DNA from: Methanovulcanius yangii
Lineage (GTDB): Archaea; Halobacteriota; Methanomicrobia; Methanomicrobiales; Methanomicrobiaceae
Assembly: GCF_018687785.1 (NCBI RefSeq)
Contig: NZ_LTBL01000001.1
Span: 2,099,780 to 2,163,779, forward strand
Direction: 5' to 3'
Length of the DNA: 64,000 nt
Part shown: piece after piece, positions 1 through 64,000 of the stretch
How the letters are laid out: each line of letters opens with the position of its first letter
Position numbering within the stretch: position 1 is the first letter of the stretch
Notes under the pieces: generated by a model
Databases searched by the model: none
Told to the model about the DNA's origin: nothing
The model's input: only the letters and a program-made list of their open reading frames with translations
Program-made: the position numbers and the translations under genes

Positions 1-1
1 A

Positions 2-1570
2 AAAGCGGATGAGACTGCGATAAACGTACGTCGTCAGGAAATCTATCGGCAATGCAGGGAGAAGGCATACTTTCCCACCGGTTTTTTCACCCTCACTGTC
101 CCGACGGGGGGCGGCAAGACGCTCTCCTCGATGGCATTTGCTCTCTCTCATCTGGAGCGGCACGATCTGAAGAGAATATTCTATGTGATACCTTACACGA
201 GCATCATCGAACAAAACGCGGAAGTGTTCAGGAAGATCTTCGGGGCTGAGAATGTCCTCGAGCATCACAGCAATTTCGATCCAACGGGCGACCGGGCGGA
301 CAAGGATCCGATTCCCGAAACCGTTGCGGAAACGCTTAGTCTCTCATCGGAAAACTGGGACATCCCGATTACCGTGACGACGAATGTCCAGTTTTTCGAG
401 TCTCTCTTTTCGCACAAGCCTTCCCGCTGCCGCAAACTGCACAACCTCGCCAAGAGCGTGATCATTTTGGATGAGGCGCAGATGCTCCCGACCGGATACC
501 TGAAGCCGTGCCTTGCAGCCCTGACCGAGCTGGTGGTAAACTACGGGGCGACGGTGGTCATCTGTACTGCGACCCAGCCGAAACTTGCTGATCTTCTGGA
601 TGAGAACATCCGTCCTGTCGAGATCATGGACTCTCCTGATTCGCTCTATGAGGAGTTCAGACGAGTGTCGGTGAAGAGCGTCGGTTTGCTTGATGATGAT
701 GACCTTTCTGCCAGGCTGATGGAGCAGAAGCAGGTTCTCTGCATCGTGAACACCCGCAGGCATGCTCAGGAGCTGTTCGACCGGATATCGGGGAGCGGGA
801 ACTGCTATCATCTGAGCGCACGGATGTGCCCGGTGCATCGCCGAAAGCAACTCGATGCAATCAGACAATCGCTTTTGGCAGGACTGGACTGCAGGGTGGT
901 ATCGACGCAGCTCATTGAGGCGGGAGTTGATATCGACTTTCCCGTGGTGTACCGGGCAATGACCGGGGCTGATTCGATATGTCAGGCGGCCGGACGATGT
1001 AACCGGGAAGGGAAACGAGAAATGGGGGAGGTATTCGTCTTTCAATCGTCCGAATCTTATGGAAAGGCGACTCCCTGGCAGAGGAGGGTGGCTGAGATCG
1101 GGGAGATGGTCTGCCGGGACTTTGAAGATCCGATGGCCCTGCCCGCCATTGGGGAATATTTCAGGAAGCTCTATTTTTACGAGGGTTCTGAGCTTGACAA
1201 GAAGAGGATTCTTCCCATGATTGAAGAGTTGGGTAGGAAAATGGAATTTCCATTTGAGGATGTCGGGACCTCGTTTTCGTTTATCGAGGATAATACGCGG
1301 GACGTAGTCATCCTCTATGATGCACAGGCACGGGACATCATCGAGCGGGTTCGTCGCGAAGGTTTTCCCGGAAGATTTGCCCGGAGACTTCAAGGATATT
1401 CGGTCAATGTCTATCCGAATGAGTTCAGGGAGATGGAGCGGGAAGGGGCGGTGGAACTGATCGCTGAGAAGTACTACGTGCTGAAGAATTGCATGGAATC
1501 GTATTCTGAGTCAGTTGGATTATTGAACAAAAAATATAACGATGCTGAAAATTTATTATTGATTATCTAG
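2..1570 (+). CDS. cas3: CRISPR-associated helicase Cas3, type I-C (5' partial)
   Basis: The reading frame is open from base 2 with no stop, so the gene begins upstream of the window and the first in-frame ATG at 131 is internal. Cas3 is the nuclease-helicase recruited by Cascade to unwind and degrade target DNA. The visible 522 residues are the superfamily 2 helicase part. Walker A (PTGGGKT) is at about nt 105-122, the Walker B box reads DEAQ at about nt 470, a CTATQP motif III follows, and the arginine-finger motif VI (QAAGRCNREG) is at about nt 982. The N-terminal HD nuclease domain must lie off the window and cannot be checked. The stop is four bases before the cas5c frame, so the genes are probably co-transcribed. 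Confidence 0.95.
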   Translation, partial: KADETAINVRRQEIYRQCREKAYFPTGFFTLTVPTGGGKTLSSMAFALSHLERHDLKRIFYVIPYTSIIEQNAEVFRKIFGAENVLEHHSNFDPTGDRADKDPIPETVAETLSLSSENWDIPITVTTNVQFFESLFSHKPSRCRKLHNLAKSVIILDEAQMLPTGYLKPCLAALTELVVNYGATVVICTATQPKLADLLDENIRPVEIMDSPDSLYEEFRRVSVKSVGLLDDDDLSARLMEQKQVLCIVNTRRHAQELFDRISGSGNCYHLSARMCPVHRRKQLDAIRQSLLAGLDCRVVSTQLIEAGVDIDFPVVYRAMTGADSICQAAGRCNREGKREMGEVFVFQSSESYGKATPWQRRVAEIGEMVCRDFEDPMALPAIGEYFRKLYFYEGSELDKKRILPMIEELGRKMEFPFEDVGTSFSFIEDNTRDVVILYDAQARDIIERVRREGFPGRFARRLQGYSVNVYPNEFREMEREGAVELIAEKYYVLKNCMESYSESVGLLNKKYNDAENLLLII

Positions 1571-1574
1571 GGAG

Positions 1575-2255
1575 GTGATTGCCATAGGTTTTGGAATTAG
1601 ATTGAAAGTATGGGGGGACTATGCCTGCTTTACCCGGCCCGAGATGAAGGTCGAGCGGGTCAGCTATGACGTCATGACCCCGTCGGCTGCACGGGGCATT
1701 CTTGAAGCGATATACTGGAAACCTGCCATTTCATGGAAAATTGACCGGATACATGTCCTGAATCCGATAAAATTTGATAATATCCGGAGAAACGAAGTCA
1801 ACAGCAAAATTCCCGCTTCAAATGTTAAGAGCGCGCTCAAAGGCGGGGAAGTGTCACTGCACCTTGACCCGAATGATGACCGGGTGCAGCGCGCATCCCT
1901 TGTCCTCCGCGATGTGTGCTACTGCATTGAGGCGCACTTTGAGATGACAAAGGAGGCGGGTCCCGACGACACTCCGGAGAAGCACTACAATGTCGCCCTT
2001 CGCCGAATGAGGAAGGGGCAATGTTTCCACCACCCGTATTTTGGCTGCCGGGAATTTCCGGTGAACTTCGAGTTTGTCGAGGGAGAGATTCCGGGGTCGT
2101 ACTATACCGGGAAAAACGGCGGGGAGAAGGATCTCGGCTTCATGCTCTATGACATTGATTTTGCGGATGACATGAAGGCCATATTCTTCCGGGCGAATAT
2201 GGTTGACGGTGTCATCGATTTGGAGAGGTGTCTGGCATATGGAGGTGTCTCTTGA
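1575..2255 (+). CDS. cas5c: Cascade subunit Cas5c (Cas5d family), pre-crRNA endonuclease of type I-C
   Basis: In type I-C systems, which lack Cas6, Cas5c cleaves the pre-crRNA at the base of the repeat hairpin and stays bound to the 5' handle. The N-terminal region with VWGDYACFTRPEMK and SYDVMTPSAARG is typical of the Cas5d/c subfamily, and the length (226 aa) is normal. The start is uncertain. The GTG at 1575 lies inside a strong Shine-Dalgarno sequence (GGAGGTGAT, 1571-1579), and the codon best placed after that site is ATA at 1584, which would give a protein starting just before GFGIRLKVW. No ATG is available. The 3' end overlaps the likely cas8c start. Confidence 0.93.
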   Translation: MIAIGFGIRLKVWGDYACFTRPEMKVERVSYDVMTPSAARGILEAIYWKPAISWKIDRIHVLNPIKFDNIRRNEVNSKIPASNVKSALKGGEVSLHLDPNDDRVQRASLVLRDVCYCIEAHFEMTKEAGPDDTPEKHYNVALRRMRKGQCFHHPYFGCREFPVNFEFVEGEIPGSYYTGKNGGEKDLGFMLYDIDFADDMKAIFFRANMVDGVIDLERCLAYGGVS

Positions 2256-4147
2256 TCATTCAGTCCTTGTGCCGGTACTACGACATTCTCAAGGACGATC
2301 CCGCCGTTGAAATATCAGAATACGGTTCCAGCAATGCAAAAGTCTCTTTTGTTTTTGTTCTTTCACCGGAAGGTGAATTGAACAATATCGTTGCCCTCGG
2401 AAGCGATGATGCCAGATTACGCTTCCAGCTGATGGATGTCCCGATGCAGGAGAGCCGCTCGGGGAAAAACCCTCCACCATATTTCCTCTGTGACAATGCG
2501 AAGTATGTTCTCGGCGTTGAATGGCTGAAAAAGGCCGATTTCCAGAAGAAATATCCATCCGCGGCGAATGGTGAAAACCCCTCCGGCTGTACTGTGCTGG
2601 AAGAGAATGAGAAAGGAACACTTCTTGTACATGGGCCTTCCGAAGACCGCTTTCAGGCATTCAAAGGACTTCATCACGAGATTCTTGATGGCACAAATAT
2701 CCCTGCGGTCGCATCCCTGCTCACGTTTCTGGATGCATGGAATCCTGAAACAGCCCTGGATCATCCAAAAATTCAGGATTACAAGGATGACATTTTCACC
2801 GGAGGAAATGTGATCTTTGAATGTGAAGGGGCTTATCTACATAAAATACCTGCCATACGGGCTCTCTGGGAAAGTCATTATGCACGAGAATCTGCCAAAG
2901 ATGAACAGATATCCCAATGCCTGGTGACTGGAAACGCTGAGCCGGTGGCCCGGTTGCATCAGAAGATCAAAGGGGTCACCGGTGCCCAGAGTTCCGGGGC
3001 AAGTCTTGTCAGCTTCAACGCGGATGCGTTCGAGTCCTATGGGAAGGGGCAGAGTTACAATTCCCCGGTCGGAACCCTCTCGATGTTCAAGTACACCACG
3101 ACCCTGAACCATATGCTTGCTTCAGAGAGGAACCGGATTCGCATTGGAGATTCTACTGTGGTTTACTGGGCTGAAACGAGCAATTCATCCTGTGAGGACC
3201 TTGCAGGATTCTTTTTCAATCCTCCGAAGGGGAAGGAGAATGAAAACGGCATCACGGAAGGGGAAGATGATTCCCGCATCCGGGATGCGAAAACCATCCG
3301 ACAGATGGGAGATATCCTCAACAAGGTCCGGAGAGGAAGGCATCTGAACCGTGACGATCTCGGCACGGATGCTGATACGAAATTCTTCATTCTGGGCCTT
3401 GCACCGAACAATGCGAGACTAGCCGTGCGGTTCTGGTATGTCGATATCTTTGGAGAGTTCATCGAAAAGATTGCACGGCATTATCTCGATATGGAGATTA
3501 TCCGGGACGATTTCGGATCGCCATTCGTCACACCTTATCAATTACTGAAAGAGACGAGTCCGAAAAGTGCGGATCGCAAGGAAGCATCGCCTATCCTCGG
3601 CGGGCTCCTGATGCGGTCAATTCTGAACGGAACGGGCTATCCGGTGCAGATGTACAGTGCGATTCTAAGTCGTGTGAAAGTTGAGCGGTCGATTAATTAT
3701 GCACGGGCCGGATTCATCAAGGCTTACCTGCTGAGGCAGAGCAGATCCGGCTCATCACCCCTGAAGGAGGAACTGATTTCCGTGAAATTGAATGAAGAAA
3801 ACCCTGATGTGCCCTACCGTCTGGGAAGGCTCTTTGCCGTCCTCGAGAAGGTGCAGAGCGAGACGAACAAGAATATGGGCAGCACGATCACCAGCAAATA
3901 TTTCAGCAGTGCGTCGACGACACCCGCCGTGGTATATCCGGTTCTCCTGAAACTGGCACAGCACCATATTGCAAAGTCTGACTGGGGATTTAAAACGACC
4001 CAGTCGATCGAGGAGATCCTTTCGGGAGTTGATGCGTTTCCCGAATATCTGACGCTGGAAGAGCAGGGGATGTTCATGCTTGGCTATTACCACCAGCGCA
4101 AGGCCAACTACAGTAAGAAGAACGAAAAAGCAGTCGAGGAGGAGTAA
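2252..4147 (+). CDS. cas8c: Cascade large subunit Cas8c (Csd1)
   Basis: Large subunit of the type I-C effector, which recognises the PAM and holds the target duplex. The best start is TTG at 2252: it follows GGAGGTG (2241-2247) by four bases and overlaps the cas5c stop (TTGA), a normal translational-coupling arrangement. An ATG at 2228 in the same frame has no ribosome-binding site and would extend deep into cas5c. From TTG the protein has 631 residues, within the usual Csd1 range. The assignment rests on the SLCRYYDIL opening, the position between cas5c and cas7c, and Csd1-like segments such as FILGLAPNNARLAVRFW. Cas7c follows after two bases. Confidence 0.93.
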   Translation: MIIQSLCRYYDILKDDPAVEISEYGSSNAKVSFVFVLSPEGELNNIVALGSDDARLRFQLMDVPMQESRSGKNPPPYFLCDNAKYVLGVEWLKKADFQKKYPSAANGENPSGCTVLEENEKGTLLVHGPSEDRFQAFKGLHHEILDGTNIPAVASLLTFLDAWNPETALDHPKIQDYKDDIFTGGNVIFECEGAYLHKIPAIRALWESHYARESAKDEQISQCLVTGNAEPVARLHQKIKGVTGAQSSGASLVSFNADAFESYGKGQSYNSPVGTLSMFKYTTTLNHMLASERNRIRIGDSTVVYWAETSNSSCEDLAGFFFNPPKGKENENGITEGEDDSRIRDAKTIRQMGDILNKVRRGRHLNRDDLGTDADTKFFILGLAPNNARLAVRFWYVDIFGEFIEKIARHYLDMEIIRDDFGSPFVTPYQLLKETSPKSADRKEASPILGGLLMRSILNGTGYPVQMYSAILSRVKVERSINYARAGFIKAYLLRQSRSGSSPLKEELISVKLNEENPDVPYRLGRLFAVLEKVQSETNKNMGSTITSKYFSSASTTPAVVYPVLLKLAQHHIAKSDWGFKTTQSIEEILSGVDAFPEYLTLEEQGMFMLGYYHQRKANYSKKNEKAVEEE

Positions 4148-4149
4148 AA

Positions 4150-5001
4150 ATGAGTGAAATTATCAAAAACCGGTATGAATTTGTCTTGTTGTTCGATGTC
4201 GAGAACGGAAATCCGAACGGTGACCCGGATATGGGGAACATGCCGCGGGTGGACCCCCAGACCGGGCATGGCATCGTAACCGATGTCTGCCTGAAACGCA
4301 AGGTGCGTGACTATGTCGACCTGGTGAAAAACGAAGAGGCGGGTTACGACATCTATGTGAAGTCGGGCGCTGTTCTCAATGACCAGCACAAGAAGGCGTA
4401 TGATTATCTCGGCATTGAACCCTCCAAGAAGAAACCCAAGGACGATGAACTGACAAAATTCATGTGCCGGAATTTCTTTGATATCCGGGCCTTTGGTGCG
4501 GTAATGGCGACGGAGGTGAACTGCGGACAGGTACGGGGCCCCGTTCAGATCAATTTTGCCCGAAGCCAGGATCCCATCTACCAGCAGGAGATCACCGTCA
4601 CCCGCCTTGCGGTGGCAAATGAAAAGGATGCCGAAAAAGGCCAGACGATGGGGAAGAAACAGGTGATCCCGTATGCACTGTACCGGGCAGAGGGGTATGT
4701 CTCCCCCCATCTTGCAAAGAAGACGACCGGGCTTTCCGAGGAGGACCTGGACCTCTTCTGGGAGAGCCTCGTCAATATGTTCGAGCATGACCATTCCGCG
4801 GCACGCGGGAAGATGTCTGCGAGAAAACTGATCGTCTTCAAACATGACAACGAACTCGGCCGCTGCCAGTCGCACATCCTCTTTGACAAGGTGAACATAG
4901 AACGTCTCTCAAAGGATCTTCCTGCCCGGTCGTTCAAGGACTATAGTGTCACGATTTCTGAGGATATTCCTGAAGGCGTCGAGATGATTGAGAAGTTATG
5001 A
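4150..5001 (+). CDS. cas7c: Cascade backbone subunit Cas7c (Csd2)
   Basis: Cas7c polymerises along the crRNA spacer to form the Cascade backbone. The N-terminus carries the very conserved Csd2 block LLFDVENGNPNGDPD, followed by PRVDPQTGHGIVTDVCLKRKVRDY. Further on, RAFGAVMATEVNCGQVRGPVQ is also characteristic. The length of 283 residues is normal. A GAGGAG ribosome-binding site lies in the end of cas8c just before the ATG. The TGA stop overlaps the cas4 ATG (ATGA), consistent with coupling inside one operon. Confidence 0.96.
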   Translation: MSEIIKNRYEFVLLFDVENGNPNGDPDMGNMPRVDPQTGHGIVTDVCLKRKVRDYVDLVKNEEAGYDIYVKSGAVLNDQHKKAYDYLGIEPSKKKPKDDELTKFMCRNFFDIRAFGAVMATEVNCGQVRGPVQINFARSQDPIYQQEITVTRLAVANEKDAEKGQTMGKKQVIPYALYRAEGYVSPHLAKKTTGLSEEDLDLFWESLVNMFEHDHSAARGKMSARKLIVFKHDNELGRCQSHILFDKVNIERLSKDLPARSFKDYSVTISEDIPEGVEMIEKL

Positions 5002-5684
5002 GGCGGCGCAGATATGCCGATGACGACCTGCTAGCGTTGTCCGGCATACAGCATTTTTCATTTTGCCGCCGCCAATGGGCACTGATACATATCGAGCGGC
5101 AATGGGAGGACAACCTCCGTACTGCTGAAGGACATTTCATTCATACGAGAGTGGATGACCCGTTCTTCTTCGAAACGAGAGGCGATACTGTTGTTTCGCG
5201 TGCATTTCCCCTCGTATCTTATACGCTCGGATTTTCCGGGGTTGCTGATGTGATCGAGTACATCCGGTCTTTAGAGGGCATATCCCTTCCAGATCACGAG
5301 GGGCTCTGGAGGTTGAATCCAGTTGAGTATAAACGGGGAAAGCCGAAGATTGACGAGTGCGATGAGGTGCAGCTGTGTGCTCAGGTGATGTGCCTCGAAG
5401 AGATGTATGGCGTAACCATTACATCTGCAGATTTCTATTATCACGAGATACGCAGGCGGGTTCATCTCAGTATCACGGATGAACTGCGAAATACCGTTCG
5501 GGCACTTGCTGACGAAATGCATGATTTATTCGAGAGAGGAATCACGCCGATGGCAGATCCATCCAGAAATTGCCGCTCCTGTTCACTGGTCAATGTATGT
5601 TTTCCGAAATTGACCAAAAAGAAGCAGGCGGTTGACCGGTATATCCAGAAGCATGTGAATGACGCTGCTATTACCGATTATTGA
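4998..5684 (+). CDS. cas4: CRISPR adaptation exonuclease Cas4
   Basis: Cas4 is a RecB-family nuclease with a 4Fe-4S cluster that helps Cas1-Cas2 select and trim PAM-bearing prespacers. The 228-residue protein has the expected cysteines: one in HFSFCRRQW near the N-terminus and a C-terminal group in CRSCSLVNVCFP. The RecB-like core includes GVADVIEY and VEYKRGKPK, with catalytic acidic residues and the lysine of the motif. Its ATG overlaps the cas7c stop, so it is part of the same transcript. The order cas4-cas1-cas2 is the standard type I-C adaptation module. Confidence 0.95.
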   Translation: MRRRRYADDDLLALSGIQHFSFCRRQWALIHIERQWEDNLRTAEGHFIHTRVDDPFFFETRGDTVVSRAFPLVSYTLGFSGVADVIEYIRSLEGISLPDHEGLWRLNPVEYKRGKPKIDECDEVQLCAQVMCLEEMYGVTITSADFYYHEIRRRVHLSITDELRNTVRALADEMHDLFERGITPMADPSRNCRSCSLVNVCFPKLTKKKQAVDRYIQKHVNDAAITDY

Positions 5685-5737
5685 GGAGTTGCTGAGCATG
5701 GCTGTAGATATTATGAGAATTATTTGAGGGTGATGAT

Positions 5738-6769
5738 ATGCGAAAGCTCCTCAATACGCTGTATGTTACAACCCCCGATTCTTATCTGACACGGGAGGGA
5801 GAGAATGTTATTGTGAAGATCGATGGGAAGAACGCATTCCGCATCCCTGTCCATACCCTCGAAGGAATTGTCTGCTTTGGTTACATGGGGGCAAGTCCGC
5901 AGTTGATGCGGCTGTGCACCGATAACAATGTCGGCCTCTCTTTTCTCTCGCCATCCGGAAAATTTCTGGCACGAGTGAATGGCAGAGTCAGGGGGAATGT
6001 ACTTCTCCGGAGAACTCAGTATCGAAGAGCCGATAACCGGGAGGATTCACTGGATATTGCACGGGCGTTCATCGTCGGGAAAATTGTCAACTGCCGGACT
6101 GTCCTTGGGCGCAGCATCCGCGATCATGGTGAGAGCATCAACTGCAACAGGATTCGTGGTGCCGACGACCTTCTGATTGAGAATCTTTTGAAAATAGAAG
6201 GTTGCATGGATCCCGATACCTTAAGGGGAATTGAGGGTAACTGTGCAAAATACTATTTCGATGTTCTGGATGAACTGATCCTTCTGCAAAAAGAGGACTT
6301 CTATTTGTACCAGAGGAACAGGAGGCCACCGCTCGATAACATGAATGCCCTTCTCTCTTTCCTCTACACCCTCCTTGCCCATGACGTCGAATCTGCCCTG
6401 GAGACGGTCGGGCTTGACCCGTATGTTGGATTTTTCCATACGGACCGGCCAGGAAGGGCGAGCCTTGCCCTTGACCTGATGGAGGAACTGAGGCCATTCC
6501 TGGCCGATCGCTTAGCGCTGAATCTCGTCAATCTGAGGCAGCTCGCCGGGAAGGATTTTTACAAGAAAGAAAATGGTGCCGTGATCATGACCGATGAGGG
6601 GAGAAAGGCGGTCCTTGGAGCATGGCAGAAGAGAAAGCAGGACCAGATCACGCACCCCTATCTCAAGGAAAAGATTCCTGTGGGATTGGTTCCCTATGTT
6701 CAGGCAATGCTTCTGGCCCGCTATCTGCGAGGGGATATTGACGGATACCCGCCGTTTTTCATGAATTGA
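5738..6769 (+). CDS. cas1: CRISPR integrase Cas1, type I-C
   Basis: Cas1 catalyses spacer integration at the leader-repeat junction. The 343-residue product begins MRKLLNTLYVTTPDSYL, characteristic of the type I-C Cas1 group, and carries the active-site region AALETVGLDPYVGFFH-like (here SALETVGLDPYVGFFHTDRP) with the conserved glutamate, histidine and aspartate pattern. A ribosome-binding stretch GAGGGTGAT precedes the ATG at 5738. The 53-base gap after cas4 holds no gene. The cas2 start lies nine bases past the stop. Confidence 0.97.
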   Translation: MRKLLNTLYVTTPDSYLTREGENVIVKIDGKNAFRIPVHTLEGIVCFGYMGASPQLMRLCTDNNVGLSFLSPSGKFLARVNGRVRGNVLLRRTQYRRADNREDSLDIARAFIVGKIVNCRTVLGRSIRDHGESINCNRIRGADDLLIENLLKIEGCMDPDTLRGIEGNCAKYYFDVLDELILLQKEDFYLYQRNRRPPLDNMNALLSFLYTLLAHDVESALETVGLDPYVGFFHTDRPGRASLALDLMEELRPFLADRLALNLVNLRQLAGKDFYKKENGAVIMTDEGRKAVLGAWQKRKQDQITHPYLKEKIPVGLVPYVQAMLLARYLRGDIDGYPPFFMN

Positions 6770-6778
6770 GGGATTATT

Positions 6779-7069
6779 ATGATGGTTTTGGTTACCTACG
6801 ATGTAAATACCGAAACGGATGAAGGAAGGAAGAGGCTGAGGAAGGTTGCAAAAGTCTGCATGAACTACGGACAGCGGGTGCAGAACTCGGTCTTTGAGTG
6901 CCTGGTCGACCCTGCGCAGTTTGCAAACCTTAAACATGCGTTGTGCGAAATCATCGACGAGAAGAAGGACAGTCTTCGATTTTATTACCTGGGGAAAAAC
7001 TGGCAGAACAGGGTGGAGCACTATGGTACCAAGGAAGGGTATGACCCGGAAGGATTCCTATTGATTTGA
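6779..7069 (+). CDS. cas2: CRISPR adaptation protein Cas2
   Basis: Cas2 is the small ferredoxin-fold dimer that scaffolds Cas1 in the integration complex. The product is 96 residues, the normal size, and begins MMVLVTYDVNTE with the conserved aspartate at the end of strand one. The internal RVQNSVFECLVD and the C-terminal RFYYLGKNW are typical. The start could be either of the two adjacent ATG codons (6779 or 6782). It is the last cas gene. A long inverted repeat begins at the second base after the stop codon, before the leader. Confidence 0.96.
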   Translation: MMVLVTYDVNTETDEGRKRLRKVAKVCMNYGQRVQNSVFECLVDPAQFANLKHALCEIIDEKKDSLRFYYLGKNWQNRVEHYGTKEGYDPEGFLLI

Positions 7070-7070
7070 G

Positions 7071-7117
7071 CTCTGCGAACCTGAAGCGGCCATGAAATTG
7101 CAAGGAGGTTCGCGGAG
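7071..7117 (+). promoter_or_regulatory. Inverted repeat directly after cas2, possible RNA hairpin
   Basis: CTCTGCGAACCT (7071-7082) can pair with AGGTTCGCGGAG (7106-7117): 11 Watson-Crick pairs and one G-U pair around a 23-base loop. It starts one base after the cas2 stop codon. It has no following T run, so an intrinsic terminator is not obvious. It may bound the cas transcript, protect its 3' end, or separate cas transcription from the leader. The pairing is seen directly; any function is inferred. Confidence 0.5.
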
Positions 7118-7332
7118 AACTTCACGTTATCCATTTTAATCCTTTTGGAGAATCGTGCCTTCGAATGGGAATCGCGTAATGTTTGCCATCCCGATATTAA
7201 AAATCACACAATATTATTTATTCCAATGAATTTTTCTCCAGCCTTGGAATCTCAACAAAATATGATATATGTGCAGGGAATAAGACATTGTAATAGCCTG
7301 ATTCGGTTATCTCACGTTCCGAATAGGTTGCA
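7118..7332 (+). promoter_or_regulatory. CRISPR leader
   Basis: This stretch between cas2 and the first repeat holds no credible gene and is markedly AT-rich compared with its flanks, notably at 7193-7250 (ATATTAAAAATC, ATATTATTTATTCC). It is on the side where repeats are perfectly conserved, opposite the degenerate end, as expected for the leader where new spacers enter and pre-crRNA transcription starts. The exact promoter cannot be fixed by eye, but 7193-7220 is the best TATA candidate. Confidence 0.75.
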
Positions 7333-10300
7333 GTCACACCCCTCGCGGGTGTGTGGATTGAAATCCATTCGTCCGGGTCGATACCGCACCGGATCTGTGT
7401 CACACCCCTCGCGGGTGTGTGGATTGAAATACACAAAGACGCTGAAAGCGAACAAAAACGAGGTGTCACACCCCTCGCGGGTGTGTGGATTGAAATTCCA
7501 TTTGGGGGGCAATCTGGGCGTTTCCAGGCGTCACACCCCTCGCGGGTGTGTGGATTGAAATTCTCCGAGTGCGTCGGCGATGAGTGTCACAGGCGTCACA
7601 CCCCTCGCGGGTGTGTGGATTGAAATGATGTACCGCTCGCTCATGAGAAGCCCCCCATTTGTCACACCCCTCGCGGGTGTGTGGATTGAAATAGAGTTGC
7701 ATCCCTCTCTTCTATCGGTTTGACAGTCACACCCCTCGCGGGTGTGTGGATTGAAATATCGTCATAAACTGCTTAGCCCCGGGAACGGAGAGTCACACCC
7801 CTCGCGGGTGTGTGGATTGAAATCGTTTTGCCAGTGATAAGGAGATCCCCTGCCGGGTCACACCCCTCGCGGGTGTGTGGATTGAAATCTTGTAGTAGCC
7901 GAGGCAGTTCTGGTAGAACCTGGTCACACCCCTCGCGGGTGTGTGGATTGAAATTTTCTAGGTGGTGTTGTGTGGTATCATCCTTATAGTCACACCCCTC
8001 GCGGGTGTGTGGATTGAAATCTGCTCCTCGCTCACATGAAGGGCGGCAACGCCGTCACACCCCTCGCGGGTGTGTGGATTGAAATCATTTTACCCTCGAC
8101 GACAACCCCAACCTATCGGAGTCACACCCCTCGCGGGTGTGTGGATTGAAATGATGGAGGTGCGTGATGAAACTCCAGATCAACGGGTCACACCCCTCGC
8201 GGGTGTGTGGATTGAAATTCCACGACACCGCAGGCACGATCACCGGCTACGGTCACACCCCTCGCGGGTGTGTGGATTGAAATAACGATATCGAACCATC
8301 CGACGAACTCGCCGCCGGTCACACCCCTCGCGGGTGTGTGGATTGAAATCATAGGTACATGATTAGCCGTAGCTAGCAAAAAAATGTCACACCCCTCGCG
8401 GGTGTGTGGATTGAAATCGCCCTGAAAGGGATCACCGCCGAGATGGACAAGGTCACACCCCTCGCGGGTGTGTGGATTGAAATGTATAGGGGATGATGGC
8501 CGGCTAATTGATGAGGTGTCACACCCCTCGCGGGTGTGTGGATTGAAATATCCAGAATTAAGAGGATATACAGGAGCTTTTGCCGTCACACCCCTCGCGG
8601 GTGTGTGGATTGAAATAGGAGTATGTTGGCCAGCGCATGGACGAGCTTTACGGTCACACCCCTCGCGGGTGTGTGGATTGAAATAACCTGGGGAACAAAG
8701 GTATGTTCAAATTCCCCGTCACACCCCTCGCGGGTGTGTGGATTGAAATCATCAATGGTGAAAATTTGGCCAACGCCAACGGCGTCACACCCCTCGCGGG
8801 TGTGTGGATTGAAATCGAAACTGGCAAAGTATCTCGGACGCGACCGGACGCAGTCACACCCCTCGCGGGTGTGTGGATTGAAATACAAAAAAGCAGGGGG
8901 AGAATGTCAATGTCTGAAGTCACACCCCTCGCGGGTGTGTGGATTGAAATTAGTTATCGCCCAACATCGAGCAAGAGTAGATGGTCACACCCCTCGCGGG
9001 TGTGTGGATTGAAATACTTGACATCCTCTCCTACCACATATCTGCTAAAGTCACACCCCTCGCGGGTGTGTGGATTGAAATAATACGCCAAGGAGAACGG
9101 GAAATCCCCTGAAGAGTCACACCCCTCGCGGGTGTGTGGATTGAAATATCATGAACCCCCAGGACCGGAGAGATGGAAAAGTCACACCCCTCGCGGGTGT
9201 GTGGATTGAAATAAGAACTTCCGGCGACAGATCTGCCCGATGCTGGTCACACCCCTCGCGGGTGTGTGGATTGAAATATTATCGCTCACTCTAACACCGA
9301 GCCAGGACACAAGTCACACCCCTCGCGGGTGTGTGGATTGAAATCATGTGCTCCCGGGCGTTCTGTAATCGGCGCTCGTCACACCCCTCGCGGGTGTGTG
9401 GATTGAAATAAAGAGGAATCGACCGGCCCGTGGACCCTCGTGAACAAGTCACACCCCTCGCGGGTGTGTGGATTGAAATCTCCTGAAACGTGACCAGATC
9501 ATCAAGGAGGTGACGTCACACCCCTCGCGGGTGTGTGGATTGAAATACGTCCTTTAACCAGATCCGACACGTCCCGATTCCGTCACACCCCTCGCGGGTG
9601 TGTGGATTGAAATGCCAAACGGCGACAGGTCGGGGCGCTGGCGAAGGTCACACCCCTCGCGGGTGTGTGGATTGAAATCTCGCCGACGACTACAACCCGG
9701 GAGAGATCATCGTCACACCCCTCGCGGGTGTGTGGATTGAAATAGGGTAGTTCGTTTCAAGCTCACAAACAACAAAGTCACACCCCTCGCGGGTGTGTGG
9801 ATTGAAATTATCGTCACACCATTTTTATTATAATCAGAATCGTCACACCCCTCGCGGGTGTGTGGATTGAAATAACCGCGTGACCGTCCGCAGCACCTAC
9901 GAGGACGGTCACACCCCTCGCGGGTGTGTGGATTGAAATCCGCATGGAGGTTGACCTCTCTTGAGTCCCCAGAGTCACACCCCTCGCGGGTGTGTGGATT
10001 GAAATAGGCTCTCACGGGTGCGGATGCCAACAAAACAGGTCACACCCCTCGCGGGTGTGTGGATTGAAATCGTAGGAGCGCCTTACATATGCGTTTCCAT
10101 GAGGGTCACACCCCTCGCGGGTGTGTGGATTGAAATACGACAGTCCGGGTCCCAACACATCCATTGGGGTTGTCACACCCCTCGCGGGTGTGTGGATTGA
10201 AATATCTGTTTACGGGTCTGCTTTTCCGAGCTTAGTAGTCACACCCCTCGCGGGTGTGTGGATTGAAATTTTGTGTCCCTAATTATCTGCATGGCCATTA

Positions 10301-12721
10301 TTGGCGTCACACCCCTCGCGGGTGTGTGGATTGAAATCTTTCGCAACACGCTTTGCACTCATCACATGCGCAGTCACACCCCTCGCGGGTGTGTGGATTG
10401 AAATATAATTTGCCCCGTAATAACCTTCAGCGACTCCGGCGTCACACCCCTCGCGGGTGTGTGGATTGAAATAGCCCAGGTAATCACCACTTTGCATATA
10501 AATTGTTGGCGTCACACCCCTCGCGGGTGTGTGGATTGAAATTGTTCCAGGAGTCCACCTTCACCGCTCCACGCATGTCACACCCCTCGCGGGTGTGTGG
10601 ATTGAAATCTACAGGGCCGCACAGACTACTCAAAAGCCAACGTCACACCCCTCGCGGGTGTGTGGATTGAAATTGGATCATCGTCCTCGGCTTGTCCTTC
10701 CATACACGTCACACCCCTCGCGGGTGTGTGGATTGAAATCGTTCGGGTACCCACGATCTGCAAACCACTTAAGGTCACACCCCTCGCGGGTGTGTGGATT
10801 GAAATAATATGAGCTGGACGGAAGATCATCCCGTCTCAGTCACACCCCTCGCGGGTGTGTGGATTGAAATAGCAGAGGCGGTCGGAACGTCGGCGCAGCC
10901 CCCGTCACACCCCTCGCGGGTGTGTGGATTGAAATTTGTTCATCAAGGGCTGCTATATGTTGTCGGAACGTCACACCCCTCGCGGGTGTGTGGATTGAAA
11001 TGTGCCTGGCTTTGGGCACTGGTATAGCCAGGGCAGTCACACCCCTCGCGGGTGTGTGGATTGAAATTTCTGCATATTCCCCGCATGCCTCTATCATAAC
11101 AGTCACACCCCTCGCGGGTGTGTGGATTGAAATCCACGGACGAGGGTGCGGAACTTTCGGCAGGGCGTCACACCCCTCGCGGGTGTGTGGATTGAAATAC
11201 CATATAACCGAAAGCTATATTTAAGCTATAGAGTCACACCCCTCGCGGGTGTGTGGATTGAAATCCCTTGCTATACATTCCTGATAATGTGGACAGCTAG
11301 TCACACCCCTCGCGGGTGTGTGGATTGAAATATTGAGGAGGGCGATGGCGTAGCGGACTTCGGTCGTCACACCCCTCGCGGGTGTGTGGATTGAAATAAT
11401 ATGGGGTGTTCAGTGATGCCACGATTCATTGGTCACACCCCTCGCGGGTGTGTGGATTGAAATATCCAGAATTAAGAGGATATACAGGAGCTTTTGCGTC
11501 ACACCCCTCGCGGGTGTGTGGATTGAAATAGTTCCTGGACAGAGGAGGACAGGGCGGCGCCTGGTCACACCCCTCGCGGGTGTGTGGATTGAAATACGGG
11601 TGAAAGGTGAGTGAATGAGTGGCCCGCCCGTCACACCCCTCGCGGGTGTGTGGATTGAAATATATCCTTCTCGGCGCAATAATCCACGAAATCGGGTCAC
11701 ACCCCTCGCGGGTGTGTGGATTGAAATGTGAATGCCCGCCACAAAAAGTCCGTGAACGCGGCCGTCACACCCCTCGCGGGTGTGTGGATTGAAATACGCC
11801 GAGATTCTCCGCGACCGGCGAACGCTCGCGTCACACCCCTCGCGGGTGTGTGGATTGAAATCTTTATCCGTTCCTCGAGCGGCTCGACACCCTCGTCACA
11901 CCCCTCGCGGGTGTGTGGATTGAAATCTATGGAGGGTCATGGAGTAAACAAATGCCCAGGTCACACCCCTCGCGGGTGTGTGGATTGAAATTATGATACC
12001 ATTGACTCCCACTATGCCAGACTGCGTCACACCCCTCGCGGGTGTGTGGATTGAAATTCCGATTCTTCGGGCGTGTAGGTGTCGTATATGTCGTCACACC
12101 CCTCGCGGGTGTGTGGATTGAAATATGGTGTAGACCGGATGGGGGGCCTCGATCTTATACGTCACACCCCTCGCGGGTGTGTGGATTGAAATACTGTTCG
12201 CCCTGTCAGGTCAAGGGGGTCTCCGGTCACACCCCTCGCGGGTGTGTGGATTGAAATACTGTTGGCAACGTCGAAGATTTCGATATCACCGAGTCACACC
12301 CCTCGCGGGTGTGTGGATTGAAATTCCAGTTAAATGCGTCTTCTCTGTCAGGCACTAGTCACACCCCTCGCGGGTGTGTGGATTGAAATCTTGATGCACC
12401 TCACTTCGGGGAACGGAAAGAAATGTCACACCCCTCGCGGGTGTGTGGATTGAAATTCCGATCCTCTCAGAATAAAGGTGAAGTTTATATCGTCACACCC
12501 CTCGCGGGTGTGTGGATTGAAATATCAGCGGCCGGAGTTGCCGGCGCCGGATCTGCGTCACACCCCTCGCGGGTGTGTGGATTGAAATACGCCGGGACCA
12601 TAACTGTCGGCGTCGGTCGGTGTCACACCCCTCGCGGGTGTGTGGATTGAAATAACCAGATCGCCCAGAGCCGGCGCAAGGCGAAGGGGGTCACACCCCT
12701 CGCGGGTGTGTGGATTGAAAT
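7333..12721 (+). CRISPR. Type I-C CRISPR array, 82 apparently identical 32-bp repeats and 81 spacers
   Basis: The repeat starts GTCACACCCCTCGC and ends GGGTGTGTGGATTGAAAT. It contains the palindrome CACACCC/GGGTGTG around a CTCGC loop. I counted 82 copies with start-to-start spacing of 65-70 bases, so spacers are 33-38 bases, most often 33-34. First copies start at 7333, 7399, 7465, 7530; the last perfect copy is 12690-12721. The ATTGAAAT 3' end forms the 5' handle of the crRNA, so transcription runs left to right from the leader. Spacers 8550-8584 and 11464-11497 are the same sequence with a one-base length difference. Open reading frames across the array are artefacts of the repeat. Confidence 0.98.
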
Positions 12722-12755
12722 ATTACCTGTGAGATAGTCAAGATACAGGATAGAA

Positions 12756-13337
12756 GTCATTCCCTTGATGGGCGTGTGGATTGAAATATGGAACCGCCTC
12801 TGATCATCTTTGTGGGACTTGGTCACACCTCCCGCGGGTGTGTGGATTGAAATAAGAAGGTCTACCCTGCCCAGGTCCTCATCCCGGTGGTCACACCCTT
12901 CGTGGGTGTGTGGGTTGAAATTTCGCGAAGTTCGGAGCGGAGACGTTCGCCCGGAGTCACACCATTCATTGGTATGTGGATTGAAATGACCACCGGAACA
13001 TTCCGAAGGTCGAGTTCCTCAGTCACCTCTGGAATGTATGGATTGAAATAGGTTGTCAAGGTAGGTTGAGTCCCGGTTTCGTGAGTCACACCTTACTTGG
13101 GTGTGTGAATTGAAATGGCATCTTATAGGACAATTATCCCGCAAGGTTGTCGCACTCTTCATGGGTGCGTGGATTGAAATATTAGACAGGTCCAGAATTC
13201 AAATTGGCGCAAAGTCACACCCATAATCGGGTGTGTGGATTGAAATCGGGTTCCCGTCACGATTTACACTCTCTGAGGGGGTCACACCCCTTGAGGTTGT
13301 GTAGACTGACAACCTTGTTGGTTGTGTGGATTGAAAT
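12756..13337 (+). CRISPR. Degenerate trailer end of the CRISPR array (about ten diverged repeats)
   Basis: Spacing stays array-like but repeats diverge: 12756-12787 (7 differences), 12822-12853 (2), 12890-12921 (3), 12956-12987 (6), 13022-13049 (4 bases missing), 13085-13116 (6), 13149-13180 (6), 13214-13246 (one extra base), 13281-13310 and 13308-13337 (fused with no spacer). The last ATTGAAAT is kept in nearly all. Loop positions 10-14 change freely while stem positions change less, and three copies show paired changes that restore base pairing. This is the oldest, leader-distal end. Confidence 0.9.
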
Positions 13338-13523
13338 ACTTGATAAAGGCACAGTGTTTTCCAAAGAGCACTTCATAGCAACGCCTGCGAACAAGAGTGA
13401 ATTTGTATTCCTTCCAATTTTTTATTCAGAATTCATTGAATTTTTAAATAAAGGAAATGGTGCCATAATATTGTTTGTGAGAATGGATCCTCTGTTTACA
13501 GAAGTATACCGTATCTCACTCAT
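13338..13523. other. AT-rich gene-free stretch after the CRISPR array
   Basis: About 190 bases between the last degenerate repeat and the end of the hexuloisomerase gene. An open frame runs through the final repeats into it, but it has no start signal and no recognisable protein. No further repeat copy is visible. It may include the array's transcription end. Confidence 0.5.
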
Positions 13524-14144
13524 TTACTGAATATTCGCGTACCGCCGGATGACCTCGTCCATCCCGCAGTGCCTGATCTGCATCAGGGCGATGATGACCG
13601 AGTCGGCGAAGACGCCCGCCGCCGTTTCGTAGATGGAGCCGATGGGGGCTTTGGGAGTGTACCCGGCGTCGCTACGGTGCTCGCCCGTGAGCTGGCGGAT
13701 CCCGAACTCCGTCGGGAGGCCACCGATATCATAGGGATTGCTGTTGAGGACGACGAGGAGGTCGGCGACCTGCGCCACCGTCGAATCGGGATTGGTGGTG
13801 ATGAGCGCCACCGTGCCGCCGACGGTCTGCGCCGTCCGGCAGATGTCCGCGATGGAGCGGGTTTCGCCGGACCCGGAGAATGCGACCAGCAGGTCGTCGT
13901 CGTGCATCGCGGGCGTGATCGTCTCTCCGACGACATAGCTCTCGAACCCGAGGTGCATCAGCCGCATCGCAAAGGCCTTGGCCATCAGCCCGGACCTGCC
14001 CGCACCGGTGACGTAGATCCGCTTCGCCATCAGGACCTCCCCCACGAACTCTCGTGCCTCCTGGTCCGAGACCGTGTCGGCGATCGCCTCCACCGCCTTT
14101 GCAATCATCCGCATCAGTTCCTGTAAGCTGTAGTATTCGGCCAT
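13524..14144 (-). CDS. hxlB: 6-phospho-3-hexuloisomerase (SIS domain)
   Basis: Interconverts D-arabino-3-hexulose 6-phosphate and fructose 6-phosphate. In methanogens it makes ribulose 5-phosphate (reverse ribulose monophosphate route) or takes part in the reductive hexulose-phosphate pathway. The 206-residue protein is a single SIS domain: VTGAGRSGLMAKAFAMRL binds the sugar phosphate, VAFSGSGETRS is the second SIS motif, and the C-terminal helix region FADSVIIALMQ is typical of the PHI family. The partner hexulose-6-phosphate synthase is not in the window; phosphoribulokinase is, 27 kb away. It is transcribed towards the CRISPR array and is probably monocistronic. Confidence 0.93.
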   Translation of the reverse strand: MAEYYSLQELMRMIAKAVEAIADTVSDQEAREFVGEVLMAKRIYVTGAGRSGLMAKAFAMRLMHLGFESYVVGETITPAMHDDDLLVAFSGSGETRSIADICRTAQTVGGTVALITTNPDSTVAQVADLLVVLNSNPYDIGGLPTEFGIRQLTGEHRSDAGYTPKAPIGSIYETAAGVFADSVIIALMQIRHCGMDEVIRRYANIQ

Positions 14145-14287
14145 GTGATCAGTAGTGAGAGGTACATTTCTTCTGGTAAAAAAGGGTTGGTTCCCCCGGA
14201 AGGTCCGTATTCACGGGGAGAACGGGGATGGCCCGTGCAGTGCGGCGATGCGGGGACAGGTGGTCCCAACCGCCCCGTATCGGCCGT

Positions 14288-15517
14288 TTACGAGGAAAGC
14301 GTGCGGGCCGCCCGGACGAGGCGGTCCATGCCTTCCCTGATCTCCTCCCCGCCCACGGTGGAGATGTTCAGGCGGATGCAGTCGTCCCCGCCGCCACCGG
14401 CAAAGAAGGGTCCGCCGGGCATGACCGCGACCCGCTCCCGGAGGCCCTCTTCGAAGAGCGCCATCGAGGAGACGCCCGCCGGCAGCTCCGCCGTCATGAA
14501 CATGCCCCCCTCGGGGCGGGTGTGGGTCCAGTCCGGGAGGAGGTCGTCGAGGAGATCGCTCATCAGGCGGCAGTTTGCCGCATAGGTGCGGCGCACGGTC
14601 GCGAGGTGGGCATCGTAGTCGTGGGTCGTCAGGTACCGGTGCATGATCATCTGGGAGAGGTGGTTCGAGTGGAGGTCGGCCGCCTGCTTGGCGATATCGA
14701 ACGCCCGGATGATCTCCTCCGGCGCCCACAGCCATCCTATCCGCATTCCGGGCGCGACGGTCTTCGAAAACGATCCGCTCACGATGCCGTACTCCTTCGC
14801 CCACCGTTTCACCGGCATCCGGGGGCGGCCGTCGAAGGCGAGTTCGCCGAAGGCGTCGTCCTCGTAGAAGGGCACGCCGTGCTCACGGCAGAGGGTGCCG
14901 ACCTCCCGGCGCACCGCCTCCGGGTAGGACGTCCCGGATGGGTTCTGGAAGTTCGGGATGCCGTAGAAGAAGACGGGGTTCTTCTCTGCAAGCAGACGGG
15001 TGAATGCACCGATCTCAGGGCCGCCTTCCGGAGCGAGGGGAACACCGCAGATGGCGGGCTCGTAGATGGAGAACGCCTCGACGGCGCCGAGGTAGCCGGG
15101 GCGTTCCATCCCGATGACGTCCCCGGGGTTGCAGAAGATCTTCGCGACGAGGTCGAGGCACTGCTGGGACCCGTTGACGATGCGAACGTCCTCCGGGCGG
15201 GCGGCTATCCCGAGGCGCCGGGAGTAGCGCTCGGCGATCCATTCCCGGAGCGGGAGGTACCCGTCGCAGGTGGAGTACTGGAGGGCGGACCTGCCGTCGT
15301 CTGCCATCACGCCGGCGGTCGCCTCGGCGATACCCTCGACATCGATGAGCTCCGACGAGGGAAGGCCGCCTGCAAACGAGATGATCGAAGGGTCGGATGA
15401 GACCGCAAAGAGCGTGTCCAGAAACGATTCGGGGACGGCCCCCATCCGGTGGGCAAACTGAAAGGACATGTCAATCAGTGGAATTGTTGGTCGCCGGAAA
15501 CGAAAAATCTGCGGCAC
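14288..15517 (-). CDS. PLP-dependent class I/II aminotransferase (AroAT/LysN-like)
   Basis: Fold-type I transaminase of 409 residues, the normal size. SFAGGLPSSELID near the N-terminus resembles the 2-aminoadipate/aromatic aminotransferase group. NFQNPSGTSYP is the conserved substrate-loop, YEDDAFGELAF carries the aspartate that contacts the pyridine nitrogen, and SGSFSKTVAPGMRIGW contains the Schiff-base lysine. The exact amino donor cannot be told from sequence. The start is GTG at 15517, preceded by a G-rich stretch; an ATG at 15469 beginning MSFQFAHRMG is an alternative and fits family N-termini well. The neighbouring gene to the right is divergent. Confidence 0.88.
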   Translation of the reverse strand: MPQIFRFRRPTIPLIDMSFQFAHRMGAVPESFLDTLFAVSSDPSIISFAGGLPSSELIDVEGIAEATAGVMADDGRSALQYSTCDGYLPLREWIAERYSRRLGIAARPEDVRIVNGSQQCLDLVAKIFCNPGDVIGMERPGYLGAVEAFSIYEPAICGVPLAPEGGPEIGAFTRLLAEKNPVFFYGIPNFQNPSGTSYPEAVRREVGTLCREHGVPFYEDDAFGELAFDGRPRMPVKRWAKEYGIVSGSFSKTVAPGMRIGWLWAPEEIIRAFDIAKQAADLHSNHLSQMIMHRYLTTHDYDAHLATVRRTYAANCRLMSDLLDDLLPDWTHTRPEGGMFMTAELPAGVSSMALFEEGLRERVAVMPGGPFFAGGGGDDCIRLNISTVGGEEIREGMDRLVRAARTLSS

Positions 15518-15611
15518 CCCCCGAATCCATGATGATTTGTTCCATTTTGCCCTGTTTGAGGAAATATATCGCCCTCAATGGGAAATGCAGGTCAATTAAA
15601 TTAAAAAATCC

Positions 15612-15619
15612 TATATAAA
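15612..15619 (+). promoter_or_regulatory. TATA box for the Thr/Pro-rich surface protein
   Basis: TATATAAA preceded by an A-rich stretch (possible BRE). It lies about 50 bases before the ATG at 15668, so transcription should start near 15643 with a short leader. Confidence 0.6.
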
Positions 15620-15667
15620 GCTATAAATGAATATTGTACATCCATCACATCATGGTGTGGTGATCTG

Positions 15668-16924
15668 ATGGTATGTGGTGTGTTCATGAAATATCCCATT
15701 TGCTATACATCGGCGGTCTGCCTGCTTCTCCTCTGCGGACTGCTCTGTACGGGCGTGGCGGCCCAGACCCAGGTGGCCGCCGATGCCGGTCCCGGCGTCT
15801 ATGACAAGACCGGCACGACGCTCCATGTCTCGGCCCTGACGGTCTGGAACGACGGGGGCTCGTCCACGGTCTATGAGGGCGATGACCTGACGGTGACCCT
15901 GACCCTTGCCTACATCGACGGTGCCAGCCTCTTCGTCGACACCAGTGGCTGCACGATGTCCTTCGCAGGCCCGTCCGGTTCCTATTATTTCCTGCCGGAC
16001 GCGGATGAATCCGACAGCGAAGCCGGGCGGGTCAACCCGGAGTGCGACGGTGAGGTCGGGGTGATCTTCGATGCGAACGGCGGGGACGCCCTCATCTGCC
16101 CGTCCGGGGATCCGGTCTCCCTCGTGTATCATATTCCGGGGGAGTACCTGCCGGTCGCGGGAACATGGACGGTGACCCCGAAATGGTCCGCGGGGCTCTT
16201 CACCGATACGGACGGGACGGCGTATGACGTCTCGTTTGCGGTGAAGGAGTTTACGTATATTCCGCTCTTTACGCCGACGGTTGCGCACATCTACACGCCG
16301 ACGCCGACGTATATCGCGCCGACGCCGACCCCGACGGCGACGTCGTTCTGGTATGCAACCCCGACGTACACGAAGATCCCGACGCCGGGCGGCACCCTTC
16401 CCGCTGGCATCCCGTCGCCGACCGTGACGATGACCCCGACGGTGACGCCGACGGCAACGGATACGGCGGAACCGACGGCTGCGCCGACCACGGCTGCCAC
16501 GACCGCGACGCCGACGGCAACGGCCACCGCCGGAGCGACCGCCTCTCCCACGGCCTCGGCCGTGCCGACGACGGCGCCTACGGGAACGTCGACGCCGGGT
16601 GACACCGCGACCCCGGTGACGACCGGCCCGACCGCGACGGGGGCGACGACCTCGATGACGCACGTCCCGACCGACGCGACGGAGACACCGGTCCCCCGCG
16701 GCACGCCCTTCCCGACGGAGCAGGGCCCGCAGGGAATCTCCTTCGGATGGATATTCGGCCTCGTGATCCTCGTCATCGCAGTTGCAGCCGGCGGTTATCT
16801 CATCGGTACCCGGAACAGGAATATTATGACTGAACCGCCGGCAGACGAGGCTTCAACATCTGAAGAAAGAGGAAATGCCGAAACCTCCGAACAGCCGGAT
16901 GAGGCGGAGACCACCTCCGAATAA
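15668..16924 (+). CDS. Thr/Pro-rich secreted protein with C-terminal membrane anchor
   Basis: Not assigned to a named family. An N-terminal signal peptide (VCLLLLCGLLCTGVAAQ) is followed by a beta-rich domain of about 175 residues with three cysteines. Next comes a low-complexity linker of about 150 residues built from TPT, TPTPT and TAT units (about nt 16270-16710), then a single transmembrane helix (WIFGLVILVIAVAAGGYLIG) and an acidic tail. This layout fits a surface protein on an O-glycosylated stalk anchored near the S-layer. The start may be ATG 15668 or 15686; the latter gives a more standard signal peptide. A T8 run follows the stop. Confidence 0.8.
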   Translation: MVCGVFMKYPICYTSAVCLLLLCGLLCTGVAAQTQVAADAGPGVYDKTGTTLHVSALTVWNDGGSSTVYEGDDLTVTLTLAYIDGASLFVDTSGCTMSFAGPSGSYYFLPDADESDSEAGRVNPECDGEVGVIFDANGGDALICPSGDPVSLVYHIPGEYLPVAGTWTVTPKWSAGLFTDTDGTAYDVSFAVKEFTYIPLFTPTVAHIYTPTPTYIAPTPTPTATSFWYATPTYTKIPTPGGTLPAGIPSPTVTMTPTVTPTATDTAEPTAAPTTAATTATPTATATAGATASPTASAVPTTAPTGTSTPGDTATPVTTGPTATGATTSMTHVPTDATETPVPRGTPFPTEQGPQGISFGWIFGLVILVIAVAAGGYLIGTRNRNIMTEPPADEASTSEERGNAETSEQPDEAETTSE

Positions 16925-16940
16925 TTTTTTTTCTTTTCTT
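16925..16940 (+). terminator. Poly-T terminator
   Basis: A run of eight T followed by CTTTTCTTT directly after the stop codon of the preceding gene. Archaeal RNA polymerase terminates at such T runs without needing a hairpin. Confidence 0.65.
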
Positions 16941-17109
16941 TCGGGCATCCGCACGGGTGCGGCGTGCCCAGGTACCGTAAACTATTTATTGCGAAATTCA
17001 GCAGTATTGCGCGAATATTTTGCACTTATAGTTTCCCCCTGCACATTTTACCCAACCGAATATTCATGGCAAATGTCCGGAATAGATCATAAAAGGACAG
17101 TGATGTACG

Positions 17110-18960
17110 GTGCAGCAGTATGTTCCTGAGATGGAGAAGATCAAGCGGACGCTCAGGTCCCACCCGCGTGGGATGAGTATCACCGATCTCTCGAAGAGCC
17201 TCCAGACGAACCGGAACTCCGTCGCCAAGTATCTCGATATCATGCTCACCTCGGGAGAGGTGGAGATGAAGAAGGTCTGCACCGCCAAACTCTATTTTCT
17301 CTCGAACCGCCTCCCGCTCTCCGAGATGCTCTCCCTCACATCGGACTGTCTCCTCGTCCTCGACGATGACCGGGTGATCACCTTCGCAAACGATGCCTTC
17401 CTCGACCTCGAGGGGCTCAGACGGCGGGATGTGCTCGGGCGCCCCCTCGCCGAGCTCTGTTTCAGCCTCGTCGACGATGAGATCGCGGCGAACATCGGTG
17501 GGGCGTCCGGGGAGACCTTTGCAAAGGAGATCGAGATCGTCTCGGAGGGTGACGTGCACATCTTCCGCGCCAAGGTGATAGGGGCGGTGCTCGAGAACGG
17601 GAAGAACGGGACCACCCTTCTCTTCGAGGATATCACGAAGAAACGCCTCTGCCAGAAACGGCTTGAACGAAGTGAGGAGCTCTACCGTGCCGTGGTGGAG
17701 GACCAGACTGAATTTATCATCCGGTATCTGCCGGATCACACCATCGTCTTTGCCAATCAGGCCTACTGCCGTGCCTTCGGGCTCGACCCCCAGACCGTTG
17801 CCGGGACGATCTTCCCCCCACAGATACCGAAGGAGTACCTGGGACGCGTCCTGCGGGACTTCTCGGCGATCACGCCGGACAACCCGGTGGTCACCGTGGA
17901 CAACCCCGTCATCATGCCCGACGGGAGCGAGGCATGGCACCAGTGGAGCAACCGCGGGATCTTCGATGCATCGGGCAGCATCATCGAGTACCAGTCGGTG
18001 GGACGGGACATCACCGCGACCAAACGCATCCAGCAGGCGCAGCAGGAGCTCATGAAGGAGATGACCATCCTCACCGAGTCGGCGACCGGGCTCATCATGC
18101 TCGGGGAGGGGGAGAACATCTTCCGGTATACCGCCGACTCCCTCTCATGGGCGGCACAGAACTCCGCCATCGTTCTCTTCTCGTACAACGAAGGGCTCTA
18201 TACCATCGAGGCGGTGCGCCGGGGGAGAAAATGGCAGGACGATTCCGTCTATGAATATCTCCGCGACGCGGAGCTTCTCGGGATGCACTGCACGAAGGGG
18301 GCGCTTCTCCCCTTCTCACCGCCGCATGTCACCGAGTGTACCGGTGGGGATTACTGCAGGTTCCTTGCGGGTTCGGGCGGAAGGCAGCTTGCCATGGGCC
18401 TCAGGAAGATGAAGGGGATTTCTCTTTCGACGATGGGGATCTATTCGGGCGGGGAGATGCTGGGGACCGTTCTCCTCATCACCGAACGGGCACAGGAGCC
18501 GGGCAATCCCTCGCTCATCGAGACGATCGTTCATCAGGCGGCGATTATGATCCATCACAGAAAGGCGCTCGAGTCCCTCCTCCTCGCCGAGGAGCGCTAC
18601 ATCGACCTCCTCGACCGGTCGAAGAGCATGATCGGCATCCATGCAGAGGGGAGGATGGTCTACGCGAATCCGGCGCTGCGGCAGTTCTTCGGGTATAATC
18701 AGGATGATCTGGTGGGGGTACTGCTGGACGACCTCATCCATCCCGCCTATATCGATGCCGTCCGGGAGCGGGTGCAGTCGTCCTATGAGGATGGAAATGC
18801 TCTCCCCCCGATGCACGAGAAGATCTTCCGGAAGGACGGCATTCCGGTCGATGTGATCGTCTACGGCCTGCCGACCATCTTCCACCATCACAATGCGACG
18901 CAGGTGATCGTCGAAGCGGTGGAGGAGATGCCGGTTCCGCTATCGTCGGCCGACCGGTGA
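17110..18960 (+). CDS. HTH-PAS-PAS-GAF-like-PAS sensor regulator without kinase domain
   Basis: The 616-residue product starts with a winged-helix segment (about 1-60, MSITDLSKSLQTNRNSVAKYLD), then PAS domains at about 72-175 (ITFANDAFLDLEG) and 190-305 (IVFANQAYCRAFG), a GAF-like domain with several cysteines (about 316-480) and a final PAS (about 488-605, MVYANPALRQFFGYN). There is no histidine-kinase, receiver or membrane segment, so it most likely is a cytoplasmic one-component regulator that binds DNA and senses small molecules or redox state. Ligands are unknown. The start is GTG at 17110; ATG 17131 is an alternative. Architectures like this are abundant in Methanomicrobiales. Confidence 0.85.
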   Translation: MQQYVPEMEKIKRTLRSHPRGMSITDLSKSLQTNRNSVAKYLDIMLTSGEVEMKKVCTAKLYFLSNRLPLSEMLSLTSDCLLVLDDDRVITFANDAFLDLEGLRRRDVLGRPLAELCFSLVDDEIAANIGGASGETFAKEIEIVSEGDVHIFRAKVIGAVLENGKNGTTLLFEDITKKRLCQKRLERSEELYRAVVEDQTEFIIRYLPDHTIVFANQAYCRAFGLDPQTVAGTIFPPQIPKEYLGRVLRDFSAITPDNPVVTVDNPVIMPDGSEAWHQWSNRGIFDASGSIIEYQSVGRDITATKRIQQAQQELMKEMTILTESATGLIMLGEGENIFRYTADSLSWAAQNSAIVLFSYNEGLYTIEAVRRGRKWQDDSVYEYLRDAELLGMHCTKGALLPFSPPHVTECTGGDYCRFLAGSGGRQLAMGLRKMKGISLSTMGIYSGGEMLGTVLLITERAQEPGNPSLIETIVHQAAIMIHHRKALESLLLAEERYIDLLDRSKSMIGIHAEGRMVYANPALRQFFGYNQDDLVGVLLDDLIHPAYIDAVRERVQSSYEDGNALPPMHEKIFRKDGIPVDVIVYGLPTIFHHHNATQVIVEAVEEMPVPLSSADR

Positions 18961-19069
18961 AAGGCCGTATCATCACCGAATATAAGACGCTGTTTTTGTT
19001 CCCCCGCAGACAGTACGCGAACACAATGGCAGGGCCGCATGATGGCCGCCCCCCTGCGATGCGGATGTT

Positions 19070-19777
19070 TCAGAGGTGAACGACGGGGATTGTTCGTTTC
19101 CGTGGTGCGGCGTCCCTCTCCGCCCGGATGCGTTTTGAGATGCGGTGAAGGGAGGGGTGGACCTTGCGGTACCGGAATTCTGCGGTGCGAAGACTGCGGA
19201 TGAGACCGGCGGGCGAGTCGAACGGTTCGAGGATGGCGTACGAGGAGCAGAGCTCGAAGGGGGTGTGGGCGTCGGAGCCGACCGAGACGGGTTTGCCCCG
19301 CTCCGCCGCGAATCGGAGCGCCTCGACATTCGCCTGCCGGGTCACGTTGCGGGCGTTGTACCCTTCGACGATGTCGATGCGGTGGCCGAGCTCTTCCAGC
19401 GTGTCGCGGCGGATGGCGGTCGAGCGGTAGGTGCAGAACGGGTGGGGAACGATGGATATGGCGCCCTGATCGGCGATCAGATCCAGCGTCTCCGCCGCAG
19501 GGAGATGAGGCGGGATCTCTTCATTGAGGAAGAGGCCGATGATCTCACCCTCGGCGGTGAGGATCTCCTCGGCGAGGATGGCGGGGATGCCGGGGGAGCG
19601 CTCCCGGATGAGGCGGTAGGTGGCCTCGGCTCCCCTGATGCTGTTGTGGTCGCAGACGATGGGGAGGATGCCGTACGTGTGCCACCCTTCCGCAATCGTC
19701 CGCGGGTTCGTGGAGGCGTCGGACGAGTAGTGGGAGTGGACGTGCATGTCGAGACAGAGGCGGCCGGGGGGTGTCAT
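19070..19777 (-). CDS. PHP-domain metal-dependent phosphoesterase
   Basis: The PHP (polymerase and histidinol phosphatase) fold is a trinuclear-metal phosphoesterase; single-domain members are often nucleotide or 3'-phosphate phosphatases. DMHVHSHYSSDA gives the first HxHxxxSDA motif, VCDHNS the second, a conserved glutamate lies in LAEEIL, VPHPFC the third, and SVGSDAHTP the last. I chose ATG 19777 (MTPPGRLCLDMHVHSH). An upstream in-frame ATG at 19846 would add 23 residues read from the AT-rich promoter stretch and looks spurious. The precise substrate is unknown. Confidence 0.88.
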   Translation of the reverse strand: MTPPGRLCLDMHVHSHYSSDASTNPRTIAEGWHTYGILPIVCDHNSIRGAEATYRLIRERSPGIPAILAEEILTAEGEIIGLFLNEEIPPHLPAAETLDLIADQGAISIVPHPFCTYRSTAIRRDTLEELGHRIDIVEGYNARNVTRQANVEALRFAAERGKPVSVGSDAHTPFELCSSYAILEPFDSPAGLIRSLRTAEFRYRKVHPSLHRISKRIRAERDAAPRKRTIPVVHL

Positions 19778-19842
19778 TGCATGTATAGTTATTCCGTGAT
19801 TAAATATGGTTATTCGATATTTTGTATATACAGAATATATTG

Positions 19843-20868
19843 TCAATATACAACATTTGGCAATCGGGACACGTTCAACCCAATTCGTACACTTGATGCC
19901 AACCCCTTATCCTGTGTGCAATATTCATAACTGCCTGAGGGGTAATCGTGATACTCGAATGGTAAGGGAATCCAGACCGCCATGAATTCATGGAACCCTG
20001 TTTCATTTGGAACCATGATGCTTGAAGGGATGGCTATTTTCTCCCCCGGAGACAGATTTCCAAATATCGCATATTGCGATGAATTGGTATTGATTGGAAC
20101 CTGTTGATAATCCATAAAGGTGATGATGGCAAACTTATTGAGATAATCGTCTCCAGCCGCACAGTTAATCCAATATGGAATGTTTTCACCCGGGATCCCG
20201 GTTTCGGTGTACCATAATTTTTTCGAACAGGCCTCTTTTGTCATCAGCAATCCATCATTCAGAGGATAATCAGAACTACATTGTTTAAAGAGCGGATTTG
20301 TGGAATTGTCGTACTCAATATTGTAATGGGTATCATTGTCAACAATCAGATTCAATCTGATGCCCCGTACTGATGATAGATCCGTGCTGAGTCGGAAAGA
20401 TGGATCCATTGAATGGTTATTCGGTTCCATAGCCAGTATAATTGCCATATCGTGTTTCCCTCTTGTCAGATTGGACACAGTAATGCTGAAAAATTTCTCT
20501 TCATAGGGATCTACGGATGCATTAAACAATATATTGGCATCATCTCCCTCAAATTCAAAAGGAACCTGCCGGAAATCCACTAAAACAAAAACGAAAAATT
20601 CGGTTGTATCTGGTATCTGGTTACTGAAATAAAGATAACACTCCAAAGGGGTACTGTGATTCAAATGTACCAATGATGGAATGCTGTACTGGTGATCATG
20701 GTTCGGTGCTGAATATAGTCCGATGCCCATCCTCTCTCCCAGGCTTTGTGAATTGAATTTGCCGCTTTCATGCAAATTTGAGGTTCCATTACCTCTGTCG
20801 CATTGAAACGCGTATATGCAAAAAATTAGAACAGATATCAGTAGAGCGGATAGGAAAATAATCCTCAT
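19843..20868 (-). CDS. Secreted or membrane-anchored protein of unknown function
   Basis: Not recognised. About 341 residues: an N-terminal hydrophobic segment (MRIIFLSALLISVLIFCIYAF) acts as a signal or anchor, followed by a beta-rich extracellular part with many N-glycosylation sequons (for example NNHS, NLTR, NDTH, NSTN) and four or more cysteines that could form disulfides. Base composition is clearly more AT-rich than the flanking housekeeping genes, suggesting an accessory or acquired gene. I chose ATG 20868; an in-frame TTG at 20889 is possible. An operator-like palindrome (20907-20922) lies 39 bases upstream of the ATG. Confidence 0.75.
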   Translation of the reverse strand: MRIIFLSALLISVLIFCIYAFQCDRGNGTSNLHESGKFNSQSLGERMGIGLYSAPNHDHQYSIPSLVHLNHSTPLECYLYFSNQIPDTTEFFVFVLVDFRQVPFEFEGDDANILFNASVDPYEEKFFSITVSNLTRGKHDMAIILAMEPNNHSMDPSFRLSTDLSSVRGIRLNLIVDNDTHYNIEYDNSTNPLFKQCSSDYPLNDGLLMTKEACSKKLWYTETGIPGENIPYWINCAAGDDYLNKFAIITFMDYQQVPINTNSSQYAIFGNLSPGEKIAIPSSIMVPNETGFHEFMAVWIPLPFEYHDYPSGSYEYCTQDKGLASSVRIGLNVSRLPNVVY

Positions 20869-20906
20869 AACCGGTTTATAGCTCTTCAATCCTTCTAACC
20901 CCTATC

Positions 20907-20940
20907 TTCGATTTTCATCTAAGAGAATGTAAAAATATAT
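20907..20940 (-). promoter_or_regulatory. Promoter with operator-like element, copy A
   Basis: Read on the minus strand: a TATA-like ATATAT (20935-20940), then 12 bases, then TTAGAT-GAAA-ATCGAA (20922-20907). The element would straddle the expected transcription start of the 20868 gene. The same core occurs at 21582-21597 and, as a perfect palindrome, at 22449-22464. Confidence 0.6.
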
Positions 20941-20977
20941 CCAAATTGGCGAAGGCGTCTCCATCGTCTCACCCATA

Positions 20978-21394
20978 TCACGAGAGATTTTGAGGAAGAT
21001 CCGGTGGAATTTTTGGTGGGGTCAGATAATAGATCTCAGTGATTTCGCCCTCGTAACTGACCGCCACCAAGTGGGTGATGATCTGCTCACCCGTATCGGG
21101 ATCGAAGACATGGATGTACACAACATAGGAGATTCCCTCGTCCGGAGGGCCCAACTGTCCCGTCCGCACTTCGGTCTCGATCGTGAAGCCACGAATAATT
21201 TCCTGTATTTCCGGGTCGGTAAGGGCAATTTCACGAGCCTCTTCCTTCGATATCGGATATGAGGATGTTGGTGTTGCGGTCGCATTCTGTGATGCAGGAG
21301 TGTCCTCCTGTACTTCATTGAGGCAGCCACCCGCGCATCCAAAAAGGATGCAGAGGAAAACCAGTAATCCTCTGATCATATGTGTTTTCCTCAT
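20978..21394 (-). CDS. Small predicted lipoprotein of unknown function
   Basis: Not recognised. About 138 residues: a short charged N-terminus, a hydrophobic core (GLLVFLCILFGCAGGC) ending in a lipobox-like CAGGC, a Thr/Ser-rich spacer (ASQNATATPTSS), and a compact domain resembling PepSY-like propeptide folds in pattern (ISKEEAREIALTDPEIQEI, then YVVYIHVFDPDTGEQIITHLVAV). The PepSY resemblance is only a guess from pattern. ATG 21394 was chosen; ATG 21403 is three codons earlier. Promoter copy B lies about 190 bases upstream, implying a long leader. Confidence 0.72.
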   Translation of the reverse strand: MRKTHMIRGLLVFLCILFGCAGGCLNEVQEDTPASQNATATPTSSYPISKEEAREIALTDPEIQEIIRGFTIETEVRTGQLGPPDEGISYVVYIHVFDPDTGEQIITHLVAVSYEGEITEIYYLTPPKIPPDLPQNLS

Positions 21395-21581
21395 GGCATC
21401 CATGTATCGACCCTATATGCCTGTGACCACCAGGGGTGATAAAACGTTGCTCTTGCCTCCGGGCAGATGCAGGGTTCACCAACCATCAGCAAACCGGCCG
21501 GGAACAGCTGCATGTTTCCGGGTGTCCCTGCGACACCCGATTGAATTTCCAGTGGGTAGAGGGATAAAGCCTCGGAATATC

Positions 21582-21618
21582 TTCGATTTACATCTAAGAT
21601 AATGCAAAAAACTATATG
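21582..21618 (-). promoter_or_regulatory. Promoter with operator-like element, copy B
   Basis: Minus strand: TATA-like ATATAG (21618-21613 area), 14 bases, then TTAGAT-GTAA-ATCGAA (21597-21582). It is nearly the same as copy A over about 37 bases, including the shared CGAAGAT downstream flank, so the two promoters may descend from one duplicated element. It would drive the lipoprotein gene with a leader of roughly 190 bases. Confidence 0.6.
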
Positions 21619-21906
21619 CTGCGTCCTAGGTTTTTCTGAGTCACTACAGTGGTGCAGTCAAACCCTGCATACACAGATCGGTAAACCCGGATGAGAACAG
21701 AGAGGGTAGGGTGAAAACCTGTCTTATTGCGTTACTTCAGGGAAATGATGCGTTTTGCCATATCTTTCGCGTAAGGATGATCGAAAAACAGGGTTCGTAG
21801 GGCGGTCGCTCCATCGAATTTGTGGGAATATGGAACCTTATGCGGGGACAAGGAGTTTGCTACTGCATCCCATAGACAAATTCAAAAAACCAGTCCATTT
21901 GTAATC

Positions 21907-21937
21907 ATCCAATATTATTATATTGGTTGTATTGGAT
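21907..21937 (+). promoter_or_regulatory. Inverted repeat upstream of the membrane-anchored regulator
   Basis: ATCCAATA (21907-21914) and TATTGGAT (21930-21937) are perfect inverted 8-mers separated by 15 bases, with an extra TATTGG at 21921-21926 between them. It ends 11 bases before the ATG and overlaps the AT-rich promoter, a position fit for autoregulation. Confidence 0.5.
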
Positions 21938-21948
21938 AATGAACTACG

Positions 21949-22422
21949 ATGGATGAGCAAGGTATCGTGTTGAATAAAGACATATTCGAGATATTATCCA
22001 GCGATACAAGAATTAAGATTTTGAAGTCGTTGAATTCAAGAAAAAAAACAAATTCAGAACTTGCAAAAGAACTTTCTTTGGAATCCTCGACTATTCACCA
22101 TCACCTGAAACAATTGGATGAGAGCGGGCTGATCAAATCCCTCGATACAGGAAACAGATGGGTGTATTATGAGCTCACTCCGAACGGGATTGCCCTTATG
22201 AATCCTGATGGAAACACAAAATTTTCCGTCATCCTTTCATCTCTGATCACATATACAACTGCTTTTGCAGCCCTGTACACCTATTATACAATTCCAAGAC
22301 TTCAGGCAAAGCCCCTTTTTCCACATATGGCAGAAGATCCTTTCCTTTTGCTGGGTATCGTCGGTGTTGTTGCAATACTATTACAGACGGCAATCATTGC
22401 CAGAGTGTATCTCAAAAAATAA
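21949..22422 (+). CDS. Winged-helix (ArsR-like) regulator with two C-terminal membrane helices
   Basis: The 157-residue protein has an N-terminal winged-helix domain (about 8-85): IFEILSSDTRIKILKSL, recognition segment SSTIHHHLKQLDESGLI, and a wing with GNRWVYYELT. Two hydrophobic segments follow (VILSSLITYTTAFAALYTYY and LLGIVGVVAILLQTAIIARV). Such membrane-tethered one-component regulators could read an envelope or external signal. No metal-binding cysteine pair is seen in the HTH part. It sits between genes for secreted proteins that share an operator-like element, so it is the natural candidate to control them, but that is inference. Confidence 0.85.
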   Translation: MDEQGIVLNKDIFEILSSDTRIKILKSLNSRKKTNSELAKELSLESSTIHHHLKQLDESGLIKSLDTGNRWVYYELTPNGIALMNPDGNTKFSVILSSLITYTTAFAALYTYYTIPRLQAKPLFPHMAEDPFLLLGIVGVVAILLQTAIIARVYLKK

Positions 22423-22427
22423 TACAA

Positions 22428-22464
22428 TATATAAATGCTCCGATTAGGTTAGATTTTCATCTAA
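22428..22464 (+). promoter_or_regulatory. Promoter with perfect operator palindrome, copy C
   Basis: TATATAAA (22428-22435), then TTAGAT-TTTC-ATCTAA (22449-22464), a perfect 6-bp inverted repeat. The palindrome should cover the transcription start of the S1 protease gene. Copies A and B keep the core with one changed base in the second arm. Confidence 0.65.
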
Positions 22465-22505
22465 TATTTTTGCAGAATTTATAATGCTAACTTTTCAATG
22501 TACTT

Positions 22506-23642
22506 TTGCCGGAACAATCTGAGTATCTTCACCTCTGTATCAGATTGCGGCAGGAGTTGATTAGGATAAGAATTTTGAGAGTTGTTCCCCTCTTCATCGC
22601 ATGTTTATTGATCTTCGGGTTGTGTGGTGCGGTCTCGGGATACCGTCTGAACGATGAAGCCTATGCGGCGGTTTCTGCTGATTACACGGACCGCCTCATT
22701 GCCGCATATGGCAATGTACCGGTGTACAGCCAAAACGGAGATGTCGTCAGTACGGGAATGCAGGAAACCATTCCGGATGAGAAGGCAATGTCGGAATGGT
22801 ACAGCCGGTTACACCGGATTGTGGAGGATACGCGTCCCGAAATGAAGAGTAATTATTATCCCGACGGGCCGATCATCGGCTACGGGCACGATCTCCTCGG
22901 AACAATTGTTGTTGCCATATTCGACGAGTCTGATTATGTACCCCGGGAAACGCTCGATGAAATGCATTCCCTTATCGATTCGGCTGCAGTGAAAGCAGGC
23001 ATCGAAGATGTCCCGGTGATTTTTACGTCCGAATCAATTCCTGAATTGTCAGCGGATCGGGATGACACCTGGAGACCGCTCATAGGAGGGATACAGTGTG
23101 TTGCCAATGGGTATGTCGGCACCACCGCTTTTGCTGCAACAAGAAACGGACAGGACGGTATAGTTATCACCGGCCACCTTGGTGATGTTGGAGATGTAGT
23201 ATACCAGCCCTCTCCATCGAATGTAATTGGAACGATAACAACAATTTCGTATGGCGCCAATTCGGACTCGGCCTGGGTCTCGTATTCCAATGTTGCCGAC
23301 AATATCTTTGAATATTCGTGGTCGCAGCCGGATGTGTACAGCTACAGTGACCCATGGGAAAATTTGAATGTGATCATGTCGGGGATAACGAGCGGGACGG
23401 TGAACGGCCTCGTGGTTCGGGAGTCTGATGCCTATAATCCATATTATGGATTCAGTATTCCTGACCAATGGGTGGCAGACTACCCAGCTGCATCCGGTGA
23501 CAGCGGGGCCCCTGTTTACTATAAAGATGGATCACACAGGATACATGTGGCAGGTTCTCATTGGGGGAGTAAAAATGGATATGCGTTTTTTTCTCCGGTA
23601 TCATCGATAATGAATGATTTGGGAATCATTCCCATTTTTTAA
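22506..23642 (+). CDS. Secreted chymotrypsin-fold serine protease (S1, alpha-lytic-like)
   Basis: The C-terminal half is an S1-type protease: His224 in ITGHLGDVGD, Asp254 in ANSDSAWV and Ser333 in the hallmark GDSGAPVYY (numbering from TTG 22506). The closing VAGSHWGSKNGYAFFSPVSSI matches the substrate-pocket strands of streptogrisin/alpha-lytic-type enzymes. A signal peptide (about residues 22-45, RILRVVPLFIACLLIFGLCGAVSG) and an N-terminal region of about 130-150 residues precede it; the latter could act as a propeptide chaperone. The start is uncertain: TTG 22506 is first in frame, and TTG 22558 or 22575 would give a shorter N-terminus. Copy C of the operator lies upstream. Confidence 0.85.
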   Translation: MPEQSEYLHLCIRLRQELIRIRILRVVPLFIACLLIFGLCGAVSGYRLNDEAYAAVSADYTDRLIAAYGNVPVYSQNGDVVSTGMQETIPDEKAMSEWYSRLHRIVEDTRPEMKSNYYPDGPIIGYGHDLLGTIVVAIFDESDYVPRETLDEMHSLIDSAAVKAGIEDVPVIFTSESIPELSADRDDTWRPLIGGIQCVANGYVGTTAFAATRNGQDGIVITGHLGDVGDVVYQPSPSNVIGTITTISYGANSDSAWVSYSNVADNIFEYSWSQPDVYSYSDPWENLNVIMSGITSGTVNGLVVRESDAYNPYYGFSIPDQWVADYPAASGDSGAPVYYKDGSHRIHVAGSHWGSKNGYAFFSPVSSIMNDLGIIPIF

Positions 23643-23730
23643 CCTTTTTCTCTCATCCGAAATGCAGACCGTGAGAGTACGTTCAATGCGCCCCGTCTCG
23701 CCGTCGCGGAAAAAATAATTCGGAACTGGA

Positions 23731-24429
23731 TCAATCCACCGAGACCCAGGCCCCGTCGGCATACTGCGTGATGTCGACGCTCACGATGATATCCCCGCGA
23801 ACGTCCGGCGGGATGCTCTCGTGCATCCTCACCCGGTACGTATCCCCGAGGATCGAGTGATTGAGCCCCTCCGAGACGCCGACATCGATGTCGATGACGA
23901 TGTCGCCTGCGTCCGGGCCCAGCGGTGCGAGGTCGTCCGGCAGGGAGATGACCGACGAGTAGTCCGGCACGTCCGGTGTTCCGTTCGTCCATGTCGCGGG
24001 GCCGTCGCTGTGGTCACAGGTGAGGGGCGAGAGGGATTCTTCCCGGATGTTGGCTATTTTTAGCTCCCCCGGTTCGTACCGCCGGGAGAACTCCGCCGTG
24101 ATGTCGGTGAGGTCTTCGCCGTCCGACCGGAATGCCAGCATCGTGCCATACGGCGTCTCCACGACTGTCGATGTCCAGCTGCCGAACTGTTGGTTGTCGA
24201 GCTCATCTTTGGAAAAGACCGGTTCGCCGTCCCGCATGGGGAGGGGGACGATGATCTCAGCGCCGGGCCCGCCCTCGTACCCGGCGAGGCCCTCCGTCGT
24301 GACGGTATAGGAGTAGTGGCCGGGGTTCGAGTTGATCCATGCGACGCCGAAGAAGGTGCCGAATACGATGATCGCGACGGTGCCAACCGCCACGACGAGA
24401 AGGATTGTGGTGTAGTTGATGGATGTCAT
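23731..24429 (-). CDS. Membrane-anchored protein of unknown function
   Basis: Not recognised. It has 232 residues: one N-terminal transmembrane helix (ILLVVAVGTVAIIVFGTFFGVAW) and a beta-rich extracytoplasmic domain (YSYTVTTEG, AEIIVPLPM, and a closing RGDIIVSVDITQYADGAWVSVD). There is no catalytic motif. GC content is high, like the core genome and unlike the AT-rich island to its left. It is transcribed convergently with the protease gene. Confidence 0.75.
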   Translation of the reverse strand: MTSINYTTILLVVAVGTVAIIVFGTFFGVAWINSNPGHYSYTVTTEGLAGYEGGPGAEIIVPLPMRDGEPVFSKDELDNQQFGSWTSTVVETPYGTMLAFRSDGEDLTDITAEFSRRYEPGELKIANIREESLSPLTCDHSDGPATWTNGTPDVPDYSSVISLPDDLAPLGPDAGDIVIDIDVGVSEGLNHSILGDTYRVRMHESIPPDVRGDIIVSVDITQYADGAWVSVD

Positions 24430-24663
24430 TGAAAATGCCGCCTGTACATAGTCCCGTCTCTCCCGGTATACATGAAGGTTCGCCGAATAACCGGTGACGG
24501 AACCAATGGAAAGGGGATCGAAATGAATATCGGGTGTTTTTTCGTGGAATTGCAGGTACCTTCCTGCTGAATTCCTCAGGCGGGTCGCGAAAATGCGAAG
24601 AGGGCCGCTTGCTCCATGAGGGTAAAATAAGAGGGGGGGAAGAAACTCTTCGGTATCATCTCC

Positions 24664-25563
24664 CTACACCACGCAGATCACCGCGAGATACATCATCCCG
24701 CCGAGCAGCAGGTTCTGGCCGTCGGCGACGAGGTCGTAGAGGATGCGGTTGAGCTCCGAGCCGTCGAAGAAGACGATGTAGCCCTGCACGTAGAGGGCGA
24801 GGGCGGCGATGACGAGCGTCTCGAGGAAGGGCAGTGCGCCCCTGCAGAGCCAGAGCACCACCGCGATGCCTGCGAGGTTCAAAAACGAGAGAAGGATCTT
24901 CGTCTTCCGGATGCCGAGCATCACGGGGATCGTCTTCACGCCCGTTCCGGCGTCGCCTGCGACATCACGGATATCGAAGACCGTCGAGTTGATGAACGAC
25001 AGCAGGAAGAAGAAGAGGCCGACGACGACGGTCATCATGCCGAAGGGGGTGCCGGTGCATGCGGCCGGCAGGCACGCCACCGGGACCGCCCATGCAAGGC
25101 CGATGAGGAGGTTTTTGACGAGCGGGACGTCCTTTAAGCGCCGGTACCGGCATTCCTTCGGAAGGAAGGGGATGCTGTAGAGGACGCCGCTTGCGAGCGG
25201 GACGGCGGTCGCGAGAAGCGCCCACGGGCCGTAGTACCCGGCGACGAGGAATGCAACGGCGTATCCCGCGAGGGAGGAGTACCAGAGCACGTCTGCGTAC
25301 TTCTGCGTAAACGCAAACCGCCGCGAGTGGTTGATCGCATCCTCGCTCTCATCGGTCTTCCGGTTCATGTTGTACACCGAGAAGGTGACGAGGAACATGA
25401 TCAGGCACGCGCCGACGGAAACCGGCATCGCCTGCAGGACGGATGAGACGTATGCCTTCGAGACCGCCGCAAGCGAGAGGAAGAGCGAGCTGTACAGGAG
25501 ATAATCCATCATTGCCTGGATGTTCAGGTCGATGGTCTGGTGGGTATGCTCGAATGTGAACAT
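24664..25563 (-). CDS. UbiA-family prenyltransferase
   Basis: Integral membrane enzyme that transfers a polyprenyl group to an acceptor. In archaea, UbiA members make digeranylgeranylglyceryl phosphate, chlorin or quinone-like lipids. The 299-residue protein has about eight to nine hydrophobic segments. NMNRKTDESED is the first Asp-rich motif (NxxxDxxxD type) and DIRDVAGDAGTGVKT the second. The substrate cannot be fixed. ATG 25563 opens the frame; ATG 25512 just before the first helix is plausible. A TATA-like ATATAAAAT lies at about 25574-25586 on the minus strand, so the message could be nearly leaderless. Confidence 0.88.
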   Translation of the reverse strand: MFTFEHTHQTIDLNIQAMMDYLLYSSLFLSLAAVSKAYVSSVLQAMPVSVGACLIMFLVTFSVYNMNRKTDESEDAINHSRRFAFTQKYADVLWYSSLAGYAVAFLVAGYYGPWALLATAVPLASGVLYSIPFLPKECRYRRLKDVPLVKNLLIGLAWAVPVACLPAACTGTPFGMMTVVVGLFFFLLSFINSTVFDIRDVAGDAGTGVKTIPVMLGIRKTKILLSFLNLAGIAVVLWLCRGALPFLETLVIAALALYVQGYIVFFDGSELNRILYDLVADGQNLLLGGMMYLAVICVV

Positions 25564-25963
25564 ACATTAAGTGTTATTTTATATTTCACATTAGTTTGCC
25601 CTGTACAGGGACTTCCCCCCACCGCGGGTATGGTGTCAGCAGGGGCAAAAAATGATGCCGAATACTTTATTTTGGTGCTAAAATGTCATTTTATTGTAAT
25701 ATAGAATTATAATCCCAAATATTGTCTTTAATATTATCAATATGGGTACTATAGGCTGTTTAAGCTGATATTCATCTATTGGGTGAAGGAATTCTCAATA
25801 ATATATGTTGTGGCAGAGGGGGTATGGTATTATACGCCTGAAAGGACGTTTTTAAATTTTCATAATTATATAATATGCTCATAATGTCAAAATGCAGATA
25901 TTCGGCGAGGGCCGTGGCCGTCCGTCGGGATGCTGCAAAGAAAAAAAGTATGGGTGGTCTCTA
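25564..25963. other. AT-rich intergenic region between UbiA and EF-2
   Basis: About 400 bases with no credible gene. It contains the UbiA promoter, a 12-base palindrome CCCTGTACAGGG (25599-25610), and an AT-rich tract (25660-25890) with several TATA-like runs. The EF-2 transcript ends into it, with T runs on the minus strand near 25945. Confidence 0.5.
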
Positions 25964-28159
25964 TTATGCGAGGTAATCGGCGGGCTCGGGGATCTGTTCC
26001 TTGAGGCCCTTCCTCTTCCGGATACCCTGAACGATCTCCTTGAGGAGACCCTGCGGGACGGTCTCGAAGCCGGCGAACTCCGTCGACCACATTGCACGGC
26101 CTTCGGTTGCCGAGCGGACATCGCCTGCAAACCCGAAGAGTTCTGCGACCGGTGCCTTGCCGATGACGGTGATCGTGTCACCCTCGGACTGCATGTCGTA
26201 GACCTGACCGCGACGACCCTGGATCTGTGCGGTTGCCGCACCCATGTGGTCCTGCGGGACGGTGATCTGGATGTTCTGCATCGGCTCGAGGAGCGAGTCG
26301 CCTGCGAGGAGGAGACCTGCCTTCACGGCGGAACGGACGGCCGGGATGACCTGTGCCGGACCGCGGTGGATGGCGTCCTCGTGGAGCTTGACATCCAGCA
26401 GGCGGATCTTCGTGTTCTGAACCTGCTCGTCGGCGAGCGGGCCGCCGGCGAGTGCCTCGCGCCATCCGTCGAGGACCAGTTCCATCGTCTCGTTCAGGTA
26501 CTGGATACCCTTCGTCATGTCGAAGAACATGTTGGTCGTCTGGATGGCGGTGAGGTTCTTTGCCTCGTCCTTGTCGAATCCTGCTGCGATGAGCTTCTCA
26601 CGGCGTTCCAGTTCGGGAAGGTCCATGGAAATGTCGCCGTCCTTGATCATCTTGACGACCTCATCGGGGAGGGGTTCAAGCTCGATATAGAAGCGGTTGT
26701 GGCGGTTCGGCGATTTCCCTTCGACCGGGCCTGCGGTGGTGGTGATGGTCTCACGGTACACCACGATCGGGGGAGTGGTCTTGATCTCGACACCCTTGTC
26801 ACGGGCGATACGGTGGGTGATGATCTCGAGGTGAAGCTCTCCCATACCGGAGATCAGGTTCTCTCCGGTCTCCTCGTTGATGGTGACCACGACGGTCGGG
26901 TCTTCCTTGCCGACCTGGCGGAGGACATCGACGAGTTTCGGGAGGTCCTTCATGTTCTTTGCCTCGACCGCGACGGTCATGACCGGTTCGGAGTAGTGCT
27001 TCAGCGACTCGAAGGTCTGCATATCCTGAAGGGAGGTGACGGTCGAACCGACGATGGCGTCCTTGAGGCCGGTGACAGCGGCGATGTTGCCTGCCGTCAG
27101 GGACTCGACCTCAATACGCTCGGCACCCATGAAGATACCGACCTGCGAGAGACGGTTTGCCTTCTTGGCGGTGCCCATGACATACAGCTCGGACCCGCGC
27201 TTGATCGTACCGGAGAAGAGACGGCCGGTGGCAACCTCGCCTGCGTGGGGGTCGAAGGAGATGTCGGTCACCATCATGCAGGCGGGACCGTTCGGGTCAC
27301 AGGCGAGCATGGACTTGCCTTCGGTGGTGTTCGGGTCGCCGTGCTGCCAGATGATGGGGACACGGCGCTTCTGGGCGTCCAGCGGGTCGGGAAGGTGGCG
27401 CACCACCATGTCGAGGAGGACTTCTGCGAGCGGGCTCGACTTTGCAAGCTCCTTCATCTGCCCTGCCTGACACTTCTCGTTGACCTCCTTGAAGGAGACA
27501 CCGGACTTCTTCATGTACGGGATGGAGACCGCCCAGTTGTAGAGGGCGCTGCCGAATGCGACGGTACCTGCTGCGGCATCGAGCTTCCAGCCTGCCTTGT
27601 AGGCATCCTCGTTCATGCCCTTGATGAGCTTGTTGACCTTGTCGATGACCTTGCCGAGACGGATCATCATCTCCTGGTCATCGACCTTGAGCTCGTTGAT
27701 CAGGCGGTCGACCTTGTTGATGAAGAGAACGGGGCGCACACCCTCCTTGAGGGCCTGGCGCAGCACGGTCTCGGTCTGGGGCATGGTGCCCTCGACCGCG
27801 TCCACGACGACGACCGCACCGTCCACCGCACGCATTGCACGGGTCACGTCACCGCCGAAGTCCACGTGGCCGGGGGTATCGATCATGTTGATGAGGTACT
27901 CCTTGCCTGCGTAGGTGTGGACCATCGAGACGTTGGATGCGTCGATGGTGATACCGCGTGCCTGCTCCTCCTCGTCGGAGTCCATCCAGCACGCCTTTCC
28001 TGCGATCTCTTCGCTGATCATCCCGGCCCCGGCAAGAAGGTTGTCGGAGAGGGTGGTCTTCCCGTGGTCGATGTGAGCCACGATACCGATGTTGCGGATC
28101 TGCTCCGGCTGGCTCATCAGCGTCGTGACTCGTTCAACCATCTTTCTTCTTCTGGTCAT
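25964..28159 (-). CDS. fusA: Translation elongation factor EF-2
   Basis: GTPase that drives ribosomal translocation. The 731-residue length is typical for archaeal EF-2. G1 is AHIDHGKTT, the switch II/G3 is DTPGHVDF, and G4 is NKVD. The diphthamide target histidine lies in the C-terminal [11 protein letters not shown] loop, so the diphthamide pathway is presumably present in this organism. It is the last gene of the rps12-rps7-EF-2 operon, 25 bases after rps7. The usual archaeal followers, EF-1 alpha and S10, are absent here. Confidence 0.98.
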
Positions 28160-28184
28160 GAAATTTCACCCAAAAAAATGTAGA

Positions 28185-28808
28185 TTATCGTGCGGATTTC
28201 GCCACACGCTCGCGTTCTTCTTTCTTTCCGACAGAGAAGCACCGGGCGTCACCGTTTGCAGCGGCGATGAGCTCGTCTGCAAGGACGGCGGATGCCGAGC
28301 GCTTCTTCTTGTGGCTTCCCTGGCGCACGGCACGGGCAATGAACATCAGTGCGGCGTCGATACGGCGCTGAGGTGCGGTATCGACAGACTTCGGGACATT
28401 GATACCACCGTACTTCAGACGGACGGTCTCCTCGCGGGGCCCTGCATTTGCAATGGCGTCGATGAGGACCTCGACGGGGTTCTTGCCGGTCTTCTTGTTG
28501 ATGATGTCGAAGGCGTCGCTCACAATCTTCGTCGTGACGGCCTTCTTGCCGGTGTTGTGCTCGGTCTGCATGAGACGGTTGATGAGGCGCTCGACGATGA
28601 GCATCTCGCTCTTTGCAAACTGGGTGCCTGCACGCTTGCCGCAGGAGTGCGGCACGATCATGGACTGGGTATTGACATACCGGACCAGACCGGGGTCCTT
28701 GACCTGGACTTCGGAGATGTCCCACTTGTTAAAGAGAAGGTAGGACGGGCCGGTCTGTTCGACCGGTTCTTCGGTGAAGGTCTCTTCTGTGATGTTTTCC
28801 TCGGTCAT
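28185..28808 (-). CDS. rps7: Ribosomal protein S7
   Basis: Small-subunit head protein that binds 16S rRNA and nucleates assembly of the 30S 3' domain. About 207 residues, with the archaeal-type N-terminal acidic extension, then [13 protein letters not shown] and the conserved [28 protein letters not shown] and [14 protein letters not shown] blocks. I chose ATG 28808 because AGGTGATC, a perfect anti-16S match, ends five bases before it. The GTG at 28817 overlaps the rps12 stop but lies within that site. It is in the same operon as rps12 and EF-2. Confidence 0.97.
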
Positions 28809-28813
28809 GTCGA

Positions 28814-29242
28814 TCACCTGCGCGGCTTCTCCTTCTTGCCGATCACCATCTCGCGCAGCGAGACGTTGTTTACTGCAGTGACCTGGAAGCGGACACCGGG
28901 GATATCTCCCTTCGAACGACCGAGCCTGCCGCCGATACCCTCGATGGTGACTTCGTCGTGTTCATCGATGAAGTTGATGGCACCGTCGCCGACGGCGAAT
29001 GCCGTGACCTGACGGCCGTTCTTGATGAGCTGAACGCGGACACATTTCCGGATAGCCGAGTTCGGCTGTTTTGCCTCGACACCAACCTTCTCGAGCACGA
29101 TGCCGCGTCCCTGGGGGGCACCCTCGAGCGGGTCGGATTTGACGTCAAGGCCGAGCTGGCGCCGTGCGTAGTTGGTGTCGCGCCAGCGGTTTTCCTTGGA
29201 GGTGCGCTTACATTTTCGCGCAGCAAATTTTCCGTTTCCCAT
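28814..29242 (-). CDS. rps12: Ribosomal protein S12
   Basis: Decoding-centre protein of the 30S subunit. The 142-residue archaeal/eukaryal-type sequence (S23e homologue) starts [12 protein letters not shown]. It includes the decoding loop with [15 protein letters not shown] and the [18 protein letters not shown] region. It heads the S12-S7-EF-2 operon. About 335 bases separate it from the divergent queD; this gap holds two strong inverted repeats. Confidence 0.98.
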
Positions 29243-29274
29243 TGATGATTACCTTCGTGGTTCTTCGTGAGATA

Positions 29275-29300
29275 GGCAAAGCTTTTGAAAAGCGTTTGCC
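29275..29300 (-). promoter_or_regulatory. Palindrome upstream of rps12
   Basis: GGCAAA-GCTTTT then a central G, then AAAAGC-G-TTTGCC: a 12-bp inverted repeat with one bulged G, centred about 45 bases upstream of the rps12 start. As DNA it could be an operator; as RNA the loop would have to open. Pairing seen; role inferred. Confidence 0.5.
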
Positions 29301-29332
29301 GGCTGATGAAATTGATGATCAGACCGTGGGAA

Positions 29333-29360
29333 GAGAATCAGCCCCCGCAGGGGGGTTCTC
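29333..29360. promoter_or_regulatory. GC-rich hairpin between rps12 and queD
   Basis: GAGAA and TTCTC flank CCCCC and GGGGG around a GCA loop, making a stable stem with an inner bulge. It lies about 90 bases upstream of rps12 and 220 upstream of queD. No T run follows on either strand. Confidence 0.45.
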
Positions 29361-29577
29361 GCCGTTGAACCCCTATTTTGCGGATTAAGGTGCTCATGCT
29401 CCTTTACTGATTCTCCGCCGCTCCCACAAGATATCAGATTTCTGCCCATATGTTTCGTAGTGACAGGTATTAAAGGTGATTCCTTGCCGCCCTCCCCCCG
29501 GCGCGGAGGCGGGAAACGGGGGGATGAATGAAACATTTACCATCAGGGGTGCGCAAGGTGATAGGGAGGATACAGCC

Positions 29578-29997
29578 ATGGCTGGTACTACACGCATTTA
29601 TAAAGAGGTTTACTTCGAGGCGAGCCACCGCCTCCTGCACTACAAGGGGAAGTGCTTCCGCCTCCACGGCCACCAGTGGCGTGTCGAAGTCTGGATGGAA
29701 GGGACGGTCGAACCGGCATCGAAGATCCTGGTCGACTACAATACCATAAAACAGGTCGTCGGCAGGTTTGACCATCAGGTCATACTCAATCGGGACGACC
29801 CGATGGTCGAATGCCTCTCCCGGTTCCAGGAGGTCATCACGACCGAGGGGGACCCGACGAGCGAGAATCTGGCGGGCATCATCACGGGCATGATCAACGA
29901 TGCCTGTGCAGGGGCGGGTATCGACGCCCGGATCACGAAGATCCGTGTGTGGGAATCGACCTCCTGCTATGCAGAATGTGTCTATGAGAATCACTGA
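29578..29997 (+). CDS. queD: 6-carboxytetrahydropterin synthase (QueD/PTPS family)
   Basis: Converts dihydroneopterin triphosphate to 6-carboxy-tetrahydropterin, the first step toward preQ0 and archaeosine in tRNA. Zinc ligands are visible as His in FEASHRL and in LHGHQW, and a conserved aspartate in VDYNT. I chose ATG 29578 because GGGAGG lies 6-11 bases upstream and the product (139 aa) has normal length. An upstream in-frame ATG at 29476 would add a proline/glycine-rich stretch with no counterpart. It overlaps queE, and queC follows, so the three form one operon. Confidence 0.92.
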   Translation: MAGTTRIYKEVYFEASHRLLHYKGKCFRLHGHQWRVEVWMEGTVEPASKILVDYNTIKQVVGRFDHQVILNRDDPMVECLSRFQEVITTEGDPTSENLAGIITGMINDACAGAGIDARITKIRVWESTSCYAECVYENH

Positions 29998-30592
29998 AAT
30001 TTTTGCGAGCATCTCCGGCGAGGGAACCCGGCAGGGGGCCCCGGCGGTCTTCATCCGGTTCGCAGGATGCAACCTGCGGTGCGCATGGTGCGACACCGGT
30101 TACTCGTTTGAGAACGGCACCACGATGGATATGGATGCCGTCCTTGCCGAGGTCGCCCGCCACGGCATTCCCTTCGTCGTCATCACCGGCGGCGAACCGC
30201 TCCTGCAGGAGGAGGAGCTCGTCCCCCTCCTCAAAGCATTAAAAGGGGCGGGGTACGATATAGAGATAGAGACCAACGGGACAAGGGCTGTCGGTGCGGT
30301 GCAGGCGTATGCCACCGTCTGCATGGACATGAAATGCCCCTCGTCGGGGATGTCCTCCGACCCGGCACTCCTTGCCACGCTCCGGCCGTCCGACATGGTG
30401 AAGTTCGTGGTGGCGGACCGGTGCGACTGCGCCTTTGCCGAAGCGACGCTCGCCTCCCACCCGACGGCGGCGGAGGCGGTCATCTCCCCGGTATGGGGGG
30501 CGGACTACGGGGAAATCGTGGCATTTCTCATGGAGCGCAGGCCGCCGGCACGGCTGCAGGTGCAGCTCCACAAAATTCTCGGGGTACAATAA
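29984..30592 (+). CDS. queE: 7-carboxy-7-deazaguanine synthase (QueE, radical SAM)
   Basis: Radical-SAM enzyme that contracts the pterin ring to 7-carboxy-7-deazaguanine. The cluster motif is CNLRCAWCD (Cx3Cx2C). ISGEGTRQGAPAVFIRFAGC and VITGGEPLLQ are family signatures. The ATG at 29984 begins MRITEIFASISGEG, typical for the family, and overlaps the queD end by 14 bases; ATG 29969 is an alternative. The 202-residue length is normal. Confidence 0.94.
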   Translation: MRITEIFASISGEGTRQGAPAVFIRFAGCNLRCAWCDTGYSFENGTTMDMDAVLAEVARHGIPFVVITGGEPLLQEEELVPLLKALKGAGYDIEIETNGTRAVGAVQAYATVCMDMKCPSSGMSSDPALLATLRPSDMVKFVVADRCDCAFAEATLASHPTAAEAVISPVWGADYGEIVAFLMERRPPARLQVQLHKILGVQ

Positions 30593-30595
30593 GAC

Positions 30596-31267
30596 ATGAA
30601 AGCGGTATGCCTCCTCTCGGGCGGGATGGACTCGACCACCCTCGCCTATCTTGCAAAGGATATGGGCTATGATATCATCGCCCTCCACCTCCGGTACGGC
30701 CAGCCGACCGAAGACGCCGAGTATGCGGCGGCGAAGAAGATTGCAGAACTCCTCGATGCATGTGAGTTTTTCGAAGTGAACCTCGACTACCTGCTGAGGA
30801 TCGGCGGGTCGGCGCTCACCGACGCTGCCATAGAAATACAGGATCACGCAGAGGGCGAGGCCGGGGGGATGCCCGCGACCTACGTACCGTTCAGGAACGC
30901 GAACCTCCTCGCGATCGCAACGAGCCTCGCCGAGGCGCGGGGGGCCGAGGCGATCTTCATCGGGGTGCAGGCATCGGACTATGCGGGGTACCCCGACTGC
31001 CGTCCCGAGTTCATCGAGGCCTTCCAGGCGGCGATCGATGCGGGCACGGCGGACGGGACCCAGATTACGCTGCGAACGCCCTTCGTGCGGATGACGAAGG
31101 CGGAGATCCTGCAGGTCGGGTTCGACCTCGGGGTGCCGTATCAGTACACCTGGTCCTGCTACCGGTCGTCGTCGCCCGCCTGCGGGACCTGCGACTCCTG
31201 CCACTACCGCCTCGAGGCGTTCCGGCACCACGGGGTCGATGACCCCATCGACTACGAGGGGCGCTAA
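30596..31267 (+). CDS. queC: 7-cyano-7-deazaguanine synthase (QueC)
   Basis: ATP-dependent enzyme that turns 7-carboxy-7-deazaguanine into preQ0, the base inserted by archaeal TGT on the way to archaeosine. PP-loop SGGMDSTT is at residues 8-15. The C-terminal zinc site is formed by cysteines in SCYRSSSPACGTCDSC. The 223-residue length is normal. Three bases separate it from queE. Together queDEC provide complete preQ0 synthesis except GTP cyclohydrolase. Confidence 0.96.
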   Translation: MKAVCLLSGGMDSTTLAYLAKDMGYDIIALHLRYGQPTEDAEYAAAKKIAELLDACEFFEVNLDYLLRIGGSALTDAAIEIQDHAEGEAGGMPATYVPFRNANLLAIATSLAEARGAEAIFIGVQASDYAGYPDCRPEFIEAFQAAIDAGTADGTQITLRTPFVRMTKAEILQVGFDLGVPYQYTWSCYRSSSPACGTCDSCHYRLEAFRHHGVDDPIDYEGR

Positions 31268-31270
31268 GGG

Positions 31271-31777
31271 ATGGAGGAGGGCTGCGGGGGAAAACGCCTC
31301 AGCGTCGAGAAGGCGCAGGTGACGCTCCCCTCCGGAAGGACGAAGGAGCGCTTCGTCGTCCACCCGGGCAAGGCCGTCGCGATGCTCCCCGTGGAGGGGG
31401 AGTACTGCTATCTCGAGCGCCAGTACCGGTTCGCCGTCGGGGAGTGGATCTATGAAGCCCCTGCCGGCACGATGGACGAGGGGGAGACGCCCGAGGAGAC
31501 GGCCCACCGCGAACTGATCGAGGAGACCGGCATGCGGGCGGAAACCCTCATTCCCAGGGGGATTATCTACCCGGCCCCCGGCTACACCGACGAGGTGATC
31601 GCGCTCTTCGAGGCCCGCGACCTTTCCCCGTCCGACGAGTACCAGATGGACGACGACGAGATGATCGAGGTGGTGAAGGTCCGCGTCGACGAGGTGGAGG
31701 CGATGATCCACGCGGGCGAGATCATCGATGCGAAGACGATCTGCCTCATGTACCGCTGTTTCGGGTGCCGGCGATGA
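31271..31777 (+). CDS. Nudix hydrolase (ADP-ribose pyrophosphatase-like)
   Basis: Cleaves nucleoside diphosphate derivatives, most likely ADP-ribose or related NDP-sugars. The Nudix box GTMDEGETPEETAHRELIEE(TGM) is intact, with G, E, the RE pair and both catalytic glutamates. The upstream EAPAGTMD and downstream PAPGYTDE contexts match ADP-ribose pyrophosphatases. It starts three bases after queC and its stop overlaps the next ATG, so it is transcribed with the que genes, though a direct role in queuosine chemistry is not established. Confidence 0.9.
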   Translation: MEEGCGGKRLSVEKAQVTLPSGRTKERFVVHPGKAVAMLPVEGEYCYLERQYRFAVGEWIYEAPAGTMDEGETPEETAHRELIEETGMRAETLIPRGIIYPAPGYTDEVIALFEARDLSPSDEYQMDDDEMIEVVKVRVDEVEAMIHAGEIIDAKTICLMYRCFGCRR

Positions 31778-32679
31778 GCCGGTGGGCTCCTGTTCTTGTC
31801 CTTGGCGCAGTTCTGATGATGACGGTTGCCGCCGGGTGCCTCGGGGATGCCCCCGCGTCCTCATCGCCCGTCTACTCGCTCGGTGACGACGGGAAGCTCG
31901 TCATCACCGGCACCGACCCCGTCTATGACGAGTATCTCCCCGATAGTACGGAGGTGAACGGGAACGTCACCGTCTCGGAGATAGTCTTCCATGTTGAGGA
32001 TATTGATGTCCACGCCCTCTGCGCCGCCCCACCCGACCCCGTGGCGGGTGTCGTTCTCGTTCCCGGCGCCGGCGTCACTAAGGAAGGCCACCGGGCACGC
32101 ATCATCTCCTATGCACAGAAGGGAATAGCATCCATCGTCCTCGATGTACGCGGCAACGGCGGGGGGACCACCGGTCACACCGGCGGTCTGCAGGAGGACT
32201 ACCGGCGGTTCGCCACGGGCGACGACGTGCCGCAGTGGTGGCAGACCATCGGGGATGTCATCACGGCACGGCGGATGATGACGGAGCGGCATGCCGTCCC
32301 GGTCTCCATCGTCGGCTCATCGAACGGCGGGATGCAGGGCGCCGTTGCGGCCGCTATCGACGAGGGTGCCGCGGGATATTTCGGTGTCTCGACGGCGGGC
32401 TTCGGCGATTCGGATGCGACAACCGACCCGTCGGTTGCGGCCTTCATCCGCTCGATCGATGCCGGTGTCTATATCGGTGACATCTCCCCGCGCCCGGTGT
32501 GGCTCTTCCACTCGAGGGCGGACGGCGTCATCGCGTTCGATGCGGGATATGCCCTCTTTGAGCAGGCGGGCGAGCCGAAGACCTTCATGGAGTTCACCGG
32601 CGGTCACGGGATAGGTGGTGAAGTCGATGCCGCAATCACTGATGCGATACTCACGCTTAATACTCCAGAAAATGAATAA
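31774..32679 (+). CDS. Alpha/beta-hydrolase lipoprotein
   Basis: Predicted surface-exposed serine hydrolase of 301 residues. The N-terminus is a lipoprotein signal (LVLGAVLMMTVAAGC). The catalytic serine is in the nucleophile elbow VGSSNGGMQG. An aspartate follows in HSRADGVIAFD and a histidine in FTGGHGIGG, completing the triad. The DVRGNGGG motif fits the oxyanion region. The substrate is unknown; esterase or dienelactone-hydrolase-like is likely. ATG 31774 overlaps the Nudix stop (ATGA), so the pair is translationally coupled. Confidence 0.85.
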   Translation: MSRWAPVLVLGAVLMMTVAAGCLGDAPASSSPVYSLGDDGKLVITGTDPVYDEYLPDSTEVNGNVTVSEIVFHVEDIDVHALCAAPPDPVAGVVLVPGAGVTKEGHRARIISYAQKGIASIVLDVRGNGGGTTGHTGGLQEDYRRFATGDDVPQWWQTIGDVITARRMMTERHAVPVSIVGSSNGGMQGAVAAAIDEGAAGYFGVSTAGFGDSDATTDPSVAAFIRSIDAGVYIGDISPRPVWLFHSRADGVIAFDAGYALFEQAGEPKTFMEFTGGHGIGGEVDAAITDAILTLNTPENE

Positions 32680-32714
32680 TATTACCACTTTGTCCCCCGG
32701 AGGGAAGGGAAGCA

Positions 32715-33986
32715 ATGGCAGAAGAGGCTGAGATGGACAGTGCGCGAAAGCGCTATGAATTCAAAAAGACGCTCGAGCGGCTCGAGGAGAAGGAGGGGAG
32801 CGGTACAGAACTTATTACGATCTATATCCCTCCCGACAAACAGATACACGATGTCACGGCGCAGCTGCGCGATGAGTTCGGTCAGTGCTCCAATATCAAA
32901 TCCAAGCAGACCAGAACGAACGTGCAGAGTGCGATCTCCTCCATCCTCTCCCGCCTGAAATACTACAACAAGCCGCCCGAGAACGGGATGGCCGTCTTCT
33001 GCGGTGCCATCAAGGCCGGCGGCGACCGGACCACGATGGACTGCACAATAATCGAGCCCCCGGAACCGGTTCCCCTCTATATGTACCGGTGCTCGTCGAA
33101 CTTCGAGCTCGAACCGCTGGAGCAGATGCTGGTCGAAAAGGAGGTCTACGGCCTCATCGTCATCGACCGGCGTGAGTCCTACCTCGGGTTCCTCCGCGGC
33201 AACCGCATCGAACCCATCTCCGGCGTCACCTCGACGGTCCCCGGCAAACAGCGCAAGGGTGGTCAGTCCGCCATGCGTTTCCAGCGTCTCCGTCTCATCG
33301 CCATCAATGAATACTACAAGAAGGTCGCCGACCGGGCCACGGATGTCTTCCTCGCAGAACCTGACTTCTTCAACCGGTTCAAGGGCGTCCTCATCGGCGG
33401 CCCGACGCCCACAAAAGAGGAGTTCGCGGACGGCGGATACCTCCACCACGAGCTCCAGAAACGGCTCATCGGCCTCTTCGACGTCTCCTACACGAACGAG
33501 TCGGGCCTCGCCGAACTCGTCGATGCGGCACAGGAGGCCCTTCGCGGCGTCGAGGTGATGAAGGAGAAGACCGTCATGGACCGGTTCTTAAAGGAGCTTG
33601 TCAAGGATGACGGTCTTGCCGCCTACGGAGAGGACAGCATCCGGCACAACCTCGAGATCGGTGCCGTCGACACCCTCCTCCTCTCCTCGACCCTGCGGCA
33701 GGAGCGCCTGATCATCCACTGCCAGAGCTGCGACTATTCCCGCGAGGAGACGGTGAGAATTGAACCCGGCAAATCGATGTCCAGCCTCGAGTTCGGGAAC
33801 TGCCCGAAATGCTCGGCCCCGCTCTACCTCGAGGAGGAGACGGACATCATCGACGAGCTCACGGACCTTGCGGACGCGTCCGGGACGTCTGTTATGATCA
33901 TCTCGGACGACTTTGAAGAAGGTGCGGTGCTCTACAACGCATTCGGCGGTATCGCCGCGATCCTCCGGTACAGGACGGGATACTGA
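32715..33986 (+). CDS. prf1: Peptide chain release factor aRF1
   Basis: Recognises all three stop codons and releases the nascent chain. The stop-codon reading motif NIKS is at residues 60-63 and the catalytic GGQ at 182-184 (KGGQSAMRFQ). The third domain has zinc-ribbon cysteines in CQSCDYS and NCPKCSAP. Length 423 is normal for archaeal aRF1. GGGAGG and AAGG ribosome-binding sequences precede the ATG. Its stop overlaps the argS ATG (TGATG), so the two are coupled. Confidence 0.98.
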   Translation: MAEEAEMDSARKRYEFKKTLERLEEKEGSGTELITIYIPPDKQIHDVTAQLRDEFGQCSNIKSKQTRTNVQSAISSILSRLKYYNKPPENGMAVFCGAIKAGGDRTTMDCTIIEPPEPVPLYMYRCSSNFELEPLEQMLVEKEVYGLIVIDRRESYLGFLRGNRIEPISGVTSTVPGKQRKGGQSAMRFQRLRLIAINEYYKKVADRATDVFLAEPDFFNRFKGVLIGGPTPTKEEFADGGYLHHELQKRLIGLFDVSYTNESGLAELVDAAQEALRGVEVMKEKTVMDRFLKELVKDDGLAAYGEDSIRHNLEIGAVDTLLLSSTLRQERLIIHCQSCDYSREETVRIEPGKSMSSLEFGNCPKCSAPLYLEEETDIIDELTDLADASGTSVMIISDDFEEGAVLYNAFGGIAAILRYRTGY

Positions 33987-35650
33987 TGTACTTTACCACT
34001 CACTCCACGATTGAAACGGTCCTCCGGGAGGCGACCGGCGAGGAGAATGTCCTCCTCACCGACGGAGGAGACCATGCAGACCTCGCCTCCACCGTCGCGT
34101 TTGCAATGGCAAAACGCGAGAAGAAGAACCCCGCAGCCCTTGCGGGGGAGATCAAGGCGGCCGTCGAGGGTCCGCTTGCCGAGAAAGGGGTCATCGTCAC
34201 GACCATCGGCCCGTACATCAACTTCGTCTTCGGGCCGGAGTACGTCGCGGGTGTCGTGAAGGAAGCCCTCGCCGAGGGCTACGGTGCCCTTCCCGTCCGG
34301 GATGGAACGGTCTGCATCGAGCACACGAGCGCCAACCCCAACGGCCCCCTCCATGTGGGGCACATCCGCAACTCCGTCATCGGCGACACCCTCGCCCGCG
34401 TCTTCCGGAAGGCCGGCTTTGACCTCGAGGTGCAGTACTACCTCAATGACATGGGCCGCCAGATTGCAATAGTCTCCTGGGGATTCGACAATCTCGCCAT
34501 CCCCCAGAACGAAGGCGAAAAGGACGACCACTACGTCGCCCGTGTCTACGTTGCGTCGAACCGGGCCATCGAGGCAGACGAGTCCATCAAGGCGGAGATC
34601 GACCGCCGGATGGGGCTCATCGAACAGGGCGACCCCGAGATGGTGGAGAAGTTCCGCCGTGCCGTCTCGCTCTGTGCGGAGGGCATCAAGGCGACGCTGG
34701 CACGCCTGAACACCCCGCACGACCGCTTCGTCTGGGAGTCCTCCTTCGTGCAGGACGGTTCGATGGCGGCGATCCTCGACCGCATCGAGGCGCTGCCCGA
34801 GTCGAGCCACGACGACATTCTTGCCGTCGACCTCTCTGCGTTCGGTTTTGAGAAGGAGTACGTGCTGCGCCGGAGCGACGGGACGAGTGTCTACGCGGCC
34901 CGCGACCTCGCCTATCACGAGTGGAAGGCGGCACACTTCGACCGGCTCATCAACGTCCTCGGCGCCGACCACAAACTGATCGGCGCCCAACTGCAGGCGA
35001 CGATGACACTGTTGGGCGAGACGGCGCCCGAGATCGTCTTCTTCGAGTTCGTCTCCCTCCCCGAAGGGTCGATGAGCACCCGTGCCGGCAAGTTCGTTTC
35101 CGCCGACCAGCTCATCGACGAGGTGACGGAGAAGGCGTTCGACGAGGTAACCATCCGGCGGCCGGAACTCCCCGAAGAGGAGCGCCGCGCCATCGCCGCC
35201 GCGGTGGCCGTCGGCGCCGTCCGCTATGACATCATCCGGGTCTCGCAGGAGAAGAGCACGGTCTTTGACTGGAAGACGGCGCTCGACTTCGAACGGCAGA
35301 GCGCCCCCTATGTCCAGTATTCCCATGCCCGCGCCTGCTCCATCCTGGAGAAGGCCGGGGACTTTGAGCCGGCGTTCGAATACTCGACCGAGGCGGAACT
35401 CGCCCTTGCAAAGCACATCGGCCGCTTCCCGCTCGTGATCCAGACGGTCGTGGACGAACTGCGCCCGCACCATCTTGCCATCTACGCCCGCGAATGCGCC
35501 GACCTCTTCAACGCCTTCTACCATGCAGACCCGGTATTAAAGGCGGAAGGTGTGACCCGCAATGCACGCCTGACCCTTGTCAGGGCGGCGCAGAACACGC
35601 TCAAGGAGGCGCTGGAGACCCTCGGTATCGATGCAGTCCGAAGCATGTAA
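33986..35650 (+). CDS. argS: Arginyl-tRNA synthetase
   Basis: Class I synthetase charging tRNA-Arg. The HIGH-type motif is in NPNGPLHVGHIRNS. The KMSKS counterpart is the MSTRAGKF sequence, as usual for ArgRS. The C-terminal tRNA-binding domain contains YVQYSHARACSI and ends with the typical LVRAAQNTLKEALETLGI. Length 554 is normal. ATG 33986 shares its A with the aRF1 stop. Confidence 0.98.
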   Translation: MYFTTHSTIETVLREATGEENVLLTDGGDHADLASTVAFAMAKREKKNPAALAGEIKAAVEGPLAEKGVIVTTIGPYINFVFGPEYVAGVVKEALAEGYGALPVRDGTVCIEHTSANPNGPLHVGHIRNSVIGDTLARVFRKAGFDLEVQYYLNDMGRQIAIVSWGFDNLAIPQNEGEKDDHYVARVYVASNRAIEADESIKAEIDRRMGLIEQGDPEMVEKFRRAVSLCAEGIKATLARLNTPHDRFVWESSFVQDGSMAAILDRIEALPESSHDDILAVDLSAFGFEKEYVLRRSDGTSVYAARDLAYHEWKAAHFDRLINVLGADHKLIGAQLQATMTLLGETAPEIVFFEFVSLPEGSMSTRAGKFVSADQLIDEVTEKAFDEVTIRRPELPEEERRAIAAAVAVGAVRYDIIRVSQEKSTVFDWKTALDFERQSAPYVQYSHARACSILEKAGDFEPAFEYSTEAELALAKHIGRFPLVIQTVVDELRPHHLAIYARECADLFNAFYHADPVLKAEGVTRNARLTLVRAAQNTLKEALETLGIDAVRSM

Positions 35651-36527
35651 GGCCCTAAGAAAACAGGGCTACCAGTTCTTTTCTCCCTCGTCATCGGCGG
35701 CGCTCAAGCCATGCATGTGGAACAAACGGACGCTGCGGGGCGGGGACATGTGCTATAAGGCACAGTTCTACGGGATTTCGAGCCACCGCTGCGTCCAGAT
35801 GACCCCGACCCTCAAGTGTAACCAGCGCTGCCTCTTCTGCTGGCGCTCGATGGAATACGAGGTCGTGGAAGAGGAGGAGTGTCCGCCCGAGGTGATCGTG
35901 GCAAACCTCTACAAGCTCCAGAAGAAGGCCCTTGCCGGGTACAACCCGGTGGCCGGAGGCGGCACCGACGAGACCCTCTGGGAGGAGGCGCTCGCCCCCG
36001 ACATGGCGGCGATCTCCCTCTCCGGGGAGCCGACCTGCTACTCCCGCCTCCCCGAACTCGTCGATATGCTCAACGCACGGGACTTTACGACCTTCGTCGT
36101 CACGAACGGCACCCGGCCGTGGGTCCTGGAGAAGGTCCACCCGTACCAGACCTATGTCTCGCTCGACGCCCCGGACAAGGAGACCTACCTGAAGGTCTGC
36201 CGCCCGATGGAGGACTACTGGGAGGATATCCGGACGTCCCTCTCCCTCCTCGGATCCCGCCGGTCGGCGATCCGCGTCACCGTGGTGAAGGGCCTCAACG
36301 ACTTCGCTCCCGAGAAGTATGCGGCGATGATCCAGGACTCGGGTCCCGACTACGTCGAGGTGAAGGGGTACATGTACCTCGGGTACAGCCGGAACCGTCT
36401 CGAGCGGCACAACATGCCGGATCATGCGGAGGTGCGGGACTTCGCGAGCGAAATTGCGAAATACTGTGATTATGATATGTACGACGAGAGCCCGATATCA
36501 CGGGTGGTGTGCCTGACACGGCGGTAA
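35631..36527 (+). CDS. taw1: 4-demethylwyosine synthase TYW1 (radical SAM)
   Basis: Makes the tricyclic imidazopurine of wyosine at position 37 of tRNA-Phe from N1-methylguanosine and pyruvate. The radical SAM motif is [10 protein letters not shown] (Cx3Cx2C), and further cysteines in the N-terminal part (SSHRCVQ and CMWNKR) fit the second cluster of TYW1. [15 protein letters not shown] and VTNGTRP are family blocks. ATG 35631 overlaps the argS end by 20 bases; 298 residues is the normal archaeal size. An upstream ATG (35577) would add an Arg-rich stretch out of argS and is rejected. Confidence 0.94.
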
Positions 36528-36529
36528 AT

Positions 36530-38110
36530 ATGAGATTTAATGCAGAAGAATTCAGGGAGCTTTCACGGACGGACTTTGAACACGCATGGCACCGGGGCCC
36601 CTCGGTCGTCGACCCCGTCGGCCCTGCGGACCGGTACCCGAGAAACATGTTCCGGCGTGCACAGGCGCACCCGATCGCGGAGACGATCCAGCGCCTGCGT
36701 GAGGTCTACCTTTCCATCGGCTTCGACGAGGCGCGGGTGCCGCTCTTCATCGAGGAGCAGGATGTGTACCGGCAGTTCGGACCCGAGGCCTCGGCGGTCC
36801 TCGACCGGGTCTTTTATCTGGGCGGCCTCCCGCGCCCGAACGTCGGCATCGGAAAGGAGCGGACGGCAAGGATCGAGGAGCTTCTCGGCCGCACCCTCGG
36901 CGAGGACGGCGAGGAGCGCCTGCGAAAGACCCTTCACGCCTACAAGAAGTCTGAGATCGACGGGGACGAGCTGACCTTTGAGCTTGCAAAGGTCCTCGAC
37001 TGTGACGACGGGCTCGTCGTGCGAATCATGGAGGAGGTCTTCCCCGAGTTCCGCGAGCTTGCCCCCGAGTCGTCCCGGACGACGCTTCGCTCCCACATGA
37101 CCTCAGGGTGGTTCATCTCGCTCGGGGCGATGTGGGACAAGCTTCCCCACCCGATCATGCAGTTCTCCATCGACCGCTGCTTCCGCCGCGAACAGGAGGA
37201 GGGGCCGACGAGGCTCATGACCTACCACTCCGCCTCCTGTATCATGGCAGGCGAGCACATCACCGTCGAGGACGGGAAGGCCGTCGCGGCGGCGCTCCTC
37301 TCCGCCTTCGGGTTTACGGACTTTGAGTTCCGTCCCGATGAGAAGCGCTCCAAATACTATATCCCCGACACCCAGACCGAGGTCTACGCCCGCCACCCGA
37401 CGCACGGCTGGGTGGAGGTCGCAACCTTCGGCATGTACTCCCCCTCGGCGCTTGCCGAGTACGGCGTCGAGGTGCCGGTGATGAACCTCGGCCTCGGGGT
37501 CGAACGTCTCGCGATGATCGAGTACGAGGCCGAGGACGTGCGAAAGCTCACCCATCCACAGTTCTTCCCCCGCGAGTTCTCCGACCTCGACCTCGCAAAG
37601 GGCATCGGACTCCGGGAGGCGCCGTCGACGCCCGCCGGGATGGCAATTGCAGGCGCGATCGTTGCGGCGGGGACCGCACACGCCGCCGAGGAGAGCCCGT
37701 GCTCCTTCGAGGCATGGGAAGGCGCCATCGGCGATGTGCGGCTCCGCGTGTATGTCGAGGAAGAGGAGGAGAACTCGAAGCTCTGCGGTCCTGCCGTCTT
37801 TAACGAGATCTTTGTCGAAAAGGGCCGCATCCTCGGGGTGCCCGACACCGAGAAGTTTGAGGGTGTCCGCAAAAACGGCGCCGCAACCGGGATCTCCTAC
37901 CTCGAGGCGGTCGCAAACCTCGCCGCATCCCGCATCGAGGAGGCGGCGCAGGCCGGGGAGCCCGCCCGTGTGCAGGTGAAGATGGTGAAGATCCCCTCCG
38001 AAGTGAACCTGAAGATCGACGAGTACGTGATGCGCTACATCACCGACAACAACAAGAAGATCGATGTCCGCGGCCCCGTCTTCTTCGCGGTGCGCTCGGA
38101 GATCCTCTGA
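36530..38110 (+). CDS. sepS: O-phosphoserine-tRNA(Cys) ligase SepRS
   Basis: Class II synthetase that charges tRNA-Cys with O-phosphoserine, the first step of the tRNA-dependent cysteine pathway of methanogens. It begins [20 protein letters not shown], a characteristic SepRS opening. Class II motif 2 is in [13 protein letters not shown] and motif 3 in [12 protein letters not shown]. Length 526 is normal. I chose ATG 36530, two bases after the taw1 stop; the GTG at 36509 lies within taw1. The partner SepCysS is not in the window. Confidence 0.96.
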
Positions 38111-38219
38111 TTTTTTTATCTGGCGATTTTTGTCCTGTTTGCCGGCCATCCTCCGCGCAGGCTCGCCGGAGAGGCCATCCTGAAAGCTATAAGCCCGTAT
38201 CTCTCCTATGCTCTCCCAT
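38111..38219 (+). terminator. Poly-T terminator after sepS
   Basis: A seven-T run (38112-38118) directly follows the sepS stop and is the likely end of the aRF1-argS-taw1-sepS transcript. The rest of the interval holds a weak promoter for the DUF2070 gene (GCTATAAGC near 38187). Confidence 0.55.
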
Positions 38220-39971
38220 ATGACCGGGAGCACCGCGACCCAGCTGGAGGGCCTCTCCTCTCTTATCATGACCGCCCCTACGTGGAAGCGGTCGGCGGCG
38301 ATCATGGTGCTTCTCGGGGTCGCCATCGAGTTCATGGCATGGCTGGGGGGCCTCGACCCCCATGACTTCGGGGCCCATTTCGGGCTTTTGGGGTTCACCC
38401 TGCCCGGCCTCATCGCGCTTGGCCTGACCCGCCCGCTGGTCCGGATGTACGGCAGGGACATCACGTGGGACTGGTCGGGGCTCATCGCCCTCATCGCGCT
38501 CGTCATCTGCGTCATCGTCTCCTATACCCCGCTCCTCCTCTTTGCCCGCGACTATCTCCCGCTCTTCTACGCGTCGTCCCTCGGGATCATCTTCGCGGTC
38601 CGCCTGCTCCTCCTCGTGACCGTCGTCGACCGCTCCGTCGCCCGGATGCTCGCCCCGGCGCTTATCCAGAGCCTCTTTGCCACCCTCTTCTGGGCGACCG
38701 TCATCCCCGGCATCCTCGTCTACTCGGTCGTGCTGCACATCTTCCTCGGGCTGGGGACGTGGTTCATCGTCTGGATTCTTGAGCGGCCGATGAAGGCGGC
38801 GCTCGGCGTTTCGCCCTTGGCCTTCGCAAACGCCTTCATGGCGTACCTCATTGAGGGGTCGCACGCATTGGAGGAGTTCTTCCGCGAGATGGGGGAAGCC
38901 GTCCGGGTTGAACAGGCGACGATCTTCTTCCGGCGGGAGGGGAAGGAGGAGGCGGTCTTCACCGTCCCCGGTGTTCATCCCGGCCCCCTCGGCGAGATCG
39001 GCGGGTCGAACCTGCCGAAGATCCTCTATGATGCGCTCGGATGCCCGGCGGTGATCGCCCACGGGGCCTCGACGCATGACTTCAATCCCGTCTCTGCATC
39101 GGAGATCGAAAAAGTGGTCGCCGCGGTCGAAGAGGGGCGGCGGACCGCGACATGGTCGGCGACGGCGACGCAGCCGGTGCGGGCCGATTCGGGGTCGGTC
39201 TCCGTCCTTGCGCAGGCGTTCGGCGACACCGCACTTCTCGTTGCGACCCGCTCGCCCCTCATCACCGACGACCTCGACTACGCCGTCGGCCTTGCCATCA
39301 TGAAGGCGGGCGAGCGGCACTTCGCCCATGTCGCCTTCGTCGATGCGCACAATTCCTTCCCCTGCCTCCCCCCGCCCGTCCTTCTCGCAAGTCCCCTCGC
39401 GGAGGAGTACCGGGAGGCGGCGGAGGAGGCGTTTGCTGCGCTTGTGGATGCCCCGCAGGTCCCGTTCGCGGCAGGGTTTGCCCGCGTTGACGTCCCGTTC
39501 ACACGGGAGGAGGGCTTCGGCGACCTCGGCATCATGGCGATGGTTGTTCGCACGGACGACAAGGAGGCACTCTATCTGGTCTTCGACGGGAACAATATCC
39601 ACGAGGGCGTCCGCGACGAGCTGCGAGATATGTTTTTGGAGGACTTCGACGAGTGCGAGATCATGACCTCCGATACTCATGTGGTCAACACCGTCTCCGG
39701 GATGAATCCCGTCGGCCTCGCAGTCCCGCTGGAATCATTTTCTCCCCTTGCCCGTGAGGCGGCCGACCTCGCCCGGGCGGACGCAGCTCCTGCATCGGCC
39801 GCCGGGACGACAGCCACCTGCAGGGATATCGTTGTATTCGGGTCCCAGCGGATCACCCAGCTTGCCGGGCTCGTGACCGGCAGTGTCGGGATTGTCGCCC
39901 CCCTTGCCCTTGTCATCCTGATCGTCGCTTTTCTCTCGACGGTGACGGTCTTTTTCCTCCTTGCCGGATGA
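38220..39971 (+). CDS. DUF2070 family membrane protein
   Basis: Archaeal membrane protein family of unknown function. The 583-residue protein has about six N-terminal transmembrane helices (residues about 25-190), a large soluble domain (about 220-540) with conserved-looking PGVHPGPLGEIGGSNLP, IAHGASTHDFN and AFVDAHNSF segments, and one or two helices at the C-terminus (IVAPLALVILIVAFLSTVTVFFLL). The His/Asp-rich motifs of the soluble domain suggest a metal site or hydrolase, but this is unproven. ATG 38220 is preferred; ATG 38208 is possible. Confidence 0.85.
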   Translation: MTGSTATQLEGLSSLIMTAPTWKRSAAIMVLLGVAIEFMAWLGGLDPHDFGAHFGLLGFTLPGLIALGLTRPLVRMYGRDITWDWSGLIALIALVICVIVSYTPLLLFARDYLPLFYASSLGIIFAVRLLLLVTVVDRSVARMLAPALIQSLFATLFWATVIPGILVYSVVLHIFLGLGTWFIVWILERPMKAALGVSPLAFANAFMAYLIEGSHALEEFFREMGEAVRVEQATIFFRREGKEEAVFTVPGVHPGPLGEIGGSNLPKILYDALGCPAVIAHGASTHDFNPVSASEIEKVVAAVEEGRRTATWSATATQPVRADSGSVSVLAQAFGDTALLVATRSPLITDDLDYAVGLAIMKAGERHFAHVAFVDAHNSFPCLPPPVLLASPLAEEYREAAEEAFAALVDAPQVPFAAGFARVDVPFTREEGFGDLGIMAMVVRTDDKEALYLVFDGNNIHEGVRDELRDMFLEDFDECEIMTSDTHVVNTVSGMNPVGLAVPLESFSPLAREAADLARADAAPASAAGTTATCRDIVVFGSQRITQLAGLVTGSVGIVAPLALVILIVAFLSTVTVFFLLAG

Positions 39972-40141
39972 CCGTGTTCTGTACGGGGGAAAGACGGGGC
40001 TCCTCCGCAGGATAAGATGGAGGAATATCCCGCCCCTGCTTCAAGGCTCGCGGCGGCGGGAGAGAAAAGACGAACAACTGGTTCTGAAAGACCTGGGAAT
40101 CGTGAAGGAAATTTTTGAAAAGAGTATTTTGCGGGAGGAAT

Positions 40142-40330
40142 TCAGGTAATTTTCTCCCGCTGTTCCCGGGCGGCGACGAGGATGGGGGCAATCGTCTTTG
40201 AATAGACGCTTCGTTTTGCCAGCCGTGCCAGGCGGCGGACATAATGGATGTGGGCAATCTGTATGCCGATCAAAAGACCGAAACAGATGGAAACAATGGC
40301 TATCAGCAGTGCGTTTACCAGGTCGATCAT
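40142..40330 (-). CDS. Small membrane protein, unknown
   Basis: A 62-residue frame with one transmembrane helix (ALLIAIVSICFGLLIGIQI) followed by a basic cytoplasmic tail (HYVRRLARLAKRS, AAREQREKIT). Not recognised. It lies 67 bases downstream of another small membrane protein on the same strand, and the two may be co-transcribed. Supported by the helix-plus-basic-tail pattern and clean spacing only. Confidence 0.55.
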   Translation of the reverse strand: MIDLVNALLIAIVSICFGLLIGIQIAHIHYVRRLARLAKRSVYSKTIAPILVAAREQREKIT

Positions 40331-40397
40331 GCGTATCTTCTTCCTTCTCCGGTCACGTTCTCGTATTCAGCGGTCTTATAGGTCTCCCGCGGTCTCT

Positions 40398-40574
40398 TCA
40401 GCTCTGCTGCTCGAGCTCATCGATGAGGGGCTCGAGGGAGTCGGTCTCCTGGCAGGCGTCGGCCACCGTGAGAAACCGCCCGTTGAAGTGGGCGGTCAGA
40501 CCCACGTAGCCGAGGATTACCCCGAGAACCGAAGATATTGCCATGATTCCCAGGTAGAGCCAAATATCACTCAT
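40398..40574 (-). CDS. Small membrane protein, unknown
   Basis: A 58-residue frame starting MSDIWLYLGIMAISSVLGVILGYVG, one transmembrane helix with glycine spacing, then a short acidic tail ending LEPLIDELEQQS. I chose ATG 40574 because the 50 residues upstream in the same frame read as a Pro/Arg-rich non-coding stretch. Not recognised. It is divergent from the next membrane protein gene. Confidence 0.55.
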   Translation of the reverse strand: MSDIWLYLGIMAISSVLGVILGYVGLTAHFNGRFLTVADACQETDSLEPLIDELEQQS

Positions 40575-40681
40575 TTCCAACGATAAGGGATACGCCCTCC
40601 CGCCCATTAACCTTTTTCTCATCTCCGTGAGGCCGGAAGAGGGCAGGAGGATTGATAGGAACGAAGGATGTATCTTCCTGC

Positions 40682-40972
40682 ATGAGTTCATCGGACCCAT
40701 CCGGCCAGCCCTCCGGCGGGACATCGGGATGTCCCTGGATACGGTGGGGCTTTGCCGGCGGGGTGGCGGGGCTTGCGGTCACCTTTCTTGTCTACGCAGG
40801 GGCATTCTTCGTGGCATTCGGCAACCCCACCCCGTTCGCCCTTGCCTATCTTGCATTCGTGGAGAGCTTTACGGCATACTTCGGTCCTGCCTGGTGCATG
40901 TTCGGCGGGTTTGCCGCCGGCGCCTGGCTCGCATGCCGCAGGAGGACCGGGATTACGGACGAGGTCCCGTGA
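40682..40972 (+). CDS. Small membrane protein with two helices, unknown
   Basis: 96 residues from ATG 40682 (MSSSDPSGQPSGG). A Ser/Gly/Pro-rich start precedes two hydrophobic segments (GFAGGVAGLAVTFLVYAGAFF and AYFGPAWCMFGGFAAGAWLAC). Not recognised. The longer frame from ATG 40652 is possible. Frames on the other strand and in another phase across the same bases look less protein-like (Pro/Arg-rich), so this reading is preferred. Confidence 0.5.
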   Translation: MSSSDPSGQPSGGTSGCPWIRWGFAGGVAGLAVTFLVYAGAFFVAFGNPTPFALAYLAFVESFTAYFGPAWCMFGGFAAGAWLACRRRTGITDEVP

Positions 40973-40997
40973 TCCGGACAGCAGGGAATATCCCGGC

Positions 40998-41351
40998 CTA
41001 ATCATAGCTCCGGTCGATATCCTCGTCGGTCTCTTCGGAGACGAGCGGAGTGACAAGGGTGATGTCCACTCCCCCGAAGATCCCCGCCGCAATGTTGTAG
41101 ATGACCGCAACAATCGCTCCCGCAAGAAAGCCGGCGACGGCATAGACGAGGGTCATCACGAAGATCGCCACGAGTGCCATGAGGAGGCATCCGCCGTGAG
41201 CGAGGGGAGAAATATCCAGAAACGGCATCGCCGCCATCGCGATGAGGCCGAGAAAGACCGTCAGCACGGCAACGATGAATCCGACGATGAGCGAGATGGC
41301 GGCAAACATTTTGGCCATCGAAAGCACCCCGATACTGCGTATTTCTGTCAT
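40998..41351 (-). CDS. Membrane protein with two or three helices, unknown
   Basis: 117 residues from ATG 41351, preceded by an AGAGG ribosome-binding site. Hydrophobic segments AAISLIVGFIVAVLTVFLGLI and LLMALVAIFVMTLVYAVAGFLAGAIVAVIY, then an acidic C-terminus (EETDEDIDRSYD). The overall pattern (MTEIRSIGVLSMAKMFA, then helices with GFLAGAIVAVIYNI) recurs in small archaeal membrane proteins of unknown role. It is divergent from phosphoribulokinase. Confidence 0.7.
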   Translation of the reverse strand: MTEIRSIGVLSMAKMFAAISLIVGFIVAVLTVFLGLIAMAAMPFLDISPLAHGGCLLMALVAIFVMTLVYAVAGFLAGAIVAVIYNIAAGIFGGVDITLVTPLVSEETDEDIDRSYD

Positions 41352-41480
41352 GTGGCAGCCTCTTACCAATGCACCCAGATATGCATGCGCCTACATATAC
41401 CTTGGTCCCCTCAGGAAGGGTGAGGGTTGACCCGGACGGACAGAAGCACTTTTTTCCCCGGCGCACCGAGTCTTGGTAAT

Positions 41481-42458
41481 ATGGACGGGGAACGGCTGAG
41501 TTTTACGCGGACGATTGCGTCATCGGACTGTATCTTCATCATCGGGGTCGCGGGTGACTCGGGGTCGGGCAAGACCACGTTTACCCGGGCGCTGCGCGAG
41601 ATCTTCGGGGAAGGCCTCGTCTCCACCATCACGATGGACGACTACCATACCCTCGACCGGGCGGCACGGGCGAGGGAGGGGATCACGCCCCTGCACCCCG
41701 ATGCCAACAACATCGCCCTGCTGGAACAGCATCTTGCCGACCTGAAGGCGGGACGGACCATTCAAAAACCGGTCTACAACCATGACACGGGGACGATCGA
41801 GGGGCCCGTGCCCTTTTCTCCCACGAAGATCATCATCGTCGAGGGTCTCCATCCGCTCAGCACTCCTGCCCTCAGGGCGCACCTGGATGTGACGCTCTTC
41901 GTCGACCCGGGGGACGAGGTGAAGCATGCATGGAAGATCGCACGGGATGTCGGCGACCGGGGCTACCGCCGGGAGGATGTCCTTGCAGAGATCGAGGCGC
42001 GAAAACCCGACTACGAGGCCTATGTGGCGCCGCAGAAGAACCATGCCGACGCCATTCTCCGGGTCTCTCCGTCGGCGTATGACTCGAAGGGCACCCGCGG
42101 GATGTATGCCGTCACCCTCATTCAGGAGCAGTTCGACCACACGGTCAGGAACATCACCCTCCCGCTGGACCTCTTCGCGATGACCTCGCTTGCGGAGCGT
42201 GACTTTGCGATTGCTTTCCGGGCCGAGCGTCTGAACGGCAGACGGATGGGGGCCGTCACCTTCGACGGGGAATTCCGGTATGAAGTGGTCCGTCGACTGG
42301 AAGAGGCGGTCGAGGAGCAGACCGGGGTCCATCCGATTCGCATCTTCGAGGGGAAGGAGTATGTGACCGCGACCGAGGCGGTGAGCCTGATCCTCGCATG
42401 GCGCATCATCAACCGGAGAATCTTCATCGAGGAGTCCGGGCCCGGCTGCAGGACATAA
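41481..42458 (+). CDS. prk: Archaeal phosphoribulokinase / uridine kinase family
   Basis: P-loop kinase of 325 residues. Walker A is GVAGDSGSGKTTFTR; TMDDYHTLDR carries the catalytic aspartates of the PRK/uridine-kinase fold; IVEGLHPL is the lid-proximal motif seen in PRK. The C-terminal half (HADAILRVSPS, ITLPLDLFAM) matches methanogen PRK-type proteins rather than uridine kinase. In Methanospirillum a PRK of this group works with form III RuBisCO in the reductive hexulose-phosphate pathway. ATG 41481 is chosen; an upstream TTG at 41427 would add 18 unlikely residues. No RuBisCO gene is in the window. Confidence 0.87.
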   Translation: MDGERLSFTRTIASSDCIFIIGVAGDSGSGKTTFTRALREIFGEGLVSTITMDDYHTLDRAARAREGITPLHPDANNIALLEQHLADLKAGRTIQKPVYNHDTGTIEGPVPFSPTKIIIVEGLHPLSTPALRAHLDVTLFVDPGDEVKHAWKIARDVGDRGYRREDVLAEIEARKPDYEAYVAPQKNHADAILRVSPSAYDSKGTRGMYAVTLIQEQFDHTVRNITLPLDLFAMTSLAERDFAIAFRAERLNGRRMGAVTFDGEFRYEVVRRLEEAVEEQTGVHPIRIFEGKEYVTATEAVSLILAWRIINRRIFIEESGPGCRT

Positions 42459-42490
42459 TCACCCTCCGTCGGCTCCGGGAAACCGGGTGA

Positions 42491-44758
42491 TCAGGCATTC
42501 CCACGATTGATACATTCCAGGAGGGCAAGGGCGCCCCCCTTGTCGAGGGGGCTGTTGCCGCTGCCGCATTTTGGTGAGTAGATGCACGAGGGGCACCCTT
42601 CCTCGCACCGGCACCCGCGAATCATCTCTTCCGTCGACGCCGCAAGGCGGCAGAAGCGTTCGAATGCCTTCTCGGCAAGCCCGACGCCCCCCGCATACCC
42701 GTCGTAGATGAGGACCGCGGGGTTGCCGGCGCCGGGGAAGGAGACGGAGGAGATGCCGCCAAGATCCCACCGGTCACAGAGGACGTGGGCGGGCATCATC
42801 GCTATCAGGGCATGTTCCAGGGCGTGCAGGGCACCGGCGCTGTCGTGCCCCTTCGCTTCGATCTCCTCGATGACCTCCCCTGCAAAGGTGATGAGTATCG
42901 CCCGGGTTTCAAAGGTCCGTTCCGGGAGGGAGAGGGGGCGGGTGCCGACAAGGTCGCCGAACCGGGTGATATGGTATGCCGGGACGGATTCCGTGATCGT
43001 CGCAGGCCCGAAAGAGAGCGTGCCCCATGAGGCAGGGACTGTCCGTTCGGCGGCGACCTCCTCCGGGACGGAGTTCGTGATTGCCCGGGTCTGGACGTCC
43101 GTATCATACCGGCGGGCCGTGATCGTGGCCGTCGCGGGGTCGAGATCATCGACGAGATAGGTGACCCCGTGGTGGAGGAAGACCGCACCCGGATGTGCCT
43201 CATGAAATGCCTGCGCCTCGTTCATCGTCTCGAGGAGCGTGCCGCCCGCAAGGAGGCGGTAGGTGTCATGTCCGGTCCCGCTGAGGGAGACCATCTCCGC
43301 CGCACGGCCGGTGCCCGAGTAGACGTATCCGCGCTTCGTGGCGGTGACAAGGCCGCTTCCGGCAAGCGCCGCAAGTATTCCCGGGGCTGCCTGCCCGAAG
43401 AAGGCCTCCGCCTCCGTCCCTTCGAGCGGCATCTCCGCCGCGGCGCACATCAGGTGGCCCGCCATGACATAGGGATTCGCCGCGTCGATGACGGCATCCT
43501 CCACGCCGCCGTTGAAGAATGCGGACGGGTGGGACATGTAATACTGGTCGAGAGGGTCGGTGCCTGCGAGGAGCACCGCAACCGACGTTCCCTCTCCCCG
43601 TCCTGCCCGGCCCGCCCGTTGCCATGTCGCCATGCGGGTGCCGGGAAACCCGGCGAGGAGGACCGCGTCGAGGTCGCCGATGTCAATGCCGACCTCAAGA
43701 GCGCTGGTGGCGATGATGCCCCGGAGGGCTCCGTCCTTCAGGCGTGTCTCGAGTTCCCGCCTCACCGCGGGGAGATAGCCGGCGCGGTATGCGGCAACCT
43801 CCTCCTGCCGTTCGGCAGGGAGATGGCTCCGGGCCGCCTGAAGGAGGGACTCTGCCCCCTGGCGCGAGCCGGTAAAGCAGATCGTCTGGTGTCCTGCATC
43901 CGTGAAATGCTGAAAGAGGGAGGTGGTGGCCCCAAAGAGGCTGCCGGCAGGTTTTCCTGCAGAGGGGTTGTAGAAGAGAAATTCCCGTGCAGAGCGGCTG
44001 GCCTTTCCAGTCACGGGATGGCATGGACGTCCGGTGAGAGCTTCTGCGAACTCCCCCGGGTTGCCGATCGTTGCGGTTGCACAGAGGAACTGCGGCGATG
44101 CGCCATACCGTTGGGCAATTCGCCGGAGCCTTCGAATCAGGAGTGCAGTATGGGCGCCGCTGATCCCCCGGTACCAGTGTGCCTCGTCGATCACGACCAG
44201 CCGGAGGGATTTCCAGAATGCCCGCCATTGGGAATGCCACGCCATGGTGTGATGCAGTTCGTGGGGGTTGGAGAGGATGATCCGGGAGTGTTCTCGGATG
44301 CCCCGGCGCAGATGCTGCGGGGTGTCACCGTCGTAGACCGCTGCGCCGGCGGAAATGCCGGTCGCCGTCTCCATATCACGTATCGTGCGCAGCTGGTCCT
44401 GGGCGAGGGCCTTGGTGGGGTAGAGGAAGAGCACCCGTGCCTCCGGGTCTGCGGCAAGGAAGGTGAAGGCGGGGGTGGTGAAGGCAAGGGTCTTTCCCGA
44501 CGCCGTCGGCGTCGTCAGGATGACATTGTCGCCCCGGTGCAGGGCATCGAAGGTCGCCGACTGATGAGCGTAGAGGGATATCCCCTTGCCGTCGAGGTAC
44601 TGCCGGATCTCTTCGGGGACGGGATTTTCCGGCGGACAATATTCCGGGGGAACGGCCGGGATGTGCTCGACATGAGCAATCCGTCCGGTATGTCGGGGGT
44701 TCCGGAGAAGGGCGGCGCAGGCCGCATCTACATCTCCGATGGCAGACTCCCCCCACAT
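42491..44758 (-). CDS. mrfA: DEAH-box helicase with C-terminal Cys cluster (MrfA/YprA-like, DUF1998)
   Basis: Superfamily 2 DNA helicase of 755 residues, the size of bacterial YprA/MrfA. Walker A is TTPTASGKT (about 82-90), Walker B DEAH at 191-194 (VVIDEAHWYRG), motif III CATATI, and motif VI with QRAGRAGRGE. The C-terminal DUF1998 region ends in a cysteine cluster (CRCEEGCPSCIYSPKC), a metal site needed for MrfA in mitomycin C repair in Bacillus. The next gene upstream, overlapping by 31 bases, encodes an RNase H-fold exonuclease like MrfB. This conserved pairing is the main support for the repair role. It could also be called Hrq1-like. Confidence 0.88.
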   Translation of the reverse strand: MWGESAIGDVDAACAALLRNPRHTGRIAHVEHIPAVPPEYCPPENPVPEEIRQYLDGKGISLYAHQSATFDALHRGDNVILTTPTASGKTLAFTTPAFTFLAADPEARVLFLYPTKALAQDQLRTIRDMETATGISAGAAVYDGDTPQHLRRGIREHSRIILSNPHELHHTMAWHSQWRAFWKSLRLVVIDEAHWYRGISGAHTALLIRRLRRIAQRYGASPQFLCATATIGNPGEFAEALTGRPCHPVTGKASRSAREFLFYNPSAGKPAGSLFGATTSLFQHFTDAGHQTICFTGSRQGAESLLQAARSHLPAERQEEVAAYRAGYLPAVRRELETRLKDGALRGIIATSALEVGIDIGDLDAVLLAGFPGTRMATWQRAGRAGRGEGTSVAVLLAGTDPLDQYYMSHPSAFFNGGVEDAVIDAANPYVMAGHLMCAAAEMPLEGTEAEAFFGQAAPGILAALAGSGLVTATKRGYVYSGTGRAAEMVSLSGTGHDTYRLLAGGTLLETMNEAQAFHEAHPGAVFLHHGVTYLVDDLDPATATITARRYDTDVQTRAITNSVPEEVAAERTVPASWGTLSFGPATITESVPAYHITRFGDLVGTRPLSLPERTFETRAILITFAGEVIEEIEAKGHDSAGALHALEHALIAMMPAHVLCDRWDLGGISSVSFPGAGNPAVLIYDGYAGGVGLAEKAFERFCRLAASTEEMIRGCRCEEGCPSCIYSPKCGSGNSPLDKGGALALLECINRGNA

Positions 44759-45801
44759 CCTTCAAGAAGACGTTCGTAGAGGCGGGCGAGGCTTGCCACG
44801 TCCTGCCGGTTATGGTCGACGATGGGAACGAGAGGGCCGGGGTTCCGGGAGCGGAGGTAGGCGGCATAGTATTCGGGCACATACTTCCCCGGCAGGTCGT
44901 CATCCCGGAAGATTCCCAGTGCCAGTTCCTCGATGGTCGAAAGCCGGCAGTCGGGAAACTCTGTTCTCCAGCGTGAGCGCGACGGGTGGAGGAGATCATA
45001 GTGAGGTGGTTCGCCGGGAAATTCCATCCCGTAATAAGCGGCCCGGTCCCGAAGATACGGCAGATCGAAGGACCTGCCGTTGTAGGTGACGAGGGCGGTG
45101 GTGCCGTCCGCCATCTCATCCAGCACCATAGCAATCGCGGCGGGCTCCTCGGCAATATCCCGGAGCAGGTACTGGGTGACGTGCATCCGTCCCCCGCGAA
45201 TCCGGCCGGTCGCAAAGAGGACGATCGGGCGCGAGAAGAGCCCCATTGTCTCGATATCAAAGAAGAGCAGGTCATCGGTCCGGCAGGGGAGGGAGAAGAG
45301 GAGGTTGAGGGGGTGCGACGCCGGAAACCGCATGCCGACGTGCCTGCCGAGGGCGTCCCAGTCTTCAGACGCCAGCAGTGCCGCGAGGTCGGTTGCCTGC
45401 CTGCCGAACCGTGGGTGGCGGGTGAGGCTGCTAATTGTGGTATGGCCCCGCATTCGGAGGTCTGCTGCCGTCCTTGGCCCGATGCCATGTATCAGCCGGA
45501 GTTCCTGCATCAGCGTCCGGGAGAGGGAGCCGGCTTCCGGGCGGGTGATGTGGCACGGCACAACAGTATGGATGGCAAAACAGTCTCCGAATGATGTGCG
45601 GCACTCACTCCCGGAGAAGACCTCCTCAAGAATGCACCCCTCGTATTCGTTCAGAAGGGCGTATTTGCGGGCATGGAAGGAATGATCGGCATAGCCGGGA
45701 AAGAGATGGTCATGGTGGCGGGAATATGGCATCGCCGCACTATTCACGCCGGGTGTTGACACACGCTGCCAGCGTTTAGCAATCTGGGCCGCAAAATCCA
45801 C
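44728..45801 (-). CDS. mrfB: RNase H-fold exonuclease (MrfB/YprB-like)
   Basis: 357 residues. A helix-hairpin-helix stretch (about 100-120, ELRLIHGIGPRTAADLRMRG) suggests DNA binding. The exonuclease core has acidic residues in the DEDD arrangement: Asp182 and Glu184 in FFDIETMG, Asp246 in TYNGRSFDLPYL, and His330/Asp334 in VDHNRQDVASL. It also has HYDLLHPSRSRWR, found in YprB relatives. It overlaps the MrfA-like helicase gene, so the two are translationally coupled. In Bacillus MrfB nuclease works with MrfA in an excision pathway independent of UvrABC. No C-terminal TPR region is evident here. Function in archaea is inferred. Confidence 0.87.
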   Translation of the reverse strand: MDFAAQIAKRWQRVSTPGVNSAAMPYSRHHDHLFPGYADHSFHARKYALLNEYEGCILEEVFSGSECRTSFGDCFAIHTVVPCHITRPEAGSLSRTLMQELRLIHGIGPRTAADLRMRGHTTISSLTRHPRFGRQATDLAALLASEDWDALGRHVGMRFPASHPLNLLFSLPCRTDDLLFFDIETMGLFSRPIVLFATGRIRGGRMHVTQYLLRDIAEEPAAIAMVLDEMADGTTALVTYNGRSFDLPYLRDRAAYYGMEFPGEPPHYDLLHPSRSRWRTEFPDCRLSTIEELALGIFRDDDLPGKYVPEYYAAYLRSRNPGPLVPIVDHNRQDVASLARLYERLLEGCGGSLPSEM

Positions 45802-45831
45802 AGGTCTTCCCTTGTACGGAAGGCGGATCGC

Positions 45832-45839
45832 TATAAATT
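45832..45839 (+). promoter_or_regulatory. TATA-like element in divergent promoter region
   Basis: TATAAATT between the divergent mrfB and lipoprotein genes. A second TATA-like run, TATATTATAT at 45909-45918, lies 22-31 bases before ATG 45940 and suggests a leaderless message for the lipoprotein gene. Confidence 0.5.
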
Positions 45840-45939
45840 GAGATGCCGTGGGGAGTGAAAGTGTTTCCCGTACACCCCCACGGGATGGCGGGGGCCTATC
45901 GCGGGCGATATATTATATGGCATCACACCTCTTCTCAGG

Positions 45940-47085
45940 ATGGTTCGTATGCACCCGCAGGGAATGGTCGCCGTCACCGTGCTCGCCGCCCTCATCCTCT
46001 CCGCAGGATGTATCACCTCTTTGATACCGGCAGGAGAGCGGGCGGATTATCCGTCGATCGATGATGTTGAGACGGGTGAGGGAACAATCTCCGTGGAACA
46101 CGTCTTTTCATTCCAGGACCGGGAGTTGACCATTCCTCTCACCGTGGATACCGATCTCTATGCCGATGCCGCCGGTTCCCGGAAATCAGTGGTGCTGTAC
46201 GGGGATTGGGACGACGATGAGGAGTGGGTGATCGGATCGTACCAGGCATTCGCCGGTGATTCGCGCCTGGAGGAACTCTATGGATCCCTGCGCTCGGCGC
46301 TGACCGGTATCCGGACATCGATGGGACTCACCGATGATGAATATCTCGAACTGATGGCTGCATATGCCCAGTCCATGATCTACGAATCACCGGAAGGGGA
46401 ACAGACACCGCGGTTTCCGGTAGAGACGATCGTCGAAGGAAGGGGGGACTGCGACGATACATCCATCCTCCTCGCAGGTCTCCTCGCACGGGAAGGATAT
46501 GATGCCGTCCTCTTCTATTTTGAGGAGGAGAACCACATGGCAGTCGGTGTCCGGGGACCGGGGGAGGGATTCATGGCGACAGGATACGAATACATCGAGA
46601 CGACCGGCTATCGACTCCCCGGTGTCCCGACCGAAGAACTCCAGAACGGAATGACGCTTGCATCCCGGCCGCTCCTCATCCCCATAGGGGGTGGCACCCT
46701 TGCCTACGGCGCCGGGGATGAGTCGCGCCGTATCGACGCAGCCGCGAAGGCTGCCCGTGAGTATGCTGCTGCGAAGGAATCCGAGCTGGAAGAAATCGAC
46801 GCTGCAGTGAGTAGCCGGTACGATGAGATAGCAGATATACGCGACCAGCTGGAAGATGCAGCGAGGCAGGGCAATACGGCAAAATACAACCGGCTTGTTC
46901 GTGAGCACAACCAGGCCGTGGAGGCATATAACGCCCTCCTTGCTGAATATGATCGGCTTTACGCCGACTACGAGGCGTATGCAGGGCTGAACAATTATAT
47001 CGCAGGTCACCAGTATGATCGTCCCGGCACGAGTGTATATATCCGCGAGTGGACGGCATCAACCGGCCTGCCCCTCTTCTCCTGA
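45940..47085 (+). CDS. Transglutaminase-like cysteine-protease-fold lipoprotein with coiled coil
   Basis: 381 residues. A lipoprotein signal ends at LSAGC. The catalytic domain (about 95-240) has the transglutaminase-like triad: Cys in GRGDCDDTSILLAGLL, His in EENHMAVGV, and an acidic residue in the following strand (GYEYIETTGYRLPG). A long charged helix follows (about 265-350, AAKAAREYAAAKESELEEID, then repeated heptads), likely a coiled coil. Such archaeal proteins may process or cross-link surface proteins, but the substrate is unknown. The start fits a leaderless transcript from the TATA run at 45909. Confidence 0.82.
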   Translation: MVRMHPQGMVAVTVLAALILSAGCITSLIPAGERADYPSIDDVETGEGTISVEHVFSFQDRELTIPLTVDTDLYADAAGSRKSVVLYGDWDDDEEWVIGSYQAFAGDSRLEELYGSLRSALTGIRTSMGLTDDEYLELMAAYAQSMIYESPEGEQTPRFPVETIVEGRGDCDDTSILLAGLLAREGYDAVLFYFEEENHMAVGVRGPGEGFMATGYEYIETTGYRLPGVPTEELQNGMTLASRPLLIPIGGGTLAYGAGDESRRIDAAAKAAREYAAAKESELEEIDAAVSSRYDEIADIRDQLEDAARQGNTAKYNRLVREHNQAVEAYNALLAEYDRLYADYEAYAGLNNYIAGHQYDRPGTSVYIREWTASTGLPLFS

Positions 47086-47402
47086 ACTCCCCGCCCGTAT
47101 CTGTTCAGGCCGAGATGATTGCGGCGATGGGAGCCTTCCGGAGGGGGGAGGGGGCCGGGCATTCGGCAGCTTTCCTGCACATGTTCGAAGAGAACATCGC
47201 GGTCTTTGACATCTGGCTTCTTCGGACGATGACCGGGTAGTGTGCGGCCCGTGATGCGATGCAGATGAAGGTATCTGTCATACTTCTACAGGGAAAATTT
47301 ACTATATATCCCGGCTGTCCGGGCGCGGTGTGAAAGTATTCCGTTTGCCCATGCCGGTATTCCTTTATTCCCTTCCCACAAATATTAGAGGAAGTTGGTT
47401 CT
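47086..47402. other. Intergenic region upstream of sufC
   Basis: About 320 bases. A 63-codon open frame (47049-47240) overlaps the previous gene but has no ribosome-binding site or recognisable product; I do not call it a gene. TATATAT at 47303-47309 is the likely sufC promoter, giving a leader of about 70 bases, and AGAGGA lies just before the sufC ATG. Confidence 0.5.
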
Positions 47403-48134
47403 ATGCTAAAGGTTGAAAATCTCCATGTCGAGGTGGGGGGCAAGGAAGTCCTTCACGGCGTCAATCTTGCGATAGGTGAGGGAGAGACGCACGTGCTCAT
47501 GGGCCCGAATGGCTCGGGGAAGACGACACTTCTCCGTTCCATCATGGGATTCGGGAATTATGACATCACTGAAGGGCGGATTCTCTTCAAGGGTCATGAT
47601 GTCACAGACATCCCGATGCATGAACGGGCACGCTACGGAATGGGTCTGATGTTCCAGCGGCCCCCGACCATCTCCGGGCTCAAACTCGGCAAGCTTCTCG
47701 CGGCCATGTCCGGCGTGCACCCGGAGAAGATCTATGAATATGCCGATTCGATGAAGATGACCGAATTCCTTGAGCGTGATATCAATGCGAATTTCTCCGG
47801 TGGGGAGATCAAGCGCAGCGAAGTCCTCCAGCTGATGGTGCAGCAGCCTGACTTCGTGATGCTCGATGAGCCGGAGAGCGGGGTGGACCTCGAAAACATC
47901 ACGCTCATCGGCAATGCGATTGCCCGCCTCGTGGAGAAGGACCGGCACATTGTCAAACGCCAGAAGTCTGGTCTTGTCATCACCCACACCGGCTATATCC
48001 TCGACTATCTCGAGGCGGATGCCGGGCACATGCTCTGTGACGGTGAGATCCGCTGCAAGGGCAATGCACGGGAGATACTGAAGGTGATTCAGGAACGCGG
48101 CTACAAGGAGTGTATCGAATGCACGAAGATATAG
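47403..48134 (+). CDS. sufC: Fe-S cluster assembly ATPase SufC
   Basis: ABC-type ATPase that energises the SufB scaffold. Walker A GPNGSGKTT is at about residues 35-43, the Q-loop is LMFQRPPTISGLKL, the signature is FSGGEIKRSEVLQL, and Walker B with the catalytic glutamate is FVMLDEPESGVD. The ERxxxKRSE-type signature and MVQQPDFVMLDEPESGVD distinguish SufC from transport ATPases. 243 residues is normal. It overlaps sufB. In many methanogens only SufB and SufC are present, without SufD, SufS or SufE, as here. Confidence 0.96.
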   Translation: MLKVENLHVEVGGKEVLHGVNLAIGEGETHVLMGPNGSGKTTLLRSIMGFGNYDITEGRILFKGHDVTDIPMHERARYGMGLMFQRPPTISGLKLGKLLAAMSGVHPEKIYEYADSMKMTEFLERDINANFSGGEIKRSEVLQLMVQQPDFVMLDEPESGVDLENITLIGNAIARLVEKDRHIVKRQKSGLVITHTGYILDYLEADAGHMLCDGEIRCKGNAREILKVIQERGYKECIECTKI

Positions 48135-49228
48135 ATACGATGAAGAACCTCTCCGAAGAAGACCGGGTCAGGCTGGAACAGACCGGCATGATGCTCTCCG
48201 CGGTCAACCGGTGCGGTACCTACTTCCAGGCGGACCAGGATGTCGTCCGGTCCGAATGTACCTACGAGGGTATTGAGATGCTCCCGACCGACATTGCCCT
48301 GAAGAAATACGAGTGGCTCGGCGACTACTACTGGAACCTCGTCGACAAGGACAAGGACGAATATACCCGGTACGTCGCCGACCAGAAGATCAGCGGGTAT
48401 ACGATCATCGCCCGCAAGGGGAGCAAGAACATCTTCCCGCTCGAGACCTGCCTCTTCATGCAGAAGGACGAGATCCAGACCGTCCATAATATCGTCATCG
48501 CCGAAGAGGGCGCCGAACTTCACCTGATAGCCGGCTGTGCCTCGAGCCACGCTGTCAGGAATGGGGCCCACTACGGTGTTACGGAGTTCTACGTCGGAAA
48601 AGACGCTCTCATCTCCACCACCATGATCCATACATGGGGGGAGAACGTGGATGTCTACCCCCGCAGTGCAACCCTCGTCGAGGAAGGCGGGACGTTCCTC
48701 TCCAACTATATCTGCATGAAACCGGTATCGCACATCCAGATGTACCCGGTGGCACGCCTGACAGGCGAAAATTCCGTCGCACGCTTCAATTCGGTCGTCC
48801 TCGCGCCGGAAGGGTCGCATCTCGACCTCGGACAGCGGGCCGTTCTCGAGGCGAAGGGAACCAGTGCCGAGCTGATCTCACGGGTCATCACCCGTGGAGG
48901 CGATGTGATCGCCCGCTCCCATATCATCGGGGCGGAGGAGGAGACCCGCGGGCACATCGAGTGCAAGGGACTGATTCTCGACGGCGGGAGCATCCATGCG
49001 GTCCCGGAGATCGAAGGGCGCCTCTCAAACACCGAACTCTCCCATGAGGCGGCGGTCGGCAAGATTGCCCGCGATGAGATCGAGTACCTGATGGCACGCG
49101 GTCTCGACGAGGAAGAAGCGACGGCGACCATCATCCGCGGATTCCTTGACGTACGGATTCAGGGACTGCCGGAGACCCTCCAGAAGCAGATCGATGCGGC
49201 AATCGACGCTGCCGAGGACGGGTTCTGA
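48119..49228 (+). CDS. sufB: Fe-S cluster assembly scaffold SufB
   Basis: Scaffold of the SUF system, 369 residues, shorter than bacterial SufB as usual in methanogens. The core beta-helix is recognisable in NIVIAEEGAELHLIAGCASSH, GVTEFYVGKDALIS and TMIHTWGENVDVYPRS. The C-terminal part has the functional SHEAAVGKIARDEIEYLMARGLDEEEA block shared by SufB and SufD. I chose ATG 48119 because AAGGAG (48104-48109) precedes it at good distance; GTG 48110 is possible. It overlaps sufC by 16 bases. Confidence 0.94.
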   Translation: MHEDIDTMKNLSEEDRVRLEQTGMMLSAVNRCGTYFQADQDVVRSECTYEGIEMLPTDIALKKYEWLGDYYWNLVDKDKDEYTRYVADQKISGYTIIARKGSKNIFPLETCLFMQKDEIQTVHNIVIAEEGAELHLIAGCASSHAVRNGAHYGVTEFYVGKDALISTTMIHTWGENVDVYPRSATLVEEGGTFLSNYICMKPVSHIQMYPVARLTGENSVARFNSVVLAPEGSHLDLGQRAVLEAKGTSAELISRVITRGGDVIARSHIIGAEEETRGHIECKGLILDGGSIHAVPEIEGRLSNTELSHEAAVGKIARDEIEYLMARGLDEEEATATIIRGFLDVRIQGLPETLQKQIDAAIDAAEDGF

Positions 49229-49243
49229 TATCATTCATTTTTT

Positions 49244-49873
49244 ATGGCGCTGCACGACTGCACACGACCGTTTCCCGAACCCCCGATGACCTGGCCGGGA
49301 GATCCCGTCCCGACAACGGAGACGGAAGCATCGGGCGAATACACGATAACACGACTCACCTGTGCGAGTCATAACGGGACACATATTGATGCTCCGGCAC
49401 ATCTGGTCGACGGTGGGATGACCGTTGACGAGATTCCACTTCCGGTTCTCCTCGGGCCGGTGACGGTCATCGACCTGAGTGGTGGCGATGGCCCCATTCT
49501 CCCGGAGGACCTGAAGGATCAATGTGGTCCGGGAGTGCGCATCCTTGTAAAGACGACCGACCGGTATGTGACGGTGTTCGACCCGGCATTCCGCGGTCTT
49601 TCCCCGGCGGCAGCGGAATGTCTTGCAAATGCGGGTGTCATACTGTTCGGCATCGACACCCCGTCGGTCGAGGAGTATGGAGGTGACGGGAGTGTGCACC
49701 TAACCCTTCTGGGCGCCGGGATGCCGCTCCTGGAAAATGTTGACCTGACCCGGATAGCCGGGGGGGATTATTATCTGATTGCACTCCCATTACGTCTTAC
49801 CGGCGGTGATGGGGCGCAGGTGCGGGTCATCCTTTCGGATACGGAGGAGATATTTCATGGATATGATAACTGA
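49244..49873 (+). CDS. Cyclase-family metal-dependent hydrolase (kynurenine formamidase-like)
   Basis: 209 residues with the family hallmark HNGTHIDAPAH, the metal-binding HxGTHxDxPxH motif, and VTVIDLSG following it. Members hydrolyse amides or lactones, such as N-formylkynurenine, or act in isatin and related pathways; the true substrate here is unknown. MALHDCTRPFPEPPMTWPGDP is the usual N-terminal region. It starts 15 bases after sufB, so it may ride on the same transcript, although a T-rich stretch lies between. Its end overlaps the next gene by 17 bases. Confidence 0.85.
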   Translation: MALHDCTRPFPEPPMTWPGDPVPTTETEASGEYTITRLTCASHNGTHIDAPAHLVDGGMTVDEIPLPVLLGPVTVIDLSGGDGPILPEDLKDQCGPGVRILVKTTDRYVTVFDPAFRGLSPAAAECLANAGVILFGIDTPSVEEYGGDGSVHLTLLGAGMPLLENVDLTRIAGGDYYLIALPLRLTGGDGAQVRVILSDTEEIFHGYDN

Positions 49874-50462
49874 CGCAGTGCGAAAGATGGAAGAGGTCAT
49901 TCATGGCAGCGGGTGCCAGGACAGCAATATACGGATACGTCGGTCGCCCGATGCAGATGTCTGCAGGTACGAACGCGGCGTTCCCCTCGTCTTTGAGTAT
50001 GGAGGGGTGAACGTCGACTGCGTCACTAATTACCCTCTCGAAGCGACGACCCGGGTGAATTTCATGTTCGGGGCACAACTGGATACCCCGGAAAAACGGA
50101 CCGCTGCCTGCGGCATCATGAACGCCATCGGCAGGTTCCTCTGTCTCTGCCGCAGCGGGCGTGCCTGCCGCCCGGAGGACCATGCACCATGTATGACGCA
50201 GCTGGGGGAGCACCTTGCTGGGAGGAAGGTCTTTGTCGTCGGACAGGCCCCCGCCCTCCTCGGTCTTGCAGGGGTCGCCTATGTGGACATGCCGGGAGAA
50301 GCGGATATTCTTCTCGTGCCCGGGGACGGGCTCTTCCGCGAGGAGGCGGTCCGGGTCGTGGATGCATGGCGGGATGATGTCCCGATACTTCTTGTCGGCC
50401 CGTCGACCGCGGGTTGTGCGTCATTTCTGGGTATCGATCACTGGTGCCCGTATTCGCGGTAA
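49857..50462 (+). CDS. Protein of unknown function, possible two-domain DUF364/DUF4213-like
   Basis: 201 residues from ATG 49857, preceded by GGAGGA. Not securely recognised. The C-terminal 80 residues look like a Rossmann-type domain (RKVFVVGQAPALLGL, ADILLVPGDGLFREEAV, VPILLVGPSTAGCASFLGI), reminiscent of the putative chelating domain DUF364. The N-terminal part has five or six cysteines, including FLCLCRSGRACRPEDHAPC, that could hold a metal or cluster. Overlap with the cyclase gene implies coupling. It could take part in metal or Fe-S handling with sufCB nearby, but this is only inference. Confidence 0.7.
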   Translation: MDMITDAVRKMEEVIHGSGCQDSNIRIRRSPDADVCRYERGVPLVFEYGGVNVDCVTNYPLEATTRVNFMFGAQLDTPEKRTAACGIMNAIGRFLCLCRSGRACRPEDHAPCMTQLGEHLAGRKVFVVGQAPALLGLAGVAYVDMPGEADILLVPGDGLFREEAVRVVDAWRDDVPILLVGPSTAGCASFLGIDHWCPYSR

Positions 50463-50570
50463 TGGCACGGGAGGCCGTCCCCTGCCATTTTAGTGCGACT
50501 CCTTTCCGTGCCTAATCCCTCTTCTCACAATATTTAACATACTCAGACACCGAGTATTATCTGAAGCACA

Positions 50571-50918
50571 ATGGAATTTCAGAACATCCGCGATAATAAG
50601 AAATTCATTATTATCGGCCTTATCCTCGTCTTCATGGTGGTTGCCCTGTGGATGAGGCTGATACCGATGGAGGGACTCATCTCCGACGGGCAGGCCGATC
50701 TCCTGGGCAATGATCCCTGGTATAACCTCAGGCAGATTGAGGTCATCGTTGAACAGTTCCCCAACTACCCCTGGTTTGACCCGATGACCGAATACCCGAA
50801 CGGAAATGTCATCCACTGGGGGCCGCTCTTCCCGCAGATATCGGCACTCCTTGCCATCATTGCAGGAGCGGCCACACGCAATGACCTGATCTATATCGCG
50901 TCCTGGGTCCCCCCCTGA
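50571..50918 (+). CDS. aglB: AglB oligosaccharyltransferase, N-terminal part (frameshifted)
   Basis: AglB transfers lipid-linked glycans to asparagine on surface proteins. This 115-residue part has the first membrane helix (FIIIGLILVFMVVALWMRLIP) and the first external-loop catalytic segment GNDPWYNLRQIE with the conserved aspartate. It ends at TGA right after a run of seven C (50909-50915) with IYIASWVPP. The next frame continues the protein exactly. Reading the run as eight C, or slipping back one base, gives one uninterrupted AglB of about 815 residues. Confidence 0.85.
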   Translation: MEFQNIRDNKKFIIIGLILVFMVVALWMRLIPMEGLISDGQADLLGNDPWYNLRQIEVIVEQFPNYPWFDPMTEYPNGNVIHWGPLFPQISALLAIIAGAATRNDLIYIASWVPP

Positions 50919-53017
50919 TGGCGGCGGCGATGGTCCCCGTCACCTACCTCGCAGGCGAGCGTCTTACCAACTGGAAGGGAGGCCTGATTGCGGCATTCTT
51001 TGTAACCGTCGTTGCCGGGCAGTATTTCTACCGGTCCCTCTTCGGGTTTGCGGATCACCATATTGCAGAAGTCCTCTTCTCCACGCTCTTTTGTCTCGGC
51101 TATATCGCAACGCTGAGGTACATGCGGGACCATCCGGTGCGCCGGGAGGCTGTTGAATCGTTCAAAATACCTGCTCTCCTCGCTGCGGGAACCGGCGTCG
51201 CCTTCATCCTCGGCCTTGCCGTGATGCCGACGATGATCCTCTTCGCCCTTCTGGTCGCCATCTACACCCTCGTCCAGTACTGCCATGACGCATTTACCGG
51301 GCGTTTCGATGAGAGTCTCCTCCTTCTGAATGTGATCGTCGGGATTGCGGCTATTGTCGGGCTCCTGCTCATCGGCTTCAACAGCAGCGGACTCGGTATG
51401 GTGAATTATACCCCGGGTCAAGCGATTGCATATATTTTCCTGATCATCGGAACCTGTGCATTGTATGGACTTCGCCGGATGGTAAGAGAAAAGCCCCCCC
51501 ATTATTATCTCGTGGTCATATTGGGTATCTTCATAGTCGCACTTAGTGGATTGATGGTCGCAGCCCCCGATCTGTACGCATCGTTCATCGGCAATGCCCG
51601 TCATTTCTTCGGCCAGTCGGCGACCTGGGTCACCATCCAGGAAGCACGGCCGTGGTCCTTTGCCGATGCATGGCAGTCGTTCGGCGTCGGGCTTCTCCTG
51701 ATGGCGGGCGGGTTCGTCCTGGTCGCCGCCGATTTCCTGAAGGAGCGGAAGGACGAACTTTTGTTCTTCCTCATCTGGTCGGTGCTGATGGTCGTTTCCA
51801 CCGTCCAGCACATCCGGTACGAGTATTATCTCGGGGCAAACATCGCGCTCCTTGCGGCATACACGGTGGTCTGGTTCCTGAACCGTGCACAGCCCGATAT
51901 CCTCTCACGTATCGGAACGGCACATGAAGCGGCCCCGGAGGAACCGGAGGGGAAGGGCGGGAAAAAAGGAAAGAATAAATCCCAAAAACCCTCGAAAAAA
52001 CCCGTGAAGAAACCATCCTCTGCGGCTATGCTCCCCCTTGCGATATGTCTCCTGTTGGGTCTACTCTTCACGGTCACCTCCGTGAGTGCAGACCTCGCGA
52101 TGGCAGATGCGATGAAGTACGGCGGCATGACGCCCGACTGGCGGGAATCGCTTGACTGGTTCGGTGAACATTCACCGGACACCGGTGTCGACTATTACGC
52201 CATCTACGATGAGGCGACGTTTGAGTACCCGCCGGAGTCCTATGGCGTCATGTCGTGGTGGGACTACGGACACTGGATCACCTTCATCTCCAAGCGCATC
52301 CCGAATGCAAATCCCTTCCAGGCGGGTGTGAGTGGTCCGAACGGGTCTGCGGCGTATTTCATGTCCGAATCAGAGGAGATCTCGAATGAGATCCTCGACA
52401 CCCTCGGCACCCGCTACGTCATCACCGATGTGGAGATGGACTCGCCGAAGTTCTGGGCGATGGCGACATGGTATAACCAGACCATCGGTGCGGCACCTTA
52501 CCAGATAAAGGTCGCAGATCAGTCGGGCAACGGCCAGTTCCTTTACTCGGACCGGTATTTCCAGACCACCATCTCGCGTCTGCACAACTTTGACGGCTCC
52601 ATGGCCGAGGGAACCCCCGAATTTACCACCCAGTATGGTGGCAGGGACTACAGCTACTTTGTTCTCGCACCGATGGAGACGGTGCCCGCGCTCAGGCATT
52701 ACCGTCTGGTGCATGAGTCCCCGACCGATGTGCTTGCGGGTTCGCCGGCCTATGACCTGAGCTACGTGAAGATATTTGAGTATGTGCCGGGAGCCGTCAT
52801 CGAAGGCGAAGGGACGATCGAAATTCCCCTGATGACCGATACCGGCCGCACTTTTACCTACCGGCAGGAGAGTGTGGACGGGATGTTCATCGTGCCATAT
52901 CCCACGACGACAAACTCCGGCGGCATCACACCGATGGGGGAATATACGGTCGTGGAGACCGGGCAGGTATTCAGGGTGACGGAAGAGGACGTGCTCCAGG
53001 GACGAACAGTCAGCTAG
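50918..53017 (+). CDS. aglB: AglB oligosaccharyltransferase, main part
   Basis: 699 residues from ATG 50918, whose A is shared with the stop of the N-terminal part (TGATG). It contains the remaining membrane helices, the second acidic motif GFADHHIAE, and in the soluble domain the signature WWDYG (VMSWWDYGHWITF), which binds the +2 Ser/Thr of the sequon. A basic Lys-rich loop (GKGGKKGKNKSQKPSKKP) lies before the last helix. By itself it would lack the first helix and the first catalytic aspartate, so it should be inactive unless joined to the upstream part. Confidence 0.92.
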   Translation: MAAAMVPVTYLAGERLTNWKGGLIAAFFVTVVAGQYFYRSLFGFADHHIAEVLFSTLFCLGYIATLRYMRDHPVRREAVESFKIPALLAAGTGVAFILGLAVMPTMILFALLVAIYTLVQYCHDAFTGRFDESLLLLNVIVGIAAIVGLLLIGFNSSGLGMVNYTPGQAIAYIFLIIGTCALYGLRRMVREKPPHYYLVVILGIFIVALSGLMVAAPDLYASFIGNARHFFGQSATWVTIQEARPWSFADAWQSFGVGLLLMAGGFVLVAADFLKERKDELLFFLIWSVLMVVSTVQHIRYEYYLGANIALLAAYTVVWFLNRAQPDILSRIGTAHEAAPEEPEGKGGKKGKNKSQKPSKKPVKKPSSAAMLPLAICLLLGLLFTVTSVSADLAMADAMKYGGMTPDWRESLDWFGEHSPDTGVDYYAIYDEATFEYPPESYGVMSWWDYGHWITFISKRIPNANPFQAGVSGPNGSAAYFMSESEEISNEILDTLGTRYVITDVEMDSPKFWAMATWYNQTIGAAPYQIKVADQSGNGQFLYSDRYFQTTISRLHNFDGSMAEGTPEFTTQYGGRDYSYFVLAPMETVPALRHYRLVHESPTDVLAGSPAYDLSYVKIFEYVPGAVIEGEGTIEIPLMTDTGRTFTYRQESVDGMFIVPYPTTTNSGGITPMGEYTVVETGQVFRVTEEDVLQGRTVS

Positions 53018-53037
53018 TTATCTGACGAAAAGCCACC

Positions 53038-53054
53038 TTTTTTTTAAAAAAAAA
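53038..53054. terminator. Bidirectional T8/A9 terminator between aglB and ycaO
   Basis: Eight T followed by nine A between two convergent genes. Each strand sees a T run after its gene, so the one element can end both transcripts. Confidence 0.65.
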
Positions 53055-53107
53055 TATTTTCTGGGGTCCTTTGTTCAGATCCCCGTACCGGGGAGCCCCC
53101 CAGACTT

Positions 53108-54316
53108 TCAGTAGTACTGCTCGGTATATGGGTTGGGAGCGATGCTCTTCGTCCTCGAGGGATCCAGATATGAAACCTCGAATCCCGGGATGATGACCCG
53201 TGATGCCGGAAGGGCGGTCTTTGTAAGGTCGACCGCACAGACCCGGTCGGCATGGGGGTCGACGGCGGATAGTACTGTGCGGATATCCTCGTCCACGTAT
53301 CTGCTGCTCAGGTCTGGGACATCTTCCACGGGGAGGGCCCCGGCCTCGGCGAACCATATTTTGTTGATGCGTTTGTACCGTTCGTATCCTGCCTTCTCGA
53401 TCATCCCATGGCGGATCTTGACCACGCCGGATTCCTTTGCATGCAGGTGCCCCGCCCGGTTGCAGATGATTGAAAGGAGCGCCTTTTCCGCAGCGCATTC
53501 CGGGTTCAGGTCGGTAGCACTCCCGGTGATGACCATGAAGGGGTCGCGGGCAATGGTATCGTCCGCCGCCGCGGCCACGGTTGGAACACCCGTTTTCCCG
53601 GGAATAAGCCAGAGATGGACATCGATTCCTTCGCCCGCGAGGATTTCGCAGATGTCGGCAACCGGGCTACCGTCGTCGAATGTCAGGCGGACGGGGAATG
53701 AACCTTCCTGGTGGGCAACGCTCATGGCATCATTTTCGATGACTTCGAGCATTCCCCGCAGGAGTGCCTCTTCGGGTTCGTATCCTGCCGCAAGGCCGTT
53801 TGCGTCACTTCTGAAGAGCTGGGCTGCCATGCTCATCGGATCATAGGGATAATATACAGCATTTGCAGGAATCTGACACTCCGCATTATTCAGGAGGTCC
53901 CATGCGGTACACCACTGGAGCTGTTCTCCAACTTCGAGCGTGCGGGGGAGAATCAGGTCATGCGGGTCGACGGCACGGGTGAGGCCAATCTGTTCATAGG
54001 ATGCAATATTAAAAACGCGGCCCCGGTATTCCCCGGAGAAACGCTCGACCGCCTCCAGCATTGCCGCAGATTTTGCATATGCGGCGGTCATCCCGGCCCC
54101 GGTATGGACCGGTTTGGAACCCGGCGGCGCACGGGGGCGGATTGCTGCCCACACGGGAATGCCGAGACGGTCGAGGTGGGTGATATCCACGACCTCCGCA
54201 ACGCCGATCTCCTGCATGATTGGTTCTGCAGCGGCGCATACATCCTCAGGGTGCATGATCTGCCGGCAAATATTGTCAAATCCGTATTCAAGGTGGCGTA
54301 GGGTAAAGGGTGTCAT
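53108..54316 (-). CDS. YcaO-domain protein
   Basis: YcaO enzymes use ATP to activate a backbone amide. In methanogens one YcaO, with TfuA, thioamidates a glycine of methyl-coenzyme M reductase. The 402-residue product has the ATP-binding pattern AYAKSAAMLEAVERFSGEY and GMLEVIENDAMS, both with conserved glutamates. HTGAGMT and ADGNGLAAG-like segments (here SDANGLAAGYEPEEALLRG) are typical. No TfuA gene is adjacent. I chose ATG 54316 (MTPFTLRHLEYG); ATG 54340 is possible. It is convergent with aglB and divergent from DUF2098. Confidence 0.88.
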   Translation of the reverse strand: MTPFTLRHLEYGFDNICRQIMHPEDVCAAAEPIMQEIGVAEVVDITHLDRLGIPVWAAIRPRAPPGSKPVHTGAGMTAAYAKSAAMLEAVERFSGEYRGRVFNIASYEQIGLTRAVDPHDLILPRTLEVGEQLQWCTAWDLLNNAECQIPANAVYYPYDPMSMAAQLFRSDANGLAAGYEPEEALLRGMLEVIENDAMSVAHQEGSFPVRLTFDDGSPVADICEILAGEGIDVHLWLIPGKTGVPTVAAAADDTIARDPFMVITGSATDLNPECAAEKALLSIICNRAGHLHAKESGVVKIRHGMIEKAGYERYKRINKIWFAEAGALPVEDVPDLSSRYVDEDIRTVLSAVDPHADRVCAVDLTKTALPASRVIIPGFEVSYLDPSRTKSIAPNPYTEQYY

Positions 54317-54372
54317 TCGTACACCAACATTGTGCGCCAATTTTTATATTTTCGCCGATTCCATGTAGATCA

Positions 54373-54666
54373 ATGGAAAGTGAGATGATCGTTCCCGGTG
54401 TCCGGGCCCGGTATCCTGCCACCGGCACTTCCGGAACCGTGGTCCGCCTGGAGGAGATAGAGGGAAGGGCCTTCGCAGAGATTGATTCGACCGGTCTCCT
54501 GTACAGGACGGACAGGCTGGTTCTTGTGGAAGGGTCGGAGAGGCCAAAGGGGAAGCATGAACGAAGTGCAGAATCTCTCGATGATTACCGGCATCTGAAA
54601 GAGATCGAATCGTCAGACGACCTCCGCGAACGGTACGATGATGTCACCGGCGTCGGGGCCGGATAA
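54373..54666 (+). CDS. DUF2098 family protein
   Basis: Small protein found mainly in methanogens, function unknown. 97 residues: a beta-rich domain IVPGVRARYPATGTSGTVVRLEE, then RTDRLVLVEG, and a charged tail. ATG 54373 is preferred; the upstream in-frame ATG at 54310 would read through the promoter. A T-rich stretch after the stop is shared with the convergent nikR gene. Confidence 0.82.
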   Translation: MESEMIVPGVRARYPATGTSGTVVRLEEIEGRAFAEIDSTGLLYRTDRLVLVEGSERPKGKHERSAESLDDYRHLKEIESSDDLRERYDDVTGVGAG

Positions 54667-54679
54667 AAAAATATAATTT

Positions 54680-55102
54680 TTAGTCTTCAATCGGGATCGT
54701 CGTCAGCTTGACCGATTCGACCCCTTTCTGTGCCATCAGACGTTCTGCAATACTTTTCATCTTGTCTGCCTCGCCGCGAAGGAGGATGACCTCAACACAC
54801 TTGTCGTGGTTGACATGGGAATGAAGTGAACACTGGATGACCGAGAGGTAATCATGCTGAATTTCGGTGAGTATCTGGAGAAGCCCCCGCTGTTCATGGT
54901 CGTAGACCATGGTGATGACCCCCTGGCGTTCCCCGCTCACGTCCGACATCCACTTGTAATACGTGATATAATTCCGAATTGCATCACGGATACCCTCTGA
55001 TCGCGATGAATATCCCCGAAGATCCAGAATTTCGTCGAATTTATCGAGAAGGTTTTTGGGCAGGGAGATCCCGATTCGGGAAAGGTCTGAATCATTTGAC
55101 AT
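54680..55102 (-). CDS. nikR: Nickel-responsive regulator NikR
   Basis: Ribbon-helix-helix repressor of nickel uptake with a C-terminal ACT-type nickel domain; 140 residues is normal. The N-terminal RIGISLPKNLLDKFDEIL is the DNA-binding strand-helix. The nickel ligands are present with E. coli spacing: His94, His96 and Cys102 in LHSHVNHDKC, plus His83 in IQHDY. Methanogens depend on nickel for F430 and hydrogenases. A short palindrome (55120-55131) upstream could be its own operator. Confidence 0.95.
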   Translation of the reverse strand: MSNDSDLSRIGISLPKNLLDKFDEILDLRGYSSRSEGIRDAIRNYITYYKWMSDVSGERQGVITMVYDHEQRGLLQILTEIQHDYLSVIQCSLHSHVNHDKCVEVILLRGEADKMKSIAERLMAQKGVESVKLTTIPIED

Positions 55103-55119
55103 AAAAAACCTCGCTAATA

Positions 55120-55131
55120 ATGCATTTGCAT
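55120..55131. promoter_or_regulatory. Palindrome upstream of nikR
   Basis: ATGCA-TT-TGCAT, a perfect 5-bp inverted repeat 18 bases before the nikR start. The position suits autoregulation. Half-sites of known NikR operators are similar in size but farther apart, so this is only a candidate. Confidence 0.35.
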
Positions 55132-55315
55132 CGGTATAGTTGTACTTTTTGTTTATTCATTTAAATTTTTTATTACATCGTGTGAAAATGGACTCATCAT
55201 TCAGGCTCAATACAAATATTTAACCCCCCCGCGGTCCAACCCGAAGGGCACGATTGCCGGCACAGAGTAGGTATAAGTAGTGCGGTTGTATATTTATAAG
55301 GAGGTTTGAAATTCA

Positions 55316-56548
55316 TTGAGTGATCCATTAATTCCCAGTGTCAATATCGGTGTCGTCGGCCATGTTGACCATGGCAAAACGACACTGGTTTCCGGCTTGA
55401 CCGGTTCATGGACAGACCGGCATAGCGAGGAAATCAAACGAGGTATATCGATACGTCTCGGGTACGCAGACGCGGTCGTCTACCGGTGCCCGGAGTGCGC
55501 CGGTGCTGATTCCTTTACCAGCAGCAAGACGTGCCCGGTATGCGGAGGGGACGCCGAGCCTGTCCGGACCGTATCCTTTGTCGATGCCCCCGGGCACGAG
55601 ACACTGATGGCGACGATGCTTTCGGGATCGGCGCTGATGGACGGGGCGATGCTCGTTATCGCGGCGAATGAACGATGTCCGCAGCCCCAGACCAAGGAAC
55701 ATTTGATGGCACTTGAACTTGTGGGCATTGAAAATATCGTCATCGTTCAGAACAAGATCGATGTCGTCTCACAGGCGGATGCGCTCGAAAACTACCGGCA
55801 GATCAAGAAGTTCGTCAAGGGAACGATCGCCGAAAACGCTCCGGTCATTCCGGTTTCCGCACAGAAAGGGATCAATATCGGCGCCCTTCTTCAGGCGCTC
55901 AATGAGTATATTCCCGAACCGAAGCGTGATCCGGAAGAGAATCCCCTCATGCTCATTGCCCGCTCCTTTGACATCAACAAACCCGGCTGCAGCTGGAGGG
56001 AGGTCAAAGGAGGGGTAATCGGCGGATCACTCACCAGAGGGGTCTTCAACGAGGGCGATGACATCGAAATTCGGCCCGGACGAAAGGTGCAGATTGAGAA
56101 CCAGACGATATGGGAGCCAATCGAAACAAAGATCACCACAATCAATGCCGGTCGTCGTAAGGTCCAGACCGCGACCCCCGGCGGCCTTCTCGGTGTGGGC
56201 ACGAAGCTCGACCCGGCGCTTACCAAGAGTGATGCGCTTGCGGGTCAGGTTGCGGGCCACGTTGGCGCCCTTCCCCCGGTATGGGACCGTCTCTCCTTCC
56301 AGGTCAGTCTGATGGACCGGGTTGTCGGGTCGGATGACGAGTTCACCATTGAACCGCTGCGCCACAAGGAACCGCTGATGCTTTCCGTCGGTACTGCCGT
56401 GACGGTAGGCATCGTCGTGAACACGAAGAAGGATGTCGTCGATGTGGTGCTCAAGCGTCCCGTCTGTGTCGAAACCGGCTCAAGGATCGCCATATCCCGG
56501 CAGGTCGGCGGCAGATGGCGCCTTATCGGAATGGGGACGTTAGTATAA
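55316..56548 (+). CDS. eif2g: Translation initiation factor aIF2 subunit gamma
   Basis: GTPase core of the ternary complex that delivers initiator tRNA. G1 [10 protein letters not shown], the switch region [14 protein letters not shown]3 DAPGHE, G4 NKID. Zinc-knuckle cysteines are in YRCPECAG and TCPVCGG. Length 410 is normal. The start is TTG 55316, ten bases after AAGGAGGT (55298-55305). It heads a run of translation and transcription genes reaching 61065. Confidence 0.97.
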
Positions 56549-56929
56549 GTGAAGGTCCTCCTTGACGCCAATGCACTGATGATCCCGGTTCAGTTCGGGA
56601 TTGACATCTTTTCGGAGATCGAGGCGCTCGTTGGTGCGTATGAGCCGGTGACCCTTGTGGATGTCACCAGGGAGCTTGCGGGCATTGCCTCCGGAAAGGG
56701 GCGTGATGCAGCGGCCGCACGGGTCGGCATCCGGCTTGCCGACAGGTGCCGGGTGGAAAAGAGCCCGTACGACGACATACCCGTCGACGAGCGCATCATC
56801 CGCTATGCGGTTGAGAACGGATGCATGGTTGCAACGAACGACCGCCAGCTCAGAAGCGCACTCCTCAAACGAAATATTGATGTGGTATATCTGCGTGAAA
56901 AAAAGAAATTAGAGATCATTCGGGGCTAA
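56549..56929 (+). CDS. PIN-domain protein (Fcf1/Utp24-like)
   Basis: Predicted nuclease, 126 residues. The N-terminal KVLLDANALMIPVQFGIDI carries the first PIN aspartate; further acidic residues are in VDVTREL, DERIIRYAVENG and ATNDRQLRSALL. This form is related to eukaryotic Fcf1/Utp24, which cuts pre-18S rRNA, so a role in rRNA processing is likely. GTG 56549 follows the aIF2 gamma stop directly. The location in a translation operon supports the role. Confidence 0.88.
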   Translation: MKVLLDANALMIPVQFGIDIFSEIEALVGAYEPVTLVDVTRELAGIASGKGRDAAAARVGIRLADRCRVEKSPYDDIPVDERIIRYAVENGCMVATNDRQLRSALLKRNIDVVYLREKKKLEIIRG

Positions 56930-56941
56930 CAGGGTGAGTTC

Positions 56942-57511
56942 ATGTATTACAAAATGAAACTTGAAGACAAGGTGCGGGTGCCGCCACTCCGTCTGGGCGA
57001 AGACATCGAGACGGTGGTCATGGACGTCCTCCAGGAACAGCTGGAAGGAAGCATCGACAAGAATATCGGTATTTTCATTGCCGTAACCAAGATCCTCGGC
57101 ATCGGCGAGGGGGATATCATACCGGGCGACGGGGCGGTCTTTTATTCCGTCGAGTTTGAGGCGATCGTCCTCAGGCTCGCCCAGCAGGAAGTAATCGAGG
57201 GCATCGTCGTGGAGACGACCAGTTTCGGCTCCTTCGTCTCTCTCGGTCCGATCGATGCCATGCTGCATGTCAGTCAGATTTCGGATGACTTCATCAGTTA
57301 TGATGAGAAGAACGGCCGGCTCGTCTGCCAGGAGACGAAGCGGCAGATATCCGTCGGCGACGGCCTCCGGGCACGTATCGTCTCGCTCTCCCTCTCGGAA
57401 AGGGAGCCGCGCGAGAGCAAGATCGGCCTTACGATGCGCCAGTCGGGTCTCGGGACCGAGCAGTGGCTGGCCGACGAGGCAGAGAAGGAGAAATCCTCCC
57501 ATGGCGAGTAA
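56942..57511 (+). CDS. rpo7: RNA polymerase subunit Rpo7 (RpoE')
   Basis: Stalk subunit of archaeal RNA polymerase, pairing with Rpo4. 189 residues: N-terminal tip domain (MYYKMKLEDKVRVPPLRLGED) and a C-terminal S1/OB domain (GIVVETTSFGSFVSLGPIDAMLHVSQISDD). The end overlaps spt4 by 11 bases. It is twelve bases after the PIN gene. Confidence 0.97.
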   Translation: MYYKMKLEDKVRVPPLRLGEDIETVVMDVLQEQLEGSIDKNIGIFIAVTKILGIGEGDIIPGDGAVFYSVEFEAIVLRLAQQEVIEGIVVETTSFGSFVSLGPIDAMLHVSQISDDFISYDEKNGRLVCQETKRQISVGDGLRARIVSLSLSEREPRESKIGLTMRQSGLGTEQWLADEAEKEKSSHGE

Positions 57512-57698
57512 GAAACAGCAGAACGTCTGCAGGGGCTGCCACCGTCTGGTGGACGGTGAGGCCTGTGTCATGTGCGGCGGTACGAACCTGACGGAAGACT
57601 GGGCCGGATACCTTGTGGTCATCGACCCCCGGCATTCCGATATTGCGCATAAGATGAATATCGATGCGCCCGGCCGTGTTGCACTGAAGGTTCGCTGA
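57501..57698 (+). CDS. spt4: Transcription elongation factor Spt4 (RpoE'')
   Basis: Small zinc protein that binds Spt5 and improves polymerase processivity. 65 residues: zinc ligands Cys10, Cys13, Cys22 and Cys25 (VCRGCHRL and ACVMCGG), then DWAGYLVVIDPRHSDIA. The ATG at 57501 is inside a longer frame but is the clear start. It sits between rpo7 and the dephospho-CoA kinase gene, the usual archaeal order. Confidence 0.96.
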   Translation: MASKKQQNVCRGCHRLVDGEACVMCGGTNLTEDWAGYLVVIDPRHSDIAHKMNIDAPGRVALKVR

Positions 57699-58208
57699 AT
57701 GGACTATACCCTTCCCCGGGAGAACCGAAGGTACTTCAAGGAACCCTTCGGCCCCCTCTATTCTTCTGTTGAGGATGCGATGGACGTCATCCGCGGCAGG
57801 ATGGTTATTGCGGTCGGCGATATGGTGACCCGCAATCTTCTCATTGCGGGAATTACGCCGGATGTGGCGGTCATAGACGGCATCACCATGCGCAGCCCCT
57901 GCCGGGAGACGCCGCTTCTCTCCTCCCGCCGTATAGAGGTGGCAAATCCCCCGGGGATGCTGACCGGTGAGCTGATTGCCGCACTGGATGAGGGAGTGGC
58001 CGCTTCCCCCGTCCTCGTCTTTGTGGACGGAGAGGAGGATCTTGCGGTCATCCCCGCGGTGCTCGCCGCCCCCGACGGCGCCGTTGTCCTTTATGGGCAG
58101 CCGTGCGAGGGCGTTGTGGCGCTTCTGGTCGATGCTGAACGAAAAAGAAAGGCTGAGTGGCTTCTGAGTCTCTTCGAGAAGAGTGATGAAGTTGATCACG
58201 ACTTTTAA
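57699..58208 (+). CDS. GTP-dependent dephospho-CoA kinase (DUF359)
   Basis: Last step of archaeal coenzyme A synthesis, using GTP. 169 residues with the DUF359 blocks VAVGDMVTRNLL (here VIAVGDMVTRNLLIAG), DVAVIDGITMR, ANPPGMLTGEL, VFVDGEEDLAVIPAVL and YGQPCEGVV. It begins at the base after the spt4 stop, within the same operon. Confidence 0.94.
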   Translation: MDYTLPRENRRYFKEPFGPLYSSVEDAMDVIRGRMVIAVGDMVTRNLLIAGITPDVAVIDGITMRSPCRETPLLSSRRIEVANPPGMLTGELIAALDEGVAASPVLVFVDGEEDLAVIPAVLAAPDGAVVLYGQPCEGVVALLVDAERKRKAEWLLSLFEKSDEVDHDF

Positions 58209-58240
58209 GTAATTTTCATAACAATATTGTAGGGATATCG

Positions 58241-58552
58241 ATGGACTTTGAATTTATCAGAGATGAAGAGAACGGGCTTCTAAATCGGAGGGAACTTGAT
58301 TTCGTCCTTACGTTTGAAGGGGCAACCCCGTCGCGCAGGATGATTCTGGAAAAGCTCTGTGCCCTCCAGAATGTAAAAGAACGCCTCGTTGTACTCGATT
58401 CAATCAAGACGAGCTTTGGCAAACAGGAGCTCACCGGGTACGCACGCATCTATGAAGATGAAGACAGCCTGAAGCGCGTTGAACCGGCACATCTTGTCGA
58501 GCGCACGGGCGCACCGGAAGAAGAGGCCGAAGAGGCAGCAGAGGAGGCATAA
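58241..58552 (+). CDS. rps24e: Ribosomal protein S24e
   Basis: Archaeal/eukaryal small-subunit protein, 103 residues. The blocks [22 protein letters not shown] and [21 protein letters not shown] are characteristic. The C-terminus is acidic and low-complexity ([11 protein letters not shown]). Two bases separate it from rps27ae. Confidence 0.96.
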
Positions 58553-58554
58553 GG

Positions 58555-58710
58555 ATGGCAATCAAGCGCTCAGCGTACTATACGGTCGAGGGTGACAAGG
58601 CCGTCATCCAGAAGAAATACTGCCCCCGCTGCGGACCCGGTGTCTGTATGGCAGAGCACAAGGACAGGCTTTCCTGTGGCAAGTGCGGATATACCGAATT
58701 CAAGAAATAA
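58555..58710 (+). CDS. rps27ae: Ribosomal protein S27ae
   Basis: 51-residue zinc-ribbon small-subunit protein. Cysteines 23, 26, 41 and 44 in YCPRCGPGV and [10 protein letters not shown] form the ribbon. AAGG lies just before the ATG, and the gene begins two bases after rps24e. It is the archaeal counterpart of the ribosomal part of ubiquitin-S27a. Confidence 0.95.
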
Positions 58711-58713
58711 GCG

Positions 58714-60294
58714 ATGCCTGAACAGGGGCATATACTCGGAATTGAGGGTACCGCCTGGAACCTCAGTGCCGCTCTTTTTGGCGATGACGACGTCATTTCG
58801 CTCTATTCATCACCGTATCAGCCTCCGTCGGGGGGAATTCATCCCCGTGAGGCGGCCCAGCATCATGCCTCGAAGATGAAAGAGGTGGTGAGCGCGGTGA
58901 TCGGCGACCCGTCGGCAATCCGCGCCGTCGCGTTCTCGCAGGGGCCGGGGCTGGGGCCGTGCCTCCGAACTGTGGGTACCGCAGCACGGGCTCTCGCACT
59001 TGCCCTTGACGTGCCCCTCGTCGGCGTCAACCACTGTGTCGCCCATGTTGAAGTCGGCCGATGGGCCTGCGGGTGCGATGATCCGATCACCCTCTACGCG
59101 AGCGGGGCCAATACACAGGTTCTGGGATTCCTGGGGAAACGCTACCGGATATTCGGCGAGACCCTCGACATCGGCATCGGCAACGGCCTTGACAAGTTTG
59201 CCCGCAGCAAGGGGATGACGCATCCCGGCGGCCCGCAGATCGAGGCGCTGGCACGAACGGGCGATCCCATCGATCTTCCCTATACGGTCAAGGGAATGGA
59301 TCTTGCCTTCTCCGGCCTGATCTCGGCGGCTTCATCCTCCCCTGCCGCCCTTCCCGACGTCTGTGCGGGCCTGCAGGAGACGGCGTTTGCGATGTGCGTC
59401 GAGGTGACCGAACGGGCGCTTGCCCATTCGGGGAAGGACGAGGTGCTCCTGGTGGGCGGCGTCGGGGCGAACGGCCGCCTGCAGGAGATGCTTGCCACGA
59501 TGTGCGAGGAGCGCGGAGCCTCCTTTTATGTCCCGCCCCGGAAGTACATCGGCGACAACGGGGCGATGATCGCCTATACGGGAAAGATCATGCTGGAGGC
59601 GGGTGCGACCCTTGCGATCGGCGACTCGGCGGTGAACGCAGGGTACCGCTCAGACGAGGTCGAGGTGACGTGGCGGACGGGCGATGGGCATGCCGCCTTT
59701 GTCCGGGCGGATGCGATGGCTGACGCGGGTGCACGTGGGGCCGAGGCGCTGGTGACGCGCCGGGGGCCTGATGTCGTCAAACGGCGTCTCTCCAAGGGCT
59801 ACCGCACCCCCCGCCTCGACGCCCGCCTCATTGCCGAACGCACCCGTGCCGAGGCGCGGCTGATCGCCGCGGCACGAAAGGCGGGGGTCGCAACGCCGGT
59901 CATCCGTGACGTAACGCACGACAGTATCGTGATGGAGTACATTGAAGGTGCGATGCTCAAGCGGGTCCTTTCGCCTCCGGGCGTGGAACGTGCGGGGGAG
60001 ATGGTCGGCCGGATGCATGCAGCGGGCATCATCCACGGCGATCTGACGACGAGCAATATCATCATGCGGGGGGAGGTGCCGGTCTTCATCGACTTTGGCC
60101 TCTCCTTTGTCTCCCGTGAGACCGAGGCGCGGGGGGTGGACGTGCACGTCTTCTTCCAGACCCTCGAGAGCACGACAAGGGACTACGAGCGCCTCTCGCG
60201 TGCCTTCAGGGACGGGTATGCCGCGGCAACGGATGATGCGGACGAGGTCTTCGAGCGGGTGGAGGAGATCCGGATGCGGGGGCGGTACCTGTGA
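58714..60294 (+). CDS. kae1-bud32: Bifunctional Kae1-Bud32 (t6A tRNA modification, KEOPS)
   Basis: Fusion of the KEOPS catalytic subunit and its kinase/ATPase. The Kae1 part (about 1-325) binds metal through His107 and His111 (NHCVAHVEVG) and the aspartate in YIGDNGAM. The Bud32 part (about 345-526) has the small kinase fold with HGDLTTSNII and IDFGLSFVS. It makes threonylcarbamoyladenosine at position 37 of tRNAs reading ANN codons. The fusion is known in many Euryarchaeota. The last bases (GTGA) overlap the next gene. Confidence 0.96.
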   Translation: MPEQGHILGIEGTAWNLSAALFGDDDVISLYSSPYQPPSGGIHPREAAQHHASKMKEVVSAVIGDPSAIRAVAFSQGPGLGPCLRTVGTAARALALALDVPLVGVNHCVAHVEVGRWACGCDDPITLYASGANTQVLGFLGKRYRIFGETLDIGIGNGLDKFARSKGMTHPGGPQIEALARTGDPIDLPYTVKGMDLAFSGLISAASSSPAALPDVCAGLQETAFAMCVEVTERALAHSGKDEVLLVGGVGANGRLQEMLATMCEERGASFYVPPRKYIGDNGAMIAYTGKIMLEAGATLAIGDSAVNAGYRSDEVEVTWRTGDGHAAFVRADAMADAGARGAEALVTRRGPDVVKRRLSKGYRTPRLDARLIAERTRAEARLIAAARKAGVATPVIRDVTHDSIVMEYIEGAMLKRVLSPPGVERAGEMVGRMHAAGIIHGDLTTSNIIMRGEVPVFIDFGLSFVSRETEARGVDVHVFFQTLESTTRDYERLSRAFRDGYAAATDDADEVFERVEEIRMRGRYL

Positions 60295-60836
60295 ACGTCA
60301 CCATCGTCACCTCGAATGCCCACAAGGCGCATGAGATCAAGGAGTACTTCCGCGGCATTGCCGAGGTTCGGCATGTTGCGCTCGAGATCCCCGAGTTCAG
60401 GGACAATGATGTGGGCGTCATTGCCCGGACAAAGGCGGAGTACGCCTGGGAGGCGCTGCATGAGCCGGTGATGGTCGACGACACCGGATTTTTCATCCGG
60501 GCGCTCAAAGGGTTTCCGGGCCCGTATGCCGCCTATGTGCTGGAGACGATCGGGATGCCGGGGATCCTGCGGCTCCTCGTGGGAGAGGAGGATCGTAGCG
60601 CCTACTTCGAGACGGCCATCGGGTACGCCGACGAGACGGGCAGCGTGAGGATCTTTCGCGGCCGGGTCGACGGCACCATCGTCCGTCCCCGCGGAAGCGC
60701 GGGATTCGGATATGATCCCATCTTCGAGGTCGAGGGGAGGACTCTTGCGGAACTGACGACGGAGGAGAAGGGGGCAATCTCCCATCGTGGCCGGGCGCTT
60801 GAAAATCTGCGCGAGTATCTTTCGTCAGGGGTATGA
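60291..60836 (+). CDS. XTP/dITP diphosphatase (RdgB/HAM1 family)
   Basis: House-cleaning enzyme that removes deaminated purine nucleotides. 181 residues: TSNAHKAHEI at the N-terminus, VDDTGFFIRAL with catalytic aspartates, and GFGYDPIFEV near the C-terminus, all family hallmarks. GTG 60291 overlaps the Kae1-Bud32 stop (GTGA). Confidence 0.95.
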   Translation: MNVTIVTSNAHKAHEIKEYFRGIAEVRHVALEIPEFRDNDVGVIARTKAEYAWEALHEPVMVDDTGFFIRALKGFPGPYAAYVLETIGMPGILRLLVGEEDRSAYFETAIGYADETGSVRIFRGRVDGTIVRPRGSAGFGYDPIFEVEGRTLAELTTEEKGAISHRGRALENLREYLSSGV

Positions 60837-60918
60837 CCTCACGTTCGGGGGGGAACCAAACTGTTAATAGGGCAGACCGCGTTGTATATAGAACTGAAAA
60901 ATAGTAGGTATTTGGACT

Positions 60919-61065
60919 ATGGCACGTTTTCCTGAAGCAGAATCACGGCTCCTCAATGTAAAGATCTGCATGCGCTGCAATGCACGTAATGCACCGCGTG
61001 CAACGACCTGTCGAAAATGCGGATACAAGGCGCTCCGGCCGAAATCCAAAGAGAGAAAGGGATAA
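60919..61065 (+). CDS. rpl40e: Ribosomal protein L40e
   Basis: 48-residue zinc protein of the large subunit, too short for most gene finders. Cysteines 17, 20, 31 and 34 (ICMRCNAR and TCRKCGYK) make the zinc site, and the tail is basic (RPKSKERKG). A TATA-like run (GTATATAG near 60885) lies upstream, so it may have its own promoter as well as read-through from the cluster. Confidence 0.94.
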
Positions 61066-61074
61066 TATTTTTGT

Positions 61075-61093
61075 GTGGTTTTTTGAAAACCAC
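61075..61093. terminator. Hairpin with T/A arms between convergent genes
   Basis: GTGGTTTT-TTG-AAAACCAC, a perfect 8-bp stem placed between rpl40e and the convergent DUF1917 gene. T runs flank it on both strands, so it can end both transcripts. Confidence 0.6.
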
Positions 61094-61105
61094 TCACAAT
61101 ACCGG

Positions 61106-61753
61106 TTATGCACTGTAGTACGTAACCCTTTTTCCTTTTTCGCTGTATTCACCCTGGAACGTTTCGATATTGCGCTTGTACCCGATCCGCTGTTCGACTC
61201 CCAGGGAGCGGAGCACCTCGCGTATCCGCATCACATCATCTTCATCTTCCCAGTCTGCCGTATGGACGTAGATGACCATCCGCTCGTCCCGTGATTCCGG
61301 GCTCTGTTTTGCCGTCGAGACCTTTGCCGAGATGCCCAGTCGTCCCTCGCAGGTGGCGTCGCGGACCATCTTCCACATCCCGTCGACCTCATCCCGGTCC
61401 AAAAATATCAGCCATTTACCTGCCTTTTCGGCATTGGCGAGGGCGGGGTCGAATCCGGGAGCATCCTGCAGGATCCAGAAGATGCGGGTGGTCTTAGTAG
61501 GGATGACGCCCTCTCCGGAACAGAAAAGGTCATAGATGGCATCCGCACTCCCATAGCCCCCAAGGAGTGCGTCCGAGAGGTCGGGATAGTCCTCCCTGAA
61601 TGAAAGAAACGCCGCATTGAATTCCTCCCTGAAATTCTCTCCTGATTCGACAAGCTCGAACAGGAAATGTCCTCCCCGTTTCAGATGCTTGTTGAGGAGG
61701 ATCTCGAACAGTCCATAGGCGACATCGGCAAGCGCTTCACCCTCGGTATCCAT
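61106..61753 (-). CDS. DUF1917 / BLES03-like protein
   Basis: 215 residues. The C-terminal half (about 90-215) has the DUF1917 pattern: FWILQDAPGFD, AGKWLIFLDRDEVDGMWKMV, LGISAKVSTAKQ, MVIYVHTADWEDEDDVMRIREVLRSLGV and a closing YKRNIETFQGEYSEKGKRV. This family (human BLES03, fungal homologues) has been proposed to resemble phosphothreonine lyases, without proof. The N-terminal 80 residues are not recognised. It is a single-gene unit convergent with rpl40e. Confidence 0.8.
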   Translation of the reverse strand: MDTEGEALADVAYGLFEILLNKHLKRGGHFLFELVESGENFREEFNAAFLSFREDYPDLSDALLGGYGSADAIYDLFCSGEGVIPTKTTRIFWILQDAPGFDPALANAEKAGKWLIFLDRDEVDGMWKMVRDATCEGRLGISAKVSTAKQSPESRDERMVIYVHTADWEDEDDVMRIREVLRSLGVEQRIGYKRNIETFQGEYSEKGKRVTYYSA

Positions 61754-61813
61754 GATATTCTCGTTTTGAGCCAGTATATTTATACCACGCGATTTTGCCG
61801 TGTGTAAAAAAGG

Positions 61814-62584
61814 TCAGGAGAGCTTCTCGATGACCAGTTCTGCCGCACGGCGCCCGGAGAGAAGCATGCCGCCGAAGATGGGGCCCATCCGGCTCTCGCC
61901 TCCAACGGCATTTGCCGCCATCCCGGCGACGATGAGGCCTGGGAAGACCTCCTTTGTATGCCCGATGATGTTAGCCTCGGCACGGTCGGCCCACATGAAC
62001 CCTTCGCCGGCGATGGGCAGGTCGCCGCCCTTGGCCTTCACCTGGTGGGCGACCGTCGCGTCGTGGCCGGTGGCGTCGATCGTGTACTGTGTCCTGAGCG
62101 TCAGGGGGTCGATGTGGAGGTGTGCCATCTCGACCGCGGACCAGTTGATGACGAGGCCCGAGACGCGTCCATCACCCTTAACCACGACATCCTCCACCAT
62201 CGTGACATTGAAAAATTCCGCGCCGGCATCGCAGGCAGCGGCCGTCAGGTGGGCGACCGCCTCGACGGAGGATGCGACGTAGTAGTTCTCCCGGTATTCC
62301 CTGTAGGAGATACCGAATGTATCGAGAATGGGCCGGGCCTCGGACTGGACAACGATGCGGGGGAACATCATGCCGCCGCCCCACATGCCGCCCCCCACCG
62401 AGAGCTTCTTTTCGATGACGCCGGTCTTGACCCCCGCCTCGGCGAGGTATGCCGCGGCAGTAAGGCCGGAGGGACCGGCGCCGACGACCGCACAGTCGAA
62501 GTCGAGGTAGTCCATCAGGACGGTATTCTGTTCTTCGAGAATCGCACGGCTGATCACTACTTCATCGAGTTCCTTTGGTGTCAT
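61814..62584 (-). CDS. thi4: Thiamine thiazole synthase, archaeal Thi4 family
   Basis: Makes the thiazole phosphate of thiamine from NAD and glycine. Archaeal members use sulfide and iron rather than a sacrificial cysteine. 256 residues: FAD/NAD fold VVGAGPSGLTAAAYLAEAG (about 33-51), GGGMWGGGMMFP, and the C-terminal GGESRMGPIFGGMLLSG. The position of the yeast sulfur-donor cysteine appears to be a histidine in MAHLHIDP, consistent with catalytic use of external sulfide. I chose ATG 62584 (MTPKELDEVVIS); the longer frame upstream is not protein-like. Confidence 0.93.
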   Translation of the reverse strand: MTPKELDEVVISRAILEEQNTVLMDYLDFDCAVVGAGPSGLTAAAYLAEAGVKTGVIEKKLSVGGGMWGGGMMFPRIVVQSEARPILDTFGISYREYRENYYVASSVEAVAHLTAAACDAGAEFFNVTMVEDVVVKGDGRVSGLVINWSAVEMAHLHIDPLTLRTQYTIDATGHDATVAHQVKAKGGDLPIAGEGFMWADRAEANIIGHTKEVFPGLIVAGMAANAVGGESRMGPIFGGMLLSGRRAAELVIEKLS

Positions 62585-62793
62585 GGTTGTGGTGATGATT
62601 TGATGTAGGGGTATTTGAAAGGGATGACCGGGCAGGAGCGTATGCCTCTCTGCGGCTCGCTGAAATTCGCTCTGCCGCGGGGATGGAGGCGAATTGAACC
62701 TGGGATGGCAGGTTTTCGGGAGTGCGGGCCGCACCGGGAAGGAGGTGTCACACTGAATACCTATATCTGATCAGCGGTGAAACAGAAGAGGTT

Positions 62794-63675
62794 ATGAAAT
62801 GGAAGAAAGACTGGGGGCTGACCTCCCGCGTCATCCTGACATGGGCCCTCCTCCTGCTCGTCTACCTGATCTTCCTGGCGGTGCTCAACGTAATCCTCCC
62901 GAATATGTTCGGAGCACTGCTGGCGTTCGTCTTCATCTTCGCCTTCATCCAGTACTTCTTCTCGTCGAAGCTGGTGCTGATGAGTACCCGGGCCCGGGTG
63001 GTGTCGGCGGATGAATATCCGGAACTGCATGCGATGATAGCAAAGCTTGCGGCTGAGGCCGACCTTCCCATGCCAAAGATTGCGATTATGCAGTCACCGG
63101 TGCCGAATGCATTTGCGACCGGAAGAAACCCGAAGAACGCCGTGGTTGCGGCCACGGACTCGATCATGCGGACTCTTGACCGGGACGAGCTCGAGGCGGT
63201 CCTCGCCCATGAGCTAGCGCACGTGAAGAACCGCGATATCCTCACGATGACGGTGGCAAGTTTCGTTGCGATGCTCGCCTCCATCATCATGCAGAATGCA
63301 CTCTTCGCCTCCCTCTTCTCCGGCAGGGAGAACAACGGTGCATGGATTGTGGCATGGATCGTCTCCATCGTCGTCTGGATTGTCGCGACCATCCTCATGA
63401 TGAGCCTCTCCCGGTACCGCGAGTTTGCCGCCGACCGGGGAAGCGCCTACATCACGAAGAACCCGGCGGCGCTGAAGAATGCGCTGATCAAGATCAGCGG
63501 CCGCATGGACCGCGTGCCGGTCCAGGAGAAGCAGAAGGTGGAGGGGGCAAATATGTTCTACATCATCCCCGCCCTCTCCGGAAAGAGCCTCACTGAGCTC
63601 TTCTCCACCCACCCGCCGCTTGAAAAGCGCATTGCCGCTCTCGAGGCAATCGAGGCGGAGATGCGGGGGGCGTAA
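62794..63675 (+). CDS. htpX: Membrane zinc metalloprotease HtpX (M48)
   Basis: Degrades damaged membrane proteins. 293 residues: two N-terminal helices (VILTWALLLLVYLIFLAVL and FVFIFAFIQYFF), zinc motif HELAH at 139-143, two further helices (TVASFVAMLASIIMQNALF and IVAWIVSIVVWIVATIL), then SRYREFAADRGSAYIT with the third zinc ligand. STHPPLEKRIAAL closes the family pattern. ATG 62794 was chosen; an upstream frame (62722) has no homology to the family. Confidence 0.96.
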   Translation: MKWKKDWGLTSRVILTWALLLLVYLIFLAVLNVILPNMFGALLAFVFIFAFIQYFFSSKLVLMSTRARVVSADEYPELHAMIAKLAAEADLPMPKIAIMQSPVPNAFATGRNPKNAVVAATDSIMRTLDRDELEAVLAHELAHVKNRDILTMTVASFVAMLASIIMQNALFASLFSGRENNGAWIVAWIVSIVVWIVATILMMSLSRYREFAADRGSAYITKNPAALKNALIKISGRMDRVPVQEKQKVEGANMFYIIPALSGKSLTELFSTHPPLEKRIAALEAIEAEMRGA

Positions 63676-63746
63676 GGCCCTCATCCCCTTTTCAATAAAA
63701 TATCTTTAATACGGATTGGCAGAAACATAAGAGAGCACATCATCGG

Positions 63747-63817
63747 GCACCGATGGTCTAGTGGCATGACTTTGGCCTTCCAAGCCAATAGCCCGGGTTC
63801 AATTCCCGGTCGGTGCA
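63747..63817 (+). tRNA. tRNA-Gly (anticodon TCC)
   Basis: 71 bases. Acceptor arms GCACCGA and TCGGTGC pair perfectly, discriminator A. Anticodon stem TTGGC/GCCAA closes loop CTTCCAA. The T arm is CCGGG-TTCAATT-CCCGG. CCA is not encoded. A tRNA-Val follows four bases later. Confidence 0.96.
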
Positions 63818-63821
63818 TTTT

Positions 63822-63895
63822 GGGCTCGTGGTCTAGTTGGTTATGACATCGCCTTCACACGGCGGGGATCCTGAGTTCGAATCTCAGCGAGCCCA
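63822..63895 (+). tRNA. tRNA-Val (anticodon CAC)
   Basis: 74 bases. Acceptor arms GGGCTCG and CGAGCCC pair perfectly, discriminator A. Anticodon stem TCGCC/GGCGG closes loop TTCACAC. T arm CTGAG-TTCGAAT-CTCAG. CCA is not encoded. Likely co-transcribed with tRNA-Gly. Confidence 0.96.
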
Positions 63896-64000
63896 TTTCC
63901 TTTCGTTTTTCTATATTTGAACGGGTTTTTTGCGTTTTTTTTGAATTCAGAACCCACGTTGTCGAGCAAGTCACTCACATTTATGGTTGTTTTTCTTTCC

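Follow-up and report, generated by a model that had tools for sequence, protein, structure and literature searches.

In Methanovulcanius yangii, a membrane-tethered winged-helix regulator and a 16-bp palindrome at three promoters around its gene probably constitute a tethered repressor-operator system for secreted proteolysis, acting by the full mechanism proposed below. Within the analysed stretch of 64,000 nucleotides (the window) and across genera, our computational analyses established where the palindromic sites are, that they are unique to this locus in the genome, what position they hold relative to the promoter, and that they are linked to and covary with the regulator. The features concerned are listed below in window coordinates; the operators and the TATA-like boxes are predictions from the sequence.

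19843-20889, minus strand: putative secreted or anchored sequon-rich protein, start TTG 20889 or ATG 20871
20907-20922, minus strand: operator 1, TTAGATGAAAATCGAA, at the sequon-rich protein promoter
20933-20940, minus strand: TATA-like box of the sequon-rich secreted protein gene, 13 nt to operator 1
20978-21403, minus strand: putative lipoprotein of 141 aa with an invariant GC lipobox, possibly of PepSY/propeptide-like fold (weak)
21582-21597, minus strand: operator 2, TTAGATGTAAATCGAA, at the lipoprotein promoter in the divergent lipoprotein/regulator intergenic region
21611-21618, minus strand: TATA-like box of the lipoprotein gene, 15 nt to operator 2
21949-22422, plus strand: membrane-tethered winged-helix regulator of 157 aa, from a PF01022 match, hydropathy and a layout kept in full-length homologs
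22428-22435, plus strand: TATA-like box of the protease gene, TATATAAA
22449-22464, plus strand: operator 3, TTAGATTTTCATCTAA, a perfect palindrome at the protease promoter, with an equivalent site in relatives
22477-22484, minus strand: reverse TATA-like box on the opposite side of operator 3, TTATAAAT, with similar boxes in relatives
22506-23642, plus strand: secreted alpha-lytic-type (S1E-like) serine protease, from a profile against the PDB and an invariant triad; the true start may be a later TTG

The initial annotation had described three TTAGAT-N4-ATCKAA palindromes, and all three are present at the positions and on the strands that it gave. With at most one mismatch, the motif occurs at these three places only in the 64-kb window, corresponding to 6 strand-matches; shuffling the window gave an expectation of 0.38 strand-matches per shuffle, and 6 were reached in 0 of 100 shuffles. 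A search of the whole genome (2,289,878 bp), as the annotation had proposed, returned the same three places only at zero or one mismatch, confined to 1.6 kb around the regulator gene, and all further genome matches listed were 2-mismatch background. The motif is not common in the genome. A chance origin of the palindromes was rejected on the window shuffles, the genome scan and a random-placement test near regulators.

The winged helix proposed for the regulator was confirmed by PF01022 (E = 4.4e-13, 49.3 bits against a cut-off of 22), and NF033788 was also matched (55.8 bits against a cut-off of 55). The ArsR-type HTH covers residues ~10-82 and runs directly into the membrane part, with the first helix starting near residue 92. 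The two membrane helices of the annotation correspond, on hydropathy, to hydrophobic helices at residues ~92-110 and ~132-150, and the layout of a winged helix followed by two helices was kept in the full-length homologs examined in the order. No other protein of its genome matched the regulator at E <= 1e-8. At the same threshold, 61 of the order's 199 genomes (the window's own included) encoded homologs of this family, found in Methanomicrobiales; among the carriers are Methanoculleus sediminis, Methanoregula and Methanofollis. In locus L086 (G007, 6210-7453) the regulator-protease pair is decaying, with an in-frame TAA in the regulator and an adjoining protease that is shortened. Proteins combining an HTH with hydrophobic helices, with TT...AA palindromes near the gene, were also seen in Aenigmatarchaeota, Archaeoglobi and Mnemosynella (L189, L190, L197, L199), and a wider distribution of regulator-type relatives outside the order is possible.

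The palindromes share a nearly constant position relative to the TATA-like boxes. The distance had been given as 12-14 nt; measured from the last TATA tetramer it is 13, 15 and 15 nt, which is slightly off but within the same range. The usual archaeal distance from TATA to start places the start site within each palindrome. Because of this and the measured spacing, the palindromes are predicted to cover the expected start sites. In aligned promoters, TATA-like boxes flank the operator on both sides at similar distance; for the reverse box, TATA-like scores were obtained at 14 of 204 positions within the spacing window against 6 of 680 outside it (p = 8e-6, with sites that are not independent). 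In divergent loci the second TATA box can serve the regulator gene. In co-oriented loci, including the window, the reverse box would face the regulator 3' end and might represent either a relic or a promoter for antisense transcription. The regulator's own promoter carries no obvious operator copy, and operator 2, in the divergent intergenic region, could serve the regulator too. A further palindrome, CCAATATTATTATATTGG at 21909-21926, lies just 5' of the regulator gene; it is unrelated to the operator and is the sole copy in the window.

Archaeal activators usually bind upstream of BRE/TATA, which counts against the unlikely reading that the same regulator, bound to the same operator by the start site, activates its targets by helping to recruit polymerase or to open the promoter. 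Activation is also disfavoured by the operator position, which is downstream of TATA, varies little in spacing and overlaps the expected start site; for archaeal repressors, a site downstream of TATA is an established arrangement (PMC6085418). On the other side, the tethered ArnR and ArnR1 of Sulfolobus are activators that act through inverted repeats TCGAC-N5-GTCGA, although the analogy is weakened by differences in domain layout, boxes and targets (PMC6396743). The earlier term "tethered repressor" stands in part: tethering agrees with hydropathy, and the repressor sign is suggested by the operator position only.

The palindromes could also be RNA hairpins or transcription terminators, given that a T-run follows operator 3, 27 nt past the regulator stop, and that the folding of operators 2 and 3 is slightly more stable than that of shuffled sequences (z = -1.4 and -1.8). 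However, the stems are weak and AT-rich (-3.9 to -6.3 kcal/mol), operator 1 folds no better than shuffles, the palindrome in divergent loci is at the promoter and at no gene's end, and the TATA spacing is nearly constant. This explanation was rejected and is very improbable.

The association of the operator with the regulator was observed far beyond the window. TTMGAY-N4-RTCKAA (<=1 mismatch) was found within 300 bp of 22 of 40 homologous regulator genes, against an expectation of 1.55 of 40 and a maximum of 6 in 300 trials when placed at random in the same DNA. When the regulators were split into recognition-helix classes, by hand and after the data had been seen, the motif was near 22 of 27 regulators with an H-H/Y-H helix and near 0 of 33 with other helices (Fisher p = 6e-12, which the relatedness of the genomes makes too small). 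Of the five H-H/Y-H exceptions, two have a GAAGAT half-site variant, one is at a contig end, one gene is frameshifted and one has its site ~430 bp away. In an order-wide scan, TATA-N12-17-operator occurred in 21 of 60 regulator-bearing genomes compared with 3 of 138 others (p = 7e-10, again too small owing to relatedness among genomes), and TATA-operator pairs at other spacings had no association with the regulator (p = 0.5). Extra sites in G001, G031, G066, G091, G083, G142 and G067:C218 were not accompanied by a convincing candidate for regulation and were set aside as background.

The link between operator and regulator is carried by about seven genera. The regulator gene is either upstream and co-oriented or divergent, with the palindrome between both genes at the promoter of the secreted gene. 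The conservation check named in the annotation gave the same picture, as the motif is kept in relatives carrying the regulator. A regulator encoded elsewhere might bind the palindrome, the tethered protein being a mere neighbour, and three regulator-free genomes do contain a TATA-spaced match; nevertheless, we consider this quite improbable in view of the co-localisation in about seven genera, the covariation of operator and recognition helix, and the strong tie between the TATA-spaced motif and the presence of the regulator. Linkage and covariation strongly support the palindrome as the predicted operator of the tethered regulator. Another explanation is duplication of a promoter fragment inside the locus, with no common regulator, as operators 1 and 2 have ~27 nt in common (CATTMTCTTAGATGWAAATCGAAGATA). 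It is hardly credible, since operator 3 shares the palindrome alone with the other two, and other families retain the palindrome in the same place despite differing flanks and target genes. Overall, the proposal of the initial annotation that a shared operator at promoters, linked to a membrane-anchored regulator, controls a secreted protease and surface proteins is supported by the comparative genomics.

The gene downstream of operator 3 had been called an S1 protease. The window protease had no Pfam hit, and its family profile against the PDB matched lytic endopeptidase 5mrr (E = 4e-7) and alpha-lytic protease (E = 6e-7), in agreement with that assignment. The triad His-Asp-Ser occurs in order with GDSG, and H214, D244 and S323 (alignment row 1) are invariant in 8 homologs. 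The AlphaFold model of the protease (mean pLDDT 48.7) was too poor for a fold search. Relatives of the window and Methanoregula-like genomes have an alpha-lytic-type secreted protease next to the regulator. In the fetched Methanoculleus loci the adjoining gene codes for a serpin (in L106, PF00079 with 390 bits, E = 1.5e-116, profile 2-370/370), and in Methanofollis-like and some other genomes for a C39-like secreted peptidase with PF13529 above the cut-off. The family of the adjacent gene varies and the theme is constant: what is conserved is not the "small envelope regulon" first suggested but secreted proteolysis, with a protease, serpin or C39-like peptidase adjoining the regulator. Two further loci contain serpin genes. 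In L113 (G119, 1-3175), outside Methanoculleus, two tandem serpin genes adjoin a regulator that is truncated at the contig end and closely related to that of the window (74% over 61 residues). The Methanoculleus locus L124 (G088, 4104-9412) contains the regulator twice, with an apparent frameshift in one copy, and has three TATA-spaced operators before serpin and C39-like genes.

The lipoprotein and the sequon-rich protein had been counted in the same set, and their homologs gave a different result. No inspected homolog of either adjoins a TTMGAY operator, and both genes are for this reason placed outside the conserved core; in the window they appear to be lineage-specific recruits. The lipoprotein has a lipobox Cys that does not vary across 7 homologs. 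The protein had no Pfam hit, PF03413 included, and its model, with two helices followed by four strands, was matched weakly by the propeptides 4k90 and 3nqz and by the DUF2874 structure 4k61 (E 0.4-0.9). In several Methanoculleus genomes, its homologs are located 1-2.5 kb from a HEHL-type regulator paralog. The sequon-rich protein contains 11 N-x-S/T sequons in 342 aa and has homologs in 10 other genomes of the order; three inspected homologs are near C39-like or transglutaminase-like secreted proteins. The cluster 19843-23642 is AT-rich (gene GC 0.40-0.51 compared with ~0.60 around it), and the regulator and both surface-protein genes were not found in two same-genus genomes of 82 and 91% completeness. 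The AT-richness and the absence from these two incomplete genomes fit an acquired island.

Taken together, we propose that the regulator is a one-component protein whose N-terminal ArsR-type winged helix would bind DNA as a dimer, and whose C-terminal pair of membrane helices, with a short loop on the outside, would tether it to the cytoplasmic membrane. It would bind the 16-bp TTMGAY-N4-RTCKAA ~13 nt downstream of TATA, over the start site, and may thereby block the recruitment of RNA polymerase. In the genome of the window, the predicted targets are the alpha-lytic-type secreted protease, the lipoprotein and the sequon-rich secreted protein. A signal at the membrane or the external loop, such as surface damage, peptides or the balance of protease and inhibitor, might release the regulator. 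Binding, the dimer, repression rather than activation, and the signal are the parts of this scheme that we infer.

Tethered one-component regulators and ArsR-fold repressors are already known. As in bacterial ToxR/CadC-type regulators, a membrane-tethered HTH could pass an outside signal straight to DNA; the ToxR/CadC type differs in having an OmpR-type HTH, one membrane helix and a large periplasmic domain, and in comprising mostly activators. The window regulator resembles ArsR/SmtB repressors (PF01022) in its HTH fold by sequence (E = 4e-13) and in having a palindromic operator at the promoter, but its HTH is fused to two membrane helices and its targets are not metal or arsenic genes. An ELCVCDL-type Cys metal-binding box is absent; the equivalent stretch in the alignment is SELAKELSL, and because the HTH contains no Cys there is no recognisable metal-binding box. 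Similar to ArnR and ArnR1 of Sulfolobus acidocaldarius, it is an archaeal one-component regulator that combines an HTH at the N terminus with two membrane helices at the C terminus (here by hydropathy), and those proteins likewise control surface structures through palindromic boxes with a TCGA core (PMC6396743). However, ArnR and ArnR1 contain HAMP and sensor domains, undergo phosphorylation, switch on archaellum genes and require two boxes (PMC6396743), whereas here the helices directly follow the HTH, one 16-bp palindrome lies over the expected start site, and the predicted targets are secreted proteases or inhibitors. This comparison concerns domain layout, boxes and targets as described in that paper. 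The promoter of the SptA halolysin of Natrinema sp. J7-2 offers another parallel, as an archaeal secreted serine protease gene with semi-palindromic promoter elements, one of which, just upstream of the start site, is negative; unlike the window protease, SptA is subtilisin-type and haloarchaeal, and its regulatory proteins remain to be determined (PMC6085418).

In agreement with the initial annotation, no published description of this gene set was found in open-licence papers, nor was one of serpin control in methanogens, tethered ArsR regulators or methanogen alpha-lytic proteases. The open-licence literature searched likewise contained neither the operator nor the subfamily code, nor a connection of the operator with secreted proteases, serpins or C39-like peptidases. 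Regulators of archaeal secreted proteases are largely unknown, and the regulator-operator pair reported here is conserved through several genera and comes with a predicted specificity code. It may offer a one-component route of outside-in signalling that bypasses two-component systems, and it points to a little-studied control of extracellular protein digestion in methane-producing archaea.

A second subfamily is suggested by paralogs with an H-E/Q/D-H helix, which lack TTMGAY and accompany TTCGGW-N4-WCCGAA instead. All 16 exact sites of this palindrome in 896 kb of fetched DNA are in loci with such paralogs, either adjoining the regulator (L110, L112, L122) or ~1-3 kb away, mostly before operons that encode a secreted protein together with a PepSY protein (PF03413). 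The pattern has many background matches genome-wide, and the link to the paralogs thus rests on proximity. H-R-H regulators (L087, L088) accompany TTAGTT-like half-sites. These differences suggest that residue 51 of the recognition helix may read half-site position 5. A broader picture, which we regard as doubtful though conceivable, is that an entire family of tethered archaeal winged-helix repressors monitors proteolysis outside the cell and exerts feedback on the genes for secreted proteases, serpins and PepSY-type proteins. Every operator would then lie between face-to-face TATA boxes, a single binding event would shut off the target together with the regulator (or a transcript antisense to it), and the change of His51 to Glu/Gln/Asp or Arg would set the palindrome read by each subfamily. 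As a separate observation, a distinct promoter class, TATA-N18-TTCGAC-N4-GTCGAA, with a spacing of 18 and no association with the regulator, occurs in four families of the order (L126-L130, L146, L148; matches in G008, G010, G024, G048, G069, G080, G114 and G141). Its palindrome, TTCGAC-N4-GTCGAA, resembles the ArnR box TCGAC-N5-GTCGA.
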